Shown: in pieces, positions 1 through 64,000 of the stretch
Position numbering within the stretch: position 1 is the first letter of the stretch
Layout: each line of letters begins with the position of its first letter
Assembly: GCA_018222865.1 (NCBI GenBank)
Contig: JAAEZM010000001.1
Coordinates: forward strand, 63,457-127,456
Source of the DNA: Alphaproteobacteria bacterium
GTDB lineage: Bacteria > Pseudomonadota > Alphaproteobacteria > Caulobacterales > Maricaulaceae
Length of the DNA stretch: 64,000 bases
Reading direction: 5' to 3'
The notes under the pieces: generated by a model
Seen by the model: the letters and a program-made list of their open reading frames with translations, nothing else
What the model was told of the DNA's origin: nothing
The model's database searches: none
Program-made: the position numbers and the translations under genes

Positions 1-253
1 GCAATGCGTAAAGCCCGCTCAAATCATGAGTAGACGCATACTCCCCCGCTGGCGGGGCACCCTCTCCCATCTCGATGATCACCTCGCCCTGCATGATCAG
101 ATAACTGTTGTCAGTGCGGGTTTGGGCGACCGGGTCGAGACGGGTGAAACCGGTCAGAAGGATTGGCGCGTCGTCGTGAAGATCGGCCGCCACGACCGGT
201 GAGGTGAGAAGGCTGATGGCGCCAACAGTGGCGAGGAGGAGAGATTTTTTCAT
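1..253 (-). CDS. Amidohydrolase family protein, N-terminal part (cut by window edge)
   Basis: Only the first 84 codons are in the window; the gene runs off the left edge. Translating the minus strand from the ATG at 253 gives a typical signal peptide (KKSLLLATVGAISLLTSP, cleavage likely after VVA, about residue 22). Next comes the N-terminal beta-sandwich start of an imidazolonepropionase-like amidohydrolase (ILLTGFTRLDP, then a short strand with a GEVIIEMG turn, then HDLSGLYAL, which in this family leads into the metal-binding HxH segment). The metal site itself lies outside the window. It is probably an exported hydrolase acting on peptides or cyclic amides; the substrate cannot be told. 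Family confidence is moderate because the catalytic part is missing. Confidence 0.6.
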   Translation of the reverse strand, partial: MKKSLLLATVGAISLLTSPVVAADLHDDAPILLTGFTRLDPVAQTRTDNSYLIMQGEVIIEMGEGAPPAGEYASTHDLSGLYAL

Positions 254-338
254 CGGGAGACCCTTTGATGTGTCAAGTCTCCTTTCCAATAAATGTAAAG
301 CCCGCTTGTCGTCAAGCTTACTTTACAATAATCAGCAT

Positions 339-373
339 GGAAAAAGGGCGCCAGAATCCCTCCTAACGCCCCT
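339..373 (-). terminator. Putative rho-independent terminator after the peroxiredoxin gene
   Basis: Read on the minus strand, GGGCG and CGCCC flank a 16-base loop and are followed by TTTTT. The stem is short (5 bp), so the terminator is modest. Its position just after the stop at 393 is right. Confidence 0.4.
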
Positions 374-392
374 ATTCCAAAATTTATTGAAT

Positions 393-1046
393 TTATTCAG
401 CCGGTTCGTCGACCTTATTCGGCTGCTTGGTGACACGCAGATAGGGTTTGATCTTGTCATAGCCTGCCGGGAAAAGCTTATCGGCTTCCGCATCGGAGAG
501 GCTCGGAACAACAATCACGTCCTGGCCATCTTCCCAGTTCACCGGCGTTGCGACCTTGTATTCGTCAGTCAGCTGCAAGCTGTCGAGCAGGCGCAGGACT
601 TCATTGAAATTCCGGCCAGCGCTCGGCGGATAGGTGAAGGTTGCGCGGATTTTCTTGTTCGGGTCGATGACGTAGACCGAACGCACCGTAAGTTTCGGAT
701 CCGCATTCGGGTGGATCATCTGATACAGCTCCGACACTTTGCGATCCACATCGGCGATGATCGGGAAATTCATTGTAACGGACTGTGTTTCCTCGATATC
801 AGAGATCCAGCCCTTATGGTCCTCAACGCTATCGACGGAGAGGGCGATCGCCTTGGCATTGCGCTTGGCAAACTCGTCCTTCAGGCGGGCGGTGAACCCC
901 AATTCGGTTGTGCAGACAGGGGTGTAATCGGCAGGGTGGGAGAAGAAGATCACCCAGTCATTGCCAATCCAGTTGTGAAAATTGATCGGACCTTCATTCG
1001 TTTCGATGTCGAAGTCCGGTGCGAGATCACCAAGCAGAAGTCCCAT
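393..1046 (-). CDS. 1-Cys peroxiredoxin (Prx6 family)
   Basis: This is a thiol peroxidase that reduces H2O2 and organic or lipid hydroperoxides in the cytosol. The 217-residue protein carries the Prx6 active-site motif PADYTPVCTTEL with the peroxidatic cysteine at residue 45. It is the only cysteine in the protein, so there is no resolving cysteine: a true 1-Cys enzyme, with the extended C-terminal dimerisation domain usual for Prx6. The frame stays open upstream, but the start at 1046 is preferred because AAGGAG sits just before it and the family begins with MxLxLGDxAPDF. The gene stands alone, divergent from the SixA-like gene. Confidence 0.92.
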   Translation of the reverse strand: MGLLLGDLAPDFDIETNEGPINFHNWIGNDWVIFFSHPADYTPVCTTELGFTARLKDEFAKRNAKAIALSVDSVEDHKGWISDIEETQSVTMNFPIIADVDRKVSELYQMIHPNADPKLTVRSVYVIDPNKKIRATFTYPPSAGRNFNEVLRLLDSLQLTDEYKVATPVNWEDGQDVIVVPSLSDAEADKLFPAGYDKIKPYLRVTKQPNKVDEPAE

Positions 1047-1194
1047 AATGCGCTCCTTGAGGTTCTGAGGGGGCAATTGTCCAACCTCATCTAGGTGCGC
1101 CCTGCGGCGCTGCAATACAAGTGCCCCATCGACGACTAGCAAAATCGTGATATCCGTCTCTAGCCGTAAGCGGCACGAATGCCTTGGGGGAATG

Positions 1195-1683
1195 ATGGAC
1201 AAGCTGTTGATTTTGATGCGACACGCAAAGGCGGTCGACCGGCTTGAGGCGGAAGATGATTTTCAGCGCGGCCTGACCGCGCGCGGTCGCGTAGATAGCG
1301 AAAGCGCAGCACTGGCCTTCAAAAACGCCGGACTGGGGGTCGACCTTGCCCTGGTTTCACCGTCCTGGCGCACACGGCAAACCTATGACTTGGTAGGGGA
1401 GACCCTTGGCGCAAGTGAGGTCGATGATCCGATGGCGCTTTATCACGCCTCTAGCGAAATGCTCGAGCGCGCCGTTCTTACTGCCTTCCAGCGCGTAGAC
1501 CGGGTAATTGTCGTGGGCCATAATCCAGGAATTGGCGGGTTTGCGCACGCGCTCGCCAGCCGAGCTGGAGCGGCCCGCACCCTCCCGCCAGGTTACCCCA
1601 CCGCAACAGCGGCAGCCTTCAGCCTGACTGAGAAAAGTTTCGACACGCCCAAGATGGTTTTCACTTTCAACCCGAAAGCCTAG
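1195..1683 (+). CDS. SixA-like phosphohistidine phosphatase (histidine phosphatase superfamily)
   Basis: A short (about 163 aa) branch-2 histidine phosphatase resembling SixA, which removes phosphate from phosphohistidine on phosphotransfer proteins. The N-terminal motif LILMRHAKA holds the nucleophilic histidine. A second motif, VSPSWRTRQTYD, and the VVGHNPGIGG segment with the second catalytic histidine are all present. Two ATGs lie in tandem (1192 and 1195) just behind a GGGGGA ribosome site; the second has the better spacing. The gene is divergent from the peroxiredoxin. The actual substrate is not known. Confidence 0.8.
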   Translation: MDKLLILMRHAKAVDRLEAEDDFQRGLTARGRVDSESAALAFKNAGLGVDLALVSPSWRTRQTYDLVGETLGASEVDDPMALYHASSEMLERAVLTAFQRVDRVIVVGHNPGIGGFAHALASRAGAARTLPPGYPTATAAAFSLTEKSFDTPKMVFTFNPKA

Positions 1684-1733
1684 AATATCGCCTTTTTCGC
1701 GCATTTCCTGTATATGCACTCTATGGATGCATT

Positions 1734-3143
1734 GTGGGGTTACTGCGAATGGACGGCGGAACACAGCATGCGGCAGGACGCCTGCGTGAGCGGCTCTGGG
1801 CCTCGGAGGCGGCGAGCGGTCTCGCGACCCGTAAGCCGCAGCATTCCGCACGCCTTGCCCTGACGCGCAGCCAGGGTCTTGTTCTCACCCTCAGCGCGCT
1901 CGTCCTGGCAGGAGCGGTCCTTTTCCAGCCGGCTGTTGTGATAGCCCTGTTCAGCTTGGGTTTCCTGGCCCTTGTCGTGCTGAGGCTTCATGCAGCCTTC
2001 AGCATCCCTGAGCGATGCGCGCGCCAACCGCTTCAGGACAGCCTTCTTCCTCACATCGCCCTGCTTCTTCCGGCTTATAAGGAAGCCCCGATATTGCCAC
2101 ATCTGGCCCGGTCGATTGCAGCCCTGGACTACCCGGCGGATCGATTGGAGGTCATCCTGGCCCTGGAAGCGGAAGATGAGGAAACCTGTCAGGCCGCTCA
2201 GGAGCTTGTCCTGCCCCGCCATTTCAAGATCGTCCGGGTGCCCGACGGCTTCCCACGAACCAAGCCGCGCGCGCTTAATTTCGCGCTGCGACATAGCCAG
2301 GCGGATATAATCGGTATTCTTGATGCGGAGGACCGCCCGTCGCCCCAGCAAGTGCGAGAAGTCGCCGAGACCTTTGCAACAGCGCCCGATGACATAGCCT
2401 GCCTTCAAGCCCCGTTGAACTGGTATAATCGGCAAGACACCTGGCTGACCGGTCAGTTCGCGATGGAATATGCGGCGCACTTCAATGTCATGCTCCCATT
2501 GTATCAAAGACTGGGTTGGCCATTGCCGCTCGGTGGAACGAGCAATTACTTTCGCCGCCAGAGTCTGGAAAGTGCGGGCGGATGGGATGCTTTCAATGTG
2601 ACCGAGGATGCGGATCTGGGCTTTCGCCTTGCCGCACACGGCCTGCGCACTGTCATGATTGGCGAGCCGACCCTTGAAGAAGCCCCGCTCCATGTTCGCG
2701 CCTGGGTTATGCAGCGGTCACGCTGGCTGAAGGGCTATGCTCAAACCCTCGCCGTCCACCTTCGGCGACAGGACGGTGCGCATCCAACAATCCGCTCGCT
2801 CTCGATCATTGTCAGCCTTGGCGCGGCGCTCGTATCAGCGCTTGCGCATGCGCCGCTGGCCCTATTCAGCATCATATATCTGTTCGGGGGCTGGTCTGGA
2901 GGATGGGCGCAGTGTTTCGCCCTGGCCTTCCTGCTTAGCGGATATGCCTCAACCGCATTATGTGCCTGGATAGGATCAAGGCGCGCTGGATTCAGACCGC
3001 GTCGGCGGGACTTCCTGCTCATGCCGGTCTACTGGCTCTTGCAAACCATTGCTGCGATACGCGCCTTGTGGCAGTGGGCCATCAATCCCTATCTTTGGGA
3101 CAAGACGGAACACGGGCAGAGCAAGGCATGTACATCCCCCTGA
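1734..3143 (+). CDS. Processive-type family 2 glycosyltransferase, membrane-bound
   Basis: A 469-residue membrane glycosyltransferase of the cellulose/hyaluronan synthase type (GT2). Two N-terminal membrane segments (about residues 45-85) precede the GT-A domain with LLPAYKEAPIL, the acidic ILDAEDRPSP motif, NVTEDADLGFRL and the acceptor/product motif QRSRWLKG (QxxRW). Two or three more membrane segments follow (about 355-455). There is no PilZ domain, so it is not a standard BcsA. The start is given as the GTG at 1734; an ATG at 1749 is an alternative. It probably makes or extends a surface polysaccharide. The next gene overlaps its last 16 bases, which suggests co-translation. Confidence 0.8.
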   Translation: MGLLRMDGGTQHAAGRLRERLWASEAASGLATRKPQHSARLALTRSQGLVLTLSALVLAGAVLFQPAVVIALFSLGFLALVVLRLHAAFSIPERCARQPLQDSLLPHIALLLPAYKEAPILPHLARSIAALDYPADRLEVILALEAEDEETCQAAQELVLPRHFKIVRVPDGFPRTKPRALNFALRHSQADIIGILDAEDRPSPQQVREVAETFATAPDDIACLQAPLNWYNRQDTWLTGQFAMEYAAHFNVMLPLYQRLGWPLPLGGTSNYFRRQSLESAGGWDAFNVTEDADLGFRLAAHGLRTVMIGEPTLEEAPLHVRAWVMQRSRWLKGYAQTLAVHLRRQDGAHPTIRSLSIIVSLGAALVSALAHAPLALFSIIYLFGGWSGGWAQCFALAFLLSGYASTALCAWIGSRRAGFRPRRRDFLLMPVYWLLQTIAAIRALWQWAINPYLWDKTEHGQSKACTSP

Positions 3144-3343
3144 AAATGACCTTGGTATTCCTGGCGGCAGCGCTCGGCCTTTTCGGCACCGCGCGATGGA
3201 AGCTGTCCCAACCGATTCGTCCCGAGAATGGCCCGCGCCTCATCCCCTGGCGTTTTGTGGCGATTATTGCCGGGACCCTCGCCCTGTTGATGGCTGTAAA
3301 TCTGATCGTATTGGCCGGCTTCGAGCCCACCCGTCGATTCTAA
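3128..3343 (+). CDS. Small two-span membrane protein overlapping the glycosyltransferase
   Basis: A 71-residue protein with two clear hydrophobic segments (about residues 5-20 and 42-63) joined by a polar stretch, and ending in TRRF. The ATG at 3128 lies inside the last codons of the glycosyltransferase gene (16-base overlap) and follows GAGCAAGG. The overlap and shared strand suggest an accessory subunit or stabiliser of the synthase. I recognise no named family. Confidence 0.6.
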   Translation: MYIPLKMTLVFLAAALGLFGTARWKLSQPIRPENGPRLIPWRFVAIIAGTLALLMAVNLIVLAGFEPTRRF

Positions 3344-3457
3344 AACAAAAAGCGAGAAATCCGCTCGGTTTTCCTTGGAAACTGAATAATCAGCCCGCTA
3401 AACTCCCTTGCGGTCGGAGACATTATCCGAAGACCTTCAACTGGGGGACAGTTATCG

Positions 3458-4390
3458 ATGTCGAAAATACTACTCGCCGGTACAGCGTGTGCCGTTCTTC
3501 TCGCTGGTGCGCTCGGAGCAACCACCACACTTCAGAATTATAGCCTCTCGCCAGCCTTTGGTTCGGTGCAATTGCGCGCGGGCTTTCTTCCGGATCCGCA
3601 TTATCGCCATCTCACCGCGGGCGGCGCGATCCGTGCGCAAAGCCGGTTTAGTGAGTGCCGTGGCTATATCGCTGACGCGCCGGACTATTCATTGTATTAC
3701 ACCGCCGGCAATCAGGATCTTTTCATCAATGTCGACTCTGATCGTGACACGACTCTGGTCGTCAACGGTCCGAATGGCGAATGGTATTGCGATGATGATG
3801 GCGCAAACGCCGCGTTCAACCCGCTGCTATATTGGCCTAATCCGCGCTCCGGCCGTTATGACATCTGGGTCGGGACATATTCCCAGGGCTCGGGCGTTCC
3901 GGCCACACTTTTCATCTCCGAACTGAGCGAGCATACGCGCCAGTCCGCGAATGCCTATCCGGCACGTCGCACCGGCGTCGATATCTCGCGCAATGCCGTC
4001 TACGGCAATGTCTATCTCAATGGCGGCTTCCTACCTGACCCGCATCGCGTCCCACTCACGGCCGGCGGACCCTTGCGTGCAGCGAACACGATTTCATCCG
4101 ATTGCCGCGGCTATATCAGTGCCGCCCCCAGCGTTGAGCTGACCTATAACGGCTATTCCAACCTGCATATCTATACCGAGGGCACAGCCGATACGACGCT
4201 GGCCATCAACGCTCCGGATGGCCGCTGGTTCTGTTCTGATGATGCAATCGGGACGGATGCCGGGCTGACCTTCACCTCTGGTCAGAATGGTGTCTATGAC
4301 ATCTATGTCGGCACCTATGGCGCCAGTCAGCGCAATACGACTTTGATGATTTCCGAAATCCAGCTCGGCTATAATCCGGGCGGAAAATAA
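3458..4390 (+). CDS. Secreted protein with two tandem copies of a cysteine-paired beta domain
   Basis: A 310-residue protein with an N-terminal signal peptide (about residues 1-21) and two tandem copies of one domain of about 120-130 residues. Copy 1 runs about 34-155 and copy 2 about 172-300. Each begins F/YGxVxLxxGFLPDPH, continues to a CRGYI segment, then DTTLxxNxPxGxWxC followed by acidic residues (CDDD, CSDD), and ends YDIxVGTY...TTLxISE. Each copy has two conserved cysteines (67/111 and 206/249) that could form one disulfide. The fold resembles bacterial pre-peptidase C-terminal (PPC-type) beta-sandwich domains, but no protease or other enzyme domain is present. The function is unknown; binding or surface display is a guess. 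Confidence 0.7.
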   Translation: MSKILLAGTACAVLLAGALGATTTLQNYSLSPAFGSVQLRAGFLPDPHYRHLTAGGAIRAQSRFSECRGYIADAPDYSLYYTAGNQDLFINVDSDRDTTLVVNGPNGEWYCDDDGANAAFNPLLYWPNPRSGRYDIWVGTYSQGSGVPATLFISELSEHTRQSANAYPARRTGVDISRNAVYGNVYLNGGFLPDPHRVPLTAGGPLRAANTISSDCRGYISAAPSVELTYNGYSNLHIYTEGTADTTLAINAPDGRWFCSDDAIGTDAGLTFTSGQNGVYDIYVGTYGASQRNTTLMISEIQLGYNPGGK

Positions 4391-4394
4391 GCGT

Positions 4395-4784
4395 TTATGC
4401 GTGCATGCCCGGTGAAACCTGGGCATGCACCCAGCTTTCTGCCGCGTCATACGCCTCGAAAATCCCGACGCGCTTTTTGTATTCAGCGATTAAGTCAGAG
4501 ACCATGGGCTTGCGGCGAGTGGCAAACTCGGGCGGCGCAATATAGGCGAGACTGACATGATCTGGCAGGGCATTCAGGCTGTCCTCCCACATCTCCTTCG
4601 CGAGGCTGTCGCTTGTATCCAGCGCCACCTGGCGCGCATCCATAATCACGCCGGCGAAGTTTGCATTCACGCCCAGCGCCAGGATCTGATCGTGAATTCC
4701 CACGATTTGCGTCCGGGTGACTGGCCCAACCAACCGTACCAAATAGACGCCATCAAGCTCCCCAGGCTCGATCACAACACTCAT
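4395..4784 (-). CDS. SpoIIAA/STAS-like hypothetical protein
   Basis: A 129-residue soluble protein with the alternating strand/helix pattern of SpoIIAA-like STAS proteins (VYLVRLVGPVTRTQ near the N-terminus, AGVIMDARQVALDTSD, LPDHVSLAYIAPPEF, then a C-terminal helix with IFEAYDAAESWV). Such proteins are usually small regulators or membrane-associated partners. It converges on the preceding secreted-protein gene with a 4-base gap. A perfect 10-bp inverted repeat (4401-4410 with 4421-4430) lies inside its last codons. Function unknown. Confidence 0.55.
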   Translation of the reverse strand: MSVVIEPGELDGVYLVRLVGPVTRTQIVGIHDQILALGVNANFAGVIMDARQVALDTSDSLAKEMWEDSLNALPDHVSLAYIAPPEFATRRKPMVSDLIAEYKKRVGIFEAYDAAESWVHAQVSPGMHA

Positions 4785-4992
4785 TTCGGTTACCCCACTT
4801 ACCGCGTATGGGCGGTTCTACCGCCGTCTTTGTGATTGGCGACACTTTATCAGCCCACGCGCGAAAATGATTTAAGGCCACGGCGGATTCATAGCATATG
4901 AGCTATGAATATCTTAGGTTGCCGCTCCCCGACAAACACGCGAAAAGAACACCTTCTAGGCCATTGATATATGGGACATTTCACGGCTGGAC

Positions 4993-5066
4993 TGGAGCGG
5001 GTGAAGGGAATCGAACCCTCGTCTTAAGCTTGGGAAGCTCCTGCTCTACCATTGAGCTACACCCGC
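4993..5066 (-). tRNA. tRNA-Gly (anticodon CCC)
   Basis: The minus strand folds into a normal cloverleaf. The acceptor stem is GCGGGTG with CACCCGC, the D arm reads GCTCAATGGTAGAGC, the anticodon loop is TTCCCAA with CCC at 5032-5034, and the T arm contains GGTTCGATTCC. The 3' CCA is encoded (4993-4995). Confidence 0.95.
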
Positions 5067-5115
5067 CCTGGGTAACCATGAACAGCGACTATATCGCGCG
5101 TTCTTATGAGCGCAA

Positions 5116-6135
5116 TCACGCCTCGCTGGAAAAGAATTTCGACAGCTTCAGGCCTTGCGCCTGATAATTGGACGCGACCTGGCCATAGGCCTGGCGCGGC
5201 GGTGCTTGCATGCGCTCGAAGACCAGGCGCGCAATGGGCTGGCCATGCTCAAGCATGAAGGGCACATCACGCCCACGAACCTCCAACACAGCTCTTGATC
5301 CGCTGCCGCCGGCCTCGGCCACGCCAAAGCCCGGATCGAAAAAACCGGCATAATGAGCTCGAAACTCACCAATCTCGGTCGCGATTGGCGCCATCTCTGC
5401 CGCCTCATCGAGATTGATCGCCACAGCTTCACGCGAAGCCAGGATGTAGAACTCACCTGGATCAAGCACTAATCGGCGATCCGGTGCCCTCAAGGGCTCC
5501 CAAAAGCGATCACGCGGGTGCGAACCGATTTTTCCCAGATCAACCAGTCCGGAATGGCGCCGGGCCCGATATCCCACAATCCCATCTGGCCCGCCCTCCA
5601 GATCAACGCTGACTGTCACTTCTCGCGTTGGCCTATGATCCCCTTCGCGAAAGCGGATCTGACTGAGCCGGTCGCCGGTCCGGGCCAGGATCGAAAATGT
5701 CCGCGGGCTGATCTCTGCATAGAGCGGACCTTGATAACCGGCGGGCGCTTGATCGAAGGCCTGCCCTTCATCAGTGATCACGCGGGTGAAAACATCGATA
5801 CGGCCCGTCGAGCTTTTCGGGTTCATAGTGGCACCGACCGTCGCCGGCAGGCGCAAGCTTTCCTGCAAGGGCGCCAGATAGACGCATCCTGTCTCCAGCA
5901 CAGCGCCCTGGGTCAGCTCGACCTGGTGCATGACAAGATCATCGGTCAAACGCTCGCTGACCTTGCGGCCCTTGCCCGGCAGGAAGCTCGCTCGCAGACG
6001 GAAGGCGCATTGCCCCAAGCGCAGATCGATACTGGCAGGCTGAACCTGTCCCGGCGCAGGCGGGGCATCAGCTTGCAGTATCCCGGAGTCGAAAAGCGTG
6101 ATCAAACGATGATCTGGGAGTATGCCGTCGCTCAT
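5116..6135 (-). CDS. dcd: dCTP deaminase (2'-deoxycytidine 5'-triphosphate deaminase)
   Basis: This enzyme deaminates dCTP to dUTP, the first step towards dTMP. The protein is of the long alphaproteobacterial DCD type (about 339 aa from this start), roughly a duplicated dUTPase/Dcd fold. Diagnostic segments are GILPDHRLITLFDSG, VQPASIDLRLG, MNPKSSTGRIDVFTRVITD (nucleotide and catalytic region) and, in the second half, FRAHYAGFFDPGFG and RLVFERM. An in-frame GTG at 6231 would add 32 residues with no family resemblance, so the ATG at 6135 is preferred although its ribosome site is weak. tRNA-Gly follows on the same strand. Confidence 0.85.
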   Translation of the reverse strand: MSDGILPDHRLITLFDSGILQADAPPAPGQVQPASIDLRLGQCAFRLRASFLPGKGRKVSERLTDDLVMHQVELTQGAVLETGCVYLAPLQESLRLPATVGATMNPKSSTGRIDVFTRVITDEGQAFDQAPAGYQGPLYAEISPRTFSILARTGDRLSQIRFREGDHRPTREVTVSVDLEGGPDGIVGYRARRHSGLVDLGKIGSHPRDRFWEPLRAPDRRLVLDPGEFYILASREAVAINLDEAAEMAPIATEIGEFRAHYAGFFDPGFGVAEAGGSGSRAVLEVRGRDVPFMLEHGQPIARLVFERMQAPPRQAYGQVASNYQAQGLKLSKFFSSEA

Positions 6136-6284
6136 TTCATTCGACTCAGCTGCAAGGCGGTAGGCTGCGATCTTGCCGATCAGAACGCCCCTGTCCAGCG
6201 GCGCTGTCGGTAAGGCTTGAGCCAATCGCACGGGCTTGGGATGATAGTCAGGCGATCTTTTTTCTCGCGGGGGATAAGTTCAAC

Positions 6285-6677
6285 ATGTACGAGCTCGAGA
6301 CAAAGGGCGTGAAAATCAGCGTTGAGCTGGATTATCTGGAAGACGAGTCCGCCCCCGACGAGAGCCGTTTTGTCTGGGCCTATACAATCGACATCCAGAA
6401 TACATCGGACCAGGCTGTGCAATTATTGTCGCGCAAATGGGTGATCACGGACTCCATGGGGCGGACCGAACATGTCCAAGGCCCCGGCGTTGTCGGCGAA
6501 CAGCCGGTGATCGAACCTGGTGAGCGCTTTCGATATACGAGTGGTACGCCGCTGCGTACCGATTCCGGCTTCATGCAAGGCAGCTACGAGATGCGCAGCG
6601 CCAGCGGTGAAAGCTTTGCCGCGATCATTCCGAGCTTCTCACTGGATCGCCCGGACGAACGGGTCCAGCTCCACTAG
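6285..6677 (+). CDS. apaG: ApaG domain protein
   Basis: A 130-residue protein covering the whole ApaG/FBA immunoglobulin-like fold. Typical segments are FVWAYTIDIQNTSDQAVQLLSRKWVITDSMG, written here in two parts: FVWAYTIDIQN and LLSRKWVITD. They are followed by GPGVVGEQPVIEPGERFRYT and GSYEM. ApaG has been linked to Co2+/Mg2+ resistance and Ap4A metabolism; its biochemical role is not settled. It sits 18 bases upstream of trkH on the same strand and may be cotranscribed with it. Confidence 0.92.
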   Translation: MYELETKGVKISVELDYLEDESAPDESRFVWAYTIDIQNTSDQAVQLLSRKWVITDSMGRTEHVQGPGVVGEQPVIEPGERFRYTSGTPLRTDSGFMQGSYEMRSASGESFAAIIPSFSLDRPDERVQLH

Positions 6678-6695
6678 AGACGGAGAACGCTGCTT

Positions 6696-8150
6696 GTGAC
6701 TGGCTCTTTACGCCCTGTCCTGTTTGCCATTGGCGTCATGGTGGCGACGCTCGCTCTGGCGATGCTCATCCCGGCGGCGATTGATGCAGCCGCAGGATAT
6801 CATCACAGCGCATCCGCCTTCTTTCTCTCCGCCATTATGAGCCTCTTCTTTGGAGGAGCGCTGGCCTTGGCCACACGCTCAGAGGTGGAGACGCTTTCCC
6901 CCCGTGCTGCCTTCGTGCTGACGATTGGCGCCTGGCTGGCCCTGTCCATCAGCGCCGCCATCCCGCTTCACCTGTCCGGCCAGAATATGAGCTGGACGGA
7001 TGCGATCTTCGAGGCAGTCTCCGGACTGACAACGACAGGATCGACCGTCCTGACGGGACTTGATGATCGACCGCCAGGTTTTCTGATCTGGCGGGCCATA
7101 CTGCAATGGATTGGCGGGATCGGGATTATCGTAACGGCCATGGCCTTCTGGCCCATGCTTGGGGTTGGGGGCATGCAGCTCTTCCGCCTTGAGAGCTCGG
7201 ATGCATCTGACAAGGTTCTGCCCCGCGCCACTGAAATTGCTGCGGCGATTTCCATAATCTATCTGGTCCTCACCCTGGCCTGCGCCATCGGCTATGGCTT
7301 CACCGGAATGGGCTGGATCGACTCGATCGCACACGCCATGACCACCGTGGCGACAGGCGGCTATTCCACCTCTGACAACTCGATCGGCGGGTTTATCGAT
7401 GGGGGTGCAGATATTGTTGCGACAGTCTTCATGCTGCTCGCTGCCCTGCCCTTTGGCATGTTCCTGCTGGCAGCACGAGGCAAGCCACAGGCGGTTTGGG
7501 ATGATGCCCAAGTGCGCGGCTTCTTCCTGGTCGTGATCCTGGCCTGTGCTGGCTTGACCCTTATGCTGATGGCAAGCGGTGCCAATGGCGAGATTGCGGC
7601 CTGGCGCCTCGCCACTTTCAATGCCGTCTCCATCATTACAGGTACGGGGTATGCGACCGCGGATTACGGTTTGTGGGGGCCAGCCGCGAATGCGCTCTTC
7701 TTCATCTTCATGTTCATCGGTGGATGCGCGGGCTCGACCACCTGTTCGGTGAAGATATTCCGCTACCAGATCGCGGGGACGGCGATCCGCCGCCATATGG
7801 AGAACCTGCTTCGCCCCAGCGCCATTATTCCGATCCGCTATAATGGCCGCATCGTCCCGGACAGCGCCTTGCACGGTGTGTTCGGCTTCTTTTTTGTTTT
7901 CTTCGCGGTCTATGCGATCAGCGCATCCATGCTTTCAGCGATTGGTCTCGATATGACCACCGCACTCTCCGGCGCTGCCACCAGCCTGGCCAATGTTGGT
8001 CCCGGGCTGGGCGAGATTATCGGCCCGTCGGGGACGTTCGAAAGCCTTTCTGATCGGGCGAAGTGGATCCTCACCGCCAATATGTTTATTGGCCGACTGG
8101 AAGTCCTCGCAGTCCTGGTATTTCTCAGCCCGCGCTTCTGGCGAGGTTAG
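6696..8150 (+). CDS. trkH: TrkH family potassium uptake protein
   Basis: An inner-membrane K+ channel subunit of the Trk/Ktr system (484 aa, about 10 membrane segments). The four pore-loop filter regions are visible, including SGLTTTGSTVLTGL, TTVATGGYST, IITGTGYATAD and SLANVGPGLGEI. FIGGCAGSTTCSVKIFR lies in the third-repeat region, as in TrkH. The GTG start at 6696 is preceded by GGAGAA. No trkA is in the window. The 3' end overlaps hslO by 4 bases tail to tail. Confidence 0.93.
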   Translation: MTGSLRPVLFAIGVMVATLALAMLIPAAIDAAAGYHHSASAFFLSAIMSLFFGGALALATRSEVETLSPRAAFVLTIGAWLALSISAAIPLHLSGQNMSWTDAIFEAVSGLTTTGSTVLTGLDDRPPGFLIWRAILQWIGGIGIIVTAMAFWPMLGVGGMQLFRLESSDASDKVLPRATEIAAAISIIYLVLTLACAIGYGFTGMGWIDSIAHAMTTVATGGYSTSDNSIGGFIDGGADIVATVFMLLAALPFGMFLLAARGKPQAVWDDAQVRGFFLVVILACAGLTLMLMASGANGEIAAWRLATFNAVSIITGTGYATADYGLWGPAANALFFIFMFIGGCAGSTTCSVKIFRYQIAGTAIRRHMENLLRPSAIIPIRYNGRIVPDSALHGVFGFFFVFFAVYAISASMLSAIGLDMTTALSGAATSLANVGPGLGEIIGPSGTFESLSDRAKWILTANMFIGRLEVLAVLVFLSPRFWRG

Positions 8151-9076
8151 GACCGGACGGCCTTCACCTCTTCTTCGCTGAAGCGCCAGTCGCGATTACA
8201 GTACTCGCACGTCATTACGACCTCGCCATCGCGCACCATATGGGCCTGATCATCTTCAGAGAAGCTGGCGATAATACGTTTCAAACGCTCATGGTCGCAT
8301 GCGCAACGACGCTGCAAAGACGTCGGTTCAAATATCCGCACGCCGTCTTCGTTAAACAGTCGATAGAGCAAGGCGCCTGCGGATAAATCGCTATCAAGCA
8401 GTTCTGAATCCTCGAGCGTATCGAAGAGGACGCGGCAATGCTCCCAGTCCTCGTCAACACTGCCTCGCGTTTCATCGCCGGCGACGGCTTGCAACAGAGC
8501 ACCGCCCGCACGCCAGCGGCGACCCTGCGCATCCCATTCCTCGCCAACGGCCACGCGCAGACGCGTGGGTGTTTGCTCGGATTGCTGGAAATAGGTCTCG
8601 GCACAGGCCGCCAGGGTTTCACCCTCAAGCGGGACGACACCCTGATAGCGGTCCATCTTGTCGCCTTGATCAATCGTCAGGGCCAACATGCCATCGCCCA
8701 AGAGCGTCTGGACCCAGCTGGTCCCTTCTGCACGCGCCGCAGCGGCCTGCTCGAAGGCTTCACGGTCGATCTTGGCATATCCACGTACGCCCTCGCCCGT
8801 GACGTATTCGGCCACGACGAACGCCATAGGGCCCTTGCCATTCGCCTGAACGATCAAGCGCCCTTCAAACTTCAGCGCATTCCCGATCAGCGCCGCAATC
8901 ATGATGGCTTCGCCAAGCATGCGCGCCACAGGCTCAGGGTAATCATGCGCCGACAATATCTGATCAATCACCGGCCCGAGGCGGATGATGCGGCCACGAA
9001 CCGCCCGGCCTTCAACCTGAAAGCCGGCGACGATGTCGTCGTGCTCGCCGAGCGGATCTTGCGTGGCCTCACTCAT
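8147..9076 (-). CDS. hslO: Redox-regulated chaperone Hsp33
   Basis: Hsp33 is a cytosolic holdase activated by oxidation and heat. The 309-residue protein has the N-terminal substrate-binding domain and the C-terminal zinc-binding redox switch, with CAC near residue 258 and CEYC about 30 residues later (CxC...CxxC). The start ATG overlaps the argD stop by one base (TGATG), so the two genes are translationally coupled. It converges on trkH with a 4-base overlap. Confidence 0.95.
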   Translation of the reverse strand: MSEATQDPLGEHDDIVAGFQVEGRAVRGRIIRLGPVIDQILSAHDYPEPVARMLGEAIMIAALIGNALKFEGRLIVQANGKGPMAFVVAEYVTGEGVRGYAKIDREAFEQAAAARAEGTSWVQTLLGDGMLALTIDQGDKMDRYQGVVPLEGETLAACAETYFQQSEQTPTRLRVAVGEEWDAQGRRWRAGGALLQAVAGDETRGSVDEDWEHCRVLFDTLEDSELLDSDLSAGALLYRLFNEDGVRIFEPTSLQRRCACDHERLKRIIASFSEDDQAHMVRDGEVVMTCEYCNRDWRFSEEEVKAVRS

Positions 9077-10263
9077 CAGGCGTTGGCCTGCAATTCGCCG
9101 AGAGCCTCATCCATGATCGCGACAGCTTCACTGGCATCATCCTTGGTGATGATGAGCGGCGGCGCCATACGCGAGACATTGTCACCAGCTGCACCCAGCA
9201 AGAGCTTGCGCTCCCGGCAAAGCCCGGCAAGCTTCTTCGGGTCGAACCCGTCTTTCAGCTTGATGCCTACAAGCAAACCCTTGCCGCGGATCTCTACAAC
9301 CTTGTCCGCGTGGCGGTCTGCCAGGCCATGCAATTGCTGGCGCAGGAAGTTGGACACTTCCACCACATGATCCATGAAACCGTCAGCGGTCAGCTCGTCG
9401 AATACGACATTGCCGACAGCCGTTGCCAGCGGCCCGCCGCCATAGGTGGACCCATGCGTCCCGACGACCATCCCGGCAGCAGCCGCCTCTGTGGCCAGGC
9501 AGGCGCCCATCGGGAAACCGCCACCAATGCCCTTGGCTGACGCCATGATATCCGGCTCTGCACCCTCGACCCATTGATGAGCGAAGAGCTTGCCGGTGCG
9601 ACCCGCGCCGGACTGGACCTCATCATAGATCACCAGAATACCGTGTTCGTCCGCGAGTTCGCGAATGCCGCGCAAACAGGCTTCCGGCAAGGCGCGCACA
9701 CCGCCCTCACCCTGCACGGGCTCTACGCAGATCGCTGCCGTTTCCTCGGTGATCGCAGCCTTGAGGGCGTCATGATCGCCAAACTCAACCTGGTCGAACC
9801 CCTCCATCGCCGGACCGAAGCCTTCGAGGTATTTCGGATTGCCGCCCGCATTGATCGCACCATAGGTGCGGCCGTGGAATGCACCGGTGAACGTGATGAT
9901 GCGATAGCGCTGTGGATTGCCGTTCACATAGTGATAGCGCCGAGCCGTCTTCAACGCGCATTCCATAGCCTCAGCGCCGGAATTGGTGAAGAAGACCCGA
10001 TCCGCGAATGTGGCATCCGTCAGCTTCTTGGCGAGTTCAATGCCCTGCGGAACTTTGAACATGTTGGACAAGTGCCAGAGCTTTTCAGACTGAGCTTTTA
10101 GCGCAGCAACCGCCTTGGGATGCGCATGACCCAGACAGTTCACCGCAATCCCGGAGATGAAATCGAGATAGCGCTCACCCTTATCCGTAATCAGGCGTAC
10201 GCCTTCTCCGCGGTCGAAAACAAGATCCGGCGGGGCATAGGTGTCCATCATCGGTGCAGGCAT
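9076..10263 (-). CDS. argD: Acetylornithine/N-succinyldiaminopimelate aminotransferase
   Basis: A PLP-dependent class III aminotransferase of arginine biosynthesis (N-acetylglutamate semialdehyde to N-acetylornithine), 395 aa. Visible features are [17 protein letters not shown], the [10 protein letters not shown] segment, [14 protein letters not shown] and [10 protein letters not shown] with the PLP lysine at about residue 244. The start at 10263 is chosen because GGAG precedes it; the frame is open for nine more codons. It is coupled to hslO. The argF gene often found between argD and hslO in related bacteria is absent. Confidence 0.94.
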
Positions 10264-10346
10264 GGGTGATCTCCGAAAGCTGTGGGCCAAGAACGGTGCG
10301 AGCGCCTGTTACCCGGCGCTTATAGCCAAGGTCTATGCCCGCTCGC

Positions 10347-11159
10347 TCAGCTCTTCAAGCGCCATCCTGCACGAAGCACACCATAGCTGATCACTGCCAG
10401 GACAATGTTGATTGCCGCGACCAGGACAACGCCGATCCAGAGCTGGCTGTCCGCCGTGCCGGTAAATCCATAGCGGAAGCCGTCAATCATATAGAAGAAT
10501 GGGTTGAAATGACTGATGGTCCGAATGGGCTCGGGCAGCATTTCAACTGAATAGAAAGTGCCGGAGAGAAAAGTCAGCGGCATGATGATGAAGTTGGACA
10601 CCACAGAAAGGTGATCAAACTTCTCCGCCCAGATGCCGCCGATCACGCCGACCATGCCCAGCATTGCCGCCGCGCCCAGACCAAAATAAAGCACCGCCCA
10701 TATATGGGTCGGAAGGATGGATGCGAAGGGCAGAAGTGTTAGCGCTGTAGCCCCGGCCACCAGAATTCCGCGGGTGATCGCGCCGCCGACAAAGGCAATG
10801 AATAATTCTGCCGCCGAAAGCGGTGGCATAAGGAAATCAACGGTATTGCCTTGCACCTTGGACACCAGCAGCGTGGATGAGGAATTGGCGAAGGCATTGT
10901 TCAAAATGCCCATCAGCATCAGGCCCGGCGCCAGAAAGTCCGGGAAATCCACACCATTAATCGCAGGCCTGCTTGACCCGATTGCCACTACAAAAACCAG
11001 CATGAAAAGTAGGGTAGTCGCAACCGGCGCCAGGACGGTCTGGAACACCACTTTCATAAAGCGGCGAACCTCTTTTTTATAAAGAGTCCAAAGGCCTAGC
11101 CAATTCACGGCACCGAATTCGCGCGGTTTGGTAATCTCTGTTTCCAAATGATTGCTCAT
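10347..11159 (-). CDS. ABC-2 type transporter permease
   Basis: A 270-residue inner-membrane permease with six membrane segments, resembling the YadH/NodJ/DrrB group. Typical features are the N-terminal amphipathic LYKKEVRRFMKVVFQTVLAP and the SNFIIMPLTFLSGTFYSVEMLP motif before segment 5. The matching ATPase is not adjacent: argD lies downstream and gcrA is divergent upstream. The partner must be elsewhere. The cargo is unknown. Confidence 0.85.
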   Translation of the reverse strand: MSNHLETEITKPREFGAVNWLGLWTLYKKEVRRFMKVVFQTVLAPVATTLLFMLVFVVAIGSSRPAINGVDFPDFLAPGLMLMGILNNAFANSSSTLLVSKVQGNTVDFLMPPLSAAELFIAFVGGAITRGILVAGATALTLLPFASILPTHIWAVLYFGLGAAAMLGMVGVIGGIWAEKFDHLSVVSNFIIMPLTFLSGTFYSVEMLPEPIRTISHFNPFFYMIDGFRYGFTGTADSQLWIGVVLVAAINIVLAVISYGVLRAGWRLKS

Positions 11160-11166
11160 AACGAAT

Positions 11167-11188
11167 GACTCTTAATCTCTGGGTAACC
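11167..11188. promoter_or_regulatory. Candidate CcrM methylation site and CtrA-like site between the permease and gcrA genes
   Basis: GACTC (11167-11171) matches the GANTC site methylated by CcrM. It is followed at once by TTAA, seven bases and GTAAC (11172-11187), one mismatch from the CtrA consensus TTAA-N7-TTAAC. The location upstream of gcrA fits known control of gcrA in Caulobacter, but single short motifs like these also occur by chance. Confidence 0.35.
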
Positions 11189-11363
11189 ATCCCCGTTAAC
11201 GATTGCCCTGGCAAGAGAGCTTTCCACAGGTGAGGTCATAGGCGGATCTTGTGGTAGGCGCCGCACTGGATACAATATCTAGTGTAATTAAACATGAATT
11301 GAGGCATGCGCGATTTACCACCATTAAAGGTAGGGAGCGCCACTCACCGGGAGATCTAGTGCG

Positions 11364-11900
11364 ATGGCTTGGACGGACGAACGTGTAGAACAACTCAAAA
11401 AGCTCTGGGCTGAAGGCCTGAGCGCGAGTCAGATCGCTAAACAGCTTGGCGGTGTGACCCGAAACGCAGTGATTGGCAAGGTTCATCGCCTTGGCCTGTC
11501 CGGCCGTGCTACGCCGTCTCGCCCGACACGTCGCGCAGCGAAACCTTCTCGGCCGCGCACAACAACGGCCTCCACCGCGCCCGCTGCTCGCACAGCGCCG
11601 CGCCCCTCATCCCCCTCCGCGCCGCCTGTACAGGCAGAAGCGCCGGTGGAGCCTGCCGTACTGCCATCTGGCGATTATGCAACGGTTCTCACCCTCCGGG
11701 ACTCGATGTGTAAATGGCCGATCGGTGACCCTGCCTCGTCGAACTTCCGCTTCTGCGGACGCAAGACGTCAGGGGAGAATGCCTACTGCGAAGCGCACGC
11801 CAATATGGCCTACCAGCCAAGTCAGAAGCGTCGCCGTCGCACATCGGATGCTGCAGCCGCGCTTGATGCGATTGCAGCCACACGACGCTACAACTTCTAA
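11364..11900 (+). CDS. gcrA: GcrA cell-cycle regulator
   Basis: GcrA is a sigma70-associated transcription factor that acts at promoters carrying methylated GANTC sites and drives S-phase genes in alphaproteobacteria. The 178-residue protein starts with the conserved DNA-binding domain (MAWTDERVEQLKKLWAEGLS, then ASQIAKQLGGVTRNAVIGKV and HRLGLSGR). A long proline/alanine/arginine-rich linker follows (about residues 50-105). The C-terminal sigma-binding domain has CKWPIGDP, FRFCGR and YCEAHANMAYQP. The ATG follows GGGAG. Confidence 0.95.
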   Translation: MAWTDERVEQLKKLWAEGLSASQIAKQLGGVTRNAVIGKVHRLGLSGRATPSRPTRRAAKPSRPRTTTASTAPAARTAPRPSSPSAPPVQAEAPVEPAVLPSGDYATVLTLRDSMCKWPIGDPASSNFRFCGRKTSGENAYCEAHANMAYQPSQKRRRRTSDAAAALDAIAATRRYNF

Positions 11901-11935
11901 CCGGACACCCCTCACCCCCTCGTCCGGTAGATAAG

Positions 11936-11966
11936 CGGCCGCCTCTCCCCCGAGGCGGCCGTCTTT
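11936..11966 (+). terminator. Rho-independent terminator of gcrA
   Basis: A perfect 10-bp stem, CGGCCGCCTC with GAGGCGGCCG, has a 6-base loop and is followed by TCTTT. It lies 35 bases after the gcrA stop. Confidence 0.75.
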
Positions 11967-12043
11967 CTATCCAGCGCGCAAAAGCAATCTCGGCCGATCA
12001 GACAGCCGAGATACTTATAGCCGAGTTTGGGTGGATATGCTGG

Positions 12044-12736
12044 CTAGCCAGCCTTGATGTCGAAGGAATAGCCCGCAGAGCGAACCGTACGGATCGGATC
12101 GCGCTCTTCCTTGTTATTCAGGGCCTTGCGCAAACGACCGACATGCACATCAACCGTCCGGGCCTCGACATAGACATCCGCGCCCCAGACCGCGTCGAGC
12201 AATTGCTCACGTGAGAAGACCCGTCCGGGGTGCTGCATGAGATAATCGAGAAGGCGGAATTCGGTTGGTCCAAGATGGATCTCGCGATCCGAGCGCCGCA
12301 CACGGTGGGCAACCCGATCCATCTGAATGTCACCAGCCTTGATAATGTCCTCTGCAAGGCCCGGGCGGATCCGGCGCAGCACCGCGCGGATGCGCGCAAA
12401 GAGTTCGGTCATGGAGAAGGGTTTGACGATATAATCATCAGCGCCTGTATCCAGCCCGCGGACCCGGTCAGTCTCCTCACCACGCGCGGTCAGCATAATG
12501 ATCGGAACATTCGCCGTTTCCTGGCGGCTTCTCAGCCGACGGCAGACTTCGATGCCGGAGACTTTCGGTAACATCCAATCGACCAGAACAAGGTCCGGAG
12601 TTGTCTCCTCAGACAGGATCAGAGCCTCTTCGCCATCGCCGGCAACAGAAACATCATAACCTTCTTTTTCCAGATTGTACTGAAGCAGGGTGGCCAGGGC
12701 ATCTTCGTCTTCGACAACAAGAACATGCGGGTTCAT
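12044..12736 (-). CDS. phoB: Phosphate regulon response regulator PhoB
   Basis: An OmpR-type response regulator of 230 aa. The receiver domain (1-120) has the acidic pair VVEDED, phospho-acceptor D53 in VLVDWMLPKV, and the switch lysine in YIVKPFS. The winged-helix domain (130-225) carries LGPTEFRLLDYLMQHPGRVF and VDVHVGRLRKAL, as in PhoB. The start at 12736 follows AGGAG at good spacing; a GTG one codon earlier is possible. It lies 10 bases after phoU, so the two are cotranscribed. Confidence 0.94.
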   Translation of the reverse strand: MNPHVLVVEDEDALATLLQYNLEKEGYDVSVAGDGEEALILSEETTPDLVLVDWMLPKVSGIEVCRRLRSRQETANVPIIMLTARGEETDRVRGLDTGADDYIVKPFSMTELFARIRAVLRRIRPGLAEDIIKAGDIQMDRVAHRVRRSDREIHLGPTEFRLLDYLMQHPGRVFSREQLLDAVWGADVYVEARTVDVHVGRLRKALNNKEERDPIRTVRSAGYSFDIKAG

Positions 12737-12746
12737 CACGCGTCTC

Positions 12747-13448
12747 CTAGTCCGGGTCTTTGTGTACCGGTGACTTACTCATTTCCAGATGCGTGCCGGT
12801 GACCATGAAATGCACCGACTCCGCGATATTCGTGGCGTGATCGCCGACACGCTCGAGATTTTTGCCGACGAACAGGATATGAGCGCCAGGCCCTACCCGG
12901 TCGGGGTGTCGCGTCATGGAAACCAACACATCCCGGGTAAGCGCATCATAGTGCTCATCAACTTCATCATCGGCCCGCCAGACACGCAGGGCCGGCTCCA
13001 GCTCGTGCGAGCTCATCGCGTCCAGGACTTCACGCAATTGTTTCGCGACCAGCGCGCCAAGACGTTCGACCTGTCCCGCTTCATCCATCGGCGCAAATGC
13101 AGCCATGTCCTGGGCGCGATAGGCGATATTCTTGGCGAGATCCCCCACACGCTCGAGGTCTGATGAAATTTTCAGAGCCGACAAGGTCATGCGCAGATCG
13201 TTGGCCATGGGCTGACGCAGCGCAAAAAGGCGGATCACCCGTTTTTCGATCGCATCGGTCAAGGCATTCACCTTCACCTCGCGCTCGCGCACGGTGGCTG
13301 AAACAGACGCGTCGCGGCGCGCAAACGCACCCAATGCCTCGGCGAGCTGAATCTCCACCAGGCCACCCAGCCGCGCGAGTTCATCACCGAGCATTTCAAG
13401 CTCAGCGCCGTATGCAGACACGATATGCGTATTTTGGGACAGCGGCAT
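12747..13448 (-). CDS. phoU: Phosphate signalling protein PhoU
   Basis: PhoU is a peripheral helical protein that links the Pst transporter to the PhoR kinase and keeps the Pho regulon off when phosphate is plentiful. The 233-residue protein has the two three-helix repeats, each with the metal-binding pattern (SSDLERVGDLAKNIAYRA and GKNLERVGDHATNIAESV). The start at 13448 follows GGAGGG. No pst genes are adjacent, which is unusual. A Pho-box-like array lies 117 bases upstream. Confidence 0.94.
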   Translation of the reverse strand: MPLSQNTHIVSAYGAELEMLGDELARLGGLVEIQLAEALGAFARRDASVSATVREREVKVNALTDAIEKRVIRLFALRQPMANDLRMTLSALKISSDLERVGDLAKNIAYRAQDMAAFAPMDEAGQVERLGALVAKQLREVLDAMSSHELEPALRVWRADDEVDEHYDALTRDVLVSMTRHPDRVGPGAHILFVGKNLERVGDHATNIAESVHFMVTGTHLEMSKSPVHKDPD

Positions 13449-13564
13449 AAGCCCTCCTCTAAACACCATCGACACGCGCAAGGGTCTCGAAGTCGCAACG
13501 TCCGGCTTGCCCGGGAACGTCCTTCTGCTTTGCGCCAGAGATATCGACGGTGCTGCGAGGCTTT

Positions 13565-13593
13565 ATGACAATTCGACTACTGTTTTGTGACAG
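13565..13593 (-). promoter_or_regulatory. Putative PhoB-binding Pho box upstream of phoU-phoB
   Basis: Read on the minus strand, three 7-mers occur with an exact 11-base period: CTGTCAC, CAGTAGT, TTGTCAT. They are separated by AAAA and CGAA. The first and third match the PhoB consensus CTGTCAT/C at 6-7 of 7 positions. The array begins 10 bases after the phoR stop, so phoU-phoB likely has its own autoregulated promoter. Confidence 0.65.
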
Positions 13594-13602
13594 CGACTGA
13601 GC

Positions 13603-15003
13603 TTACTCGTCAGCCGCAGCGGCCTCAGCGCGCTGCTTTTCGTCCAGCTCTTTGAAAAATACTGAGAAAACCGAGCCTACTTCTGGCGCACTCTCAACCG
13701 TGAAACCACCGCGGTGGCGGTTCACAATATGCTTTACGATTGCCAGGCCGAGCCCTGTTCCCTCTTTGGGACCGCTTTTTTGGCCATCAACGCGGTAAAA
13801 CCGCTCCGATAATCGCGGCAGATTTCGGCGTTCTATCCCCTTGCCGCTATCTCGGACACGCAACACGGCAAAGTTTTCGCCAGGTTCAGACGCTGGCGCT
13901 GCGAGCGTCAAACGGCTGGACTCCCCCCCAAGCTGCAAGGGTGGACGCTCTGCCTCATCCCGCCCCATTCCCGTTTCAAGCTCAAGCGAGAGCTGGGCGT
14001 TCTCGGGTGAATACTTGATCGCGTTCTCGACAAGGTTCTGAACCACTTCCGTGATCTGATCCCGGTCCCCGATTATCAGAGCGGAGGGTGCCAGCTGCAC
14101 AGTGAATTCGATCGACTTCGCAGCGAGTTGCGGCCGCAGCATATCAATCACATCATCCGCAGCGGTTCTCAAATCCGTCTTCGCGCTCGGAGGGACGTGC
14201 TCATCCATTTCGATGCGAGAGAGGGAAAGCAGATCATTGATCAGGCGCTGCATACGCTCTGTCTGATCAAACATAATCCCCAGGAAGCGCTCGCGCGCGA
14301 CCTCATCATCCTTGGCATGCCCGCGCAGTGTTTCAATAAATCCGGCCAGTGACGCCAGCGGGGTGCGCAATTCATGGCTCGCATTGGCGAGAAAGTCGGC
14401 CCGCATACGGTCTGCGCGTTTGATCGAGGTCTCATCCAGCAGCACCAGCATTGCGCGCCAGGGTAAAACACTATCCGTCGGCATTGAGATCGGCGCGACG
14501 AACGCGCGGACATGGCTCTCCACCGGCGCCATGTTTGAATACTCTACAGTTTTGACCTCGCCGCCCCGCAGCGCCATGCTTACCGCTTCAAGCACTTCAG
14601 GCTGGCGCAAGACGGAGGAGAGATGTCCCAGGGTCGAACCAAGGCCCAAAAAGCTCCGCGCAGCCGGATTGGCGCTGTCGATACGCCCCCCACCCCCAAT
14701 CATCAGCACCGGGATCGGCAATGTCTCCAGCATGGCTTGCGCTGAGACAGTCTGGTCTTCTTCCTCGTCTTCAACGGTGACGGCAATGCTTGTTGCTCCG
14801 GGATTCAGTGTCGTGCTCACGGTCAGATAATAGAAGACCGACAGGGCGGCGATCGTCGCGATTGCCACGATTGTCGGCACAAATCCCAGCTCGCCAAAAA
14901 TCCAAAGCAACAGCAAGACCGTACTGCCTAATGCTGCGACCGCAGCGGTATCGCGTCTCCGAATTCGTACGGACGGCTGGGACTCGTTCTCGACCTTGCT
15001 CAA
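13603..15003 (-). CDS. phoR: Phosphate regulon sensor histidine kinase PhoR
   Basis: A membrane sensor kinase of 466 aa that phosphorylates PhoB. Two membrane segments (about 21-37 and 42-62) precede a PAS domain (about 90-190). The dimerisation domain has the phospho-histidine H210 in FLANASHELRTPLASL. The ATPase domain has N (VVQNLVENAIKYS), G1 (VRDSGKGI), F and G2 (GTGLGLAIVKHI) boxes. The start appears to be TTG at 15003 with a weak ribosome site. A long insert after the N box adds length. It is followed by phoU-phoB on the same strand. Confidence 0.92.
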   Translation of the reverse strand: MSKVENESQPSVRIRRRDTAAVAALGSTVLLLLWIFGELGFVPTIVAIATIAALSVFYYLTVSTTLNPGATSIAVTVEDEEEDQTVSAQAMLETLPIPVLMIGGGGRIDSANPAARSFLGLGSTLGHLSSVLRQPEVLEAVSMALRGGEVKTVEYSNMAPVESHVRAFVAPISMPTDSVLPWRAMLVLLDETSIKRADRMRADFLANASHELRTPLASLAGFIETLRGHAKDDEVARERFLGIMFDQTERMQRLINDLLSLSRIEMDEHVPPSAKTDLRTAADDVIDMLRPQLAAKSIEFTVQLAPSALIIGDRDQITEVVQNLVENAIKYSPENAQLSLELETGMGRDEAERPPLQLGGESSRLTLAAPASEPGENFAVLRVRDSGKGIERRNLPRLSERFYRVDGQKSGPKEGTGLGLAIVKHIVNRHRGGFTVESAPEVGSVFSVFFKELDEKQRAEAAAADE

Positions 15004-15167
15004 AGTTCACTCGTCATTTTTTGCCAAATGCGGCAGGGAACAACCAAATCGTCATGAAAGGTGGTCATTTTCCCGGCCTCTATGGCACAGACCGGGCCAG
15101 AGGTGAAACGCCACTGTTTCAAAACAAGGAATCCGTATCGAAACCCGCCAAAAAGCATCTCGAAAAT

Positions 15168-15183
15168 CGTGACCTTTTTCACG
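15168..15183. repeat. Short inverted repeat, possible operator in the phoR/RND intergenic region
   Basis: CGTGA and TCACG flank six bases, 40 bases upstream of the promoter of the efflux operon. It could be an operator for a regulator encoded elsewhere, since no TetR- or MarR-type gene is adjacent. Evidence is weak. Confidence 0.25.
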
Positions 15184-15222
15184 TCAATCGATAGGCTTTT
15201 AGTGTTTTTCGATAAATTTATG

Positions 15223-15250
15223 TTGACTTTCGCTATGCAGCTCATAGGAT
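15223..15250 (+). promoter_or_regulatory. Putative sigma70-type promoter of the RND efflux operon
   Basis: TTGACT (15223-15228) and TAGGAT (15245-15250) are separated by 16 bases and lie about 40 bases before the start of the outer-membrane factor gene. The rest of the 285-base gap between phoR and this operon holds no gene that I can see. Confidence 0.5.
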
Positions 15251-15288
15251 GCGCTGCATGTAGAGCTCCAGACGTGCGGGGACAACGC

Positions 15289-16677
15289 ATGCGTAAACAC
15301 ATTTTAGTAGTCGCCACGGCCCTGACGGCCGCATCCTGTGCAAGCACACCGGCATTCCAGCCGGATCATGTCCTGCCGGATGCACCCCAGAGCTGGGTGG
15401 CCGCGCCACAACAACAAGGCGTCGAGGCCTCGCGAGATTGGGTTGGTGCCCTTGGTGCCGCGGAATTGTCTCCTTTTGTTGAGGAGGCCTTCCGGGCCAA
15501 TCCGACACTGGCGCAATCGCTGGCGCGTTATGACTCTGCGCTGGCTTCAGCGCGGATCTCCGGCGCCAACCGGCTGCCAAGCTTGAACGGTTCCGTTGAT
15601 TACACCCGCAGAGATGCCAATAACGGTCCTGGCTCCGACAGCTACTCCCTTGGCCTGTCGAGCTCCTGGGAGGTCGATCTTTGGGGCCGGGTCCGCAATA
15701 CGGCCAATGCCGCTGAGCTGGATGCCGATGCCTCCGCCCAAGATCTGCGTGGTGCACAATTATCGATCGCCGGCCAGGTCGCCCGGGCCTGGTTCTCGCT
15801 GATCGAGGCACGTCTGCAGACCGAATTGGCAGAACGTGATTATCAAACACAAAATGACACGCTGGCTTTGACCGAACGGCGTTTCGCTCGCGGCCTTGTG
15901 CGCAGCTCTGATGTTCGCACCGCGCGCAGCTCGGTTGCCTCCGCCGAGGCAACGCTGGCATCGCGCCGTCGCAGCGAAGCCTCAGCAGCGCGCACACTGG
16001 AAACCCTGCTCGGCCGCTACCCGTCCGCGCGCATTTCCCGTGACGGTGCCCTCCCCGATATGGGTGAGCTCGGGAATATCGGCTCGCCGATTGATCTGCT
16101 CTCGCGTCGCCCGGATGTCCTTGCCGCCGAGCGCCGGCTGGAAGCCTCAGGTCTTCGGGTCGATGCGGCACGCGCGGCGCTTTACCCAAGCTTGTCCCTG
16201 ACCGGTTCGGCAGGCACGGGCGGGGCCAGCGCCGAAGATTTGCTGGACGTCGACACGCTCATCTCGACCCTGGTGGGCTCCATTGCCCAGCCCATTTTCC
16301 AGGGCGGCCGCCTGCGGGCCCAGGTCGATCAGGCCGAAGCCAACGCTGAACTGGCGATCGCATCCTATGTCGAGACCGTTCTGAGCGCATGGCGCGAAGC
16401 CGAGAATGCCATTTATGCCGACCAGATCCTCGCCGAGCGCGTGGACAGCCTGGGACAGGCCTTCCAGGAGGCGGCCGAAGCGGAGGGGCTGGTCACACGC
16501 CAGTACGCCCGCGGTGTCGCCACCATTTTTGACCTGCTGAACGCCTATTCGCGGCGCATCAGCGCAGAAAGCCAGTATATCTCGGCCCGCCGCGATCGCG
16601 CGACGAACCGGGTTGATCTTTACCTCGCCATCGCAGGCGATTTCGTCGTGCCGGGCGCGACGGCTACAGGAGAATAA
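15289..16677 (+). CDS. RND efflux outer membrane factor lipoprotein (NodT/OprM type)
   Basis: The TolC-like outer-membrane channel of a tripartite efflux pump (462 aa). The start at 15289 gives a lipoprotein signal peptide with lipobox TAASC (Cys 17), as in the NodT family. The two tandem OEP repeats are visible: YDSALASARISGANRLPSL and SSSWEVDLWGRVRN in the first, and LLSRRPDVLAAERRLEASGL with VGSIAQPIFQGGRLRAQVDQ in the second. It is the first gene of a three-gene operon with the periplasmic adaptor (2-base gap) and the RND pump. Confidence 0.93.
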   Translation: MRKHILVVATALTAASCASTPAFQPDHVLPDAPQSWVAAPQQQGVEASRDWVGALGAAELSPFVEEAFRANPTLAQSLARYDSALASARISGANRLPSLNGSVDYTRRDANNGPGSDSYSLGLSSSWEVDLWGRVRNTANAAELDADASAQDLRGAQLSIAGQVARAWFSLIEARLQTELAERDYQTQNDTLALTERRFARGLVRSSDVRTARSSVASAEATLASRRRSEASAARTLETLLGRYPSARISRDGALPDMGELGNIGSPIDLLSRRPDVLAAERRLEASGLRVDAARAALYPSLSLTGSAGTGGASAEDLLDVDTLISTLVGSIAQPIFQGGRLRAQVDQAEANAELAIASYVETVLSAWREAENAIYADQILAERVDSLGQAFQEAAEAEGLVTRQYARGVATIFDLLNAYSRRISAESQYISARRDRATNRVDLYLAIAGDFVVPGATATGE

Positions 16678-16679
16678 TC

Positions 16680-17957
16680 ATGGGAAGCTTCATCGGACGT
16701 TCTATCATCGCCATTGTTGTCGGCGTGATCGTTTTCGGCCTGGCTGCGATGATCTTCGCGTCAGCGCCTGAACCCCAGCGAGCCAATTCGGAACCCCGGC
16801 CGGTCGCTGTTTTCGTCGAGCCAGCAGCTCGAGAAACCGTCGCGCTCACCGTCACATCCCGTGGCGAAGCCGAGCCGCGCACCCAGATCAACCTCGTCCC
16901 GCAAGTCGCCGGTCGCATCACCTATGTGAACCCGGATTTCATTGAGGGCGGTTTCTTCGAAGCCGGTGAAACGCTGGTGCAGATTGAGGATGCCGATTAT
17001 CGCCTCGCTGTGACCCGCGCTTCCGCCCAAGTGGCCCAGGCTGAACAGGCTTTGGCACGCGAGCAGGCTGAATCCGACCTCGCCGCCTCTGAGTGGGAAC
17101 AGCTGGGCGAGGGCGAAGCCTCTTCCCTGACGCTGCGTGAGCCGCAACTGGCAGACGCGCGCGCTCAGCTCGCTGCCGCCCGCGCTACGCTTCAGTCCGC
17201 TCGCCTGGACCTTCAGCGCACCCGCGTTTCCGCGCCTTTCTCCGGCCGGGTTCGCAGCCGCGCCGCTGGCCTCGGCCAGTATGTCGCGCCGGGTACGCCG
17301 CTGGGTGAAGTCTTCTCGACGGACACGGTGCTGATCCGCCTGCCACTGACCGATTTCGAACTTGGCCTTCTGGGTATTCCCGTTGCCTTCAATGCCGCTG
17401 AAGAAGGGGAAGGCATTCCGGTCACGCTCACCGCAAACCTGGCCGGCCAGCCACAAACCTGGATGGGCACAATCACCCGTACGGACAGCGCCATCGACCC
17501 GCAAACCCGCGTTCTCTACGCGATTGCCGAAGTCGAAGATCCCTACGGCGCGGCTGCGACCAATGGTGTACCGCTGGCTGTCGGTCTCTTCGTCAACGCC
17601 CAGATTGAAGGCCGCGAGATCGAGAACGCCTATGTCCTGCCACGTGCAGCCCTTCGCGGCGAAGACAGTGTCCTTGTCGCCGAACCGGGGGGCCTCCTGT
17701 CGGTCCGCACCGTCAATGTCGTGACCTCAAGCTCGGAACGCCTGGTCATCTCTTCCGGTGTGAGCGCAGGCGAAATGGTTATCATCTCACCGGTCCGTGG
17801 TGCCTCTGACGGCATGCGCATCCAATCCCTCGACTCCGACGGCGAAGTGATCGCGGCCTATTCCGCGACCATAGAAACCCCGGAAGAAGAAGAAACGGTT
17901 GAAGGCCTGGCCGAAACCGAAAGCAGCGACGACAACGCCGCGACGAGCGCTGGCTAA
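16680..17957 (+). CDS. RND efflux periplasmic adaptor (membrane fusion protein)
   Basis: The adaptor subunit (425 aa) that bridges the inner-membrane pump and the outer-membrane channel. It has an N-terminal membrane anchor (about residues 7-25), then a split lipoyl domain (GEAEPRTQINLVPQVAGRIT and TRVSAPFSGRVRSRAAGLGQ). Between them lies a helical hairpin, and beta-barrel and membrane-proximal domains follow. The C-terminus is acidic and low in complexity (EEEETVEGLAETESSDDNAA). It lacks the AcrA-type lipobox. It is second in the operon. Confidence 0.93.
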   Translation: MGSFIGRSIIAIVVGVIVFGLAAMIFASAPEPQRANSEPRPVAVFVEPAARETVALTVTSRGEAEPRTQINLVPQVAGRITYVNPDFIEGGFFEAGETLVQIEDADYRLAVTRASAQVAQAEQALAREQAESDLAASEWEQLGEGEASSLTLREPQLADARAQLAAARATLQSARLDLQRTRVSAPFSGRVRSRAAGLGQYVAPGTPLGEVFSTDTVLIRLPLTDFELGLLGIPVAFNAAEEGEGIPVTLTANLAGQPQTWMGTITRTDSAIDPQTRVLYAIAEVEDPYGAAATNGVPLAVGLFVNAQIEGREIENAYVLPRAALRGEDSVLVAEPGGLLSVRTVNVVTSSSERLVISSGVSAGEMVIISPVRGASDGMRIQSLDSDGEVIAAYSATIETPEEEETVEGLAETESSDDNAATSAG

Positions 17958-17989
17958 GGCCGGCCCAACTCCCCAGCGAGGACACGTCA

Positions 17990-20900
17990 ATGACTGACCC
18001 GAACCAAACGCATGATGAAGCGCCGAAAGGCATACTGGGATGGTGGGCCCGCAACTCGGTCGCGGCCAACCTCCTGATGATCGTGGCCGTTGTTGGCGGC
18101 TTCATGGGCTATAACATGCTCAACCGCGAGGTCTTCCCGACCGTCGCCGTCAACGGCGCGACGGTCTCCGTCGCCTGGCCTGGCGCCTCCCCGCAAGAGG
18201 TTGAGGAGCAGATCATTGTTCGTATCGAGGAAGCGATTTCCGATATGGACGGGATTGAGACCGTTACGTCGACGGCCCGCGAAGGCGCCGGTTTCGTCAA
18301 TATCGAAGGCCAGCGCTCTATCGATATTGGCGAATTCATCGATCAGGTGAAGCTGGAAGTCGACTCGGTCAATAACCTGCCACCATCCTCCTTCCGCCCC
18401 GTAGTCAGCCAGTGGCGCTCACAGGATCAGGTGGTCGGATTTGCTGTTCACGGCTTTGTCGATCGGCGGGACCTGCAACAAATCGCGCGGGAAGTTCGCG
18501 ATGAGGTCGCTCAATTGCCGGGCGCGTCCATCGTCAACCTCTGGGCGACGCTTGACGAAGAAGTCGCGATTGAACTCTCCGAGGACAATCTTCAGCGCTA
18601 TAATCTGACCTTTGACGAGATTGCGCGCGCAGTCCGTGCCAGCTCGCTAAACGCTTCTGCCGGTTCAGCGCGGACCGCACTGGGGGATATCAACTTCACG
18701 GCGCGCCAGCTCGCTGACACGCAGGTCGAGTTCGAAGATATTATTGTCCGCCAGACTTCCCAGGGCGGCACGCTTCGCGTTCGAGACGTGGCCCGCGTAA
18801 CGGATGGCTTCGTTGATGCCAATCTGGCAGCCACCTTTAATGGCGAGCCCATGGCGCTGGTCGTTGTCGAAACAACGCCGAATATCGATGTGGTCGATGT
18901 GTCCCGCGTGGTCCATGAATATGTCGAGACCAAGCGCCTGGAGCTGCCCGACGGGGTCTCCATCTCCATGTGGTGGGATAATTCCGAGCTGTATGAAGGC
19001 CGGATGGAAACGATCCTGAATTCAGCCCTGATCGGTGGTGCGCTGGTTCTGATCGTACTCTTCCTCTTCCTGCGTCCAGCCGTCGCCTTCTGGGTGACAA
19101 TCGGCATTTTCATCGCGTTCGGCGGTGCCTTCCTGCTGCTGCCGATGATGGGCGTGACGCTGAACATGCTGTCGCTATTCGCCTTCCTCCTGGTGATCGG
19201 TATCGTTGTCGATGATGCCATTGTGGTCGGGGAGAATATTCACGACAGGGTCGAACGCGGCGAGCGCGGTCTGACCGCCGCCGTAGTCGGCACGCAGATG
19301 GTCGCCAAGCCGGTGATCTTCGCGGTCATCACCACCATCATGATGTTCTCGCCCTGGATGCTGCTGACTGGTCCGGAAGTTCAGTTCACCAAGCAGATCT
19401 CACTCGTTGTGATCGCGACGCTGACCTTCTCCCTGATCGAGTCCCTGCTCATCCTTCCGGCTCACCTGTCCCACCTGAAGCCTCAGTCCAAAAAGGGACT
19501 GATGGGTCCGTTGATTTCGGTCCAGCGTGCGATTGCGTTTACGCTGGTGGGCGTGGCCCGCTACGTCTATCGCCCGTTTGCCAAAATGGCGATCCGCAAC
19601 CGTTATGCGACGGTGATTGCCTTTATCGGCATCTTCTTCGTGGCCATTGCATTGGTTGCGACGAACCGTGTCGGTTCCGTCTTCATGCCGCAGATCGAAA
19701 ATGACACCATTCAGGTCAATATTCAGCTGGCTGAGGGCACGCCTTGGAGCCGCACGGAACAGGTGCGGGCCCAGCTCGACTCGGCACAAAATGAGGCTCT
19801 GGAGTATTATCGCACCCAGTATGCTGGCGAGATCGACATGATCGAGAGCCGCTCGACACTGGCGTCCGATGGTCGTATCCGCGCCTGGATCACGCTTGCT
19901 GATCCTGAGGTTCGCCCGGGCGGTCACCCTACCCGTGACGTCGCTCAGCGGATCCGCGAATTCATGGGCCCGGTTCCCGATGCTGAAGAAGTCCGCTTCG
20001 ACTCCACCATCAATAATGGCGGCGCCGGCATGCAGTTTGCGATTTCCGGCGAGGATCTCGACCAGCTGCGAGCCGCTGCGGAAGACCTGAAAAACCAGCT
20101 TCGCAGCTATGACACGCTCTATGACATCGTCGACAGTCTGCAGTCCTCGACCGAGGAACTGCGCTTCAGCCTGCGTCCGGACGCTCAAGCACTGGGCATC
20201 ACGCTGAATGACGTCACGCGTCAGGTCCGCCAGGCCTTCTATGGCGAGGAAATCCAGCGCCTTCCGCGTGATGGCCAGGATGTCCGCGTCATGCTGCGCC
20301 TGACAGAGGACTCGCGTCGCTCGCTCGATACGCTGCGCGATTTGCGCATCCGTACGTCAGACGGCCGAGAGGTTCCGCTGTCCGCTGTCGCGGATGTGGA
20401 ATTCGCTCCAGGGCTCAATGTCATCCGCCGCCGTGATGGCATGCGGACCGCGACGGTCAGCGCCGAGCTTGCAGACCCTGCCGCTCGCGGTGAGATCGAG
20501 ACCAGCCTGGAAAACGAGTTCTGGGAGGGCTGGGAGCAGCGCTTCCCGGGTGTCAGCCATGACGAGATCGGCGAATCTGAAGGTCAGCGCGAATTCATGG
20601 CAGAGGTTCTCAACCTGACCGTTCTCGCTCTGGGTGCCATGTATATCCTGCTGGCGGTGGCCTTCCGGTCCTACTTCCAGCCGCTCTTGATCATGGTCGC
20701 CATTCCCTTCGCCTTCGCAGGGGCCGTGTTCGGGCATGCCTTGTTTGACATGCCGATTGCGCTCTTCTCCTACTTCGGTGTTGGCGCAGCAGCGGGGGTT
20801 GTGATCAACGACAACCTGGTCCTGATCGATTTCGTCAACCGACTGCGGCAAAACGGGGTCGGGGCTTTCCAGGCCCTGGTGGATGCTGGTGTCCAGCGTT

Positions 20901-21205
20901 TCCGCCCGATCCTGTTAACCTCGGTCACCACCTTCCTGGGGATCTTCCCAATGATGGCGGAGCAGTCGACCCAGGCTCAATTCCTCAAGCCGATGGTTGT
21001 TGCGCTTGGATTTGCGGTGATCTTCGCCCTCTTCCTGACACTACTTCTGGTACCGGCGCTCTATGCGATCGGAGTGGATATCGCCCGCTTCTTCCGCATG
21101 CTCTGGACCGGAAAGAAGCAACCGTCTATCGGCCATGATTACTACGATACGGATTTCGCTCACGGCGAAGAAGCCGGACACCTGTCTGGCAAGCCAGCGG
21201 AATAA
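17990..21205 (+). CDS. RND efflux inner membrane transporter
   Basis: A proton-driven pump of 1071 aa with the RND layout: membrane segment 1 (about 22-40), a large periplasmic porter domain, segments 2-6 (about 340-480), a second periplasmic domain and segments 8-12 (about 870-1035). Segment 4 holds the proton-relay acidic pair in VIGIVVDDAIVVGENIHDR. It resembles the HAE-1/AcrB-like group more than heavy-metal CusA types. The ATG follows GAGGACACGTCA. Substrates cannot be told from sequence; drugs, detergents or lipophilic compounds are likely. A clear terminator follows. Confidence 0.94.
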   Translation: MTDPNQTHDEAPKGILGWWARNSVAANLLMIVAVVGGFMGYNMLNREVFPTVAVNGATVSVAWPGASPQEVEEQIIVRIEEAISDMDGIETVTSTAREGAGFVNIEGQRSIDIGEFIDQVKLEVDSVNNLPPSSFRPVVSQWRSQDQVVGFAVHGFVDRRDLQQIAREVRDEVAQLPGASIVNLWATLDEEVAIELSEDNLQRYNLTFDEIARAVRASSLNASAGSARTALGDINFTARQLADTQVEFEDIIVRQTSQGGTLRVRDVARVTDGFVDANLAATFNGEPMALVVVETTPNIDVVDVSRVVHEYVETKRLELPDGVSISMWWDNSELYEGRMETILNSALIGGALVLIVLFLFLRPAVAFWVTIGIFIAFGGAFLLLPMMGVTLNMLSLFAFLLVIGIVVDDAIVVGENIHDRVERGERGLTAAVVGTQMVAKPVIFAVITTIMMFSPWMLLTGPEVQFTKQISLVVIATLTFSLIESLLILPAHLSHLKPQSKKGLMGPLISVQRAIAFTLVGVARYVYRPFAKMAIRNRYATVIAFIGIFFVAIALVATNRVGSVFMPQIENDTIQVNIQLAEGTPWSRTEQVRAQLDSAQNEALEYYRTQYAGEIDMIESRSTLASDGRIRAWITLADPEVRPGGHPTRDVAQRIREFMGPVPDAEEVRFDSTINNGGAGMQFAISGEDLDQLRAAAEDLKNQLRSYDTLYDIVDSLQSSTEELRFSLRPDAQALGITLNDVTRQVRQAFYGEEIQRLPRDGQDVRVMLRLTEDSRRSLDTLRDLRIRTSDGREVPLSAVADVEFAPGLNVIRRRDGMRTATVSAELADPAARGEIETSLENEFWEGWEQRFPGVSHDEIGESEGQREFMAEVLNLTVLALGAMYILLAVAFRSYFQPLLIMVAIPFAFAGAVFGHALFDMPIALFSYFGVGAAAGVVINDNLVLIDFVNRLRQNGVGAFQALVDAGVQRFRPILLTSVTTFLGIFPMMAEQSTQAQFLKPMVVALGFAVIFALFLTLLLVPALYAIGVDIARFFRMLWTGKKQPSIGHDYYDTDFAHGEEAGHLSGKPAE

Positions 21206-21214
21206 GTGAGACTT

Positions 21215-21251
21215 TCCCCCGCATCTGCTAAGGTGCGGGGGATTTATTTTT
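21215..21251 (+). terminator. Rho-independent terminator of the RND operon
   Basis: A 9-bp stem, TCCCCCGCA with TGCGGGGGA, is followed by TTTATTTTT. It starts 10 bases after the pump gene. Confidence 0.85.
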
Positions 21252-21265
21252 GAAACGGGGCAAAA

Positions 21266-23341
21266 ATGAAAAAACTGCTTTTGAGCACAGCAGCACTTCT
21301 GGTGCTGGCCGGATGCGACCAACTTCAATCAACATCACAAACCGAAACGGTTGAAGACACCCAGATTGCTGCGACCGCGGTCATCGGCGAATGGGGTTTT
21401 GATATGGACGGCATGGACCTGTCCTATCATCCAGGCGACGACTTTTTCCGCTATGCCAATGGCACCTGGCTGGACACGACGGAGATCCCGTCCGACCGCT
21501 CCAACTGGGGCATGTTCTCAGTGCTCGCGGACGAGGCGGAAGAAGATGTTCGTGCAATCATTCTCGATCTCGCCGGCACCGATCCGGAAGCCGGTACGAT
21601 TGAGCAGAAGGTTGGCGACCTCTATGCCAGCTGGATGGACACGGAGACTGTCGAGCAACTCGGCCTGACACCGATTCAGCCTTATCTTGATGAGATCGCC
21701 GCTGCTGAAACCCATGCGGATATTCGCGGCCTGTTTGCGACCATCCACTACATGTCGCCTTTCGGCGTCGGGATTATTCCCGATCCGGCTGACACAACCC
21801 GTTACACGGTGTTTGTGGGGCAAGGCGGTCTTGGCCTGCCGGATCGAGACTATTATCTCGATGAGGAAAACGAGGCTTATGCGCGGTATCGCGAAGGCTA
21901 TGTCGATTTCATCGCTCAGATGTTCGACCTCGCGGGCATGGAAGACGGCGCGGCGCGTGCGCAGGCGATCATGGACCTTGAAACGCGCATTGCGGCTGTC
22001 CACTGGACCCAGGCCCGCTCGCGCAACATCCAGGAAATCTACAACCCGATGCCGCTGGACCAACTGAGCGCGCTTGCGCCCACGCTCGACTTCACCGGCG
22101 GGATGGCACAGCTCGGCCTTGATAGTGTCGCGACCTACCTTGTCGCCCAGCCCAGCGCTATTGAAGGCGCTGGCATAATCTTTGATGAGACGCCAGTTGA
22201 TGTCTGGAAGGACTATATGACCTTCCACTTCCTGCAGGCCAATGCCGGTGCACTGCCCTCAGCCTTCGATGAAGCGAACTTTGAATTCTTCTCGCGTACG
22301 CTGAATGGCATTGAAGAACAGCGTCCTCGCGATCGCCGCGGCGTTCTTCTGGTCGGCAACCAGCTCGGCGAAGCGGTTGGACAAGTCTATGTTGATCGGC
22401 ACTTCCCGCCATCCTCCAAGGAGTCGATGGAGGGCCTGGTCGCCAATTTGACCACCGCATTTGAAGGCCGCCTGAACAATCTGGAATGGATGGATGACGA
22501 AACGCGCGAAAACGCTTTGCGCAAGCTGTCCACCTTCGAGCCGCGCATTGGCTATCCGGATGAGTGGCAGAACTACTCTGAGCTGGACATCTCTGCGGAT
22601 GACTTGTTCGGCAATATGATGCGGATCACGGAGTTCCAATGGCGCGAGCAAGTCGCCGATCTGGATGGCCCCGTCGATCGTGCGGCTTGGCCCTACCCGC
22701 CACAGACGGTGAATGCATCATACAACCCGCTGATGAACCAGATCACTTTCCCGGCCGGCATCCTGCAAGCCCCCTTCTTTGATCCGGCCGCTGATCCGGC
22801 GATGAATTACGGTGCGATCGGCGCCGTCATCGGTCACGAAATCGGCCATGGTTTTGATGATCAGGGTCGTCGTTTCGACTTTGACGGCTCGATCCGGGAT
22901 TGGTGGACCATGGAGACCAATGCCCGCTTCGAGGAGCGCGCAGACCGTCTGGGGTCTCAGTATGACACCTACTCCCCGATCGAAGGCATGTTCGTGAATG
23001 GTGAGTTCACCATGGGCGAAAACATCGGAGATCTGGGTGGTGTTCAGATGGCCTATACGGCCTATCGCAATTATGTCGCTGAAACCTATGAAGGCGGCGA
23101 AGCCCCGGTCATTGACGGCTTCACCGGCGATCAGCGTTTCTTCCTGGCCTGGGCCCAGGTCTGGCGTCGTCTCTATCGCGAAGACAATCTGATCTCGCGC
23201 TTGTCCACGGACCCGCACAGCCCGTCGCAATATCGCACCAATGGTGTCGTGCGAAATCTGGACGCCTGGTATGAGGCCTTCGGCATCACCGAAGAGCATG
23301 CGCTTTACCTGCCGCCGGAAGACCGCGTGCGCATCTGGTAA
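21266..23341 (+). CDS. M13 family zinc metallopeptidase, lipoprotein (first of tandem pair)
   Basis: A neprilysin/PepO-like zinc endopeptidase (691 aa) that probably degrades short peptides at the cell envelope. Lipobox LVLAGC gives a lipidated cysteine at 17. The catalytic region is complete: NPLMNQITFPAGILQAPFF, then HEIGH (His 524) in a GHEIGHGFDDQGRRF context, and GENIGDLGGVQMA supplying the third zinc ligand (Glu). The C-terminal LYLPPEDRVRIW matches the family end (usual ...RVWW or RVRIW). It is followed by its own terminator and a close paralogue. Confidence 0.94.
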   Translation: MKKLLLSTAALLVLAGCDQLQSTSQTETVEDTQIAATAVIGEWGFDMDGMDLSYHPGDDFFRYANGTWLDTTEIPSDRSNWGMFSVLADEAEEDVRAIILDLAGTDPEAGTIEQKVGDLYASWMDTETVEQLGLTPIQPYLDEIAAAETHADIRGLFATIHYMSPFGVGIIPDPADTTRYTVFVGQGGLGLPDRDYYLDEENEAYARYREGYVDFIAQMFDLAGMEDGAARAQAIMDLETRIAAVHWTQARSRNIQEIYNPMPLDQLSALAPTLDFTGGMAQLGLDSVATYLVAQPSAIEGAGIIFDETPVDVWKDYMTFHFLQANAGALPSAFDEANFEFFSRTLNGIEEQRPRDRRGVLLVGNQLGEAVGQVYVDRHFPPSSKESMEGLVANLTTAFEGRLNNLEWMDDETRENALRKLSTFEPRIGYPDEWQNYSELDISADDLFGNMMRITEFQWREQVADLDGPVDRAAWPYPPQTVNASYNPLMNQITFPAGILQAPFFDPAADPAMNYGAIGAVIGHEIGHGFDDQGRRFDFDGSIRDWWTMETNARFEERADRLGSQYDTYSPIEGMFVNGEFTMGENIGDLGGVQMAYTAYRNYVAETYEGGEAPVIDGFTGDQRFFLAWAQVWRRLYREDNLISRLSTDPHSPSQYRTNGVVRNLDAWYEAFGITEEHALYLPPEDRVRIW

Positions 23342-23368
23342 AGCGATCTCGCTTATCGCAAGCAGGAA

Positions 23369-23399
23369 AGCCCGGAGCCTCGGCTCCGGGCTTTCTTGT
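23369..23399 (+). terminator. Rho-independent terminator between the two M13 peptidase genes
   Basis: A perfect 10-bp stem, AGCCCGGAGC with GCTCCGGGCT, has a CTCG loop and is followed by TTCTTGTT. The two paralogues are therefore probably separate transcription units. Confidence 0.85.
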
Positions 23400-23505
23400 T
23401 CCTGTCATCGGCGCCTCACCTCACAGAAGCGTAAGTTGCGATTTGCGTCCTGAGGCCTAGGTTCGTGAGTTGACCTTGAATTCGGGCTTTCATCGGGGAG
23501 TTAAA

Positions 23506-25587
23506 ATGAGAAAGATCCTGCTCGCGAGCGCCAGCGTCATGCTGCTTGCCGCCTGTAACCCGGCATCCACGCCGGATGCCGCAACTGAGACCGAGACCAC
23601 GGAAACGCAATCCGCTGCAATGCCGGCGGGCGCGCCAGAGCTCGGCAGCTGGGGCGTTGAAACCCAGAATGTTTCTGAGACCGTGCATCCCGGTGATGAT
23701 TTCAACCGCTTCGTCAATGAAGGCTGGCTGAACACAACGGAAATGCCGCAAGGCTTCTCTCGCTATGGTGCCTTTACCGAGCTTTTCCTGCGGTCAGAGG
23801 AGCGCATTCAGGGAATTATCGAAACGGCCAGCGCCGCCAATGCGGAAGCCGGTACGCTGCAGCAGCAGATTGGTGATCTCTACTCCTCCTACATGGACAC
23901 CGAAGCGCGCGCCGCACTCGGTTTTGAGCCTGCGCGGGAGATGCTCGACCGCATTGCCGCGGCAGAAGACCATAATGCCATCGCCGATCTGATGGGGCAG
24001 CCGGGCACCACATCGATCCTCTCGGCCTTTGTCGGCCGCGACCCGGGCAATCCTCAGCGCTATATCGTGTCCGTAAGCCAGTCCGGTCTCGCCTTGCCCG
24101 ACCGCGATTATTATCTGCGTGATGATCAGCAATTCATCGACTATCGCGACGCCTATACCAGCTATATCGCCGACACGTTCGAGATGGCCGGTTATGATAA
24201 TGGTGCCGAACGCGCCCAGGCGATCCTCGATCTGGAAACCGCAATTGCGCAAATCCACTGGACGCGGGCGGATAGCCGCGATCGGGTTCGCACCTATAAC
24301 CTGACCGAGACCGCTGATCTGGACAGCCAGTATGGCGGTTTCCCCTGGGAAACCTTCATGACGTCACTTGATTTTGCCGATCAGGACGAAGTCGTCATTC
24401 GCCAGAACACTGCGATTGAAGGTCTCGCCCAGCTCTTCGGCGAAATTCCGGTCTCCACCTGGCAGGATTATCTCAGCTTCCGCTACCTGTCCTCCAATCG
24501 CAATCTGCTGACGCCAGAATTCTACGATCGCTCCTTCGACTTCTGGCAACGCACGCTCAACGGAACGGAACAACCTCGCCCGCTTGAGAACCGCGCCATC
24601 CAGTTCGTCAACGGCAATCTCGGCCAGGCTATCGGCCAGATCTATGTCGAGCAGTATTTCCCGCCGGAATACAAAGCCCAGATGGATGAGCTGGTGGAAT
24701 ACCTGCGCCGGGCTCTGCGTGAGCGCATCGAAACGCTTGAATGGATGGATGACGAAACCCGCGTTGAGGCCCTCGACAAGCTCGAGAAATTCCTGCCGAA
24801 GATCGGTTATCCGGACCAGTGGCCGGATATTTCCTCCATCGAGATCATGGCCGGTGATGCGTTCGGTAACGCACAGCGTGTAGCGGCGTGGCAGCGCGCC
24901 GACAGCCGCGCGCGTCTGCGCGGCCCGATCCGCTCTTGGGAATGGTTCATGTCACCACAGACAGTGAACGCCTATTATTCCTCGACCTCGAACGAGATCG
25001 TCTTCCCGGCGGCTATTTTGCAGGCCCCATTCTTTGATCCCTATGCCGACCCGGCAGTGAATTTTGGCGCGATCGGTGCCGTGATTGGTCATGAAATGGG
25101 TCACGGCTTTGACGATCAGGGCTCTCAGTCCGATGGCGATGGCGTGCTGCGTAATTGGTGGACGGATACCTCCCGGGCCAATTTCGAAGAGCGGGCTGAC
25201 CGTATCGTCGCCCAGTACAACGAATTCTCGCCAGTTGAAGGCCTGTTCGTAAACGGTCGCCTGTCACTGGGTGAGAATATCGGTGATATCGGCGGCATGT
25301 CGATGGCGCACCGCGCGTATCAGCTCTACCTGGAAGATAATGGCGAAGCACCCGTGCTGGATGGCTTTACCGGCAATCAGCGCTTCTTCATGGGCTGGGC
25401 GCAGGTCTGGCGCAATCTGCAAACGGAAGATGCCCTGCGCACACAATTGCTGCGCGGCCCGCATTCCCCGGCGCAGTTCCGGATCAATGGCGTCGTGCGC
25501 AATCAGGACGCCTGGTACGAAGCGTTTGGCGTCACTGAAGGCCATGCGCTCTACTTGCCACCTGAGGAGCGTGTCTCCATCTGGTAA
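23506..25587 (+). CDS. M13 family zinc metallopeptidase, lipoprotein (second of tandem pair)
   Basis: A paralogue of the preceding gene (693 aa). The start at 23506 follows GGGGAG and gives lipobox LLAAC (Cys 17). The zinc site is HEMGH (His 529) within GHEMGHGFDDQGSQ, with GENIGDIGGMSMA carrying the glutamate ligand, and the C-terminus is YLPPEERVSIW. Domain order and length match the first copy, but the sequence differs clearly, so the duplication is old. Probably a cell-envelope oligopeptidase with a different preference. Confidence 0.94.
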   Translation: MRKILLASASVMLLAACNPASTPDAATETETTETQSAAMPAGAPELGSWGVETQNVSETVHPGDDFNRFVNEGWLNTTEMPQGFSRYGAFTELFLRSEERIQGIIETASAANAEAGTLQQQIGDLYSSYMDTEARAALGFEPAREMLDRIAAAEDHNAIADLMGQPGTTSILSAFVGRDPGNPQRYIVSVSQSGLALPDRDYYLRDDQQFIDYRDAYTSYIADTFEMAGYDNGAERAQAILDLETAIAQIHWTRADSRDRVRTYNLTETADLDSQYGGFPWETFMTSLDFADQDEVVIRQNTAIEGLAQLFGEIPVSTWQDYLSFRYLSSNRNLLTPEFYDRSFDFWQRTLNGTEQPRPLENRAIQFVNGNLGQAIGQIYVEQYFPPEYKAQMDELVEYLRRALRERIETLEWMDDETRVEALDKLEKFLPKIGYPDQWPDISSIEIMAGDAFGNAQRVAAWQRADSRARLRGPIRSWEWFMSPQTVNAYYSSTSNEIVFPAAILQAPFFDPYADPAVNFGAIGAVIGHEMGHGFDDQGSQSDGDGVLRNWWTDTSRANFEERADRIVAQYNEFSPVEGLFVNGRLSLGENIGDIGGMSMAHRAYQLYLEDNGEAPVLDGFTGNQRFFMGWAQVWRNLQTEDALRTQLLRGPHSPAQFRINGVVRNQDAWYEAFGVTEGHALYLPPEERVSIW

Positions 25588-25614
25588 GCCGCAAGCATTG
25601 CACGCAAACAAGAA

Positions 25615-25646
25615 CGGCCCGGAGCAGCACGCTCCGGGCCGTTTTT
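25615..25646. terminator. Terminator after the second M13 gene, possibly bidirectional
   Basis: An 11-bp stem, CGGCCCGGAGC with GCTCCGGGCCG, is followed on the plus strand by TTTTT. The minus-strand side (TTCTTGTTTG) is also T-rich, so it may serve the convergent ricin-B-like gene too. Confidence 0.8.
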
Positions 25647-25665
25647 CGTCAACTGGAATGCCGGA

Positions 25666-26622
25666 CTAGTCGGCGATGCGCACCAGACGCCAGAATTGGC
25701 CTGTCACATTCTGGCAGCTATCCATAAAGGCGGGCACGTTATGGCCTTGAGAGGCGGGGTTCATGCTCTCCAGACATTCGTCATCGCCGCGCCACATCGA
25801 GTGGAGGCGGACAAGGCCGCCCGCAATCGGCTCAACGCGCCAAAGCTGCCCGGAAACGTTCTGACAGCTGTCCATGAAGGCCGCTCCGCCATGATACCCG
25901 CTTGAGCGCTCATTGCTTTCAAGGCATTCGCCCTCGCCACGAAACTCGTTTTGCAGACGGAAATACCCATCATTGGCCGGGACAAAGCGCCAGCGTTGGC
26001 CGGTGACGTTCTGGCAGACATCCATAAAGGCTGCGCCACTATATTGTGAGGCGCTGGCCTGATTGCCCTCAAGACAGCGATTAGGGCCGCCAAACTGGGT
26101 CTGCAGGCGATAAACCCCCGTCAGTTGCCTGTCACCGGCCTGGTAGTCGCTTGGCCAGTAGAAGCGGTCCCGCTCGGTAATCTCATGACCCTGCTCAGCG
26201 CCGACTTCAGCACGCACCTGGGTGCGCAGCATACCCTCGCAATTGCCCATCATCATGGAAAACCCCTCGCCCCAGACCGGGCCGTCGAATTCCAGCTCGA
26301 ACCGGCCCCAGTGTGAGGACCGCAGCCCATCCGGGCCCGTTTGGACTTGTGAACACGCCCCACCCGCCGTCTTGGGCGCTTGCGAAGTATCCAGGAACCA
26401 ATACCCGGAGAAGACACCGGACCGCTCCTCATAATTGCCGGCAAGCCTCTCAACATAAAAGTGCTGGATGCCACGGGGATCATCGTAATTGATCAGCACC
26501 GCCACCGCGCCGAACTCGCCCATATAGTGAATATCACCGATATCGGACCGCCAGGCCTCATCGGCCTGCGCTGCCGCGCTCAAAGCGCCTGCAATCGCCA
26601 AGGATGCGAATATCGCTCTCAT
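25666..26622 (-). CDS. Secreted protein with three ricin-B-like (beta-trefoil) repeats
   Basis: A 318-residue exported protein. The start at 26622 follows GGGGGAAGACG and gives a signal peptide ending AAAQA. Residues about 25-175 form an N-terminal region I do not recognise, with several aromatic and acidic segments and two cysteines. From about residue 185 three repeats of some 45 residues follow, each with the pattern RLQ/RLH..F/W.G...CLE.N........AFMDxCQNVTGQxWR. This is the QxW signature of ricin-type beta-trefoil carbohydrate-binding domains. It probably binds glycans outside the cytoplasm. No catalytic domain is evident. Confidence 0.75.
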   Translation of the reverse strand: MRAIFASLAIAGALSAAAQADEAWRSDIGDIHYMGEFGAVAVLINYDDPRGIQHFYVERLAGNYEERSGVFSGYWFLDTSQAPKTAGGACSQVQTGPDGLRSSHWGRFELEFDGPVWGEGFSMMMGNCEGMLRTQVRAEVGAEQGHEITERDRFYWPSDYQAGDRQLTGVYRLQTQFGGPNRCLEGNQASASQYSGAAFMDVCQNVTGQRWRFVPANDGYFRLQNEFRGEGECLESNERSSGYHGGAAFMDSCQNVSGQLWRVEPIAGGLVRLHSMWRGDDECLESMNPASQGHNVPAFMDSCQNVTGQFWRLVRIAD

Positions 26623-26796
26623 CGTCTTCCCCCGTTTTCCTGGAGGCGAGATTAAGAAGCGTTTGACGGCACCCGCAAGCAAATTTCGGCCCGCGCGAAT
26701 GCCGATTCGAAATCCCGATGAAGGATAAGGTTGATTTCATCCTGTATTCACGGTGCATTCGAGAAAATAACCGACCGATGCAAGGGGAGACCTCGG

Positions 26797-28398
26797 ATGG
26801 CCGACAGTTCAACGCCGGTGCCGGCCAAGCGCCGCGGCGCCTTTACGCGCTTTCTTGATGGTGTGGAATTTCTCGGAAACCTCCTGCCCCACCCCGTGAC
26901 CCTGTTTGCCTGGCTGGCGGTCTTTATTGTCCTCCTGTCCGGCCTGTTTGGCTGGATGGGTCTCGCCGTGGAAGACCCGCGACCTGCGGGCGCGCGCGGC
27001 GTGGCGGAGGACGGCATGATCCGGGCGGTTAGCCTGATGAATGCCGACGGCGTTCGGCGGATCTGGACCTCGCTCACCACGAACTTCACCGGCTTTGCTC
27101 CGCTTGGCGTCGTCTTGGTCGCCATGCTGGGCGTGGGTGTGGCGGAAAAATCCGGCCTGCTCTCGGCCGCCGTGCGCGGCATGGTTCTGGGCGCTCCGCG
27201 CCATGTGGTCACTGTTGCGATTGTCTTTGCCGGCATTGTGTCCAACACCGCATCGGAAGTCGGTTATGTGGTATTGATCCCCCTCGCCGGCGCGATCTTC
27301 TACGCCCTCGGGCGCCATCCGCTGGCGGGAATGGCCGCGGCCTTTGCCGGCGTCTCGGGTGGCTATAGTGCGAACTTGCTGATTGGCACGATCGACCCTC
27401 TGCTGGCCGGTATTACCCAGGAAGCTGCGCGCCTGATCGATCCGACCTATATCGTACTTCCCACCGCCAACTGGTATTTCATGGTCGCTTCGACCTTCCT
27501 CATCACGGTTGTCGGCTCGCTGGTCACGATCTTCATCGTGGAGCCCAAGCTCGGTGAGTATGACAAGTCAAAGGCCGATCCGACCGTTCTGGACGACCGG
27601 ATGATGGAGCCCCTCAGCTCCGGCGAGAAAAAGGGGCTTTTCTACGCTCTTCTCGCCTTGCTGGCCGTACTCGGCGCCATGGCGCTCACCTTGATGCCCG
27701 AATGGGGGATATTGCGAAATCCGGAGACAGGGGATCGATTCAACTCGCCCTTCTTCCGTGGTTTCGTGGTCTGGATCTTGATCTTCTTCGTGGCGACCGG
27801 CTTCGCCTATGGACGCGGCGCGGGCACAATGAAGAATGACCGCGATGTGATTGACGGCATGGCGACCGGCCTCTCCTCGCTTGGCCTATATATCGTACTG
27901 GTCTTTTTCGCCGCGCAATTCGTCGCTTTCTTCGGCTGGACCAATCTGGGCGCCATTACGGCGGTTTCCGGCGCGAACTTCCTCCAGGACACCGGGCTGA
28001 CCGGCCCGCTGGTCTTCTTCCTCTTTATCCTGATGTGTGCGGTGATCAATCTCTCGCTCGGCTCCGCTTCAGCGCAATGGGCCGTGACCGCGCCAATCTT
28101 TGTGCCGATGTTGATGCTGATCGGCTACGCCCCCGAGGTGATCCAGGCCGCGTACCGGATCGGCGACAGCACCACCAACATCATCACGCCAATGATGAGC
28201 TATTTCGGTCTCATCCTGGCCTGGGCGACCCGCTATAAGAAGGATCTCGGTGTCGGCACCATGATCGCCATGATGCTGCCCTACACGATCTTCTTCATCC
28301 TGACCTGGAGCACATTCTTCTTCATCTGGACCTTCGGCCTCGACATGCCAGTCGGCCCGGGCTCGCCAACCTTCTACGAAGTCCCGACCGCTGGATAG
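26797..28398 (+). CDS. AbgT family transporter
   Basis: An inner-membrane transporter of 533 aa in the AbgT family (p-aminobenzoyl-glutamate uptake, or sulfonamide efflux in MtrF-type members). It starts with the typical FLDGVEFLGNLLPHPVTLFA and continues with GVGVAEKSGLLSAAVRGMVL, GIVSNTASEVGYVVLIPLA and GYSANLLIGTIDPLLAGIT. The late NLSLGSASAQWAVTAPIFVP and DSTTNIITPMMSYFGLIL segments form the substrate-site hairpin. The start at 26797 follows AGGGGAG. Substrate direction cannot be decided from sequence. No abgAB hydrolase genes are adjacent. Confidence 0.92.
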   Translation: MADSSTPVPAKRRGAFTRFLDGVEFLGNLLPHPVTLFAWLAVFIVLLSGLFGWMGLAVEDPRPAGARGVAEDGMIRAVSLMNADGVRRIWTSLTTNFTGFAPLGVVLVAMLGVGVAEKSGLLSAAVRGMVLGAPRHVVTVAIVFAGIVSNTASEVGYVVLIPLAGAIFYALGRHPLAGMAAAFAGVSGGYSANLLIGTIDPLLAGITQEAARLIDPTYIVLPTANWYFMVASTFLITVVGSLVTIFIVEPKLGEYDKSKADPTVLDDRMMEPLSSGEKKGLFYALLALLAVLGAMALTLMPEWGILRNPETGDRFNSPFFRGFVVWILIFFVATGFAYGRGAGTMKNDRDVIDGMATGLSSLGLYIVLVFFAAQFVAFFGWTNLGAITAVSGANFLQDTGLTGPLVFFLFILMCAVINLSLGSASAQWAVTAPIFVPMLMLIGYAPEVIQAAYRIGDSTTNIITPMMSYFGLILAWATRYKKDLGVGTMIAMMLPYTIFFILTWSTFFFIWTFGLDMPVGPGSPTFYEVPTAG

Positions 28399-28420
28399 AA
28401 TTTCTGCACACCCCATTTCC

Positions 28421-28452
28421 AGGCGTGGCTTCGGCCACGCCTCTTCTTTTTT
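28421..28452 (+). terminator. Rho-independent terminator with UUCG tetraloop after the AbgT gene
   Basis: A 9-bp stem, AGGCGTGGC with GCCACGCCT, is closed by TTCG and followed by CTTCTTTTTT. Confidence 0.85.
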
Positions 28453-28462
28453 CGGAGTGTTC

Positions 28463-29041
28463 ATGTCCAAGCGCGATTTCATGATTGGTTATGGTTCCAT
28501 TCTCAGTCGGCATAGCCGCGAGACCTATTCCAATATGACAGGTGCAGCGCTGAAAGTGGCGCTGCCGGGATGGCGTCGGGCCTGGTCGGTGCGTTATCGC
28601 GATGAGGGAGCGACCTATCTCGGGCTTGTGGAGGACACAGCCTCAGAGCTTCATGCGGTTCTCGTTCCCGTCGAGATCAATCCGGACATGCGTCACCGCG
28701 AGCGCGGTTATGACTGGATAGAAATAGCGCCTGAGCGCCTTGGCGGATCCGATCTGCCACAGGGCCGGTTCTGGATCGTGGTCAATCGCGATCACCTCCC
28801 CGCCGATGCCGACCACCCGATCCCGCAATCCTATGTCGACACCTGTTTGATCGGCGCCTTTGAGACCGGTGGTGAAGGCATGCTGCGTGATTTCATCTAC
28901 CGGACAGATCACTGGGATACGCATTGGCGCGATGATCGCCATGCGCCGGTCTATCCGCGGCGAACGCCTTTAAGCGATCAGGAAAGGGAGATGATTGATG
29001 ATCATCTCCATGCCGCGGGTGTTTTAAAACACCGACGCTAG
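28463..29041 (+). CDS. Gamma-glutamylcyclotransferase-like protein
   Basis: A 192-residue protein with the N-terminal substrate loop typical of the GGCT fold (DFMIGYGSILS, equivalent to YGSL). The middle part (LGLVEDTASELHAVLVPV, then a helix with RERGYDWIEI) matches GGCT-like proteins. The usual catalytic glutamate may be in the RERGYDWIEIAPE segment. Members cleave gamma-glutamyl peptides or glutathione to 5-oxoproline, but many homologues have unknown substrates. Start at 28463, with GGAG five bases before. It converges on the Csd-like gene with a 6-base gap. Confidence 0.6.
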   Translation: MSKRDFMIGYGSILSRHSRETYSNMTGAALKVALPGWRRAWSVRYRDEGATYLGLVEDTASELHAVLVPVEINPDMRHRERGYDWIEIAPERLGGSDLPQGRFWIVVNRDHLPADADHPIPQSYVDTCLIGAFETGGEGMLRDFIYRTDHWDTHWRDDRHAPVYPRRTPLSDQEREMIDDHLHAAGVLKHRR

Positions 29042-29047
29042 GCGGGC

Positions 29048-30550
29048 CTAGCTGAGCAGAAGCTGGTCGGGAAAAGCGGGCGCTGGCGCCGGCGCATCCT
29101 TGTGTGACCACATGCCCGTGCACGGTTCGTAATCATAGTCCTGCATCAAGGTTTCGGCATAATCGGCAAGGTGGAGCACTGCACGGATCAAGCGCTGCAC
29201 CTCCTCCTCCGACATTACCCAATGCAGGCTCACCCGGCACCAGCCGGGACGGTCACCGGCTTGACCACTGAGGACGGAGCGGCGGATAGACTGGGTCGCG
29301 TCATCATCAATCCCCAGAAGGTCATGCCCATAAGGCCCGGCGCAGGAGCACCCCGCACGGGACTGGATCCCGAAATGATCATTGAGCAGAACAGTAAGCA
29401 AACGGGGATGAAGACGTTCGCCATCACGGCCGAGAATGTTGAAGGAGACAATGCCGAGCCGGGATTCCGGATCAATCGGCCCCAATACTTCAATTTTCGG
29501 ATGCGCCAGCCACTGGCTGAAGGCACCGCGCAAAGCCGCCTGCTCGCGTTCTTCAATCAGATCAAAGCCAATCTCGGCCTGCAGCTTCATCGCCAGCGCA
29601 GCGCGCACAATTTGCGGCACGCCCGGCGTACCGGCCCGTTCGCGCGCTTCGATATCCTCAATGAAATCATGCCCATCCTTCCAGACATATTTCACCGTAC
29701 CGCCCGCGCTCTGCGTTGGAGGCAAGTGCGTGCGATAGAGATCGGGATTGAAGATGAGCACACCGCAAGCCCCTGGCCCGCCTATGAATTTATGCGGTGA
29801 AAAATAGACCGCATCGATCGCTGCATCCGGGTCATTTTCCGGATGCATGTCGATTGGGGCATAGGGCGCACTGGCGGCACAGTCGAGGCAGAGAATGGCC
29901 CCATGAGCGTGCAACAAGCGCGCCAGGGCGGGCACGTCGGTCTTGAGGCCCGTAACATTTGATGCCGCCGAAAAGGCGCCAATCTTCTCGCGCCCCTCAA
30001 AGGCCGGATCCTTCAAACGCGCGGCAAGGTAATCAAGATCAATACCGCCCGTTTCATTCAACGGAATGCAGACCACTTCAGCCAGACTCTCGCGCCAGGA
30101 CAATTCATTGGAATGGTGCTCATAAGGCCCAACAAAGATGACAGGCGCCTGATCAAGCCTGGGCGCGCCAAGCCGCTCTGCCGTCGCCGGCGCCAAAGCC
30201 AGCCCGAGGATCTCCTGGAGTTTGTGGATTGCGGCTGTGGCGCCTGAACCCGTCGCGATCAACACATCCTCATCGCTGGCATTGACGCAGGCCTTGATGG
30301 TGCGAACCGCCTCGCGCATCCAGCGACCCGACTGGCGTCCCGTCAGACTGTCTTCCGTATGCGGATTGGCATAGAGCGCTTCGAGCTGGGCGATCTGCGC
30401 ATCGACCTGTGCAAGCGCCCGGCCCGATGCCGTATAGTCGGCGTAGAGCATGGGCTTGCGCCCCATCGGCGTTTCGATCTCCAGATCGCGCCCAGCCAAT
30501 CCCTTTCGGACGGCCTCTATGGCCAAGGATGATCCAAAAACGCCGTGCAT
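29048..30550 (-). CDS. Aminotransferase class V / cysteine-desulfurase-like PLP enzyme
   Basis: A 500-residue fold-type-I PLP enzyme related to Csd/SufS. Recognisable parts are GSGATAAIHKLQEILG, VGPYEHHSNELSWRES, the cofactor-binding LCLDCAASAPYAPID and YFSPHKFIGGPG with the PLP lysine. A late SRAGCSCAGPYG corresponds to the SufS catalytic-cysteine loop (RxGxHCAxP). It is about 90 residues longer than SufS and has no suf neighbours, so iron-sulfur assembly is not supported; a catabolic cysteine or other amino-acid lyase is possible. ATG at 30550 follows AAGGAGAG. A divergent Lrp-type regulator probably controls it. Confidence 0.75.
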   Translation of the reverse strand: MHGVFGSSLAIEAVRKGLAGRDLEIETPMGRKPMLYADYTASGRALAQVDAQIAQLEALYANPHTEDSLTGRQSGRWMREAVRTIKACVNASDEDVLIATGSGATAAIHKLQEILGLALAPATAERLGAPRLDQAPVIFVGPYEHHSNELSWRESLAEVVCIPLNETGGIDLDYLAARLKDPAFEGREKIGAFSAASNVTGLKTDVPALARLLHAHGAILCLDCAASAPYAPIDMHPENDPDAAIDAVYFSPHKFIGGPGACGVLIFNPDLYRTHLPPTQSAGGTVKYVWKDGHDFIEDIEARERAGTPGVPQIVRAALAMKLQAEIGFDLIEEREQAALRGAFSQWLAHPKIEVLGPIDPESRLGIVSFNILGRDGERLHPRLLTVLLNDHFGIQSRAGCSCAGPYGHDLLGIDDDATQSIRRSVLSGQAGDRPGWCRVSLHWVMSEEEVQRLIRAVLHLADYAETLMQDYDYEPCTGMWSHKDAPAPAPAFPDQLLLS

Positions 30551-30663
30551 GCTTCTCTCCTTGCAGACGCATTATTCAATCATCATTCTGGAAGCGTTTT
30601 TCGCCAATTTTCACACACTACAGGACGTGATATGAGTGAATTTCACCATCATGGCGCCGAACT

Positions 30664-31119
30664 ATGCAGATTGACACCTACGACCAACACATATTGCGAC
30701 TGCTTCAGGATAACGCAGACCGGACCACTCAGGAGATCGCCGACGCTATTGGCTTGAGTGCGACCCCCACCACGCGGCGGATCAAGCGTCTGGAGAGCGA
30801 GGGGCTGATCCGCAAACGCGTGGCCCTGCTTGATCCAGATGCGCTGGGACTACGCGCCACACTCTTTATCACAGTGCGCACAAGCCATCATGATGCCGCC
30901 TGGCTGGAACGATTTGCGCGCGGCGTGGAACGCATGCCCGAAGTCGTTGAGTTCTATCGCCTGAGCGGGGATATCGACTACCTGCTCAAACTCGTCCTGC
31001 CGGATATCCGAGATTATGATGCGGTCTATAAAAAGCTCATCGCCATCGCCCCATTAAGCGATGTCAGCGCGTCTTTTGCGATGGAAGCGATCAAGAACAC
31101 GACCGAATTGCCGGTGTAG
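30664..31119 (+). CDS. Lrp/AsnC family transcriptional regulator
   Basis: A 151-residue feast/famine regulator. The N-terminal winged helix-turn-helix (about 1-60) reads DNADRTTQEIADAIGLSATP then TTRRIKRLESEGLIRK. The C-terminal RAM ligand domain (about 65-145) contains VVEFYRLSGDIDYLLKLVLP. It is divergent from the Csd-like PLP enzyme with a 113-base shared gap, the classical layout for a local Lrp-type activator of amino-acid breakdown. The ligand is unknown; cysteine would be a testable guess. Confidence 0.9.
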   Translation: MQIDTYDQHILRLLQDNADRTTQEIADAIGLSATPTTRRIKRLESEGLIRKRVALLDPDALGLRATLFITVRTSHHDAAWLERFARGVERMPEVVEFYRLSGDIDYLLKLVLPDIRDYDAVYKKLIAIAPLSDVSASFAMEAIKNTTELPV

Positions 31120-31166
31120 GTGGCCAGGCGATCGGGACAAGCGGACAAGTATCGGAAGAAAAGAAG

Positions 31167-31243
31167 TGGCGCACCGGGGAGGATTCGAACCCCCGACCCC
31201 CAGATTCGTAGTCTGGTGCTCTATCCAGCTGAGCTACCGGTGC
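31167..31243 (-). tRNA. tRNA-Arg (anticodon ACG)
   Basis: The minus strand gives the acceptor stem GCACCGG/CCGGTGC, a D arm with AGCTCAGCTGGATAGAGC and the anticodon loop CTACGAA with ACG at 31207-31209. A variable loop, a T arm with GGTTCGAATCC, and an encoded CCA (31167-31169) follow. This tRNA normally becomes ICG after A34 editing. Confidence 0.96.
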
Positions 31244-31363
31244 AGGCCGTGTTCGGGGCGACCCCCGAAGAGGCGCGGAAACTAGCTTCGCCCCATGAGC
31301 TTGGCAAGCCCTTTAAACGGGCAATTGCAGAGGCGATGTCAGTGCTGCAATTGGCGCCGGGAC

Positions 31364-32350
31364 TCAAGACGGCTGTGCCAGATGAACACCGCGGGCGATG
31401 GCCCGCGCCAGACAGTCTGCCGCCAGATTGCCAAGTCGTGCCAGTGTGTAATCCCGCGGGTCGGGAAGGTCGCGCTGCGCGGTCGACAGGGCGAAGACCA
31501 CATCACCGTCAAAGGGCGTATGCACGGGCCGGATGGCCCGGGCGAAACCATCCTGCGCCATAATGGCGACACGCTGAGCCTCAGCCGGTGTCAGCGCAAT
31601 ATCGGTTGCGATACAGGCAATGGTCGTATTCTCCCGAGGGGCCGGATTGACCTTGGCTTCCCCCCAATCCTCGCCATGCAAGACATAGTCTGCAGCCGGA
31701 CGTGCACCGCCGAACTCACCGGCCACCTCATAGGGCCAGGCCCAATAGGCATCGGATCCGGGCATGCGAACCGAGCCGAAAGCATTCACCGCTACCAGTG
31801 CGCCAACGCGCAAACCATCCTCGGTGACAATGCTCGCGGATCCCGTTCCGCCCATCAGCGCCCCGGCGCGGGCCCCATAGCCAGCGCCCGCCCGGCCCAG
31901 GCGCAGGGGTTCGCCGACTGCTGCCAGGGCGGCGCGGCCAAGATCGCGATAAGGCGGGGTCTCGCCCCAGGCTTTGTCGCCGCCATTGGCAAGGTCATAG
32001 AGAATGGCCGAGGGGATGACCGGCGATTTCGGCACACCAGGCAGATCAATCAGTCCAAACCCCTGACCGCGAGCGCCCAGGACCGCCGCGACACCATCAG
32101 CTGATGCCAGCCCGTAGGAAGAACCGCCTGACAGAACAACCGCATCCACGGCATCAACAAGCGTATGCGAGGCCAGGGCATCCGTCTCGCGAGTACCCGG
32201 GCCGCCGCCGCGCACATCCACAGCGCAGACCGCCCGCTCGTCAGGCAGAATGACGGTAACGCCTGTCTCCACCTGATGGTTTTCTGCCTGACCAATGGAA
32301 AGGCCGGGAATGTCGAGCATGCTGTTATCAGGACCTGGCAAAGCCATCAT
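31364..32350 (-). CDS. P1 family (DmpA/S58) aminopeptidase-like protein
   Basis: A 328-residue N-terminal-nucleophile hydrolase of the DmpA/BapA type, which cleaves itself before a serine to make the active enzyme. Family segments are VTVILPDERAVCAVDVRGGG, ETDALASHTLVDAVDAVVLS, GGSSYGLASADGVA and GARAGALMGGTGSAS. The likely self-cleavage and nucleophile site is the serine in VNAFGSVRMPG (about residue 195). A D- or beta-amino-acid-acting aminopeptidase is plausible. Two tandem ATGs (32350, 32347) follow AAGAGG. It is divergent from the gamma-glutamyltransferase gene. Confidence 0.88.
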   Translation of the reverse strand: MMALPGPDNSMLDIPGLSIGQAENHQVETGVTVILPDERAVCAVDVRGGGPGTRETDALASHTLVDAVDAVVLSGGSSYGLASADGVAAVLGARGQGFGLIDLPGVPKSPVIPSAILYDLANGGDKAWGETPPYRDLGRAALAAVGEPLRLGRAGAGYGARAGALMGGTGSASIVTEDGLRVGALVAVNAFGSVRMPGSDAYWAWPYEVAGEFGGARPAADYVLHGEDWGEAKVNPAPRENTTIACIATDIALTPAEAQRVAIMAQDGFARAIRPVHTPFDGDVVFALSTAQRDLPDPRDYTLARLGNLAADCLARAIARGVHLAQPS

Positions 32351-32413
32351 ACGCCTCTTAACTCTTCAGATCTGGGTGCTATCGTGCCTGTAGATCCACC
32401 GGGGGCAAGCGTT

Positions 32414-34189
32414 ATGATTCCTTTTTTCCGCACTTCAACGGCTTTGGCGGCCATCTTATTGCTTAGTGCCTGCGGCGCAGAGCCGGGTGGGAATACGGAG
32501 ACAGCGCGCGAGCAAGAGCCCGCGGAGACCGCGGTCGCAGGTGATCACGCTACAGAAATGGTGGGGCCGGCCATGGTCGCTGCCGCCAATCCGCACGCTG
32601 TTGAGGCGGGCCTTGAAGCCCTGCGCCAGGGCGGTGATGCGATCGATGCAGCGATTGCAGTCCAAAGCGTTCTGGGGCTGGTCGAGCCCCAAAGCTCCGG
32701 GCTCGGCGGTGGGGCTTTCCTGCTCTATTTCGATGCCGAGAGCGGTGATTTAACCGTTTATGATGGTCGCGAAACCGCACCCGCCAGCGCTTCACCCGCC
32801 CTCTTCCTCGACGAAGACGGTTCACCGCTGGGTTTTTTCGACAGCATTTTCTCCGGCCACTCTGTTGGTGTTCCCGGCGCTGTTCCGGCCCTGCATGCCG
32901 CGCACGAAGATTATGGCCAGCTTGAATGGGCCGCCGGATTTGATCATGCGACACGTCTGGCCGAAGACGGGTTCGAGATCTCGCCGCGCCTGGCCGGTTT
33001 CATTGAACGCGTCGCACCGCGCACCCCGCTGGATGAGTGGGAAGCGCCACGCACCTACTTCTTTGATGCCGATGGCAATCCTCTGCCAGAAGGGCATTTG
33101 CTCACCAATCCGGCCTATGGCCAGACAACACGCGCCCTGGCGGAAAATCCCCGCGCGCTGCATGAAGGTCCGATCGCTGAAGCGATCATCGCAGCGGTCC
33201 AGGCTGAACCGCGCCCGGGCGGGCTGACCCTGTCCGATCTTGAAGCCTATCAGATTATAGAGCGTGATCCGCTTTGCCGGGATTATCGCCAATGGACAGT
33301 CTGCAGCGCGCCGCCACCAGCCTCGGGCGGGGTTACCGTCAATCAGATCCTGGGCTTGCTTGAGCCTTATGACATGTCCGAAACCGGGCCGGACACGCTG
33401 GAAGGCTGGCGCCGCTTCATCGAGGCGAGCCGCCTCGCCTATGCAGACCGAGACGCCTATGTCGCTGATGCCGATTTCGTCCCGGTGCCGGTCGAGGGCC
33501 TGCATGCGGCAGACTATATCGCGCAACGCTCAAGCCTGATCGATCGGGACAGTGCGATTGAAACCGTGTCTCCCGGCGTGCCCGCCGGCATTGATCAACC
33601 GGGCGCGGACGCGACGCCGGACAGCCCGGGCACCAGCCATTTCGTTATTGTCGACAGCGATGGCGATGTGGTGTCCATGACGACAACGGTGGAAAGTGTA
33701 TTCGGCAGCCACCGCATGGCCGGCGGCTTTTTCCTGAACAATCAGCTGACAGATTTCTCCCGCAATCCGGTGGATGCAGACGGGCGCCTCGTGCCCAATC
33801 ACCCCGATGGTGGCAAACGTCCGCGTTCCTCCATGAGCCCGACCATCGTCTTTGATGAAAACGGCGAATTTGTTCTCGCAACCGGCTCACCCGGCGGCTC
33901 CTCCATCATTGCCTATACCGCAAAAACTCTGGTCGCCATGCTGGACTGGAACCTGTCCCCGCAAGAGGCGATCGAACTCCCCAATATTGTAGCACGCGGA
34001 GATGTGGTGAGGATTGAACAGGGCCTCGACCAATCCCTGCTGGACGGGTTGGAAGGCCTCGGCTTCACCCTGGATGCCAATCGCGGCGAGAATTCCGGCA
34101 TCCATATCGTCCGGCGACTGGAGGATGGCTCCTTGATCGGTGGCTATGATCCGCGTCGTGAAGGCCAAGCCCGGCTGGTGGAGGAGTAG
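32414..34189 (+). CDS. ggt: Gamma-glutamyltransferase, lipoprotein
   Basis: An N-terminal-nucleophile enzyme that transfers or hydrolyses gamma-glutamyl groups, for example from glutathione. The 591-residue precursor has GGDAIDAAIAVQSVLGLVEP, GLGGGAFLLYF and, after the cleavage point, the nucleophile Thr 407 in DSPGTSHFVIVDSDGD. VESVFGS, SSMSPTIVF and the GSPGGSS oxyanion segment follow. The start at 32414 gives a lipobox (LLLSAC, Cys 20), so the enzyme is tethered to a membrane rather than freely periplasmic as in E. coli. It ends 3 bases from the convergent HNH gene. Confidence 0.93.
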   Translation: MIPFFRTSTALAAILLLSACGAEPGGNTETAREQEPAETAVAGDHATEMVGPAMVAAANPHAVEAGLEALRQGGDAIDAAIAVQSVLGLVEPQSSGLGGGAFLLYFDAESGDLTVYDGRETAPASASPALFLDEDGSPLGFFDSIFSGHSVGVPGAVPALHAAHEDYGQLEWAAGFDHATRLAEDGFEISPRLAGFIERVAPRTPLDEWEAPRTYFFDADGNPLPEGHLLTNPAYGQTTRALAENPRALHEGPIAEAIIAAVQAEPRPGGLTLSDLEAYQIIERDPLCRDYRQWTVCSAPPPASGGVTVNQILGLLEPYDMSETGPDTLEGWRRFIEASRLAYADRDAYVADADFVPVPVEGLHAADYIAQRSSLIDRDSAIETVSPGVPAGIDQPGADATPDSPGTSHFVIVDSDGDVVSMTTTVESVFGSHRMAGGFFLNNQLTDFSRNPVDADGRLVPNHPDGGKRPRSSMSPTIVFDENGEFVLATGSPGGSSIIAYTAKTLVAMLDWNLSPQEAIELPNIVARGDVVRIEQGLDQSLLDGLEGLGFTLDANRGENSGIHIVRRLEDGSLIGGYDPRREGQARLVEE

Positions 34190-34192
34190 CCG

Positions 34193-34759
34193 CTAGCGCT
34201 GCAGCTCCACATCCCAATAGAGGTAGTCCATCCAGCTTTCGTGCAGGAATTTCGGCGGAAAGCGCCGACCTTGCGACTGAAGCTCATGCATGTTGGGCCG
34301 CATGGGCGGGCGCTGCAAAGGCATGCCCGCCTCGCGCGGCGTACGGCCACCCTTTTTCAGATTACACGGCCCGCAGGCTGCGACGATGTTTTCCCAGCTC
34401 GTCTTGCCACCCGCACGACGCGGGATGACGTGGTCAAAGGTCAGGTGTTCAACACCCTGCTTGCCGCAATACTGGCACTGAAAACCGTCACGCAACCAGA
34501 TATTATACCGCGTGAAAGCGGGAGCCCGGTTCTGGGTGACATAATCGCGAAGCGCCACCACAGAGGGCACATGCATCTCAAAGCTCGGCGAGTGGACGAC
34601 CTCATCATAATGAGAGACGACCGCCACGCGTTCGAGAAAGACATTCTTGATCGCTTCCTGCCAGGGCCAGGTGGAAAGCGGGTAATAGCTCAAGGGCTGA
34701 TAATCGGCGTTCAATACAAGACAGGGCATGCCTTGCGGCGCCTCATTAAGCACCTGCAT
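34193..34759 (-). CDS. HNH endonuclease
   Basis: A 188-residue HNH-family nuclease with zinc-finger cysteines CQYCGK and CGPCNLKKGG around the core FDHVIPRRAGGKTSWENIV. The N-terminal CLVLNADYQPLSYYPLSTWP is typical of the RecA-independent HNH proteins common in alphaproteobacterial chromosomes. Its role is unknown; restriction is not indicated because no methylase is near. The start at 34759 is set by GGGAGG five bases upstream; the open frame extends further but without a ribosome site. Confidence 0.88.
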   Translation of the reverse strand: MQVLNEAPQGMPCLVLNADYQPLSYYPLSTWPWQEAIKNVFLERVAVVSHYDEVVHSPSFEMHVPSVVALRDYVTQNRAPAFTRYNIWLRDGFQCQYCGKQGVEHLTFDHVIPRRAGGKTSWENIVAACGPCNLKKGGRTPREAGMPLQRPPMRPNMHELQSQGRRFPPKFLHESWMDYLYWDVELQR

Positions 34760-34939
34760 GGGAGCCTCCCTCATTCTGGCCAATAGGCCGGCCAAAGAGG
34801 GGGCGCGTATGTTGGACCCAAGTCCTGAAAGCACACCTCCCGTCAAGTCGGGCGCTGGCTTCAAACCGTCCGATTCATAGATGAGAATCAAACGTCACCC
34901 GAACTCGAGCCCCCTTCTACAGGTGTTCGTGTGACAGTC

Positions 34940-35650
34940 CTATGACTCTCGCGCGAATCTTGTGTGTAGACCTCCCGGTGTGGCCTCGCGGTAACGTCCG
35001 GAGAAGGCCGCCCGCAGGAAATCAAGGCCCAGCTCCAGCCCGTCCGGCCCGATGGAATGCGGGATGCCGGCCGAGATATGAAAGTCGACCCCATGGCCCG
35101 CCGCAGCAATGGACTGGGCCGCATCCAGCATGAAGGGCAAAGGCAGGACCGGGTCCTGATCACCATGGATCAGGCGGATGGGCGGCTTGGACCGCATTTC
35201 CTCTTTCAGCTTGTGGCCGCCGGGAAGAGCGCCTGAAAACCCGAGTATCCCGGCGATCTGCGCCTCACGGCGGAGCCCGGTATGAAGCGAGAGCATGCAC
35301 CCCTGGGAAAACCCTGAAAGCACCAGGTCCTGCGGCCCCAGCCCATAGCGCTCCAGCTCCTCGCTGATGAATTCATCCACGATGGGCGCCGCGCTTTGCG
35401 CGCCCTCTTCAATCCGCTTGGGATCGAGATTGGAAATCGGAAACCATTGATAGCCCATCGGGGCTCCGGGCACCGGGTCCGGCGCGTTGGGCGAGACCCA
35501 TTGCACATCCGGCAATTGGGGGGCCCAGTGCTGCGCGAGGCCAATGAGATCATCGCCATTGGAGCCATAACCGTGCAGGAGAATAACCAGTTTTTTCGGC
35601 GTCTCACCGCTTTGCGGCGCCAGGCGCGGTCCATCAAGTTTGCTGGGCAT
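34940..35650 (-). CDS. Carboxylesterase / phospholipase of the alpha/beta-hydrolase family
   Basis: A 236-residue cytosolic esterase related to carboxylesterase 2/acyl-protein thioesterases. The oxyanion segment is VILLHGYGSNGDDLI. The triad is Ser in LSGFSQGCMLSL, Asp in IHGDQDPVLP and His in GIPHSIGPDG. The start at 35650 follows GGAGACGTAT. Natural substrates are unknown. Confidence 0.9.
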   Translation of the reverse strand: MPSKLDGPRLAPQSGETPKKLVILLHGYGSNGDDLIGLAQHWAPQLPDVQWVSPNAPDPVPGAPMGYQWFPISNLDPKRIEEGAQSAAPIVDEFISEELERYGLGPQDLVLSGFSQGCMLSLHTGLRREAQIAGILGFSGALPGGHKLKEEMRSKPPIRLIHGDQDPVLPLPFMLDAAQSIAAAGHGVDFHISAGIPHSIGPDGLELGLDFLRAAFSGRYREATPGGLHTRFARES

Positions 35651-36081
35651 ATACGTCTCCTCGTTACGCGATTGAGGTGGCATCGAGAGCGCCCCAGCGT
35701 CAATGGGGCCGGCTGAAAACTCCACAGTGAAGCGCTCCATGGCGCTTGGCGCCTGGAGTTGAAGAGGCATGCAGGAGGCCGGACGGGCCGGATAGCGTTA
35801 TTAATGTGAGTGGTTCGACAAGCCTCCCGCACGCGGAGTTTTCCCGGGCGCTCTCGCCCCCGTTTCCAAATCAGCCGGTATTCAGGTCGGGCGTTTAGTG
35901 CCATCGGACCGGACTGACCGCCTTGCCGGACCTTGTGCCGCGTCACCGGCCAAGGGCGGACAAGCTCCGCACACCCATCCCCGCAACTGACGTCGTCACG
36001 CCTCTTCAGTGGAATGGATCGAGGGGGATTATCGCTCAGGTTTTCGGGGCGGGGATAAGGGACGGGTTATCCTCTTAAGCG
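35651..36081. other. Non-coding gap before gluQ: left part
   Basis: No convincing gene is seen here. Frames that stay open lack a ribosome site and family resemblance. This is the left part of a 772-base gene-free stretch (35651-36422); the right part carries the repeats listed separately. Confidence 0.5.
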
Positions 36082-36203
36082 CTGCCCCCTCATCGACCCG
36101 GACTGGCGTCCGGCCCACTTCTCCCCTGGGGGAGAAGGATAAAACACCACGCCCATCCCTCTCCCCCAAGGGGAGAGGTGCCGCGAAGCGGCGGTGAGGG
36201 GGT
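36082..36203. repeat. Palindromic intergenic repeat element
   Basis: An imperfect inverted element of about 120 bases. The outer arms are CCCCCTCA (36085-36092) and TGAGGGGG (36195-36202). Inside are the palindromes CTTCTCCCC/GGGGAGAAG and CTCTCCCC/GGGGAGAG and short hairpins such as CGGAC/GTCCG. Elements of this CTTCTCCCC type are scattered between genes in many alphaproteobacteria. Confidence 0.65.
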
Positions 36204-36237
36204 AGAGAAAAGACTTACACCACTCACCCCACCCTAA

Positions 36238-36268
36238 ACGTCATCCCGGCGCAGGCCGGGACCCAGTT
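36238..36268. repeat. Short palindromic repeat (CATCCCGGC...GCCGGGA type)
   Basis: CCCGGC and GCCGGG flank GCAG in the phrase CATCCCGGCGCAGGCCGGGA, a common dispersed intergenic repeat in alphaproteobacterial genomes. It has no T-tract, so it is not a terminator. Confidence 0.55.
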
Positions 36269-36289
36269 CAAAGGGAGTATCGGCACCAG

Positions 36290-36366
36290 GCTCGCTGCGC
36301 TCGCTCCCCCTTCGACCCGATGCTGACGCATCGGCCCACTTCCCCCGCACGCGGGGGAAGAAGAAG
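36290..36366. repeat. Second palindromic repeat related to the 36082 element
   Basis: CCGATG/CATCGG and CTTCCCCCG/CGGGGGAAG palindromes lie in the same order and spacing as in the left part of the 36082-36203 element. It therefore looks like a partial or diverged copy. Confidence 0.5.
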
Positions 36367-36422
36367 CAGTGCTGCGCCCCTCCCCCTTGACCTTCAACCG
36401 CAAACCATCGTCATGAACCCCC

Positions 36423-37347
36423 ATGACCTTCCGTACCCGTTTCGCGCCCTCTCCCTCCGGCCATCTTCATCTTGGCCATGCCTTTTCTGCCTGGACAGCC
36501 TGGGAGGCTGCTCAGGCGGCTGAGGGGGAGTTTATCCTTCGGATTGAGGATATCGACACAACGCGGTGCAAACGGGAATTCGAGCAATCCATATTTGAAG
36601 ATTTGATCTGGCTGGGCCTGGACTGGCCGGAGCCGGTGCGTCGCCAGAGCGAGCATTTTGCTGATTATGATAGCGCCCTGGAGCGCCTCAAGGCGCTGGG
36701 TGTTGTCTATCGCTGCTTCAAGACGCGGCGAGAAATTCTGGAAGATATTGCCCGCGCACCGCACGGGATGGGCGAGGTTTATCGCGGCCCCAGCGAACCG
36801 ATCAGCCCGGCCGAGGAGAGCGAACGCGTCGAACAGGGCGAAGCCTTTGCCTGGCGGTTATCGCTGGATCACTGCCGGGACCATCTCGGGGCGGCTTACA
36901 CGGCCATGCGCTTTGTCGATACCGAGCGCGGAGAACAAGCCGCCGATCCGGAAGCTTTGGGCGATGTCGTGCTGGCGCGCAAGGATGTGGGCACAAGCTA
37001 TCATATCGCCGTGGTGCATGATGATGCCTTGCAGGCCATCACTCATGTGATCCGCGGCGAGGATTTGCGGGATGTCACGCCCTTGCATGTGCTTTTACAG
37101 ACGCTGCTGGGACTACCCGTGCCGACCTATACCCATCATCGGCTTTTGCTCGATGACACCGGCAAACGTTTTGCCAAGCGCGACAAGGCCGCAACCTTGA
37201 AGGATATGCGGGAACGCGGGTTGAGCGCTCCAGACTTGCTCCAAGGTTTTCGATGATTGGCGGATCGCGCTGCGCAAGGATGTGCCTGAAACCCTGATCG
37301 GCTCGGACCGCTTGCAGCAGATCTGGCACGCGCGCGGCGATAATTAG
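36423..37347 (+). pseudogene. gluQ: Glutamyl-Q tRNA(Asp) synthetase with a probable C-terminal frameshift
   Basis: GluQ adds glutamate to the queuosine of tRNA(Asp). It has the synthetase core without the anticodon domain. The N-terminal FAPSPSGHLHLGHA (HIGH motif), LRIEDIDTTRC, IHVIRGEDL-like THVIRGEDLRDVTPLH and GKRFAKRD (KMSKS-like) are intact. The frame open from 36423 stops at 37256 after residue 277 (LLQGFR). Removing one T from the TTTT run at 37247-37250 would continue the protein for about 31 residues (GFDDWRIALRKDVPETLIG onwards) to a stop at 37345-37347. The codons of that extension are GC-rich in third position. The whole catalytic core is upstream, so the shorter protein may still work. 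A sequencing error is an equal explanation. No good ribosome site precedes the ATG. Confidence 0.75.
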
Positions 37348-37907
37348 CGGCCGGCCAGTCGCTCGGGCATCTCGAGGCTTTCATCAACCCGGCGCAGCGC
37401 GCCGTCACGCCAGGCATAATCCCGTACGGCGATGCGGGACCCGCCAGAGATCAGGCGCTGAGCCGCGCGGACCTGGAAGCGCGGCTCTGTATAGTGCGCT
37501 GCTGCAGCGATAGAGTTTCCTGACATTAGCGGGATCACCTCCCAGCCGTCCTCCCGGGAGATTATCGCCGGATAGGCGCACGCCGAAGCGCTGCAGAAAT
37601 AGGCGACGGAGGACCGGCCGGGCGGCGCGCCGCAGCTGAGCTGGCGCGTGTCTATGGCATAATCCGTCCGGCCATCCTGATTGATGTCGATCTCGGCCCG
37701 CGGGGCGTGGGTGACAGCGATGACGCTGCAGCGCAACTCACCATCGGAGAGTCGGTCGGCATAATCGACAAAGGCCTGGGCCGCCTCTCGAGGCAGGCGG
37801 TCTTCCGGCAAGGGCATGACAGGGCTGGGCCCACATCCGGCCAACACCGCGCTCGCAGCCCCCAGGGCCGCGCCCCATCGCCGCAATAAGGGGCTTTTAC
37901 TCAACAT
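37344..37907 (-). CDS. Putative lipoprotein of unknown function
   Basis: A 187-residue protein with an N-terminal lipoprotein signal (AVLAGC, Cys 25). Proline-rich mature start, then a helix (EAAQAFVDYADRL) and an EF-hand-like loop, DINQDGRTDYAID, of the kind seen in FG-GAP and VCBS proteins. Four further cysteines (in LRCSV, QLSCGAPP, YFCSASACAY) could form disulfides. It overlaps the restored gluQ frame by 4 bases, tail to tail. I recognise no named family. Confidence 0.6.
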   Translation of the reverse strand: MLSKSPLLRRWGAALGAASAVLAGCGPSPVMPLPEDRLPREAAQAFVDYADRLSDGELRCSVIAVTHAPRAEIDINQDGRTDYAIDTRQLSCGAPPGRSSVAYFCSASACAYPAIISREDGWEVIPLMSGNSIAAAAHYTEPRFQVRAAQRLISGGSRIAVRDYAWRDGALRRVDESLEMPERLAGR

Positions 37908-38069
37908 GTCTGGCGTCTCGCACTCGACGCCCCCCTGTCCGCAAGACTAGCGCATTGGGCCATAAAGTCACATTACAAGACCGCCGGGGCGTTAACCGGC
38001 GATTTGCCGCAGTGGGACAGTTTTCAGACAACTAGGCAAATCGGCAGACGGGGTTTAGAGAGTTCAGCC

Positions 38070-39116
38070 ATGTTTTTGCGTGATCTTTGGTATTTCGGAG
38101 CGCTATCGAGCGAGCTCAAACCCGGCCAGCACCTGCACCGCGAACTGCTGGGCCGTCCGATCCTGTTTGGCCGCGACCATCAGGGCCGCGCCTACGCATT
38201 GCGGGACATCTGCCCGCATCGCGGCATTTTGCTCAGTCAGGGCGAGGTGCAGGAGCATAATGGCGAGACCCAGGTTGAGTGCCCCTATCATGGCTGGCGC
38301 TTCCGTACTGACGGCTCTTGTGCGGCCATCCCTTCACTGACGACGGACCAGGCCGAGGCCATGGATCTTTCCAAGATCAAGACCCGCGCCTTCCCCGTGC
38401 ATGAGGATCAGGGTCTGATCTGGATCTATTACGCCGATGAAGAAGATGCGGAACCGATCATGGATCCACCCAAGATCGACCTGCCCGAAGGCGCAGAGCC
38501 GAAAATGGTCGTGCGCGATATCTTCAATTGCCATGTCGATCACGCCGTGATCGGCCTCATGGATCCAGCGCATATTCCCTATATTCACCGGCAATGGTGG
38601 TGGCGGACGGCCAAGTCTGTGAAGGAGAAGGAAAAGGATTTCGGTCCGGTCGAGCGCGGCTTCTCCATGCTGCCGCACGTACCTTCGTCCAACTCCTTCC
38701 TTTACAAATATCTTGGCAAGGATCGCTCCACGGAGATCCGCTTCCAATTGCCGGGCCTGCGGACGGAATATGTGAAGGCCGATGGCAAGCATTTCACCGG
38801 TTTTACGGCGGTGACACCGACCAATGAGAACTCCACGGCGATTACCATTGTCGTCTACTGGAACCACCCGCTGGTCAATCTCGTGCCCAAGGCGCTCCTG
38901 CGAAAAGGTATTGAGACCTTTGTCGGTCAGGACCGCGATGCCGTGAATGCCCAGCAGGTCGGCCTGGCCTATGACCCCAAGCTGATGCTCATCCATGACA
39001 GTGATGTGCAGGCGAAATGGTATTACGCCCTGAAGCGCGAATGGGAGAAGCACCGCGAAACCGGTGAGCCCTTCCGCAATCCGGTCAAACCCGCCAAGCT
39101 GCGCTGGCGCAGTTAA
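38070..39116 (+). CDS. Rieske non-heme iron oxygenase, alpha-subunit type
   Basis: A 348-residue ring-hydroxylating-type oxygenase. The N-terminal Rieske domain binds [2Fe-2S] through CPHRG (about residue 48) and CPYHGW (about 70). The catalytic domain has the mononuclear iron ligands in NCHVDHAVIGLMDPAHIPYIH (His, His, with a later Asp in GQDRDAVNAQQ). The start at 38070 follows a GAG-rich stretch. There are no ferredoxin, reductase or beta-subunit genes next to it. Homologues act on aromatic, sterol-like or vanillate-like substrates, so the substrate is open. Confidence 0.88.
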   Translation: MFLRDLWYFGALSSELKPGQHLHRELLGRPILFGRDHQGRAYALRDICPHRGILLSQGEVQEHNGETQVECPYHGWRFRTDGSCAAIPSLTTDQAEAMDLSKIKTRAFPVHEDQGLIWIYYADEEDAEPIMDPPKIDLPEGAEPKMVVRDIFNCHVDHAVIGLMDPAHIPYIHRQWWWRTAKSVKEKEKDFGPVERGFSMLPHVPSSNSFLYKYLGKDRSTEIRFQLPGLRTEYVKADGKHFTGFTAVTPTNENSTAITIVVYWNHPLVNLVPKALLRKGIETFVGQDRDAVNAQQVGLAYDPKLMLIHDSDVQAKWYYALKREWEKHRETGEPFRNPVKPAKLRWRS

Positions 39117-39168
39117 AGCTCAAATGGCCGCATGGACGGTGCGGTCTTCTCACCCTATATCGGCGCCC

Positions 39169-39372
39169 ATGATTACTTTCTTTTCCGGCCTGCTCTACCT
39201 GACGATGATCGCCCTGGTCGGCGTTCTCGCTTTCGGTATCTACAATCTCTACAAGACCGGCGGCGAAGCCCGCTCGCGGTCAAACAAGCTGATGCGTCTG
39301 CGAGTTGTGCTCCAGGCCACCGCGATCGCCATTCTCGGTGCCATTGCCTATTTCCAGTCCCAGTCTGGCTAG
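39169..39372 (+). CDS. HIG1 domain (twin transmembrane) protein
   Basis: A 67-residue protein with two membrane segments (about 5-24 and 45-62) joined by a basic loop (YKTGGEARSRSNKLMRLRV), the HIG_1_N pattern. Bacterial members associate with cytochrome oxidases. It lies 9 bases before the adenosyltransferase gene, as in many alphaproteobacteria. The start at 39169 matches the family; an ATG at 39124 in frame would add 15 residues. Confidence 0.75.
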   Translation: MITFFSGLLYLTMIALVGVLAFGIYNLYKTGGEARSRSNKLMRLRVVLQATAIAILGAIAYFQSQSG

Positions 39373-39381
39373 GGGCGAGGC

Positions 39382-39954
39382 ATGGTTCGGCTTACCAAGA
39401 TCTACACGCGGACCGGCGATGGCGGGAAAACCCGGCTAGGCGATATGTCCGAGGCGGACAAGCATGATCCGCGCGTGGAGGCCTATGGTGATGTCGATGA
39501 GGCCAATTCCGCCATCGGCCTGGCGCAAGCAGCCCTGAACGGCGATCCGCTTGATCGGGTATTGGCGCGCATCCAGAATGATCTCTTTGACCTGGGGGCG
39601 GACCTTTGCGTACCCGAAAGCGATGAGAAGCTCGACTGGGAACCGCTGCGCGTCAAAGCCGAGCAGGTCGCCGCGCTTGAAGCGGAGATTGATGCGCTCA
39701 ACGCCCGGCTTGAACCCCTCAACTCCTTCATCCTGCCTGCGGGCAGTGAAGCCTCGGCGCGCCTGCATATCGCCCGCACGGTGACCCGCCGGGCCGAGCG
39801 GAAACTGTCTCGCCTGATCGCATCGGGTGCGGGTGTGAACGCGGAAGCGCTGAAATACCTCAACCGCCTTTCCGACCTTCTCTTCGTCATGGCTCGGATC
39901 GCGAATGAAGACGGCCGCTTGGACGTGCTCTGGGTGCCGGGTGGCGAGCGCTAG
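39382..39954 (+). CDS. Cob(I)yrinic acid a,c-diamide adenosyltransferase (PduO/MMAB type)
   Basis: This enzyme transfers adenosyl from ATP to cob(I)alamin to make coenzyme B12. The 190-residue protein starts with the ATP-binding motif KIYTRTGDGGKTRLGDMSEA, followed by VEAYGDVDEANSAIGLA. C-terminal helices carry SARLHIARTVTRRAERKLSR and LKYLNRLSDLLFVMAR. It probably serves methylmalonyl-CoA mutase or a class II ribonucleotide reductase encoded elsewhere. It is cotranscribed with the HIG1 gene. Confidence 0.93.
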   Translation: MVRLTKIYTRTGDGGKTRLGDMSEADKHDPRVEAYGDVDEANSAIGLAQAALNGDPLDRVLARIQNDLFDLGADLCVPESDEKLDWEPLRVKAEQVAALEAEIDALNARLEPLNSFILPAGSEASARLHIARTVTRRAERKLSRLIASGAGVNAEALKYLNRLSDLLFVMARIANEDGRLDVLWVPGGER

Positions 39955-40062
39955 TTCTGATTGTTTCCGTGACGGAAACACGAAATTGTCTAATGAAGAC
40001 TCGATCTCCGGCCTGGATCGCCTATCTCTAGCTGCGACAAGTTTACGCAGCTGGAGACCGTC

Positions 40063-40644
40063 ATGATCCGTTCAATCCTCGCCGCCGCCCCGATCGCTCT
40101 TCTTGCCGCTACGGCTGCGATTGCCGAGCCGGTAAATTACACCTTCGACAAGACCCACACCGTGGTGCGCGCCTCCTGGGATCACCAGGGCTATGCGACC
40201 ATGTCCATGGAATTCACCGATTATGACGGCACGCTGGCGCTGGATTTCGACGATCCGAGCAATTCCACCGTCGATGTCACCTTCAACATTGAAGGCGGTT
40301 TCTGGGTCGGCGCCAATCAGGACCGCTTCATCGGCCATCTCAACTCCGCCGATCTCTTCAATACCGAAGAACACCCGACCGCTCGCTTCGTCGCCACGGG
40401 CTTTGAGACCGAAGACGGCGTGACCGGCACGATGACCGGCGATCTGACCCTGCTGGGCAACACCGGGCCGGTCAGCCTCGACGTCACGCTTAACCGCACT
40501 GGCGAAACCAGCGATGGCAATGCCAAGCACGGCTTCACCGCGACCGGCATGATCATGCGCTCTGAATGGGGCCTGGGTTATGCCGTTCCGTTCGTCTCGG
40601 ACGAAATCGACCTCTTCATCTCAACCGAACTGGTTGCAGAATAG
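40063..40644 (+). CDS. YceI family periplasmic protein
   Basis: A 193-residue protein with a signal peptide (cleaved after IAEP region, about residue 21) and the YceI lipocalin-like barrel: YTFDKTHTVVRASWDHQGYA, LDFDDPSNSTVDVTF, FNTEEHPTARFVATGFE and GDLTLLGNTGPVSLDVTLN. YceI proteins bind polyisoprenoids or similar lipids in the periplasm. It has a terminator downstream and is probably a single-gene unit set between the adenosyltransferase and etf genes. Confidence 0.9.
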   Translation: MIRSILAAAPIALLAATAAIAEPVNYTFDKTHTVVRASWDHQGYATMSMEFTDYDGTLALDFDDPSNSTVDVTFNIEGGFWVGANQDRFIGHLNSADLFNTEEHPTARFVATGFETEDGVTGTMTGDLTLLGNTGPVSLDVTLNRTGETSDGNAKHGFTATGMIMRSEWGLGYAVPFVSDEIDLFISTELVAE

Positions 40645-40703
40645 GCCAAGCGGCCATGCCGCAGACTTCCCTGCAGCGAGAAAAATCAACTCATAGGAAG
40701 ATC

Positions 40704-40737
40704 AGGCGCGCTCCTTCTGGAGCGTGCCTTCTTTCTT
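40704..40737 (+). terminator. Rho-independent terminator of the yceI-like gene
   Basis: An 11-bp stem with one G-T pair, AGGCGCGCTCC and GGAGCGTGCCT, has a TTCT loop and is followed by TCTTTCTT. Confidence 0.75.
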
Positions 40738-40896
40738 ATGTTTCCGAGCCATATCGTGAGCCGGCCGGGATTCACTTACAGCTTACGTCAACGTAAACGT
40801 TACCCGGCATTGACTTCACCCCCTGTCACAGGCAGTTTCGCCGCCTATTCTTAGTAGATGCGCGGCTATTTTCGCGCGGCCAATCGGAGCCCCGGC

Positions 40897-41646
40897 ATGA
40901 AAATTCTCGTCCCCGTCAAACGGGTCGTTGATTACAACGTGAAGGTCCGAGTGAAGCCCGATCAGACGGGTGTCGACCTCGCCAACGTCAAAATGTCCAT
41001 GAACCCCTTCTGCGAAATCGCTGTCGAAGAAGCGATCCGCCTGAAGGAAAAAGGTGTCGCGACGGAAATCGTCGTCGTCTCCATCGGACCGGCACAAGCC
41101 CAGGAAACCCTGCGCACCGCTCTCGCCATGGGCGCGGATCGCGGCATTCTGGTCGAGACGGATACGACGGTTGAACCGCTCGCCGTCGCCAAAACGCTCA
41201 AAGCCATCGCTGCCGAGGAAAATCCGGACATCGTCCTGCTCGGCAAGCAGGCGATTGATGATGACGCCAACCAGACCGGTCAGATGCTCGCAGCCCTTCT
41301 GGACTGGCCGCAAGGCACGTTCGCCTCGGAAGTCGCGATCGCAGACGGCAAGGCCAATGTGACCCGCGAGATCGATGGCGGCCTGCAGACCGTCGCGCTC
41401 GAGCTGCCGGCCGTGATCACCACGGACCTGCGCCTCAATGAGCCGCGCTACGCGTCCTTGCCGAATATCATGAAAGCCAAGCGCAAGCCGATCGACATGA
41501 AAAAGCCGGACGATTACGGCGTCGATTTCACACCGCGCCTGGAAGTCGTCAAAGTCACCGAGCCGGCCAAGCGTGAAGCGGGCATCAAGGTTGCCGATGT
41601 CGCCGAGCTGGTCTCCAAACTCAAAGACGAAGCGGGAGTGATCTAA
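40897..41646 (+). CDS. etfB: Electron transfer flavoprotein beta subunit
   Basis: The beta subunit (249 aa) of the FAD/AMP heterodimer that accepts electrons from acyl-CoA and other dehydrogenases and passes them to ETF-quinone oxidoreductase. The N-terminus [20 protein letters not shown], then [21 protein letters not shown], the AMP-binding [20 protein letters not shown] and IMKAKRKPI are diagnostic. The start at 40897 follows GGAG. It overlaps etfA by one base (TAATG). Confidence 0.96.
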
Positions 41647-42575
41647 TGGCTGTTCTGGTTATCGCTGAACACGACAATTCCGCCCTGAACGACGCCACCC
41701 GCGCTGTTGTGACGGCTGCCAAGGGCCTGGGAGGCGACATCCACGTCCTCGTCGCCGGCTCTGATGCTCAGGCTGTTGCCGATGCTGCTGCCAAGCTCGA
41801 CGGTGTCGCCAAAGTCCTGCACGCAGAGGCTGACGTCTTTGCCAAGCCTACGGCTGAAGCGCTTGATGCGCTCGTCACGCCGCTGATGGACAATTACGAT
41901 GCTGTGCTTGCCGCCGCGACCACGACAGGCAAGAATTTCATGCCGCGCGTCGCTGCCAAGCTCGACGTGATGCAACTCTCCGACATTACTGCGGTTGAAA
42001 GCGCCGACACCTTCGAGCGCCCGGTCTATGCCGGCAATGCAATGATGACGGTGAAATCCACGGACGCGAAGAAAGTCATCACGGTTCGCCCGACAACCTT
42101 TGAAAAGGTTGGCGATGGCGGTTCGGCCAGTGTCGAGGACCTGGGCGCCTCTTCCGGTCCGTTCAAATCCGAATTCGTTTCCGAAGAACTGTCCAAGTCT
42201 GATCGCCCGGAACTGACATCCGCGAAAATCGTCATTTCTGGCGGTCGCGGCATGCAGTCTGGCGATAACTTCCACCTGCTCGACACCATTGCCGACAAGC
42301 TCGGCGCAGCGGTCGGCGCATCGCGCGCAGCGGTCGATGCGGGCTTTGTCCCGAACGACTACCAGGTCGGACAGACCGGTAAGGTCGTGGCACCGGAGCT
42401 CTACATCGCTGTGGGCATTTCCGGTGCAATCCAGCACCTGGCCGGCATGAAGGACTCCAAAGTCATCGTCGCAATCAATAAGGACGAGGAAGCGCCGATC
42501 TTCCAGGTCGCCGATTACGGCCTCGTCACGGACCTGTTCACGGCTCTGCCGGAACTGGCCGAGGCGATCGACTAA
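41646..42575 (+). CDS. etfA: Electron transfer flavoprotein alpha subunit
   Basis: The FAD-binding subunit (309 aa), translationally coupled to etfB. The N-terminus is [20 protein letters not shown]. The C-terminal FAD domain shows [70 protein letters not shown] and [19 protein letters not shown]. The 3-hydroxybutyryl-CoA dehydrogenase gene that often follows in related bacteria is absent; a strong terminator comes next. Confidence 0.96.
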
Positions 42576-42598
42576 GCCTTCGGACACCCGAACAGAAA

Positions 42599-42627
42599 AG
42601 CCCGGCTGGTTCAGCCGGGCTTTTTTT
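42599..42627 (+). terminator. Rho-independent terminator of etfBA
   Basis: A 10-bp stem, AGCCCGGCTG with CAGCCGGGCT, has a GTT loop and is followed by seven Ts. Confidence 0.9.
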
Positions 42628-42632
42628 ATGGT

Positions 42633-44018
42633 TCACCGCGTCACCACATGCTCGACCAGCCGGCGCCACGTCCTCAGCTCACCGGGCCGGGCCGAGGCAT
42701 CACGCAATGCGGCCAGCTGATCAGCATCAAGCCAGATCCCGTTTCTCATCACACCAAGCGGCGCGCGCAGCACGGCCAGATCGGTCTGCGGGTCACGGGG
42801 AAGAAGCATGAAATCCGCCGCATAACCCGGCGCAATGCGGCCGATCTCGTCCTCCATCTCCAATGCACGCGCCGGGATAAGCGTTGCCGCCTGAAGAGCC
42901 TCCAGCGGCGTCAGCCCGGCATCCACCAAGAGCTCAATCTCCTGGGACACTGAAACGCCATGCGGCGTGACCATTACACCCGCATCTGTGCCGACAACCA
43001 GCTCCACACCCGCCCGGTGCATCAGGCCCGTCATCTCAACATAAAAGGCCTGCATACGCGTCCGATCATCATGCGGGTAGCTGGCCCAGAAATCATAGGT
43101 CGAGCTCTGAAGGGTCTGCATGATCGGGCTGAAACTTGCCATTTCCGGCCGATTGAGGTGCTGGCCTTGGGTTTCAACAATACGCGCCAGATTCTGATGC
43201 ACGATCAGGGTTGGCGTCACGCGCGCGCCCGCTGCAGCCATTTGCAATGCCAGAGCCCTCGCCCCGGCTGGGTCCGTGTCATCGTGCAAGGCGTGCCACA
43301 CAATCGACTCCGTATGTTCAATCGTGACGAAACCAGCGTCCAGGGTTGCCGAGAACGGCAAGGGGTCAGCCTCGCTGCCTTCCACTGGATGGCCGGAAAT
43401 CGTCATGCCCAGGCGCGCAGCCTCGTCCTGAATCGCGATGAAATTCTCTCGCGACACGTTCGAATAGAGCTTCAGATGGCGAAATCCGGCCTGGTATTGC
43501 TCCTGAACGATCGAGCGGACTTCGCGCTCACTGCCCGCCAGCGATTGCAGCGGATCGACATTGCGTCCGTCGCGATCATTGATGATCGCACCGGTAGAGA
43601 TCATTCTCGGCCCAAGGAGATCACCCGCCTCAATGCGTTCCGCCATCGGCAAATGGAAGGGGAAGCCGCCCAAATTCCGGACCGTTGTCACCCCGTAAGC
43701 CAGGCTGGCTGCAAGATCCGCTTCATCATAGACATGCACATGCATATCGATCAGGCCGGGCATCATAATCGCGTCATGCGCATCAATCGTCCGCGTGTCC
43801 GGGCTCACGCCTCGAACCGGTCGCGAGCTGATATCGATGATCCGCCCGTCACGCACCTGGACATATTGCCCGGCCATCAAGGCGCCGCTCTCGATATCGA
43901 GGATTGTGGTATTCTCGAAAACGATATCGGCCGGCAGATCTGCATGGCGCTGCAGCTCCTGCGGGACACCGCACGCCGCAAGGCTCAATCCCAACAAGAC
44001 GGACAAGACACTCCGCAT
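42633..44018 (-). CDS. Amidohydrolase family lipoprotein
   Basis: A 461-residue metal-dependent hydrolase of the imidazolonepropionase/prolidase-like amidohydrolase group. The start at 44018 follows AAGGAGG and gives lipobox LAAC (Cys 16). Metal site motifs are MMPGLIDMHVHVYDEADLAA (HxH), YGVTTVRNLGG, a histidine in GMTISGHPVEG, TIEHTESIVW and the late Asp in VVGTDAGVMVTPHGVS. The likely job is envelope-located hydrolysis of dipeptides or cyclic amides. It neighbours a membrane AraC regulator on the same strand. Confidence 0.85.
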   Translation of the reverse strand: MRSVLSVLLGLSLAACGVPQELQRHADLPADIVFENTTILDIESGALMAGQYVQVRDGRIIDISSRPVRGVSPDTRTIDAHDAIMMPGLIDMHVHVYDEADLAASLAYGVTTVRNLGGFPFHLPMAERIEAGDLLGPRMISTGAIINDRDGRNVDPLQSLAGSEREVRSIVQEQYQAGFRHLKLYSNVSRENFIAIQDEAARLGMTISGHPVEGSEADPLPFSATLDAGFVTIEHTESIVWHALHDDTDPAGARALALQMAAAGARVTPTLIVHQNLARIVETQGQHLNRPEMASFSPIMQTLQSSTYDFWASYPHDDRTRMQAFYVEMTGLMHRAGVELVVGTDAGVMVTPHGVSVSQEIELLVDAGLTPLEALQAATLIPARALEMEDEIGRIAPGYAADFMLLPRDPQTDLAVLRAPLGVMRNGIWLDADQLAALRDASARPGELRTWRRLVEHVVTR

Positions 44019-44106
44019 AATGGCCTCCTTCAATCTGGAAGCCCGTCATAGGCGGTGATGCTTTGCCCCGTCGTCCGGAATACGGATTCCGGACGTGCGG
44101 AAATTG

Positions 44107-45159
44107 TCAGTCTGTCTGGGAGAGGCTCTGCGCGAAGGCAGACGGGGTCTGTCCTGTCTCACGCTTGAAGACCGCGTTGAAAACGGACTTCGAGCTGAAG
44201 CCAGCGGTATAGGCCAGGTCAAGAAGGCGCCGCCTTTGCCCCGTTGCGGCATCCTCCTGCATCATCACTTTGACGTCCTCGATGCGCAGCGCGTTGATAT
44301 AGTCATTAAAGCTGCGGCCGGTCGCGGTTCGGATGAGCTGTGAGACCTGGCGCTCCGGCAATCCGCTGGCCTGCGCGAGTTCCGCGCGCGTCAGTCGCGG
44401 TTCGGTGAATAAATCCTGCTCACGCACCAGCGCATCAAGACGTTCAAAGGCCCGCGCATCAGCGGGTTCAACCTGTGCTCCCGGCCCCGAAGCGGTCAGC
44501 CCATCATCGCTTAGCCCCTCAAACAGGCTTTCGCGCCGGACCGCGAAATAGACCGTAAAACCGGTCATCAAAAGCGCGATCAGCAATTGGGTATTATAGG
44601 CCTGCGCACTGCCCAGCCAGGGCCAGTCCTGATGCAGCCAACGCGCATCCATGCGGATGACGTCAAATACGGAATTGGAGATGAAAACGGCGATCACCAG
44701 ATAGAGGATACGCAGATTGATGCTCGCGGCATCAGAGCGCTTGTCTTCATTGGCCCGGTGGAAGCGATGCAGGATCCAGATCGAAGCCCCCGCATAGACG
44801 ACCAGGCTGACACGCGCAGCATGCTCGACCAGGGAGATGTAGGGGGTTAGAGCCAGTGCCAGAAGGAAGGGAATGAAGTGCAGCCCGTCGATGCGCGTCA
44901 GTCCAGGCCGGGCGAAGATCATACTGCGCACCAGAAGGAAGAAGAGCGGCGGGTAGGCGAGCCGGAAGGCCGGTGTCACCAGCCAGATCTCTCGTGTTCC
45001 GAAGGCTTCTTCCAGGAGATTAAAACTCATCCAGACAGCGGCCATCGCCATCAGGGCCGTCGCGGCGCGCAGGCGCGGTCGACCCAGGGTGAGGATCATG
45101 CCGAGAAGACCGACCGTGATCAGGGCGATCTGGAAGAGATTGGCTAAAGCGAGGTCCAT
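44107..45159 (-). CDS. Membrane-anchored AraC family transcriptional regulator
   Basis: A 350-residue protein with about seven hydrophobic membrane segments in its first 210 residues and an AraC-type helix-turn-helix domain at the C-terminus (about 245-345: LTRAELAQASGLPERQVSQL, FNDYINALRIEDVKVMM and LAYTAGFSSKSVFNAVFKRE). This layout suggests a one-component sensor that reads a signal in or across the membrane and acts on nearby genes. It lies upstream of the amidohydrolase and downstream of the phytase on the same strand; either could be a target. Confidence 0.85.
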   Translation of the reverse strand: MDLALANLFQIALITVGLLGMILTLGRPRLRAATALMAMAAVWMSFNLLEEAFGTREIWLVTPAFRLAYPPLFFLLVRSMIFARPGLTRIDGLHFIPFLLALALTPYISLVEHAARVSLVVYAGASIWILHRFHRANEDKRSDAASINLRILYLVIAVFISNSVFDVIRMDARWLHQDWPWLGSAQAYNTQLLIALLMTGFTVYFAVRRESLFEGLSDDGLTASGPGAQVEPADARAFERLDALVREQDLFTEPRLTRAELAQASGLPERQVSQLIRTATGRSFNDYINALRIEDVKVMMQEDAATGQRRRLLDLAYTAGFSSKSVFNAVFKRETGQTPSAFAQSLSQTD

Positions 45160-45203
45160 ACCGAAGACCTAACCCGGTCTGCACCTCGCCGGAAGCGCCA
45201 AGA

Positions 45204-46229
45204 TTACTGAGGATCGCTCAATTGGGTCCGCATCGCCCGCAGATCGACAATCTTGAAGTTCTGCCCCCCGGTGTCTTCCTCGTCATCCTGGACCACGAAG
45301 ACGCCTTCAGGGAAGTCCGACCCCAGCGATGCCGCCGAGATTTCGAGCCCGTCCGTATGGGTGACGCGATCATGCAGACCATCGACAATCTGGAAACGCG
45401 CAGCCGGAGCGCCGGTCTCCAATTCATAGACAGCATATGTGTTCGCGCTCTGGCTGGAGACGACCAGCCAGCCCCCGGTCTCGCCCTCAGGCAGGATGGC
45501 CACGCCTTCAGCATCGGCATGCAGATGGACATTATCGACTTCAGCAAAGAGGCTCAGTTCGGTTCCCGCATCGGGCTCAGCACCAATACTCCAGACCGCA
45601 ACATTCTCCTCGGCAATGTAAAGCATGCCGGTCCGATCATCAGCGACGCAGCCTTCCGTCGTTGAACCGGTCGCAAAGCGCCGGACTTCATCGCCGGTAA
45701 TGACACCCTCGCCATCATAGCGCAGCAGTAATTGCACAACCGTACCCGGGTCCTTGTCCGTCACGAAGGCATAATAAGCACCGGTGGATGAATGATAGAG
45801 GCAGGCGCCATACGGATCGGCAAAGTCAGGCAGATCGATCAGCGGCCAGGCTTCAATCTCGCCGGTCTGCGGATCAATCATGAAAACCGCCAGACCGATA
45901 TTGGTTCGCTCGGATGCGACGGCGATATCGCGCGCTGGCCCCGGCATCGGGAAGTTATAGCGCACATCGACATTATTAACCTCACCGACCGGCAAATTCT
46001 GGGCAATACTGCCATCGAGGCGATAAGCGTAGAGACCGGCCTGTTTATCGGTTCCCAGGATGAGGCTGTCTTGCGGATTAGGAGCAACCCAGACCGCCGG
46101 ATCATCAGCGGCATCATCATTGGAGGCGACGCGCACTGTTTCAACGGCGGCTTCGAGTTCGAGCGGCGCTTCCCCGGCACATGACACCGCGATGAAACCA
46201 GCTGCAATTGGTGTGAGAATTTGACGCAT
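45204..46229 (-). CDS. Beta-propeller phytase (3-phytase), lipoprotein
   Basis: A 341-residue calcium-dependent phytase that removes phosphate from inositol hexakisphosphate. The hallmark NDDAADDPAVWVAP segment, VNNVDVRYNFPMPG, RDIAVASERTN, DPYGACLYHSSTGAYYAFV, STTEGCVADDRTGMLYIAEE, ADAEGVAILPEG and TDGLEISAASLG supply the six-bladed propeller and its acidic calcium/phosphate sites. The signal peptide ends in VSCAG, a lipobox-like VSC (Cys 17). The ATG at 46229 follows GGGGAGC. It is divergent from a TonB receptor, a pairing reported for beta-propeller phytases of aquatic bacteria. Confidence 0.92.
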   Translation of the reverse strand: MRQILTPIAAGFIAVSCAGEAPLELEAAVETVRVASNDDAADDPAVWVAPNPQDSLILGTDKQAGLYAYRLDGSIAQNLPVGEVNNVDVRYNFPMPGPARDIAVASERTNIGLAVFMIDPQTGEIEAWPLIDLPDFADPYGACLYHSSTGAYYAFVTDKDPGTVVQLLLRYDGEGVITGDEVRRFATGSTTEGCVADDRTGMLYIAEENVAVWSIGAEPDAGTELSLFAEVDNVHLHADAEGVAILPEGETGGWLVVSSQSANTYAVYELETGAPAARFQIVDGLHDRVTHTDGLEISAASLGSDFPEGVFVVQDDEEDTGGQNFKIVDLRAMRTQLSDPQ

Positions 46230-46356
46230 GATAAGCTCCCCAGCGTAAGCGTGAGGCTCGTGAAAGCCTATTTTTCAAAGCAAATCCTGTGAAAGTTTTG
46301 TAACCTTGTGATGCAATTTCGCCGCGTCACAATTTTGATACGCAAATGCAGCGATA

Positions 46357-46385
46357 ACGACATCCAAACGTCATCCGAGCGTCAC
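46357..46385 (+). promoter_or_regulatory. Putative Pho box array upstream of the TonB receptor gene
   Basis: Three 7-mers with an exact 11-base period: ACGACAT (46357), ACGTCAT (46368), GCGTCAC (46379). They are separated by CCAA and CCGA. This is the spacing of PhoB boxes (two or more CTGTCAT-like repeats 4 bases apart). A further in-phase GCGTCAC lies at 46324-46330. A -10-like CATAGC follows 10 bases downstream. The array points towards the TonB receptor, 71 bases before its ATG. Confidence 0.65.
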
Positions 46386-46409
46386 GGTTTAGGATCATAG
46401 CACCCCCGA

Positions 46410-46432
46410 ACCGCGCCCATACCGGGCGCGGT
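46410..46432 (+). promoter_or_regulatory. Hairpin in the leader of the TonB receptor mRNA
   Basis: A perfect 9-bp stem, ACCGCGCCC with GGGCGCGGT, encloses ATACC. It would sit at the 5' end of the transcript if transcription starts about 46408. It has no T-tract, so it is not a terminator; it may stabilise the mRNA. Confidence 0.4.
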
Positions 46433-46456
46433 AACCGTTTCCGTTTGGGGGATACT

Positions 46457-49282
46457 ATGAAGAAGACCATCGCCATGCTCGGCACGGCCTCCGTGCTGGC
46501 TCTCGCAGCCGCAACGGCTGCACATGCCGGTTCTGTTTCCGGCCGCGTTTCCGACGCATCCATGACCATCGGCCTGCAAGGCGCGACCATCCGCGTCCTT
46601 GAAACCGGTGCGAGCGCTGTCGCCGGCCGCGACGGTGCCTTCCGTATCGCGGGTCTGCCGGCTGGGCAGTATACGCTGCGTGTGAACTATGTCGGTGCGG
46701 ACGCACGTGACATCACGATCACCATCCCGAGCGATGATGCCAACGTCAACACTGACGTGGTGATGGGTGATGATGTTGCTTTCCGCGAGAACATCCTGGT
46801 TATCGGTCAGCGCGGTGCCATCAACTCTGCCCTGTCTCGCCAGCGCGCGGATGATGGTGTTGTCACGGTCCTTTCTTCTGACGCTATCGGCCAGTTCCCG
46901 GATGAGAACGTCGCTGAAGCAGCCCGCCGCGCCGTCGGTGTCAACGTCCTGAACGACCAGGGCGAAGGCCGCTTCGTCTCCATCCGTGGTCTCGACCCGA
47001 ACCTGGTCTCCACCTCCATCAACGGCGTTCGCCTGACCTCCCCGGAAGCTGAAGACCGCCAGGTTGGCCTCGACGTGATCGACGCGGACGTGCTGTCCTC
47101 CGTCGTCATCAACAAGACGCTCCTGCCGAATATGGACGCAGACAGCGTCGGCGGTAATGTCGAGATCGAGACCATGTCCGGCCTGGACAGCGATGGTCTT
47201 TATCTGCGCGGCCGTGTTGCGACCCTCTTCTCCAACCTGGAAGACAGCTTCGGCTATCGCGGCTCCATCAACTTCGCCAACAGCTTCATGAACGACCAGC
47301 TCGGTGTTGCTGGCTCTCTTTCCTATCAGGAGCGTGAGTTCGGTTCCGAGAGCTATGAAGTCGATGGCGGCTGGGACGAAGACAACGGCATCTACTTCCC
47401 GAACGAAGTCGAGATGCGGAACTATGAAATCACCCGCGAGCGTCTGACCGCGGTGCTGAATTTCGATTACGACTATTCCGACAATCTCAGCTTCTACTGG
47501 CGCAACACCTATTCTGACTTCTCCGACCAGGAATATCGTTCCCGCGTCGAGCTGAAGCTGGAAGATGCGCGCTTCGACTCGACCAATTCCACGGCGATCC
47601 TGCCGGTCTTCGTCGCTGACTCCAACGATCCGCTGGAAATCGACCGCGACATCAAAGACCGTCTGGAAACCCAGATGATCTTCGCGACCGATATCGGTGG
47701 TGAATACCTGATGGGCGACACGACCTTCGACTGGTCCCTGTCTTACACCTATGCTGAAGAAGAAGAGCCGAACCGTCTCGACACCGACTTCCGTGCTGAA
47801 TTCGACAGCAATGAAGTCCTCGGCGTCAACACGGCGGCTGGCGACATCCCGCAGCTCGTTTATCAGGGCGGCGCGACGACCCAGAATATCTTCAACAGCT
47901 CCAATTATGAGAATAACGGCTTCGAGCTGACCAATGGTCTGGCGCAAGACCGTGAATATGCCGGTTCGTTCAACGTCCGTCATGACTTCGCCCTCGCCAG
48001 TGGCGCAGCCTACATCCAGACCGGTCTTCGCTTCCGCTCGCGCGACAAGAAGTTCGAACTGGACATGGAAGTCTATGATGATGCGAGCAATCTGAGCCTC
48101 GCTGACGTCGAGAACTTCGTTGAATACACCCAGGACCGCCAGGGTCCGGTGCCGAGCGCTGGCCAGACACGTGACTGGTTCAATGCCAATCGCGCCAGCC
48201 TGAGCCTGGAAGTTGAAGACTCTCTCATCGAGAATCTCGGCTCCTCTTACAGCTTCTCTGAAGATGTCATGGCTGGCTATCTCATGGCCGGTTGGGAAAG
48301 CGGCCCGGTCCGCATCGTCGGTGGTGTCCGTATCGAAGACACGGACATTGAAGCACGCGGCACGGAAGTGCTGATCGCGGAAGAAAATTCCGTCGTGAGC
48401 GGCGGCGTGACCCTCTCAGACGATGCCGTCTTCTTTACGCCAATCCGCGCTGAAGACGAATACACGGACGTCCTGCCGTCCATCCTGGCGCGCTTTGAAG
48501 CTCGCGAGAACCTCATCTTCCGCCTCGGCTATTACGCGTCTATCCAGCGCGCGAACCCAGGCCAGTTCGCCCCGCGCGTCCTGGTCGAGCAGAATGACAA
48601 TAACGAGTTTGAAGGCGAGTTCGGCAATCCAGACCTCAACCATCTGGAAGCGGACAACTACGACATCTCTGTGGAATGGTATCCGAACAACGACTCCGTC
48701 GTCTCCCTCGGCTACTTCTTCAAGGAGCTCGAGAACGTCATCGCACCGATCGAGTACTCCAACATCACCCTGCAGGGTCGTCTGTTCGATGAAGCCTCTT
48801 CCTTCATCAACCTGCCGGACGGCGAAGTCTCTGGTTGGGAATTCAACTACCAGCAGGGCCTGGATGACTACCTGCCATTCGACGGTGTGATTGCTGGCTT
48901 CAACGTCACCTGGGCTAACTCTGACGCGACCCTTTCGGATGGCCGTGTCATCCCGCTGCCGCGCCAGTCTGACGTCGTATGGAATGCGGTCCTCGGCTAT
49001 GACCAGGGTCCGTGGGATCTGCGCGCTGTTGTCTCCCATCGTGATGAGTATCTCGATGAGATCCGCGGCGATGCCGGCTCCGACCGCATCGTCCTCGAGC
49101 ACACCCAGCTCGACCTGTCCGCGAAGTATAACTTCAACGACACGCTGCAGATCTTCGCTGACATCAAGAACGTCACAGACGAGCCTTATCATGCGGTGAC
49201 GCGTCCGGACGGCCTGAACCGCGTAGAGCAGTTCGAAGAGTATGGCTGGTCCACCGTATTCGGCATCCGTGTGACCTACTAA
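46457..49282 (+). CDS. TonB-dependent outer membrane receptor with carboxypeptidase-like N-terminal domain
   Basis: An outer-membrane receptor of 941 aa. It starts with a signal peptide cut after AHA (residue 24), then a carboxypeptidase-regulatory-like domain (VSGRVSDASMTIGLQGATIR to about 105). A TonB-box-like stretch (ENILVIGQR) and the plug domain (FPDENVAEAARRAVGVNVLN, RFVSIRGLDPNLVSTSINGV) follow. The 22-strand barrel runs to a terminal aromatic (STVFGIRVTY). The divergent phytase and the upstream Pho-box-like array suggest uptake of phytate or its breakdown products under phosphate limitation. The ATG at 46457 follows GGGGGAT. Confidence 0.92.
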   Translation: MKKTIAMLGTASVLALAAATAAHAGSVSGRVSDASMTIGLQGATIRVLETGASAVAGRDGAFRIAGLPAGQYTLRVNYVGADARDITITIPSDDANVNTDVVMGDDVAFRENILVIGQRGAINSALSRQRADDGVVTVLSSDAIGQFPDENVAEAARRAVGVNVLNDQGEGRFVSIRGLDPNLVSTSINGVRLTSPEAEDRQVGLDVIDADVLSSVVINKTLLPNMDADSVGGNVEIETMSGLDSDGLYLRGRVATLFSNLEDSFGYRGSINFANSFMNDQLGVAGSLSYQEREFGSESYEVDGGWDEDNGIYFPNEVEMRNYEITRERLTAVLNFDYDYSDNLSFYWRNTYSDFSDQEYRSRVELKLEDARFDSTNSTAILPVFVADSNDPLEIDRDIKDRLETQMIFATDIGGEYLMGDTTFDWSLSYTYAEEEEPNRLDTDFRAEFDSNEVLGVNTAAGDIPQLVYQGGATTQNIFNSSNYENNGFELTNGLAQDREYAGSFNVRHDFALASGAAYIQTGLRFRSRDKKFELDMEVYDDASNLSLADVENFVEYTQDRQGPVPSAGQTRDWFNANRASLSLEVEDSLIENLGSSYSFSEDVMAGYLMAGWESGPVRIVGGVRIEDTDIEARGTEVLIAEENSVVSGGVTLSDDAVFFTPIRAEDEYTDVLPSILARFEARENLIFRLGYYASIQRANPGQFAPRVLVEQNDNNEFEGEFGNPDLNHLEADNYDISVEWYPNNDSVVSLGYFFKELENVIAPIEYSNITLQGRLFDEASSFINLPDGEVSGWEFNYQQGLDDYLPFDGVIAGFNVTWANSDATLSDGRVIPLPRQSDVVWNAVLGYDQGPWDLRAVVSHRDEYLDEIRGDAGSDRIVLEHTQLDLSAKYNFNDTLQIFADIKNVTDEPYHAVTRPDGLNRVEQFEEYGWSTVFGIRVTY

Positions 49283-49313
49283 GTCACGCGGCCAAAAGCC
49301 AAATTCGACTAGA

Positions 49314-49347
49314 AACCCCCGGTCTGCTGACGCAGGCCGGGGGTTTT
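49314..49347 (+). terminator. Rho-independent terminator of the TonB receptor gene
   Basis: The stem AACCCCCGG with CCGGGGGTT has an inner CTGC/GCAG hairpin and is followed by TT. It starts 31 bases after the receptor stop. Confidence 0.85.
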
Positions 49348-49364
49348 CACATCCCGGCTGTAAA

Positions 49365-49404
49365 TCGTCACAACGCTATCGCCTGAACGTCACAGACCTG
49401 TCGC
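49365..49404 (+). promoter_or_regulatory. Putative four-unit Pho box array driving a non-coding transcript
   Basis: Four 7-mers in exact 11-base steps: TCGTCAC (49365), CTATCGC (49376), ACGTCAC (49387), CTGTCGC (49398). The last two give the canonical 7-4-7 box with AGAC as spacer. A weak -10-like element (TTACTAC, 49414-49420) follows at the 10-base distance usual for PhoB-activated promoters. It lies after the receptor terminator and faces no protein gene on its strand until argH. Confidence 0.65.
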
Positions 49405-49426
49405 AGAGCGCGATTACTACAGCGCC

Positions 49427-49522
49427 AACCCTCTCCTCCCCGAGCGGGTTGTCCGGTTTTGACATCCCTTCGAACTGGAAATCACGAGTAACTGGCCGCC
49501 CTTATCGGGCGGCCATTTTTTT
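49427..49522 (+). ncRNA. Putative PhoB-regulated small RNA with C-rich anti-Shine-Dalgarno loops
   Basis: The start is inferred from the Pho box and -10-like element; the end is the T-tract. The approximately 96-nt RNA folds into three hairpins. Hairpin 1 is CAACCC/GGGTTG (49426-49451) with a 14-base loop, TCTCCTCCCCGAGC. Hairpin 2 is CCGGTT/AACTGG (49453-49478, one G-U) with a loop containing ATCCC. Hairpin 3 is the terminator. Loops with CUCCUCCC are the pairing sites of several known alphaproteobacterial small RNAs that block ribosome-binding sites. There is no start codon with a ribosome site inside. The transcript is inferred, not observed. Confidence 0.6.
49493..49522 (+). terminator. 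Rho-independent terminator with no protein gene in front of it
   Basis: A perfect 9-bp stem, TGGCCGCCC with GGGCGGCCA, has a TTATC loop and is followed by seven Ts. The receptor gene already has its own terminator 150 bases earlier, so this one implies a separate short transcript. Confidence 0.85.
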
Positions 49523-49563
49523 GTGTTTTGGCTGGCGCGGTGGAACGCTGGAGCGGGTCGGAC

Positions 49564-50148
49564 CTAGTGGAAACGAATGGCCGCTCGGATCAGATTGAAC
49601 GCATCTTCATGGTCCCAGTGCGCGGGCGCGGGCAAGCGGCCGATTTCACGACCCTGCCGATCATAAAGCACGGTCATGGGCAGACCGATCGCACCGACCT
49701 GGGTCATGCTGGCAAAGCTGGCATCATGGATCAAAGGTAGGGCATCGAGTTCCAGACGCTCGAAGAATTCTGCAGCGTCATCAATACTGCGATCAAGGCT
49801 GACCGTGACGACCTGGAAATCGGCTCCGCCCAGCTCTTCCTGCAGCGTGTTCAGCGCCGGCATTTCTTCAACACAGGGCGCACACCAGGTGGCCCAGAAG
49901 TTCACGAGGATGACCTGGCCGCGATAGGCCTCCAGGCTGGTCTCGCCGCCATCACCCGTAGTGAAGGTGACAGCCGGCTGCGCGGGCGGCTCTGCCATCA
50001 CCTGAAAAGCGCGCATTTCGCCACGGGCATAGCTGTCGAGTGAATTAGTGCTGGCGCTCTGCATGGAAGCTATGAATACATAGGCAATCGACACCAGACC
50101 GATGCCGAGCATGCCGAGAATGGCAATCTTAATCGGCGATACTTTCAT
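49564..50148 (-). CDS. TlpA-like thiol:disulfide oxidoreductase
   Basis: A membrane-anchored periplasmic thioredoxin-like protein (194 aa). The N-terminal membrane segment is at about residues 8-27. The thioredoxin fold carries the active site FWATWCAPCVEEMPAL (CxxC) and the cis-proline loop IGLPMTVLYDRQG. TlpA proteins reduce disulfides for cytochrome c or cytochrome oxidase assembly. The ATG follows AAGGAGG. It is divergent from argH with 22 bases between the starts, the order found in many alphaproteobacteria. Confidence 0.92.
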   Translation of the reverse strand: MKVSPIKIAILGMLGIGLVSIAYVFIASMQSASTNSLDSYARGEMRAFQVMAEPPAQPAVTFTTGDGGETSLEAYRGQVILVNFWATWCAPCVEEMPALNTLQEELGGADFQVVTVSLDRSIDDAAEFFERLELDALPLIHDASFASMTQVGAIGLPMTVLYDRQGREIGRLPAPAHWDHEDAFNLIRAAIRFH

Positions 50149-50170
50149 TTAGACCTCCTTGGCGCAGCGC

Positions 50171-51583
50171 ATGACAGACGAAACATCTACCAAGCCCTCC
50201 GCAACCAGCAGCATGTGGGGCGGGCGGTTCCAATCGGGTCCGTCCGCGGTAATGGAAGCGATCAATGCCTCCGTCGACATCGATCAGCGTATGGCCGAAC
50301 AGGATATAGCCGGTTCGATTGCACATGCCGAGATGTTGGGCGCAACAGGTATTATTTCAAGCGAAGATGCCGCCGCGATACAGCGCGGGCTGGAACAGGT
50401 TCGCGAGGAAATCCGCGCTGGCGGCTTTAGCTGGTCCAAAGCGCTCGAAGACGTGCATATGAATGTCGAGGCCCGCCTCAAGGAGATTATCGGCGAACCC
50501 GCCGGTCGTTTGCACACAGCGCGCTCGCGAAATGATCAGGTCGCGACTGATTTCCGCCTCTGGCTCCGCGATGCCTGCGACCGGATTGATATGGCCTTGG
50601 CGGCGTATCAGTCTGCGCTGGTGGCCCAGGCGGAGCGACACGCCGATCAGGTCATGCCCGGGTTTACGCATTTGCAGACGGCGCAGCCCGTCTCCCTGGG
50701 ACATCATTTGCTCAGCTATGTCGAAGCGGCGGAACGGGATCGTGGTCGCTTTCGTGACGCGCGGGCCCGCCTGAACGAGGCCCCGCTGGGCTGCGCTGCT
50801 CTGGCGGGCACCGCCTTTCCGATTGATCGGGAACGCACGGCCAAATCGCTTGGCTTTGACCGTCCAATGACCAATTCGCTCGACGCGGTCTCGGCGCGCG
50901 ATTTCGCTCTGGAAGTTCTTTCGGCCGCTGCCATCTGCGCCGTCAATCTCTCGCGCTTTGCCGAAGAGATTGTCTTGTGGTGTACGCGCCGTTTCGGCTT
51001 TGCCAGCCTGTCAGACGCCTGGTCAACCGGCTCCTCTATCATGCCGCAAAAACGAAATCCCGATGCTGCAGAACTCGTGAGGGCGAAGCCGGGGCGTATT
51101 ATCGGCTCACTCACCGGTCTTCTGACCGTCGTCAAAGGCCTGCCGCTCGCCTATTCAAAAGACCTGCAGGAGGACAAGGCGCCAACCTTCCAGGCCGTTG
51201 ATGACCTCGAACTCGCTCTGGCCGCCATGGCGGGCATGGCCGCAGATCTCAGCTTCAATCCCGATGCGCTCGAACTGGCTGCGGGCGAAGCGTATTCTGA
51301 TGCCACGGATCTGGCTGACTGGCTGGTCCGCGAGCTCGGCAAACCCTTCCGCGATGCGCACCATATCGCCGGCTCAATCGTCAAGGCCGCAGAAGCCAGG
51401 GATATCCCATTGGCAGAGCTAAGCCTGGCAGAGATGCAGGCCGTCGAGAAAGAGATCGACGAAAGCGTGTTTTCAGTGTTGAGTGCGCGAGCCTCGATGA
51501 ACAGCCGTATCAGCTTGGGCGGCACCGCTCCGGTGCGCGTGCGCGAACAAGTCGCGCGCTGGTCAAATCATCTGGGCTTATAG
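50171..51583 (+). CDS. argH: Argininosuccinate lyase
   Basis: The last step of arginine biosynthesis, argininosuccinate to arginine and fumarate (470 aa). It has [18 protein letters not shown], the substrate region [49 protein letters not shown] with the catalytic histidine, and the fumarase/lyase signature [20 protein letters not shown]. The start at 50171 matches the family. It is followed by lptM in the usual order. Confidence 0.96.
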
Positions 51584-51636
51584 CCTCACAGTCCGGCAAG
51601 AACGGACATGTCTTGGAGTAGAAGGGATCTGGATCG

Positions 51637-51798
51637 ATGAAGCGTGTGACAAGCCTTCTTCTGGTAAGCTTGAGCGCCCTCGCGGTTGCCGCCTGCGGGC
51701 TGCGCGGAGATCTGGATCGTCCGCCGCCGCTCTGGGGCAATCCGGCTGAGGCCGAGGACAGTGTCAACGACGCTGAATCTGATGACGCTGAAGGCTAA
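51637..51798 (+). CDS. lptM: LptM-like small lipoprotein
   Basis: A 53-residue lipoprotein: hydrophobic signal with lipobox VAAC (Cys 20), then GLRGDLDRPPPLWG, the short conserved motif of LptM (YifL) proteins, and an acidic tail. LptM helps LptD mature for lipopolysaccharide export. The position directly after argH is the standard one. ATG at 51637 follows GGGATCTGGATCG. In many relatives lysA comes next; here it is missing. Confidence 0.85.
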   Translation: MKRVTSLLLVSLSALAVAACGLRGDLDRPPPLWGNPAEAEDSVNDAESDDAEG

Positions 51799-51867
51799 GC
51801 CTTCATATCTCCAAAACTTAATGCAATGCGCACTCGCTCAATGGCGCGGGCGTGCTAGGTTTTGAGC

Positions 51868-54432
51868 ATGCATCGCCGTGCCTTGATCACCGCTGCCATC
51901 GCGCTGCTCTGGGAAAGAGCTGTTCCGGTCATCTGGCCGGGTCTGACGCTGTTGGGCATTTACACCGTGCTCGCGCTTATCGGCACCTGGGAAGCCGTCG
52001 GCGATCCCTGGCGCGCCATTGCGGCTCTAACGGCCCTGATCATTGCCATTGCCCTCACCCGCCCGGGCGTCGCGAGCTTTTCATGGCCCAGCCGCGAGGA
52101 TATTGCTCGCCGGGTCGAGGAAGATAGCGGCATCACCGCGCGCCCGCATGAGGCGCTGGAAGATCATCCAACTGATGATGACCCGGTTGCTCTCGCGGTC
52201 TGGGAAGCGCACCGCGCCCGAATGCGCGAGCGTCTGCGCTCTGCTTTCGCGCGCCGCCCCAAAGCCGCCTGGCTCGCCGCGGATCATTGGGGCGTGCGGG
52301 GTACGCTGATCATGTGTCTGACAATCGCCTGGTTTCTGGCCGGGCCGAATGCGCGCTTGCGACTGGATGATGCTTTCAGCCTCAACCCGATGTCCGCAGA
52401 TCGCGGCGTTGTCAGCCTGGATGCCTGGATTGACCCGCCCGCCTATACAGGCCGCGCACCCGTTTTCCTGGATGATGGGGAGCGCAGTGTCAGCGCCCCC
52501 GCGAACTCCACCTTTGTTGCGCGGATCGCGGGGGCTCGCCGCGAGCCCAGGCTTCTGCGTCAATCCGGCGGTGAACGCGTACGCGCCGAAGTGACCGAGA
52601 TTGGCAGTGGTGTCTATGAGGCACGCATCGACATGCCGGAGAGTGCAGACATCATGTTGCGCTCGGGCGGGACGCGAATGAATTGGTCGGTTCAGGTGCA
52701 ACCGGATACGCCCCCGACAATCCGGCTGATTGATGTCCCGGAAGCGACCGCGAATGGCGAACTGGATATCCAATTCACCTCGGAAGATGATTTTGGCATC
52801 ACCGCCTTTGCTGTCGAATTTCGCCCGGAAGAGGATGAAAGCGCGCCCTGGTCCAGCCTGGAACTCATCCCCTCCGGCATTGCAACAACGGATGTGGAAG
52901 GTGCACAGCGGGCCCTGGTTGAAACGGCTAAGCACCGCCTTGCCGGCAGTCGTGTCACCTTGCGCTTGGTGGCAGTCGATGCCGCCGGGCAGTCCGGCTA
53001 TTCGCCGGAGTTAGGTCTCACACTGCCCGAACGGGTCTTCCTGGATGCACTTGCTCGTGCGGTCGCGGAACAACGCCGCCACGTCATCGCCGCAGAGGCC
53101 CCCTATGCGCCGCTTGAAGAGCGAGCCCCCCTTTACCAGGACGATATCCCGCCCGGACCACCGCTCCTGGCAGAAGAACCCCAGCGCCGCATCGAACGTG
53201 CGCCGCAAGCCTTGCAACAGGTCGCGGTCGCGCTGGATGCCATTACCGATGCGCCCGAATACTATTTCGATGATCCCATCGTCTATCTCGGCCTGCGTGA
53301 CAGCCTGCACACGCTGCGCCGCGCCCGCGACCAGGACGATCTGACAGATCTCGCGCCCAATCTATGGGAGATCGCCCTGCGTGCAGAGCTGGGCTCGCTT
53401 GCCGATGCGGAGGCCGCCCTGCGCGCCGCTGAACGTGCACTTGCCGAGGCCTTGGCCCGCGGTGCGGACGAGACCGAGCTGGCGGCCCTGTTTGAAGCCT
53501 TCCAGCAGGCGATGGATAATTACATGGCCGCGCTGGCCCGCGAAGCCGCCGAAGAAGGCCGGTTTGCTGAAGGTGGCGGCGGCGATGGCGATATGAGCAC
53601 GGACGGCTTGCAAGCCCTGCTCGACGCCCTCCGCGAAGCGGCGGAACTGGGCGATACCGCCGAAGCCCGTCAGGCGCTGGCGGCTCTGAGCGAGCTTCTG
53701 CGCAATATGCAGATGCAGCTCACTCAAGGTGGCGGCGGAGAAGGCGAGCCGGACGAGATCTCCCAAGCTATTGCGGAGGCTCTGGAAGAGCTTGGCGATG
53801 TGATTGGCGAGCAGCGCGACCTGCAGGACCAGACCTTCAATCTCAATGAAGAGCAGCAATCCGGTGGCCAGCCCCAGGCGGGGCAGCCGCAAGGTGGACA
53901 GCCACAGTCAGGCCAGCCCCAGGGTGGTCAGCCACAGGGTCTGGCAGAAAATCAGCAAGGCGGCGCGTCACGCTCCGCGCAATTGGCTGAACTACAGGCA
54001 CAGCTCGCCGACGCGCTGCAGCGCTCCTTGCAAGCTCTGCCTGACGGGGCAGATGACAGCGCAGGCGAAGCGATCGGCGCGATGCGGGAGGCGGAGGACG
54101 CGCTGCGTGAGGGTGATGCCGGCGCCGCACTGGACGCCCAGGAAGAAGCGCTCGCTGAATTGCGCGCCGGGGCTGAAGAGCTGGCGCGTGAACTGCTCGA
54201 ACGCATGCAGGAACAGCAGGGCGAGAACGGTCTGGCAGAAGGTCAAGATGAAGACCCGCTCGGCCGTCCGACTGATGGCACATTCGCGGATGGTGCAGGC
54301 GTCGAAATCCCGGACGAGCTGTCCCGGGCGCGGGCGCGTGAGATCCTCGAAGAGCTGCGCCGCCGCGCCGCTGAAGCAGGCCGACCACAAGATGAGCTAG
54401 ACTATATCGAACGGCTCTTGGACCGGTTCTAG
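51868..54432 (+). CDS. DUF4175 (TIGR02302) family membrane protein
   Basis: An 854-residue protein found in most alphaproteobacteria behind argH-lptM-lysA; its role is unknown. Three membrane segments lie near the N-terminus (about residues 17-35, 41-60 and 140-160), followed by a large presumably periplasmic part. That part begins with beta-rich repeats (about 180-385), followed by a long alanine/glutamate-rich helical region (about 490-650), a glutamine/glycine/proline repeat (codons 666-690) and more coiled-coil-like helix to the end. The ATG at 51868 is preferred over a TTG two codons before. It ends 3 bases from a convergent gene. Confidence 0.85.
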   Translation: MHRRALITAAIALLWERAVPVIWPGLTLLGIYTVLALIGTWEAVGDPWRAIAALTALIIAIALTRPGVASFSWPSREDIARRVEEDSGITARPHEALEDHPTDDDPVALAVWEAHRARMRERLRSAFARRPKAAWLAADHWGVRGTLIMCLTIAWFLAGPNARLRLDDAFSLNPMSADRGVVSLDAWIDPPAYTGRAPVFLDDGERSVSAPANSTFVARIAGARREPRLLRQSGGERVRAEVTEIGSGVYEARIDMPESADIMLRSGGTRMNWSVQVQPDTPPTIRLIDVPEATANGELDIQFTSEDDFGITAFAVEFRPEEDESAPWSSLELIPSGIATTDVEGAQRALVETAKHRLAGSRVTLRLVAVDAAGQSGYSPELGLTLPERVFLDALARAVAEQRRHVIAAEAPYAPLEERAPLYQDDIPPGPPLLAEEPQRRIERAPQALQQVAVALDAITDAPEYYFDDPIVYLGLRDSLHTLRRARDQDDLTDLAPNLWEIALRAELGSLADAEAALRAAERALAEALARGADETELAALFEAFQQAMDNYMAALAREAAEEGRFAEGGGGDGDMSTDGLQALLDALREAAELGDTAEARQALAALSELLRNMQMQLTQGGGGEGEPDEISQAIAEALEELGDVIGEQRDLQDQTFNLNEEQQSGGQPQAGQPQGGQPQSGQPQGGQPQGLAENQQGGASRSAQLAELQAQLADALQRSLQALPDGADDSAGEAIGAMREAEDALREGDAGAALDAQEEALAELRAGAEELARELLERMQEQQGENGLAEGQDEDPLGRPTDGTFADGAGVEIPDELSRARAREILEELRRRAAEAGRPQDELDYIERLLDRF
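53863..53937 (+). repeat. In-frame pentapeptide repeat (xGQPQ x5) in the DUF4175 gene
   Basis: Five 15-base units encode GGQPQ, AGQPQ, GGQPQ, SGQPQ, GGQPQ. It forms a flexible linker between two helical regions; copy number is likely to vary between strains. Confidence 0.85.
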
Positions 54433-54435
54433 CCT

Positions 54436-55242
54436 CTAATGATGCCCAGCGTCGCGATGGGTCTCGTCAGAAGCTTGAGCGACCGTATCGTCATGATAAT
54501 CTTCGGCCTCTGCCTCACCATGCCCCGCATCTTCCAGATGCGCCGTGATCGGATCGATCAGCGTGACCTCCACCTCAACAGTGCTTGGCGGTGGATCGGA
54601 AACGATCGTGCGGAAGGCCCGGACTTCGCCGGCGCTTACCGGGCCTTCATCCAGGCTGACAGTCCATTCCAGGAGCGTGTGCGACTGCTCATCACGAAGC
54701 ACGGCCCGCAAGCCCGGCAGGGCGCGTGACCGGCGATCATAATTGTGCACGGAGCCTTCAATCACCAGGAGAGGAACTCCCTGATCGACCTCATGGTGCA
54801 CCTCGAGCTCGCCCACGGAGATCCCGTACGGGTTTACTTCAGAGCCGATAGCGGCATAGGCCGAACTCGCCTGCGGCCAGAGGGTGACGATATCGACGCG
54901 GAAAAACCAGGTCGCCGCAAACAAAAGTGCGCAGGCCGTTGCCAAACCGCCCCAGGCCGTGCCAGCCATAGCAGCGGACATTTTTTGCCGTTTTTTCGCC
55001 TGACGCTCGCGATAAGCGGTATGAACGGGCTTGGGTTCTTCTATCTCCGGCGTGGCGTCCATCTCGGCCGCAGCGTCCACCGGGGCGGGCTCAAGCGTTG
55101 GCAATTCATTGGGGTCATCGACCTCAGCGGTCCAGACATAACCGCAGGAGGCACAACGCACACGACGGCCATTGGCACCGATCGCCTGTGGATCAGCGCG
55201 ATAGCGCGTGGAACATGACGGACAGCTGAGTACTATGCTCAT
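54436..55242 (-). CDS. Zinc-ribbon DUF3426 membrane protein
   Basis: A 268-residue protein beginning with an MJ0042-type zinc ribbon (LSCPSCSTRYRADPQAIG then VRCASCGYVW, four cysteines), an acidic/proline linker, one membrane segment (about 110-130) and a C-terminal DUF3426 beta domain (LLVIEGSVHNYDRRSRALPG, LRDEQSHTLLEWTVSL). The histidine/acid-rich tail might bind metal. It is divergent from ftsE, the usual neighbour in this group. Function unknown; a regulator or envelope protein is possible. Confidence 0.85.
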   Translation of the reverse strand: MSIVLSCPSCSTRYRADPQAIGANGRRVRCASCGYVWTAEVDDPNELPTLEPAPVDAAAEMDATPEIEEPKPVHTAYRERQAKKRQKMSAAMAGTAWGGLATACALLFAATWFFRVDIVTLWPQASSAYAAIGSEVNPYGISVGELEVHHEVDQGVPLLVIEGSVHNYDRRSRALPGLRAVLRDEQSHTLLEWTVSLDEGPVSAGEVRAFRTIVSDPPPSTVEVEVTLIDPITAHLEDAGHGEAEAEDYHDDTVAQASDETHRDAGHH

Positions 55243-55275
55243 CTGAGTCGCTACTTAACCGGTTCAACGGAACCC

Positions 55276-56118
55276 ATGGAGACATCCATAGACCCGAGTT
55301 TCTCAAACACGTCCTACGAGACTTCCGCGCCAGTCATCCGCTTCGACAATGTCGGGATGCGTTATGACCAGGGCCCGGAGGTTTTGCGGGACCTATCCTT
55401 TGATTTACCACGTGGTTCTTTCCAATTCCTCACCGGACCGTCCGGTGCAGGTAAAACCTCGCTTTTGCGGCTGATTTATTTGGCTGCGCGCCCGTCCAGC
55501 GGCCGAATTTCCTTCTTCGGACGGGATACCGCGACGCTTTCACGCGAGGAACTCCCTCACCTCAGAAGGCGAATTGGCGTGGTCTTTCAGGAGTTTCGCC
55601 TGTTGAACCATCTGAGTGTCTTCGATAATGCCGCCCTGCCGCTGCGGGTCGCGGGCAAAAAACGTTCAGACTATGCAGAAGATGTCGCGGAATTGCTGGC
55701 CTGGGTCGGTCTGGGCGACAAAATGAAGGCCAACCCCGCCACTTTATCCGGTGGAGAGCAGCAACGCGTCGCCATCGCCCGCGCGGTCGTGGCACAGCCA
55801 GAAATCCTGATCGCAGACGAGCCAACGGGCAATGTCGATAGCGAAATGGCCATGCGGCTCCTGCGCCTCTTTGTCGAGCTCAACAAGCTGGGCACGACCA
55901 TCATCTTTGCGACCCATGATCTGCAGCTGGTCCGCCTGCTTGATGCACCGGTGATGAGTCTGGCGGAGGGGCATGTCCATATCCGGGCGCCGCGCAGCCA
56001 GCGCCAGGCTGAATATCAAAGAGCGGAAGATGAGGCCGCGGCCGGTCATCGCGAAGCCTTTGAGGATATTGGGCGCCCTCCGCTCGATAGTCCTGACGGA
56101 GCTGAGCGCGATGAGTGA
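55276..56118 (+). CDS. ftsE: Cell division ATP-binding protein FtsE
   Basis: The ATPase of the FtsEX complex (280 aa), which couples cytoplasmic ATP hydrolysis to control of cell-wall hydrolysis at the septum. Walker A is GPSGAGKTSLL, the signature is LSGGEQQRVAIARAVV, Walker B is ILIADEPTGN and the H loop is FATHD. About 20 N-terminal and 35 C-terminal residues extend beyond E. coli FtsE (222 aa). The start of ftsX lies 8 bases inside this gene. Confidence 0.95.
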   Translation: METSIDPSFSNTSYETSAPVIRFDNVGMRYDQGPEVLRDLSFDLPRGSFQFLTGPSGAGKTSLLRLIYLAARPSSGRISFFGRDTATLSREELPHLRRRIGVVFQEFRLLNHLSVFDNAALPLRVAGKKRSDYAEDVAELLAWVGLGDKMKANPATLSGGEQQRVAIARAVVAQPEILIADEPTGNVDSEMAMRLLRLFVELNKLGTTIIFATHDLQLVRLLDAPVMSLAEGHVHIRAPRSQRQAEYQRAEDEAAAGHREAFEDIGRPPLDSPDGAERDE

Positions 56119-57019
56119 GTTTGAAATACCTCCACCGCCCAAGGGCGGCGCCGGTGCGCTCTTGCCTCCTGATGCCGGGCGCGACCGCCCCTTATTCATT
56201 GTCGCCGCCATCCTGGTCTTCCTTGCCTGTATTGCTGCGCTTGGCGCACGCGGTGCCTGGCAACAATCGCAGCGCTGGACCGAAGACTTACAGACCTCAC
56301 TGACCGTCCAGGTCCGCCCTGTTGAAGGCGGTAGCGCGAGTGAAGATGCACAACGGGCCGCCGATATAGCCGCCGCCATGGACGGGGTGGCCAATGCGAC
56401 AGCGCGCGACCGGGCTCATGCAGAACGCTTGATCGCGCCATGGTTGGGCACTGAGAATATTCCCGATGACCTCCCCCTGCCGCTCATCGTCGAGATCCGC
56501 CTTGAGCCGGGCATTGAGGCTCCGCTCGATGCCCTGCGAGAGGCTTTTGACGAGGCGGGCATTAATGCCAGTGTTGATGATCACTCCCGCTGGGCCGATG
56601 CCGTACGCGGGGCGGCGACGCGCTCGCAAACCCTCGCCCTGGCGCTGCTGGCGCTATTGGCGGGCGCTGCCGCCGCAGTGGTCGCATTTGCATCGCGAGC
56701 GAGTTTGGCGGCGCGGGTGGATGTGATTGATGCGCTTCACCTTTGTGGGGCTGAAGATCGCTATATCGCCATCCTCTTCCAGCGACGCTTTTTCATGCTG
56801 GGACTGAAGTCGGGTGCTGTAGGCGCAATCATTGCCGTCATTGTCTCGCTGCTGGTCGGCACGGGAAGCCAGGCCGCCGATGCCAGTTTCTTCCTGCCAA
56901 GTTGGGAGAATAATCCCTTTGAATTCCTGCTTCTGGCGATTGCGCCCTTGCTGGCTGGCGCCACCGCTGCGCTCTCCGCAAGACTGGCCGTGATTACCGA
57001 TCTGGGTCGGCGCTGGTAG
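56111..57019 (+). CDS. ftsX: Cell division protein FtsX
   Basis: The membrane partner of FtsE (302 aa) with one N-terminal membrane segment (about 29-46), a periplasmic loop (about 47-165) that recruits wall-hydrolase activators, and three C-terminal segments (about 175-195, 230-255, 275-295). LCGAEDRYIAILFQRRFFML before the third segment is typical of FtsX. The start at 56111 overlaps the ftsE stop by 8 bases, which indicates coupled translation. Confidence 0.92.
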   Translation: MSEFEIPPPPKGGAGALLPPDAGRDRPLFIVAAILVFLACIAALGARGAWQQSQRWTEDLQTSLTVQVRPVEGGSASEDAQRAADIAAAMDGVANATARDRAHAERLIAPWLGTENIPDDLPLPLIVEIRLEPGIEAPLDALREAFDEAGINASVDDHSRWADAVRGAATRSQTLALALLALLAGAAAAVVAFASRASLAARVDVIDALHLCGAEDRYIAILFQRRFFMLGLKSGAVGAIIAVIVSLLVGTGSQAADASFFLPSWENNPFEFLLLAIAPLLAGATAALSARLAVITDLGRRW

Positions 57020-57102
57020 AGGGGGATGAATATGCCGCACGCTTTGATATTGCATCCTTTGGGCCGCGCGCTCAGGGTAGGGTTTGGATAGCGGATGGGT
57101 CG

Positions 57103-57675
57103 GTGAGCGTGTCGAGTAAAGGTCTGCAGTTCATTGCTTTTTTTCTGCTCGCAGCTGCCTTGATTGGCTTTGCGAGTTTCTCCGGTCGTGTCTCCAGCAT
57201 GAATTTGCCGGGTCCCGGCATTGGTGCGGATGCGATCATTGTCCTGACTGGTGATCAGGGCCGATTGGAAGCCGGGGGTGAATTGCTTCAGACCCGCCAG
57301 GCCCAGGTCATGCTGATTTCAGGCGTACATACCTCGGTTAGCGAAGATGACATCCTGCGCGTCACCCTTCTGGACCGCGCCACCCTTGATTGCTGTGTCA
57401 CGCTCGGGCGTGAGGCACGCGATACAGCCGGTAACGCTGAAGAAACCGCGGACTGGGCAGATCTCAACAGTCATCGAAGCTTGATCATCGTCACATCTGA
57501 CTATCACATGCCCCGCAGCTTATTGTTGATGGAACGCGCCATGCCCCATGCGGAACTCATCGCATACCCGGTCCGGACCACACCGCCCTGGCGCCAGCCC
57601 GCCAATCTGCGGGTCTGGGTTCTGGAGTACGCGAAATACGCCATGGTCTGGCTGTCCCAGCTGATGCAACGCTGA
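57103..57675 (+). CDS. YdcF/ElyC-SanA family protein (DUF218)
   Basis: A 190-residue protein with one N-terminal membrane segment (about 8-25) and the DUF218 domain: ADAIIVLTGDQGRLEAGGEL, AQVMLISGVHT, RDTAGNAEETADWAD and HRSLIIVTSDYHMPRSLLLM. Members are envelope-integrity factors. The order ftsE-ftsX-ydcF-plsC is conserved in alphaproteobacteria. It starts with GTG at 57103; another GTG lies two codons later. Confidence 0.85.
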   Translation: MSVSSKGLQFIAFFLLAAALIGFASFSGRVSSMNLPGPGIGADAIIVLTGDQGRLEAGGELLQTRQAQVMLISGVHTSVSEDDILRVTLLDRATLDCCVTLGREARDTAGNAEETADWADLNSHRSLIIVTSDYHMPRSLLLMERAMPHAELIAYPVRTTPPWRQPANLRVWVLEYAKYAMVWLSQLMQR

Positions 57676-57686
57676 GCCTCCCACTC

Positions 57687-58388
57687 ATGACGCTGATCCG
57701 CTCCATCCTGTTTTCCATCTATATGTACGGTCTGATGATCGTTTTCGGCCTGCTTGGCGTCCCGGTGCTTCTGGGGCCGCGCAGCTGGGCCCGCGCCATG
57801 CTCCGCGCCTATCTGAGTGTGTTATGGTTCGGTATGGGCGTGATTTGCGGCGTGCGCTTCGAAGTGCGCGGTGAGGTGCCCACCGGTGGTGCCCTGATCG
57901 CATCCAAGCATCAAAGCATGTGGGAGACCCTGGCCTTCTGGGGGATTTTGCCGGACCCGGCCATCATCCTGAAGAAGTCGCTCATCTATTTTCCCTTCTT
58001 CGGATGGTTCGCGGTCAAGCTGGGCAATATCAGCATTGATCGCAGCGGCGGCGCCTCGGCATTACGCGGCATGTTGCGACAAGCCAAGCAACGCGGCAGC
58101 GAAGGTCGGCAAGTGCTGATTTTTCCCGAAGGCACGCGCACAGCCCCTGGCGAGAATCCAGAGTACAAGCCGGGCATACTCGGGCTATATCAGGCGATGA
58201 AAGTGCCCTGCGTGCCGGTCGCACTGAATTCCGGCGTGCACATGACGAATTATTGCGGCCTGAGAAAGCCCGGCCTGATTGTGGTAGAATTTCTCGAGCC
58301 CATCCCGCCCGGACTCGACAAGAAAGAGTTCATGGAAGTGTTGCACCAGCGTATAAGTACGGCGTCTGATCAGCTGTTAGAGCCATAG
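57687..58388 (+). CDS. plsC: 1-acyl-sn-glycerol-3-phosphate acyltransferase
   Basis: Makes phosphatidic acid from lysophosphatidic acid at the inner membrane (233 aa). An N-terminal membrane segment (about 8-30) is followed by the acyltransferase motifs: KHQSMWET (an H-x4-E form of the usual H-x4-D), GWFAVKLGNISIDRSGG, IFPEGTRTAPGE and VPVALNSGV. It lies 11 bases after the ydcF-like gene. Confidence 0.92.
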   Translation: MTLIRSILFSIYMYGLMIVFGLLGVPVLLGPRSWARAMLRAYLSVLWFGMGVICGVRFEVRGEVPTGGALIASKHQSMWETLAFWGILPDPAIILKKSLIYFPFFGWFAVKLGNISIDRSGGASALRGMLRQAKQRGSEGRQVLIFPEGTRTAPGENPEYKPGILGLYQAMKVPCVPVALNSGVHMTNYCGLRKPGLIVVEFLEPIPPGLDKKEFMEVLHQRISTASDQLLEP

Positions 58389-58413
58389 ATCAGCGTCTAA
58401 GGGAGTACAGCCT

Positions 58414-59412
58414 GTGAGTATCAATCTGCGTTTCGGGCTGATTATCGGCGCCATATTCCTCGTTCTGGCGGGCTATACTGGCTATTGGTTTTTCGCGGCA
58501 GGCCGGGTGGAAACCGAGATCCAGCGCTGGCTCGCGGACAAGGAAGCTGCGGGCTATGAGATCGAGTATTCTGAGCTACGCGTCTCCGGCTTTCCCTATC
58601 GCTTTGAAATCCACCTGAGCAATCCGCAGATCCAGCTTCCCGAGAGCGATGGCGGCTGGTTTGTGCAACTCGACGCGGTGCAAGCCAACGCCCTGCCCTA
58701 TGACTTCTCTTTATGGATCGTCGCTTTTGATGGCCCCTTCCTCGTGGAAGGTGACCAAACCCTGCGTATCGATGCCAGCGATGCCCGCTTCAGCCGGAAG
58801 AGCAATTCGGGCGGGGAGATCATCCGTGTCGGTGCGGAAATCAACGCGCTGACGATCGAAGCGCTGGACGGTGAACCGCCCAATATTTCCGGCATTGAAC
58901 AATTGCTCATCGCGGGTCAGGTGGGTGACGATAATATTCTGCGCGTCCAGGCCGAGGCCTCCGGGCTGCGCGCCTCCCAGGAACGCCTCGATCCAGGCAT
59001 GGCCGCAGCATTCGGCGAGACAGGTGAACTGGCGCGCATGGCGATGGAAGTCACTGAGTGGAGCGAACTCGCGCGCGAAGGCGATGCAGCGCGCTGGTCG
59101 CGGGCGGGTGGTGAGATCCGGGTTGAAGAGGCTGTCTTCAATTGGGGGCCGGCCCAGCTCACCGGGGAAGGCCAGCTGACCGTCAACGAAATTGCCGAGC
59201 CGGATGGGCGCCTGTCAGTCCGGATCGCAAATCCCGATGCGCTGGCCGATGCGCTGGTTGAGGGCGGGCTGATTGAAGAAGAAAACGAACAGGCTCTGCG
59301 CCTGGCCGTCATGCTGGCGCCGCGCAGCGAAGAAGGGGTTTCACTGCCCTTCTCGATCACCGCAAGCGGCGTCTTCTTTGGCCCGGTCCGGATCACCTCG
59401 TTCGAGAACTGA
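58414..59412 (+). CDS. DUF2125 domain protein
   Basis: A 332-residue protein with an N-terminal membrane anchor (about 8-28) and a long beta-rich periplasmic domain. ELRVSGFPYRFEIHLSNPQI is the DUF2125 hallmark (SGFPYRF). A GTG start follows GGGAG. It is last in the ftsE-to-DUF2125 run. DUF2125 proteins may belong to AsmA-like lipid-handling proteins, but the function is not established. Confidence 0.82.
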   Translation: MSINLRFGLIIGAIFLVLAGYTGYWFFAAGRVETEIQRWLADKEAAGYEIEYSELRVSGFPYRFEIHLSNPQIQLPESDGGWFVQLDAVQANALPYDFSLWIVAFDGPFLVEGDQTLRIDASDARFSRKSNSGGEIIRVGAEINALTIEALDGEPPNISGIEQLLIAGQVGDDNILRVQAEASGLRASQERLDPGMAAAFGETGELARMAMEVTEWSELAREGDAARWSRAGGEIRVEEAVFNWGPAQLTGEGQLTVNEIAEPDGRLSVRIANPDALADALVEGGLIEEENEQALRLAVMLAPRSEEGVSLPFSITASGVFFGPVRITSFEN

Positions 59413-59442
59413 TCCGGTATCCGGCCTGCTCAGACGCTGGCT

Positions 59443-60543
59443 TTATACCGCTGGCGTCTTCGCCATGAAGTTGGACAAGGCATCGAGGAAAGCACGGTTT
59501 TCGTCCGCCTTTCCGACCGTCACGCGCAATGCATTGGGCAGGCCATAAGGCGCGACACCGCGCACGATCAGGCCTTTTGACGTCAGATACGCATCGGCTT
59601 CTGCTGCGGTCTTACCCGGTGTTTCGGGGAAATGAACCAGCACGAAGTTACAGACGCTCGGCGTCACTTCCAGGCCCAGACCACCGATCTGCTGACGCAG
59701 CCAAGCCACCCATTCCTCATTGTGATCAACCGAGGCTTTGACAAACGCCCGGTCCTTGATGGCCGCAATGCCCGCCTCGATCGCAGGCAGGTTGACATTG
59801 AAGGGGCCGCGGACGCGGTGCAGCACGTCAATGATGGACTTGTGACCATAGGCCCAGCCCAAGCGCACGCCGGCCAGACCGTGGATCTTCGAGAAGGTGC
59901 GGGTCATGACGACATTGTCGTACTCGCGTGCCAGCTCAATTCCGGCCTCATAATTCGGATCGCGCACAAACTCTGCGTAAGCTGCATCCATCACCAGAAG
60001 CGTTGACGCGGGCAGGGCTTCGCGCAGACGCCGAATTTCAGAGTTCGGGATCACCGTGCCGGTCGGATTATTGGGGTTGGCCAGGAAGACGATCTTCGCG
60101 TCATCGCCGGCCGCCTCGATCAGCGCATCAACATCGGTGGTGTAGTCTTTTTCCGGAGCCGAGACGATTTGCGCGCCACACTGCATCGCGACCAGGCGAT
60201 AGACCAGAAAGCCGTATTGAGACTGGACGACCTTATCGCCCGGATTGAGATAGGCCTTGCCCAGAAGCTGCAGCAATTCATCAGACCCGCAGCCACACAC
60301 GATATTCTCCGCTTCCAGGCCTTCTTCCTGGGCGATCGCCTCGCGCAGCGCTGTCGCGCCACCATCGGGGTACAGGTGAAGACGCGACGCGCTGGAGCGG
60401 AATGCGTCGGCAGCCTTGTCCGAGCAACCGAGGGCATTTTCGTTCGAAGAGAGTTTGATCGGGTTTTCAATCCCCGGAGCTTCCGCCGCTCCTGGCTTGT
60501 AGGGGCGGATGTCGAGAATGCCAGCGCGCGGTTCGATGCTCAT
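59443..60543 (-). CDS. hisC: Histidinol-phosphate aminotransferase
   Basis: A PLP-dependent class I/II aminotransferase (366 aa) of histidine biosynthesis, which in some bacteria also transaminates aromatic amino acids. It has KLSSNENALGCSD, VCGCGSDELLQLLGKAYLNP, FLANPNNPTGT, the VMDAAYAEF segment and TRTFSKIHGLAGVRLGW with the PLP lysine at 219. The start overlaps the stop of the methyltransferase gene by four bases (ATGA). No other his genes are near. Confidence 0.93.
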   Translation of the reverse strand: MSIEPRAGILDIRPYKPGAAEAPGIENPIKLSSNENALGCSDKAADAFRSSASRLHLYPDGGATALREAIAQEEGLEAENIVCGCGSDELLQLLGKAYLNPGDKVVQSQYGFLVYRLVAMQCGAQIVSAPEKDYTTDVDALIEAAGDDAKIVFLANPNNPTGTVIPNSEIRRLREALPASTLLVMDAAYAEFVRDPNYEAGIELAREYDNVVMTRTFSKIHGLAGVRLGWAYGHKSIIDVLHRVRGPFNVNLPAIEAGIAAIKDRAFVKASVDHNEEWVAWLRQQIGGLGLEVTPSVCNFVLVHFPETPGKTAAEADAYLTSKGLIVRGVAPYGLPNALRVTVGKADENRAFLDALSNFMAKTPAV

Positions 60544-61307
60544 GATTGACCTCTGTGTGTGGACACGTCCTTGGGTGTTGGCTTGGGAGATAGCGCGGCA
60601 GAGCCCGGCGCGGCAAGTACGCGCGCACGCGCGGGTGCAGTGCGCAGCGGTGGGTGTAGTGCGCCCGTCCGCTTAACAGCCTCGACCATGATCACCCCGC
60701 CCAGCCCGGCCCAGATGGTTTCGCCCACTTTTTCCCAGGCATTGGCCAAGCCTTTTTGGGCACTCCAGCGATAAGGTGGGACATAAAGCGCACGCGACCA
60801 GGCTGTGGTCTGGAACATGGCATCGCCAAGAAGCCGGGTCAGCTGGCCACGCGAGAAAGGACGGCCATGACCAAAAGGCGTGGAATCGACCAAGGCCCAG
60901 GCGCCCGCCCGCGCTGCGGCGACAATCACCAACCGACCCTCCGGCGCCATGACGCGCCAGGCCTCACGCAAAATCGCCTGAAGGCTTTCCGCCTCTTCCA
61001 GCATGTGGATCATCAAGACCCGGTCAAACAGCGCATCGGGAAAAGGCAGGTGGGTTTCGTCACCCAGGGCGGTCCGCGATGGTCCCGCCTCGACAATCGC
61101 GCCCTGGCTGGCCGGCATGAAGGCGACCGCACGGCGAGCGGTTGGACGCATATCCGCCAGATAGGGTGTCGCATATCCCAGCCCGAGCACATCCAGCTCG
61201 CGAAGATCGGGCCAGATCGTCGCCAAACGACGCTCGATCATCATCTTTGAGATCAAACCCCGGCGGCTGTTGTAAAATCGTTCGAGTTCAAGTGCATCGC
61301 GCCGCAC
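60540..61307 (-). CDS. Class I SAM-dependent methyltransferase
   Basis: A 255-residue methyltransferase (Methyltransf_11 type). Motif I is degenerate: LDVLGLGYATPYLADMRP. Later motifs are DETHLPFPDALFDRVLMIHM, LREAWRVMAPEGRLVIVAA and a C-terminal amphipathic region (VGETIWAGLGGVIMVEAVKR). The GTG at 61307 is the only suitable start. It is coupled to hisC by a 4-base overlap and is divergent from gloB; this trio is conserved in related alphaproteobacteria. The substrate is unknown. Confidence 0.82.
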   Translation of the reverse strand: MRRDALELERFYNSRRGLISKMMIERRLATIWPDLRELDVLGLGYATPYLADMRPTARRAVAFMPASQGAIVEAGPSRTALGDETHLPFPDALFDRVLMIHMLEEAESLQAILREAWRVMAPEGRLVIVAAARAGAWALVDSTPFGHGRPFSRGQLTRLLGDAMFQTTAWSRALYVPPYRWSAQKGLANAWEKVGETIWAGLGGVIMVEAVKRTGALHPPLRTAPARARVLAAPGSAALSPKPTPKDVSTHRGQS

Positions 61308-61373
61308 TGGCCATACTCCCGGTCTATGCCCTAAACAGATAGCGCATCCTCAACCCGAACGGCGATAGGAAAA

Positions 61374-62144
61374 ATGAGCGCTCTTGAGATTCGTCAATTC
61401 CCCTGCCTGTCCGATAATTACGGCTATCTTGTCCACGACCCGGTGAGCGGCGAAACCGCTGCGATCGACACTCCTGATCCGGTGCGGATCCTGGAGGAGG
61501 CGAAAGCGGCGGGCTGGACCATCACCCAGATCTGGAACACGCATCACCATTATGATCATGCGGGCGGGAATGAGGCTCTGAAAGAGGCCACCGGCGCCAA
61601 GATCACCGCACCAGGCTATGAAGCTGCGCGTATCCCGGCGATTGATCGCGAAATCGCAGACGGCGATACGGTCCAACTCGGCGAGCACTCGGCGAAAGTG
61701 TTTTTCACCCCGGGACATACGAGCGGGCATGTCTGCTATATTTTCCAGGAGAGCAATGTCGCATTTGTGGGCGATACGCTTTTCGCACTGGGCTGCGGGC
61801 GCTTGTTCGAAGGCACGCCGGGCCAAATGTGGAACAGTCTTTCGCGCCTGAAAGCACTGCCCGACGAGACCAAGATTTATTGCGCTCATGAATACACCCA
61901 GGCCAATGCGGCCTTCGCCCTCAGTGTTGACCCGGACAATCTCGACCTGCAGGCCTACTCCAAAATGGTCGATGCGGAACGCGCGCGCGGGGAACCCACT
62001 ATTCCCACGACAATTGGCGCGGAAAAATCAGCAAATCCTTTCCTCAGGCCCGACGATCCTGGCATCAGAGCGCATCTCGGCCTCCCCGATGCAGATGATG
62101 TAGAGGTCTTTGCCGAGATCCGGCACCGCAAGGACGTGTTCTGA
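61374..62144 (+). CDS. gloB: Hydroxyacylglutathione hydrolase (glyoxalase II)
   Basis: Hydrolyses S-D-lactoylglutathione, the second step of methylglyoxal detoxification (256 aa). The metallo-beta-lactamase metal site is complete: THHHYDHAGG, TPGHTSGHVCY and GDTLFALGCGRLFEGTP, with YCAHEYT and the C-terminal FLRPDDPGIRAHLG. It overlaps the DUF985 gene by one base. Confidence 0.94.
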   Translation: MSALEIRQFPCLSDNYGYLVHDPVSGETAAIDTPDPVRILEEAKAAGWTITQIWNTHHHYDHAGGNEALKEATGAKITAPGYEAARIPAIDREIADGDTVQLGEHSAKVFFTPGHTSGHVCYIFQESNVAFVGDTLFALGCGRLFEGTPGQMWNSLSRLKALPDETKIYCAHEYTQANAAFALSVDPDNLDLQAYSKMVDAERARGEPTIPTTIGAEKSANPFLRPDDPGIRAHLGLPDADDVEVFAEIRHRKDVF

Positions 62145-62590
62145 TGCGTCAAACCTGTGCCCAAGACATTATTGACACTTTGAAGATGAAGCCCCATCCG
62201 GAAGGCGGCTGGTATGTAGAGACGTTTCGCGATGATCACGCTATTGCCGGACGCGCACGCTCAACTGCCATCTTTTTCCTGCTTGAGGCGGGTCAGACCT
62301 CGCACTGGCATCGCGTTGACGCCATCGAGATCTGGCACTGGCATGCCGGGGCACCACTCGAATTATCGATCAGCGAAGACGGCCAGTCCGTTCAGCGATT
62401 GAAACTTGGCGCTGACATACTCGCCGGGGAGCGTCCGCAGGGCATTGTTCCACAAGACGCCTGGCAAGGCGCACGATCACTGGGCAGCTGGACGCTGGTC
62501 GGATGTACCGTGGCACCGGGGTTTGAGTTCTCAGGCTTTGAACTGGCCCCGCCGGACTGGCATCCAGGTGGCGCGCAAGTGCCGGATTAG
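62144..62590 (+). CDS. Cupin DUF985 family protein
   Basis: A 148-residue cupin with MKPHPEGGWYVETFRDDHAI at the start, then FFLLEAGQTSHWHRVDAIEIWHW giving the metal-binding histidines (written here as LLEAGQTSHWHRVD and EIWHW), and a C-terminal VAPGFEFSGFELAPPDWHPG. The start codon overlaps the gloB stop (TGATG), so the genes are coupled. Function unknown; perhaps a sugar- or acyl-binding enzyme. It overlaps the next convergent gene by 4 bases. Confidence 0.9.
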   Translation: MRQTCAQDIIDTLKMKPHPEGGWYVETFRDDHAIAGRARSTAIFFLLEAGQTSHWHRVDAIEIWHWHAGAPLELSISEDGQSVQRLKLGADILAGERPQGIVPQDAWQGARSLGSWTLVGCTVAPGFEFSGFELAPPDWHPGGAQVPD

Positions 62591-63318
62591 GCGTTTCCGT
62601 CGAGCAGAGCGCCCATGATGAATTCAGACGATGGTCGACCGGCATAGCCGTAATTGGGAGCGATCACGATGACAAAGGCCCGGTCATCTCGATAGGCGCC
62701 GGGTTCACTCCCGATGGTGACACTCACGCGATCAATACCGCGCACTCTGCGGCGCTCATCATCGATACGCTGGACCGCGATGGCCAGCATGCGAAACGCA
62801 TCATATTGGACGCCCAGACCAGCGCGCGGTGCGGGCGCATAACCAAGGTCGATATTATCGCCCACCAGGTCCGCGAAATCTTCTGCAACCTGTTCGGCCA
62901 GCGCGCGCACTTCTTCAGGCGAGCGCGGCGAAGGCGCGAGCGAACCGGCGGCGCTGGCGAAATCAGCAATCACACCATTGGGCGCATCAGCCGGGAAATA
63001 GGTGGCACCACCCAGACCGGTCAGACGGATAACCTCGCGACCTGTGTCTGTGACGAATGCCGTCCCACCGCCCGGTGCCCGGTTCGGGAAGAGCACCAGG
63101 ACCTCGGCAGTCGGGTCATCGCGTTCACGCAGCAGCGCGACCGAACGTGAGCGGTCGAAAAGAAAGAAACTGCCCGTATCTGCACGCTGATACCAGCCCG
63201 TCGTCTCTTGCTGGCGCGAACTGCCGAGCAAACGATCACGCAGCGGGTTTGATTGCAAACCCGCTGCAGTGCCTGCGATCAGCAGAACCGATAATATGGC
63301 AACAAAGAAACGCGTCAT
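62587..63318 (-). CDS. Secreted protein, probably DUF4908
   Basis: A protein of about 243 residues with an N-terminal hydrophobic signal (FFVAILSVLLIAGTAAGL), followed by WYQRADTGSFFLFDRSRSVA, a LLRERDDPTAEVLVLFPNRA segment, and a C-terminal DRAFVIVIAPNYGYAGRPSS. It resembles exported Caulobacter-group proteins of the DUF4908 type; I am only moderately sure of the name. An ATG (63318) and an upstream GTG (63336) are both possible starts. Function unknown. Confidence 0.6.
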   Translation of the reverse strand: MTRFFVAILSVLLIAGTAAGLQSNPLRDRLLGSSRQQETTGWYQRADTGSFFLFDRSRSVALLRERDDPTAEVLVLFPNRAPGGGTAFVTDTGREVIRLTGLGGATYFPADAPNGVIADFASAAGSLAPSPRSPEEVRALAEQVAEDFADLVGDNIDLGYAPAPRAGLGVQYDAFRMLAIAVQRIDDERRRVRGIDRVSVTIGSEPGAYRDDRAFVIVIAPNYGYAGRPSSEFIMGALLDGNA

Positions 63319-63377
63319 CCCACGCGACAATGTCACGGCTAACAGGGCGATTTTAGGGCAAGCGCTGCAATTGCGCC

Positions 63378-64000
63378 TTAAGCCATGTACTGGCCACCAT
63401 TAATCGTCATGACAGAGCCCGTCATGAAGCCCGCATCATCGCTCGCGAGATAGGCAACAGCCTTGCCGATCTCGTCGGCCTCACCCAGGCGATTGACGGG
63501 AATGCCAGCGATAATGCTCTCAAGCACTTTTTCTGGAACGGCCGCCACCATATCGGTGTTGATATAACCCGGTGCGATGCAGTTGACGGTGATGCCCTTG
63601 CGCGCGGTCTCCTGCGCCAGCGCCTTCGTGAAGCCAATCACGCCGGCCTTGGCTGCAGAATAATTCACCTGCCCCATTTGTCCTTTTTGGCCATTGATGG
63701 AGGAGATGTTGATGATGCGGCCGAAACCACGTTCGCGCATGCCCTCGATCAGCGGGCGGGACATGTTGAACAGCGAAGTCAGGTCAACTCGGATCACATC
63801 ATTCCACTGCTCCGGCGTCATTTTATGGAACATGCCGTCACGTGTAATGCCTGCATTATTGACCAGAACATCAATGGGAGAACCGGCCAATTCCTCAGCC
63901 TTCGCAATACCTTGCACACAGGCATCATAATCGCCAACATCAAATTTGACGGTCTCTATGCCGGTCTCGGCAGTAAAGGCCGCGGCCTTTTCTTCATTGC
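63378..64000 (-). CDS. phaB: Acetoacetyl-CoA reductase / 3-oxoacyl-ACP reductase (cut by window edge)
   Basis: A short-chain dehydrogenase; the N-terminal NADPH-binding part is beyond the right edge. The visible 207 residues include IDVLVNNAGITRDGMFHKMT, RVDLTSLFNMSRPLIEGMRE, the catalytic Ser-Tyr-Lys set in INISSINGQKGQMGQVNYSA and AKAGVIGFTKALAQE, and a C-terminal MTGSVMTINGGQYMA. The NGQKGQ and GGQYMA features favour PhaB (acetoacetyl-CoA to 3-hydroxybutyryl-CoA for polyhydroxybutyrate) over FabG. phaA is probably just outside the window. Confidence 0.85.
   Translation of the reverse strand, partial: NEEKAAAFTAETGIETVKFDVGDYDACVQGIAKAEELAGSPIDVLVNNAGITRDGMFHKMTPEQWNDVIRVDLTSLFNMSRPLIEGMRERGFGRIINISSINGQKGQMGQVNYSAAKAGVIGFTKALAQETARKGITVNCIAPGYINTDMVAAVPEKVLESIIAGIPVNRLGEADEIGKAVAYLASDDAGFMTGSVMTINGGQYMA

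Follow-up and report, generated by a model that had tools for sequence, protein, structure and literature searches.

Does the intergenic stretch behind a TonB-dependent receptor gene of Maricaulis harbor a small RNA gene of its own, and if so, by what would it be switched on and on what would it act? The stretch is part of 64,000 nucleotides of DNA (hereafter the window), for which a preliminary description had proposed a PhoB-induced small RNA (sRNA) that represses selected mRNAs. Comparative evidence now supports three parts of that proposal, a transcription unit of its own, a Pho array and an architecture of C-rich loops, whereas the repression of selected mRNAs is a part that we still infer.

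A conserved structured RNA in the window

Downstream of a four-unit array of direct repeats, a stretch of about 100 nt is predicted to fold into two hairpins and a terminator (Table 1). The predicted fold has an energy of -41.6 kcal/mol (z -4.56), and one of 200 shuffled sequences folded equally well. The terminator, which had been described as a 9-bp GC-rich stem with seven Ts, was recovered in this form, with nine pairs at 49493-49515 and the seven T directly 3' of them. Both hairpins noted before were also found in the fold, but the C-rich loop of the first is partly paired: the CUC of CUCCUCCCC pairs with GAG, and the apical loop is the 6-nt CUCCCC. The 2-bp inner helix of this loop is kept in all 17 homologues.

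Table 1. Positions of the RNA gene, its control elements and its neighbors in the window.
Feature	Position	Strand	Basis
PhoB response regulator	12044..12739	-	TIGR02154 363.4 bits, cut-off 296.2 (G000:C23:75515-76192); Pfam Response_reg and Trans_reg_C
PhoU	12747..13481	-	Pfam PhoU
Three-unit Pho box before phoU, between kinase and phoU (same-genome reference site)	13565..13593	-	Box scan
Histidine kinase, PhoR-like by position and domains	13603..15003	-	Pfam HisKA, HATPase_c, PAS
Phytase, divergent from receptor	45204..46229	-	Pfam Phytase, 257.6 bits
Weaker Pho-like array between receptor and divergent phytase	46346..46385	+	14.3 with generic matrix (second-best), 9.9 with genus matrix (fourth)
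TonB-dependent receptor, left neighbor of RNA	46457..49282	+	Pfam Plug, OMP_b-brl_3
Terminator-like inverted repeat of the receptor	~49313..49347	+	Read from sequence
Four-unit Pho-box-like array, 7-bp units in 11-bp steps	49365..49404	+	Best four-unit score in window; rank 1 in 17/17 loci
-10-like element ATTACT (relatives mostly NNTAGA)	49413..49418	+	Alignment columns of 17 homologues
sRNA, ~100 nt, apparently non-coding	49423..49522	+	Fold z -4.56; R1 covariance match; R2 match; no alike ORF
Hairpin 1, anti-Shine-Dalgarno loop with CUCCUCCCC (49433-49441)	49426..49451	+	Fold; changes on both sides of pairs
Hairpin 2, second C-rich loop CAUCCCU (49463-49469)	49452..49479	+	Fold; changes on both sides of pairs
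Intrinsic terminator, stem to T-run	49493..49522	+	9-bp stem, seven T; changes on both sides of pairs
TlpA-like thioredoxin protein, conserved right neighbor	49564..50148	-	Pfam AhpC-TSA/Redoxin; 14/17 loci searched

In an alignment of 17 sequences, which had been adjusted to hairpin 1 and to the terminator but not to hairpin 2, 97.9% of the cells are paired compared with 92.7% in shuffles, and 9 of the 17 pairs over the three hairpins carry changes on both sides compared with 1.7 in shuffles, a comparison that is inflated by kinship among the sequences; the count also exceeds every slid version. Compensatory changes are present in all three stems. In hairpin 1 they were found in four of six counted pairs, all four stemming from a single sequence (G067), the first loop of which deviates too (UCCCUCCCC). 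Hairpin 2 has them in two of four counted pairs, in one and three sequences, the sequences concerned being the window's own and three others, and the terminator has them in three of six.

An exact pattern search of named genomes yielded 12 stretches, all of them in Maricaulis records, including M. maris DSM 4734, M. parjimensis DSM 16078 and M. alexandrii LZ-16-1; these 12 loci overlap in part with the 19 genomes of the genus analyzed here, and the two sets are not independent. With BLAST, seven genomes of the same genus (own genome included) and one of genus g3 were matched among 137 genomes of the family. A covariance-model search, which had been suggested as a check, recovered the RNA in 17 of the 19 Maricaulis genomes: the model R1, built from seven sequences, scored at least 46.8 bits in these, and no other match above 27.8 bits was obtained over 136 genomes of the family. 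The refined model R2 scored at least 69.6 bits in 15 of the 17 Maricaulis genomes appearing in its search (G068 and G079 were absent, presumably not drawn), and the best score in the rest of the 398 genomes of the order was 36.7 bits. In G073 and G074 the RNA was not found by covariance search; since both are drafts (94% and 90% complete), this absence may be a gap. Conservation of the loops and the array in relatives had been set beforehand as a point on which the proposal could fall, and both were found conserved in the 17 homologous loci. In silico, the stretch combines a promoter-like element, a terminator of its own, an apparent lack of coding sequence and a conserved structure, as is expected of an independent intergenic sRNA gene. 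We regard it as nearly certain that an independent structured RNA is present at 49423-49522.

The Pho-like array and its candidate regulators

Four CTGTCAC-like 7-mers had been reported ahead of the RNA, and their positions are exact to the coordinate: TCGTCAC at 49365, CTATCGC at 49376, ACGTCAC at 49387 and CTGTCGC at 49398, each exactly 11 bases from the next. Scored with a generic PhoB matrix, the array reached 24.8, the best value on both strands of the 64-kb window (runner-up 14.3), while the best of 30 windows simulated with a first-order Markov model reached 19.1. A Pho matrix for the genus was composed of the boxes of 11 of 20 pst-family loci and of phoU, with the RNA's own array excluded; because the 11 pst boxes had been chosen as the top scorers of the generic matrix, the genus matrix leans to it. 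Two loci were omitted for redundancy, L058, which has the same box as L050, and L062, whose box is close to that of L053. Seven others of the 20 were omitted because they gave no good three-unit box in the stretch scanned (L044, L052, L055, L057, L060, L061 and L063). One of these, L044, is the PstS-like gene of the own genome (best score 9.6 in that stretch), and L052 has two units by eye. With the genus matrix, the array scored 21.7 in the window, where the next place had 10.2, and it ranked first in 17 of 17 loci (four-unit score, both strands of each locus), lying 58-60 nt before the RNA.

Among the 17 homologues, mean pairwise identity is 0.78 in the GTCAY unit cores, 0.47 in the spacers and 0.30 in the 45 nt upstream. 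Counting against PhoB, besides the lack of a good box at the PstS-like gene of the own genome, the first unit in most relatives is GACAC or GACGC/T and not GTCAC. In the own genome the three-unit pattern had four matches, two in the array and two inside long ORFs (L040, L041), and the reversed control had two. The -10-like element that had been proposed after the array is supported by a TA that is invariant in 17 of 17 homologues, followed by G in 15 and A in 15 of them, but ATTACT in the window is poorer than the mostly TAGA-ending versions of relatives. A sigma-70 consensus scan found no promoters. The inferred transcription start lies at about 49421-49426.

Direct repeats of TGTCA-type 7-mers in 11-bp steps, located just before a -10-like element, are what is expected of a member of the Pho regulon; the same motif is found at pst and phoU of the genus (11 pst-locus boxes and the phoU box), and phoB is present. 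PhoB scored above the TIGR02154 cut-off in 18 of the 19 genomes, the one miss being G068, with a completeness of 65%. Given an independent structured RNA, these sequence features make it likely that its gene is controlled by PhoB.

Elsewhere in the window, at 21266-25587, two adjacent M13-type peptidase genes were observed, the first identified by Pfam Peptidase_M13 and the second alike by eye, and a two- to three-unit Pho-like stretch is located at 23391 before the second.

The RNA could be a genuine sRNA while the array is read by another regulator of the OmpR/PhoB type, for example ChvI, which in Caulobacter drives the sRNA ChvR, a repressor of a TonB receptor (PMC6237742). OmpR-type regulators generally bind tandem sites of 6-10 bp that are 2-5 bp apart (PMC10538546), and according to the title of a paper chvI of Agrobacterium complements an E. 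coli phoB mutation. PhoB relatives are also numerous in the genus: 18 of the 19 genomes each gave 37 to 53 matches to TIGR02154, and the incomplete G068 gave 34. However, the ChvI motif reported for Caulobacter, TTGC-N3-GCAA (PMC9731502), is absent from the array, chvR is reported to be confined to C. crescentus (PMC6237742), and it is the matrix from pst loci and phoU that puts the array first in every homologous locus. ChvR, or ChvI-type control as the first choice, was rejected on account of the different motif and this restriction to C. crescentus, and we consider a different regulator of this type improbable.

Loops, Shine-Dalgarno sequences and target leads

Both loops, CUCCUCCCC and AUCCCU, are complementary to strong purine-rich Shine-Dalgarno (SD) sequences. 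In the own genome GGGGAGGA occurs 12 times at a distance of 3-12 nt before ATG compared with five occurrences of the reversed pattern, and the 19 genomes contain 116 matches to CGGGGAGGA N3-12 ATG compared with 17 for the reversed control, recurring at the same genes. As a search for targets, the strong-SD pattern exceeds its reversed control but is not specific: such an excess is expected of any SD and is no sign that the RNA uses these sites.

For a closer view of the genes concerned, sequence was taken from 80 of a further 83 candidate target sites, all but G074:C31, G079:C71 and G079:C109, and families were named by Pfam, PlsC and glycerol kinase being our own reading. A second TonB receptor is present in 8 of the 19 genomes, all eight of which have the CGGGGAGGA SD and the RNA; it is absent from the window's genome. 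The CGGGGAGGA SD was also found before a PlsC-type acyltransferase in seven genomes, before an AMP-binding ligase in seven genomes and one other member of the family, and before a glycerol kinase in three genomes. The second TonB receptor and the PlsC-like and glycerol-kinase-like genes are only leads, drawn from their predicted ribosome-binding sites. Acyltransferase and ligase keep their strong SD in G074, where the RNA was not found, so that conservation of the SD proves nothing by itself and may serve translation alone. Since the candidates were picked by the SD pattern, their duplex energies are no independent test. With the loops, the SDs of the neighboring receptor and phytase gave -11.0 and -12.9 kcal/mol, compared with a median of -9.9 for 53 mechanically called ORFs of the window with uncertain start codons; both pair poorly with the loops.

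Two further observations were made on genes with such SDs. The 5' leader of the second TonB receptor (L213-L219 and L113) carries an inverted repeat of the CCGG-N3-CCGG type just before CGGGGAGGA and may itself be regulatory. At G000:C2:202728-207268, an ExbD/TolR gene and, 4.5 kb on, a gene that is TonB-like by eye both have a GGGGAGGA SD.

If a structured RNA under PhoB control is granted, it would very probably act as a trans repressor through its anti-SD loops. Its main role might instead be to titrate another RNA, as a sponge or an antisense decoy, or to bind a protein. C-rich seeds are able to pair with G-rich loops of other sRNAs, and in Caulobacter CrfA sponges the C-rich SisA-D (PMC12559287); that the loops complement strong SDs, which are frequent before ATG, argues against such a role, although this is expected of any SD, and we consider it quite improbable.

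The phytase and TonB receptor neighborhood

The location beside a phytase/TonB-receptor locus, which had been pointed out before, recurs in the genus. The receptor is present in 16 of 19 Maricaulis genomes, and in all 16 the RNA lies 141-224 nt behind it and a phytase homologue lies across from it, one being a 52-aa fragment at the end of the locus and one being in two pieces. In G067 the RNA and the array are kept while the receptor is absent, which favors a role in trans; in G073 and G074 neither RNA nor receptor was found. In front of the receptor, the top-scoring three-unit box is found 100-105 nt upstream of the start in 12 of 16 loci; it is weaker than the array of the RNA and ranks first within its locus in 6 of 16 only. 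One receptor homologue match, L230 (G078:C5:180411-183215), contains an internal TGA.

Directly behind the receptor in all 16 genomes that have it, the RNA could be derived from the receptor mRNA, as a 3'-UTR product or a read-through tail. The receptor had, however, been said to possess a terminator of its own at 49314-49347, and an inverted repeat is indeed visible at about 49313-49347; terminator-like equivalents between receptor and RNA were recognized by eye in each of the 12 named loci. The terminator scan did not list this repeat, probably because only four T follow it. The array and the -10-like element are also conserved ahead of the RNA. In view of the intervening repeat and of G067, where RNA and array stand without the receptor, the 3'-UTR reading was rejected as very unlikely. 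The repeat, the linkage of RNA and receptor and the case of G067 argue for an RNA that is its own unit and travels with the phosphate-scavenging locus.

That the RNA encodes a small peptide under Pho control is hardly credible, and a coding RNA was rejected. An ORF of 32-35 codons begins near RNA position 26 in 8 of the 17 homologues, but these ORFs run through the terminator, are unlike in sequence between clades and are missing from the other nine homologues, and L026 has no ORF of at least 12 aa. The RNA structure shows compensatory changes and, in agreement with the earlier claim that no plausible ORF is present, no ORF of alike sequence is common to the 17 homologues.

Proposed mode of action

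We favor, as reasonably probable overall, an sRNA that is activated by PhoB, acts in trans and uses two anti-SD loops to repress translation. Gene, structure, conservation, array and linkage have support in silico; what we infer is that PhoB binds and induction follows, and that the RNA base-pairs with targets and represses them. At low phosphate, phosphorylated PhoB would bind the four direct repeats, which are located where a -35 element would stand, transcription would start about 20 nt downstream of the repeats, and the transcript of about 100 nt would end at its own terminator. It would fold into two hairpins exposing the C-rich loops CUCCUCCCC and AUCCCU toward purine-rich SDs and, perhaps together with Hfq (the gene of which is present in 19 of 19 genomes of the genus), pair at the ribosome-binding sites of certain mRNAs from other loci, leading to their repression. 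Repression in trans of mRNAs encoded elsewhere is preferred because receptor and phytase of the module itself have SDs that pair poorly with the loops. The RNA would belong to a conserved module of phytase, TonB receptor and sRNA, and through this membership a single signal would increase the scavenging of phosphate and at once reduce translation from other genes.

A further-reaching possibility, which we hold only tentatively and consider unlikely, is that the locus forms a self-contained module for scavenging phosphate, in which phytase and receptor are switched on by a Pho signal and the RNA provides the repression. The RNA would then silence competing outer-membrane receptors and porins as well as steps that consume phosphate (PlsC-like acyltransferase, glycerol kinase), which would free membrane space, translation and phosphorus, and the module's own mRNAs would escape because their SDs fit the loops poorly.

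If the PhoB-activated trans repressor is real, the phosphate-starvation response would have an RNA arm that is testable in a genus with cultured named strains, and that could help to explain how bacteria trim unneeded synthesis while scavenging phosphate.

Relation to known RNAs

None of the families of Rfam 15 reached its gathering threshold for the RNA, only two tRNAs passing in the 64-kb window, and a known Rfam family was rejected as its identity. The best sub-threshold match over the whole RNA was anti-hemB (RF02837) of Burkholderia, which belongs to another bacterial class than the organism of the window; it scored 27.8 bits (E 7.2e-5, 221-base search) against a gathering cut-off of 49.5 bits. 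The likeness consists in a first hairpin with a CUCCUCCCU loop followed by a terminator, and the second hairpin is unaligned. For ar14, 14.9 bits were obtained against a cut-off of 58.8. For suhB, which together with mmgR we take to represent alpha-r8 in Rfam, 16 bits were obtained against 41, and the UUUCCUCCCU core of alpha-r8 is absent from the window RNA. The window RNA has two C-rich loops; an ar15 family, which Rfam presumably contains, was missing from the 28 matches that Rfam gave at E values up to 10. The earlier statement that no description of the RNA was known holds for Rfam 15 and for the published literature searched, which included a minority of the subscription papers and preprints.

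Judged by analogy, ChvR is closest in logic, and alpha-r14, alpha-r15 and alpha-r8 are closest in the way of working. Like the window RNA as proposed here, ChvR is an sRNA under a two-component system and is linked to a TonB-dependent receptor. This receptor is the target of ChvR, whereas that of the window RNA is its neighbor, and ChvR is described as controlled by ChvI, specific to C. crescentus and pairing through its second and third stem-loops (PMC6237742). AbcR1 and AbcR2 (alpha-r15; Sinorhizobium, Agrobacterium, Brucella) silence mRNAs at the ribosome-binding site through CUCCUCCC and UUCCCCUC motifs (PMC8844928), a mode of repression that is proposed here as well; their second motif lies between stem-loops and not in a hairpin loop as in the window RNA, and they are transcribed under LsrB or RpoH1, whereas the window RNA stands behind a Pho array. 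The C-rich loops of NfeR1 act at ribosome-binding sites (PMC10746234), and NfeR1/alpha-r14 and the 'cuckoo' RNAs resemble the window RNA in hairpin loops with CCUCCUCCC-type anti-SD motifs on varying stems (PMC10746234, PMC3927594), but alpha-r14 has three hairpins with an identical CCUCCUCCC motif where the window RNA has two different loops. Alpha-r8 (SisA-D) shares a C-rich seed (UUUCCUCCCU) and a terminator, and its targets include TonB receptors; unlike in the window RNA, the seed is single-stranded after a weak hairpin, and the gene is usually located beside an FGase gene (PMC12559287).

PhoB-linked sRNAs have been described before. In Sinorhizobium, the sRNA candidates sm14, sm25, sm30 and smrC16 have predicted PhoB sites (PMC2573895), which like the array here precede a predicted intergenic sRNA, whereas the Sinorhizobium sRNAs raised by phosphate starvation are reported there to have no evident conserved PhoB site; a PhoB-induced sRNA was proposed for rpoS of E. 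coli (PMC8829014). The accessible parts of these two sources describe no two-loop anti-SD RNA or phytase module. PhoB-linked sRNAs are thus already known, as are anti-SD sRNAs in several Alphaproteobacteria, which in the sources available answer to other signals (LsrB, RpoH1, ChvI, NtrBC, carbon starvation). The RNA family, the two-loop design under a Pho array and the place in a phytase/receptor module appear to be new.

Weak matches outside the genus

Weak covariance matches were followed in six loci by eye (L027-L032, of which L030 is the genus member G073) and in 15 further loci (L198-L212), 13 of which were scored for a Pho array, the incomplete L202 and L207 being left out. In twelve of these 13, the expected place does not hold a Pho array. 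The remaining one, L201, contains four units with a high score at offset 110 but was set aside, its RNA having no C-rich loop. In genus g15 of the same family (L205, L206 and L210), a different RNA of about 80 nt was found that resembles the window RNA in a loop CUCCUCCCCGA...CGGG before a strong terminator but differs from it in length, in its single hairpin and in the absence of a Pho array (four-unit ranks 38 to 151 with the same matrix). It is probably another anti-SD sRNA.

The BLAST match in genus g3 (L007) was rejected as the same RNA, as it covers the terminator side of the query only. At about 2570-3020 of this locus (G002), two RNAs follow each other, each consisting of a C-rich stretch and then a terminator-like hairpin with the loop CUCCUCCCC, and the pair forms a small array of anti-SD-like RNAs.
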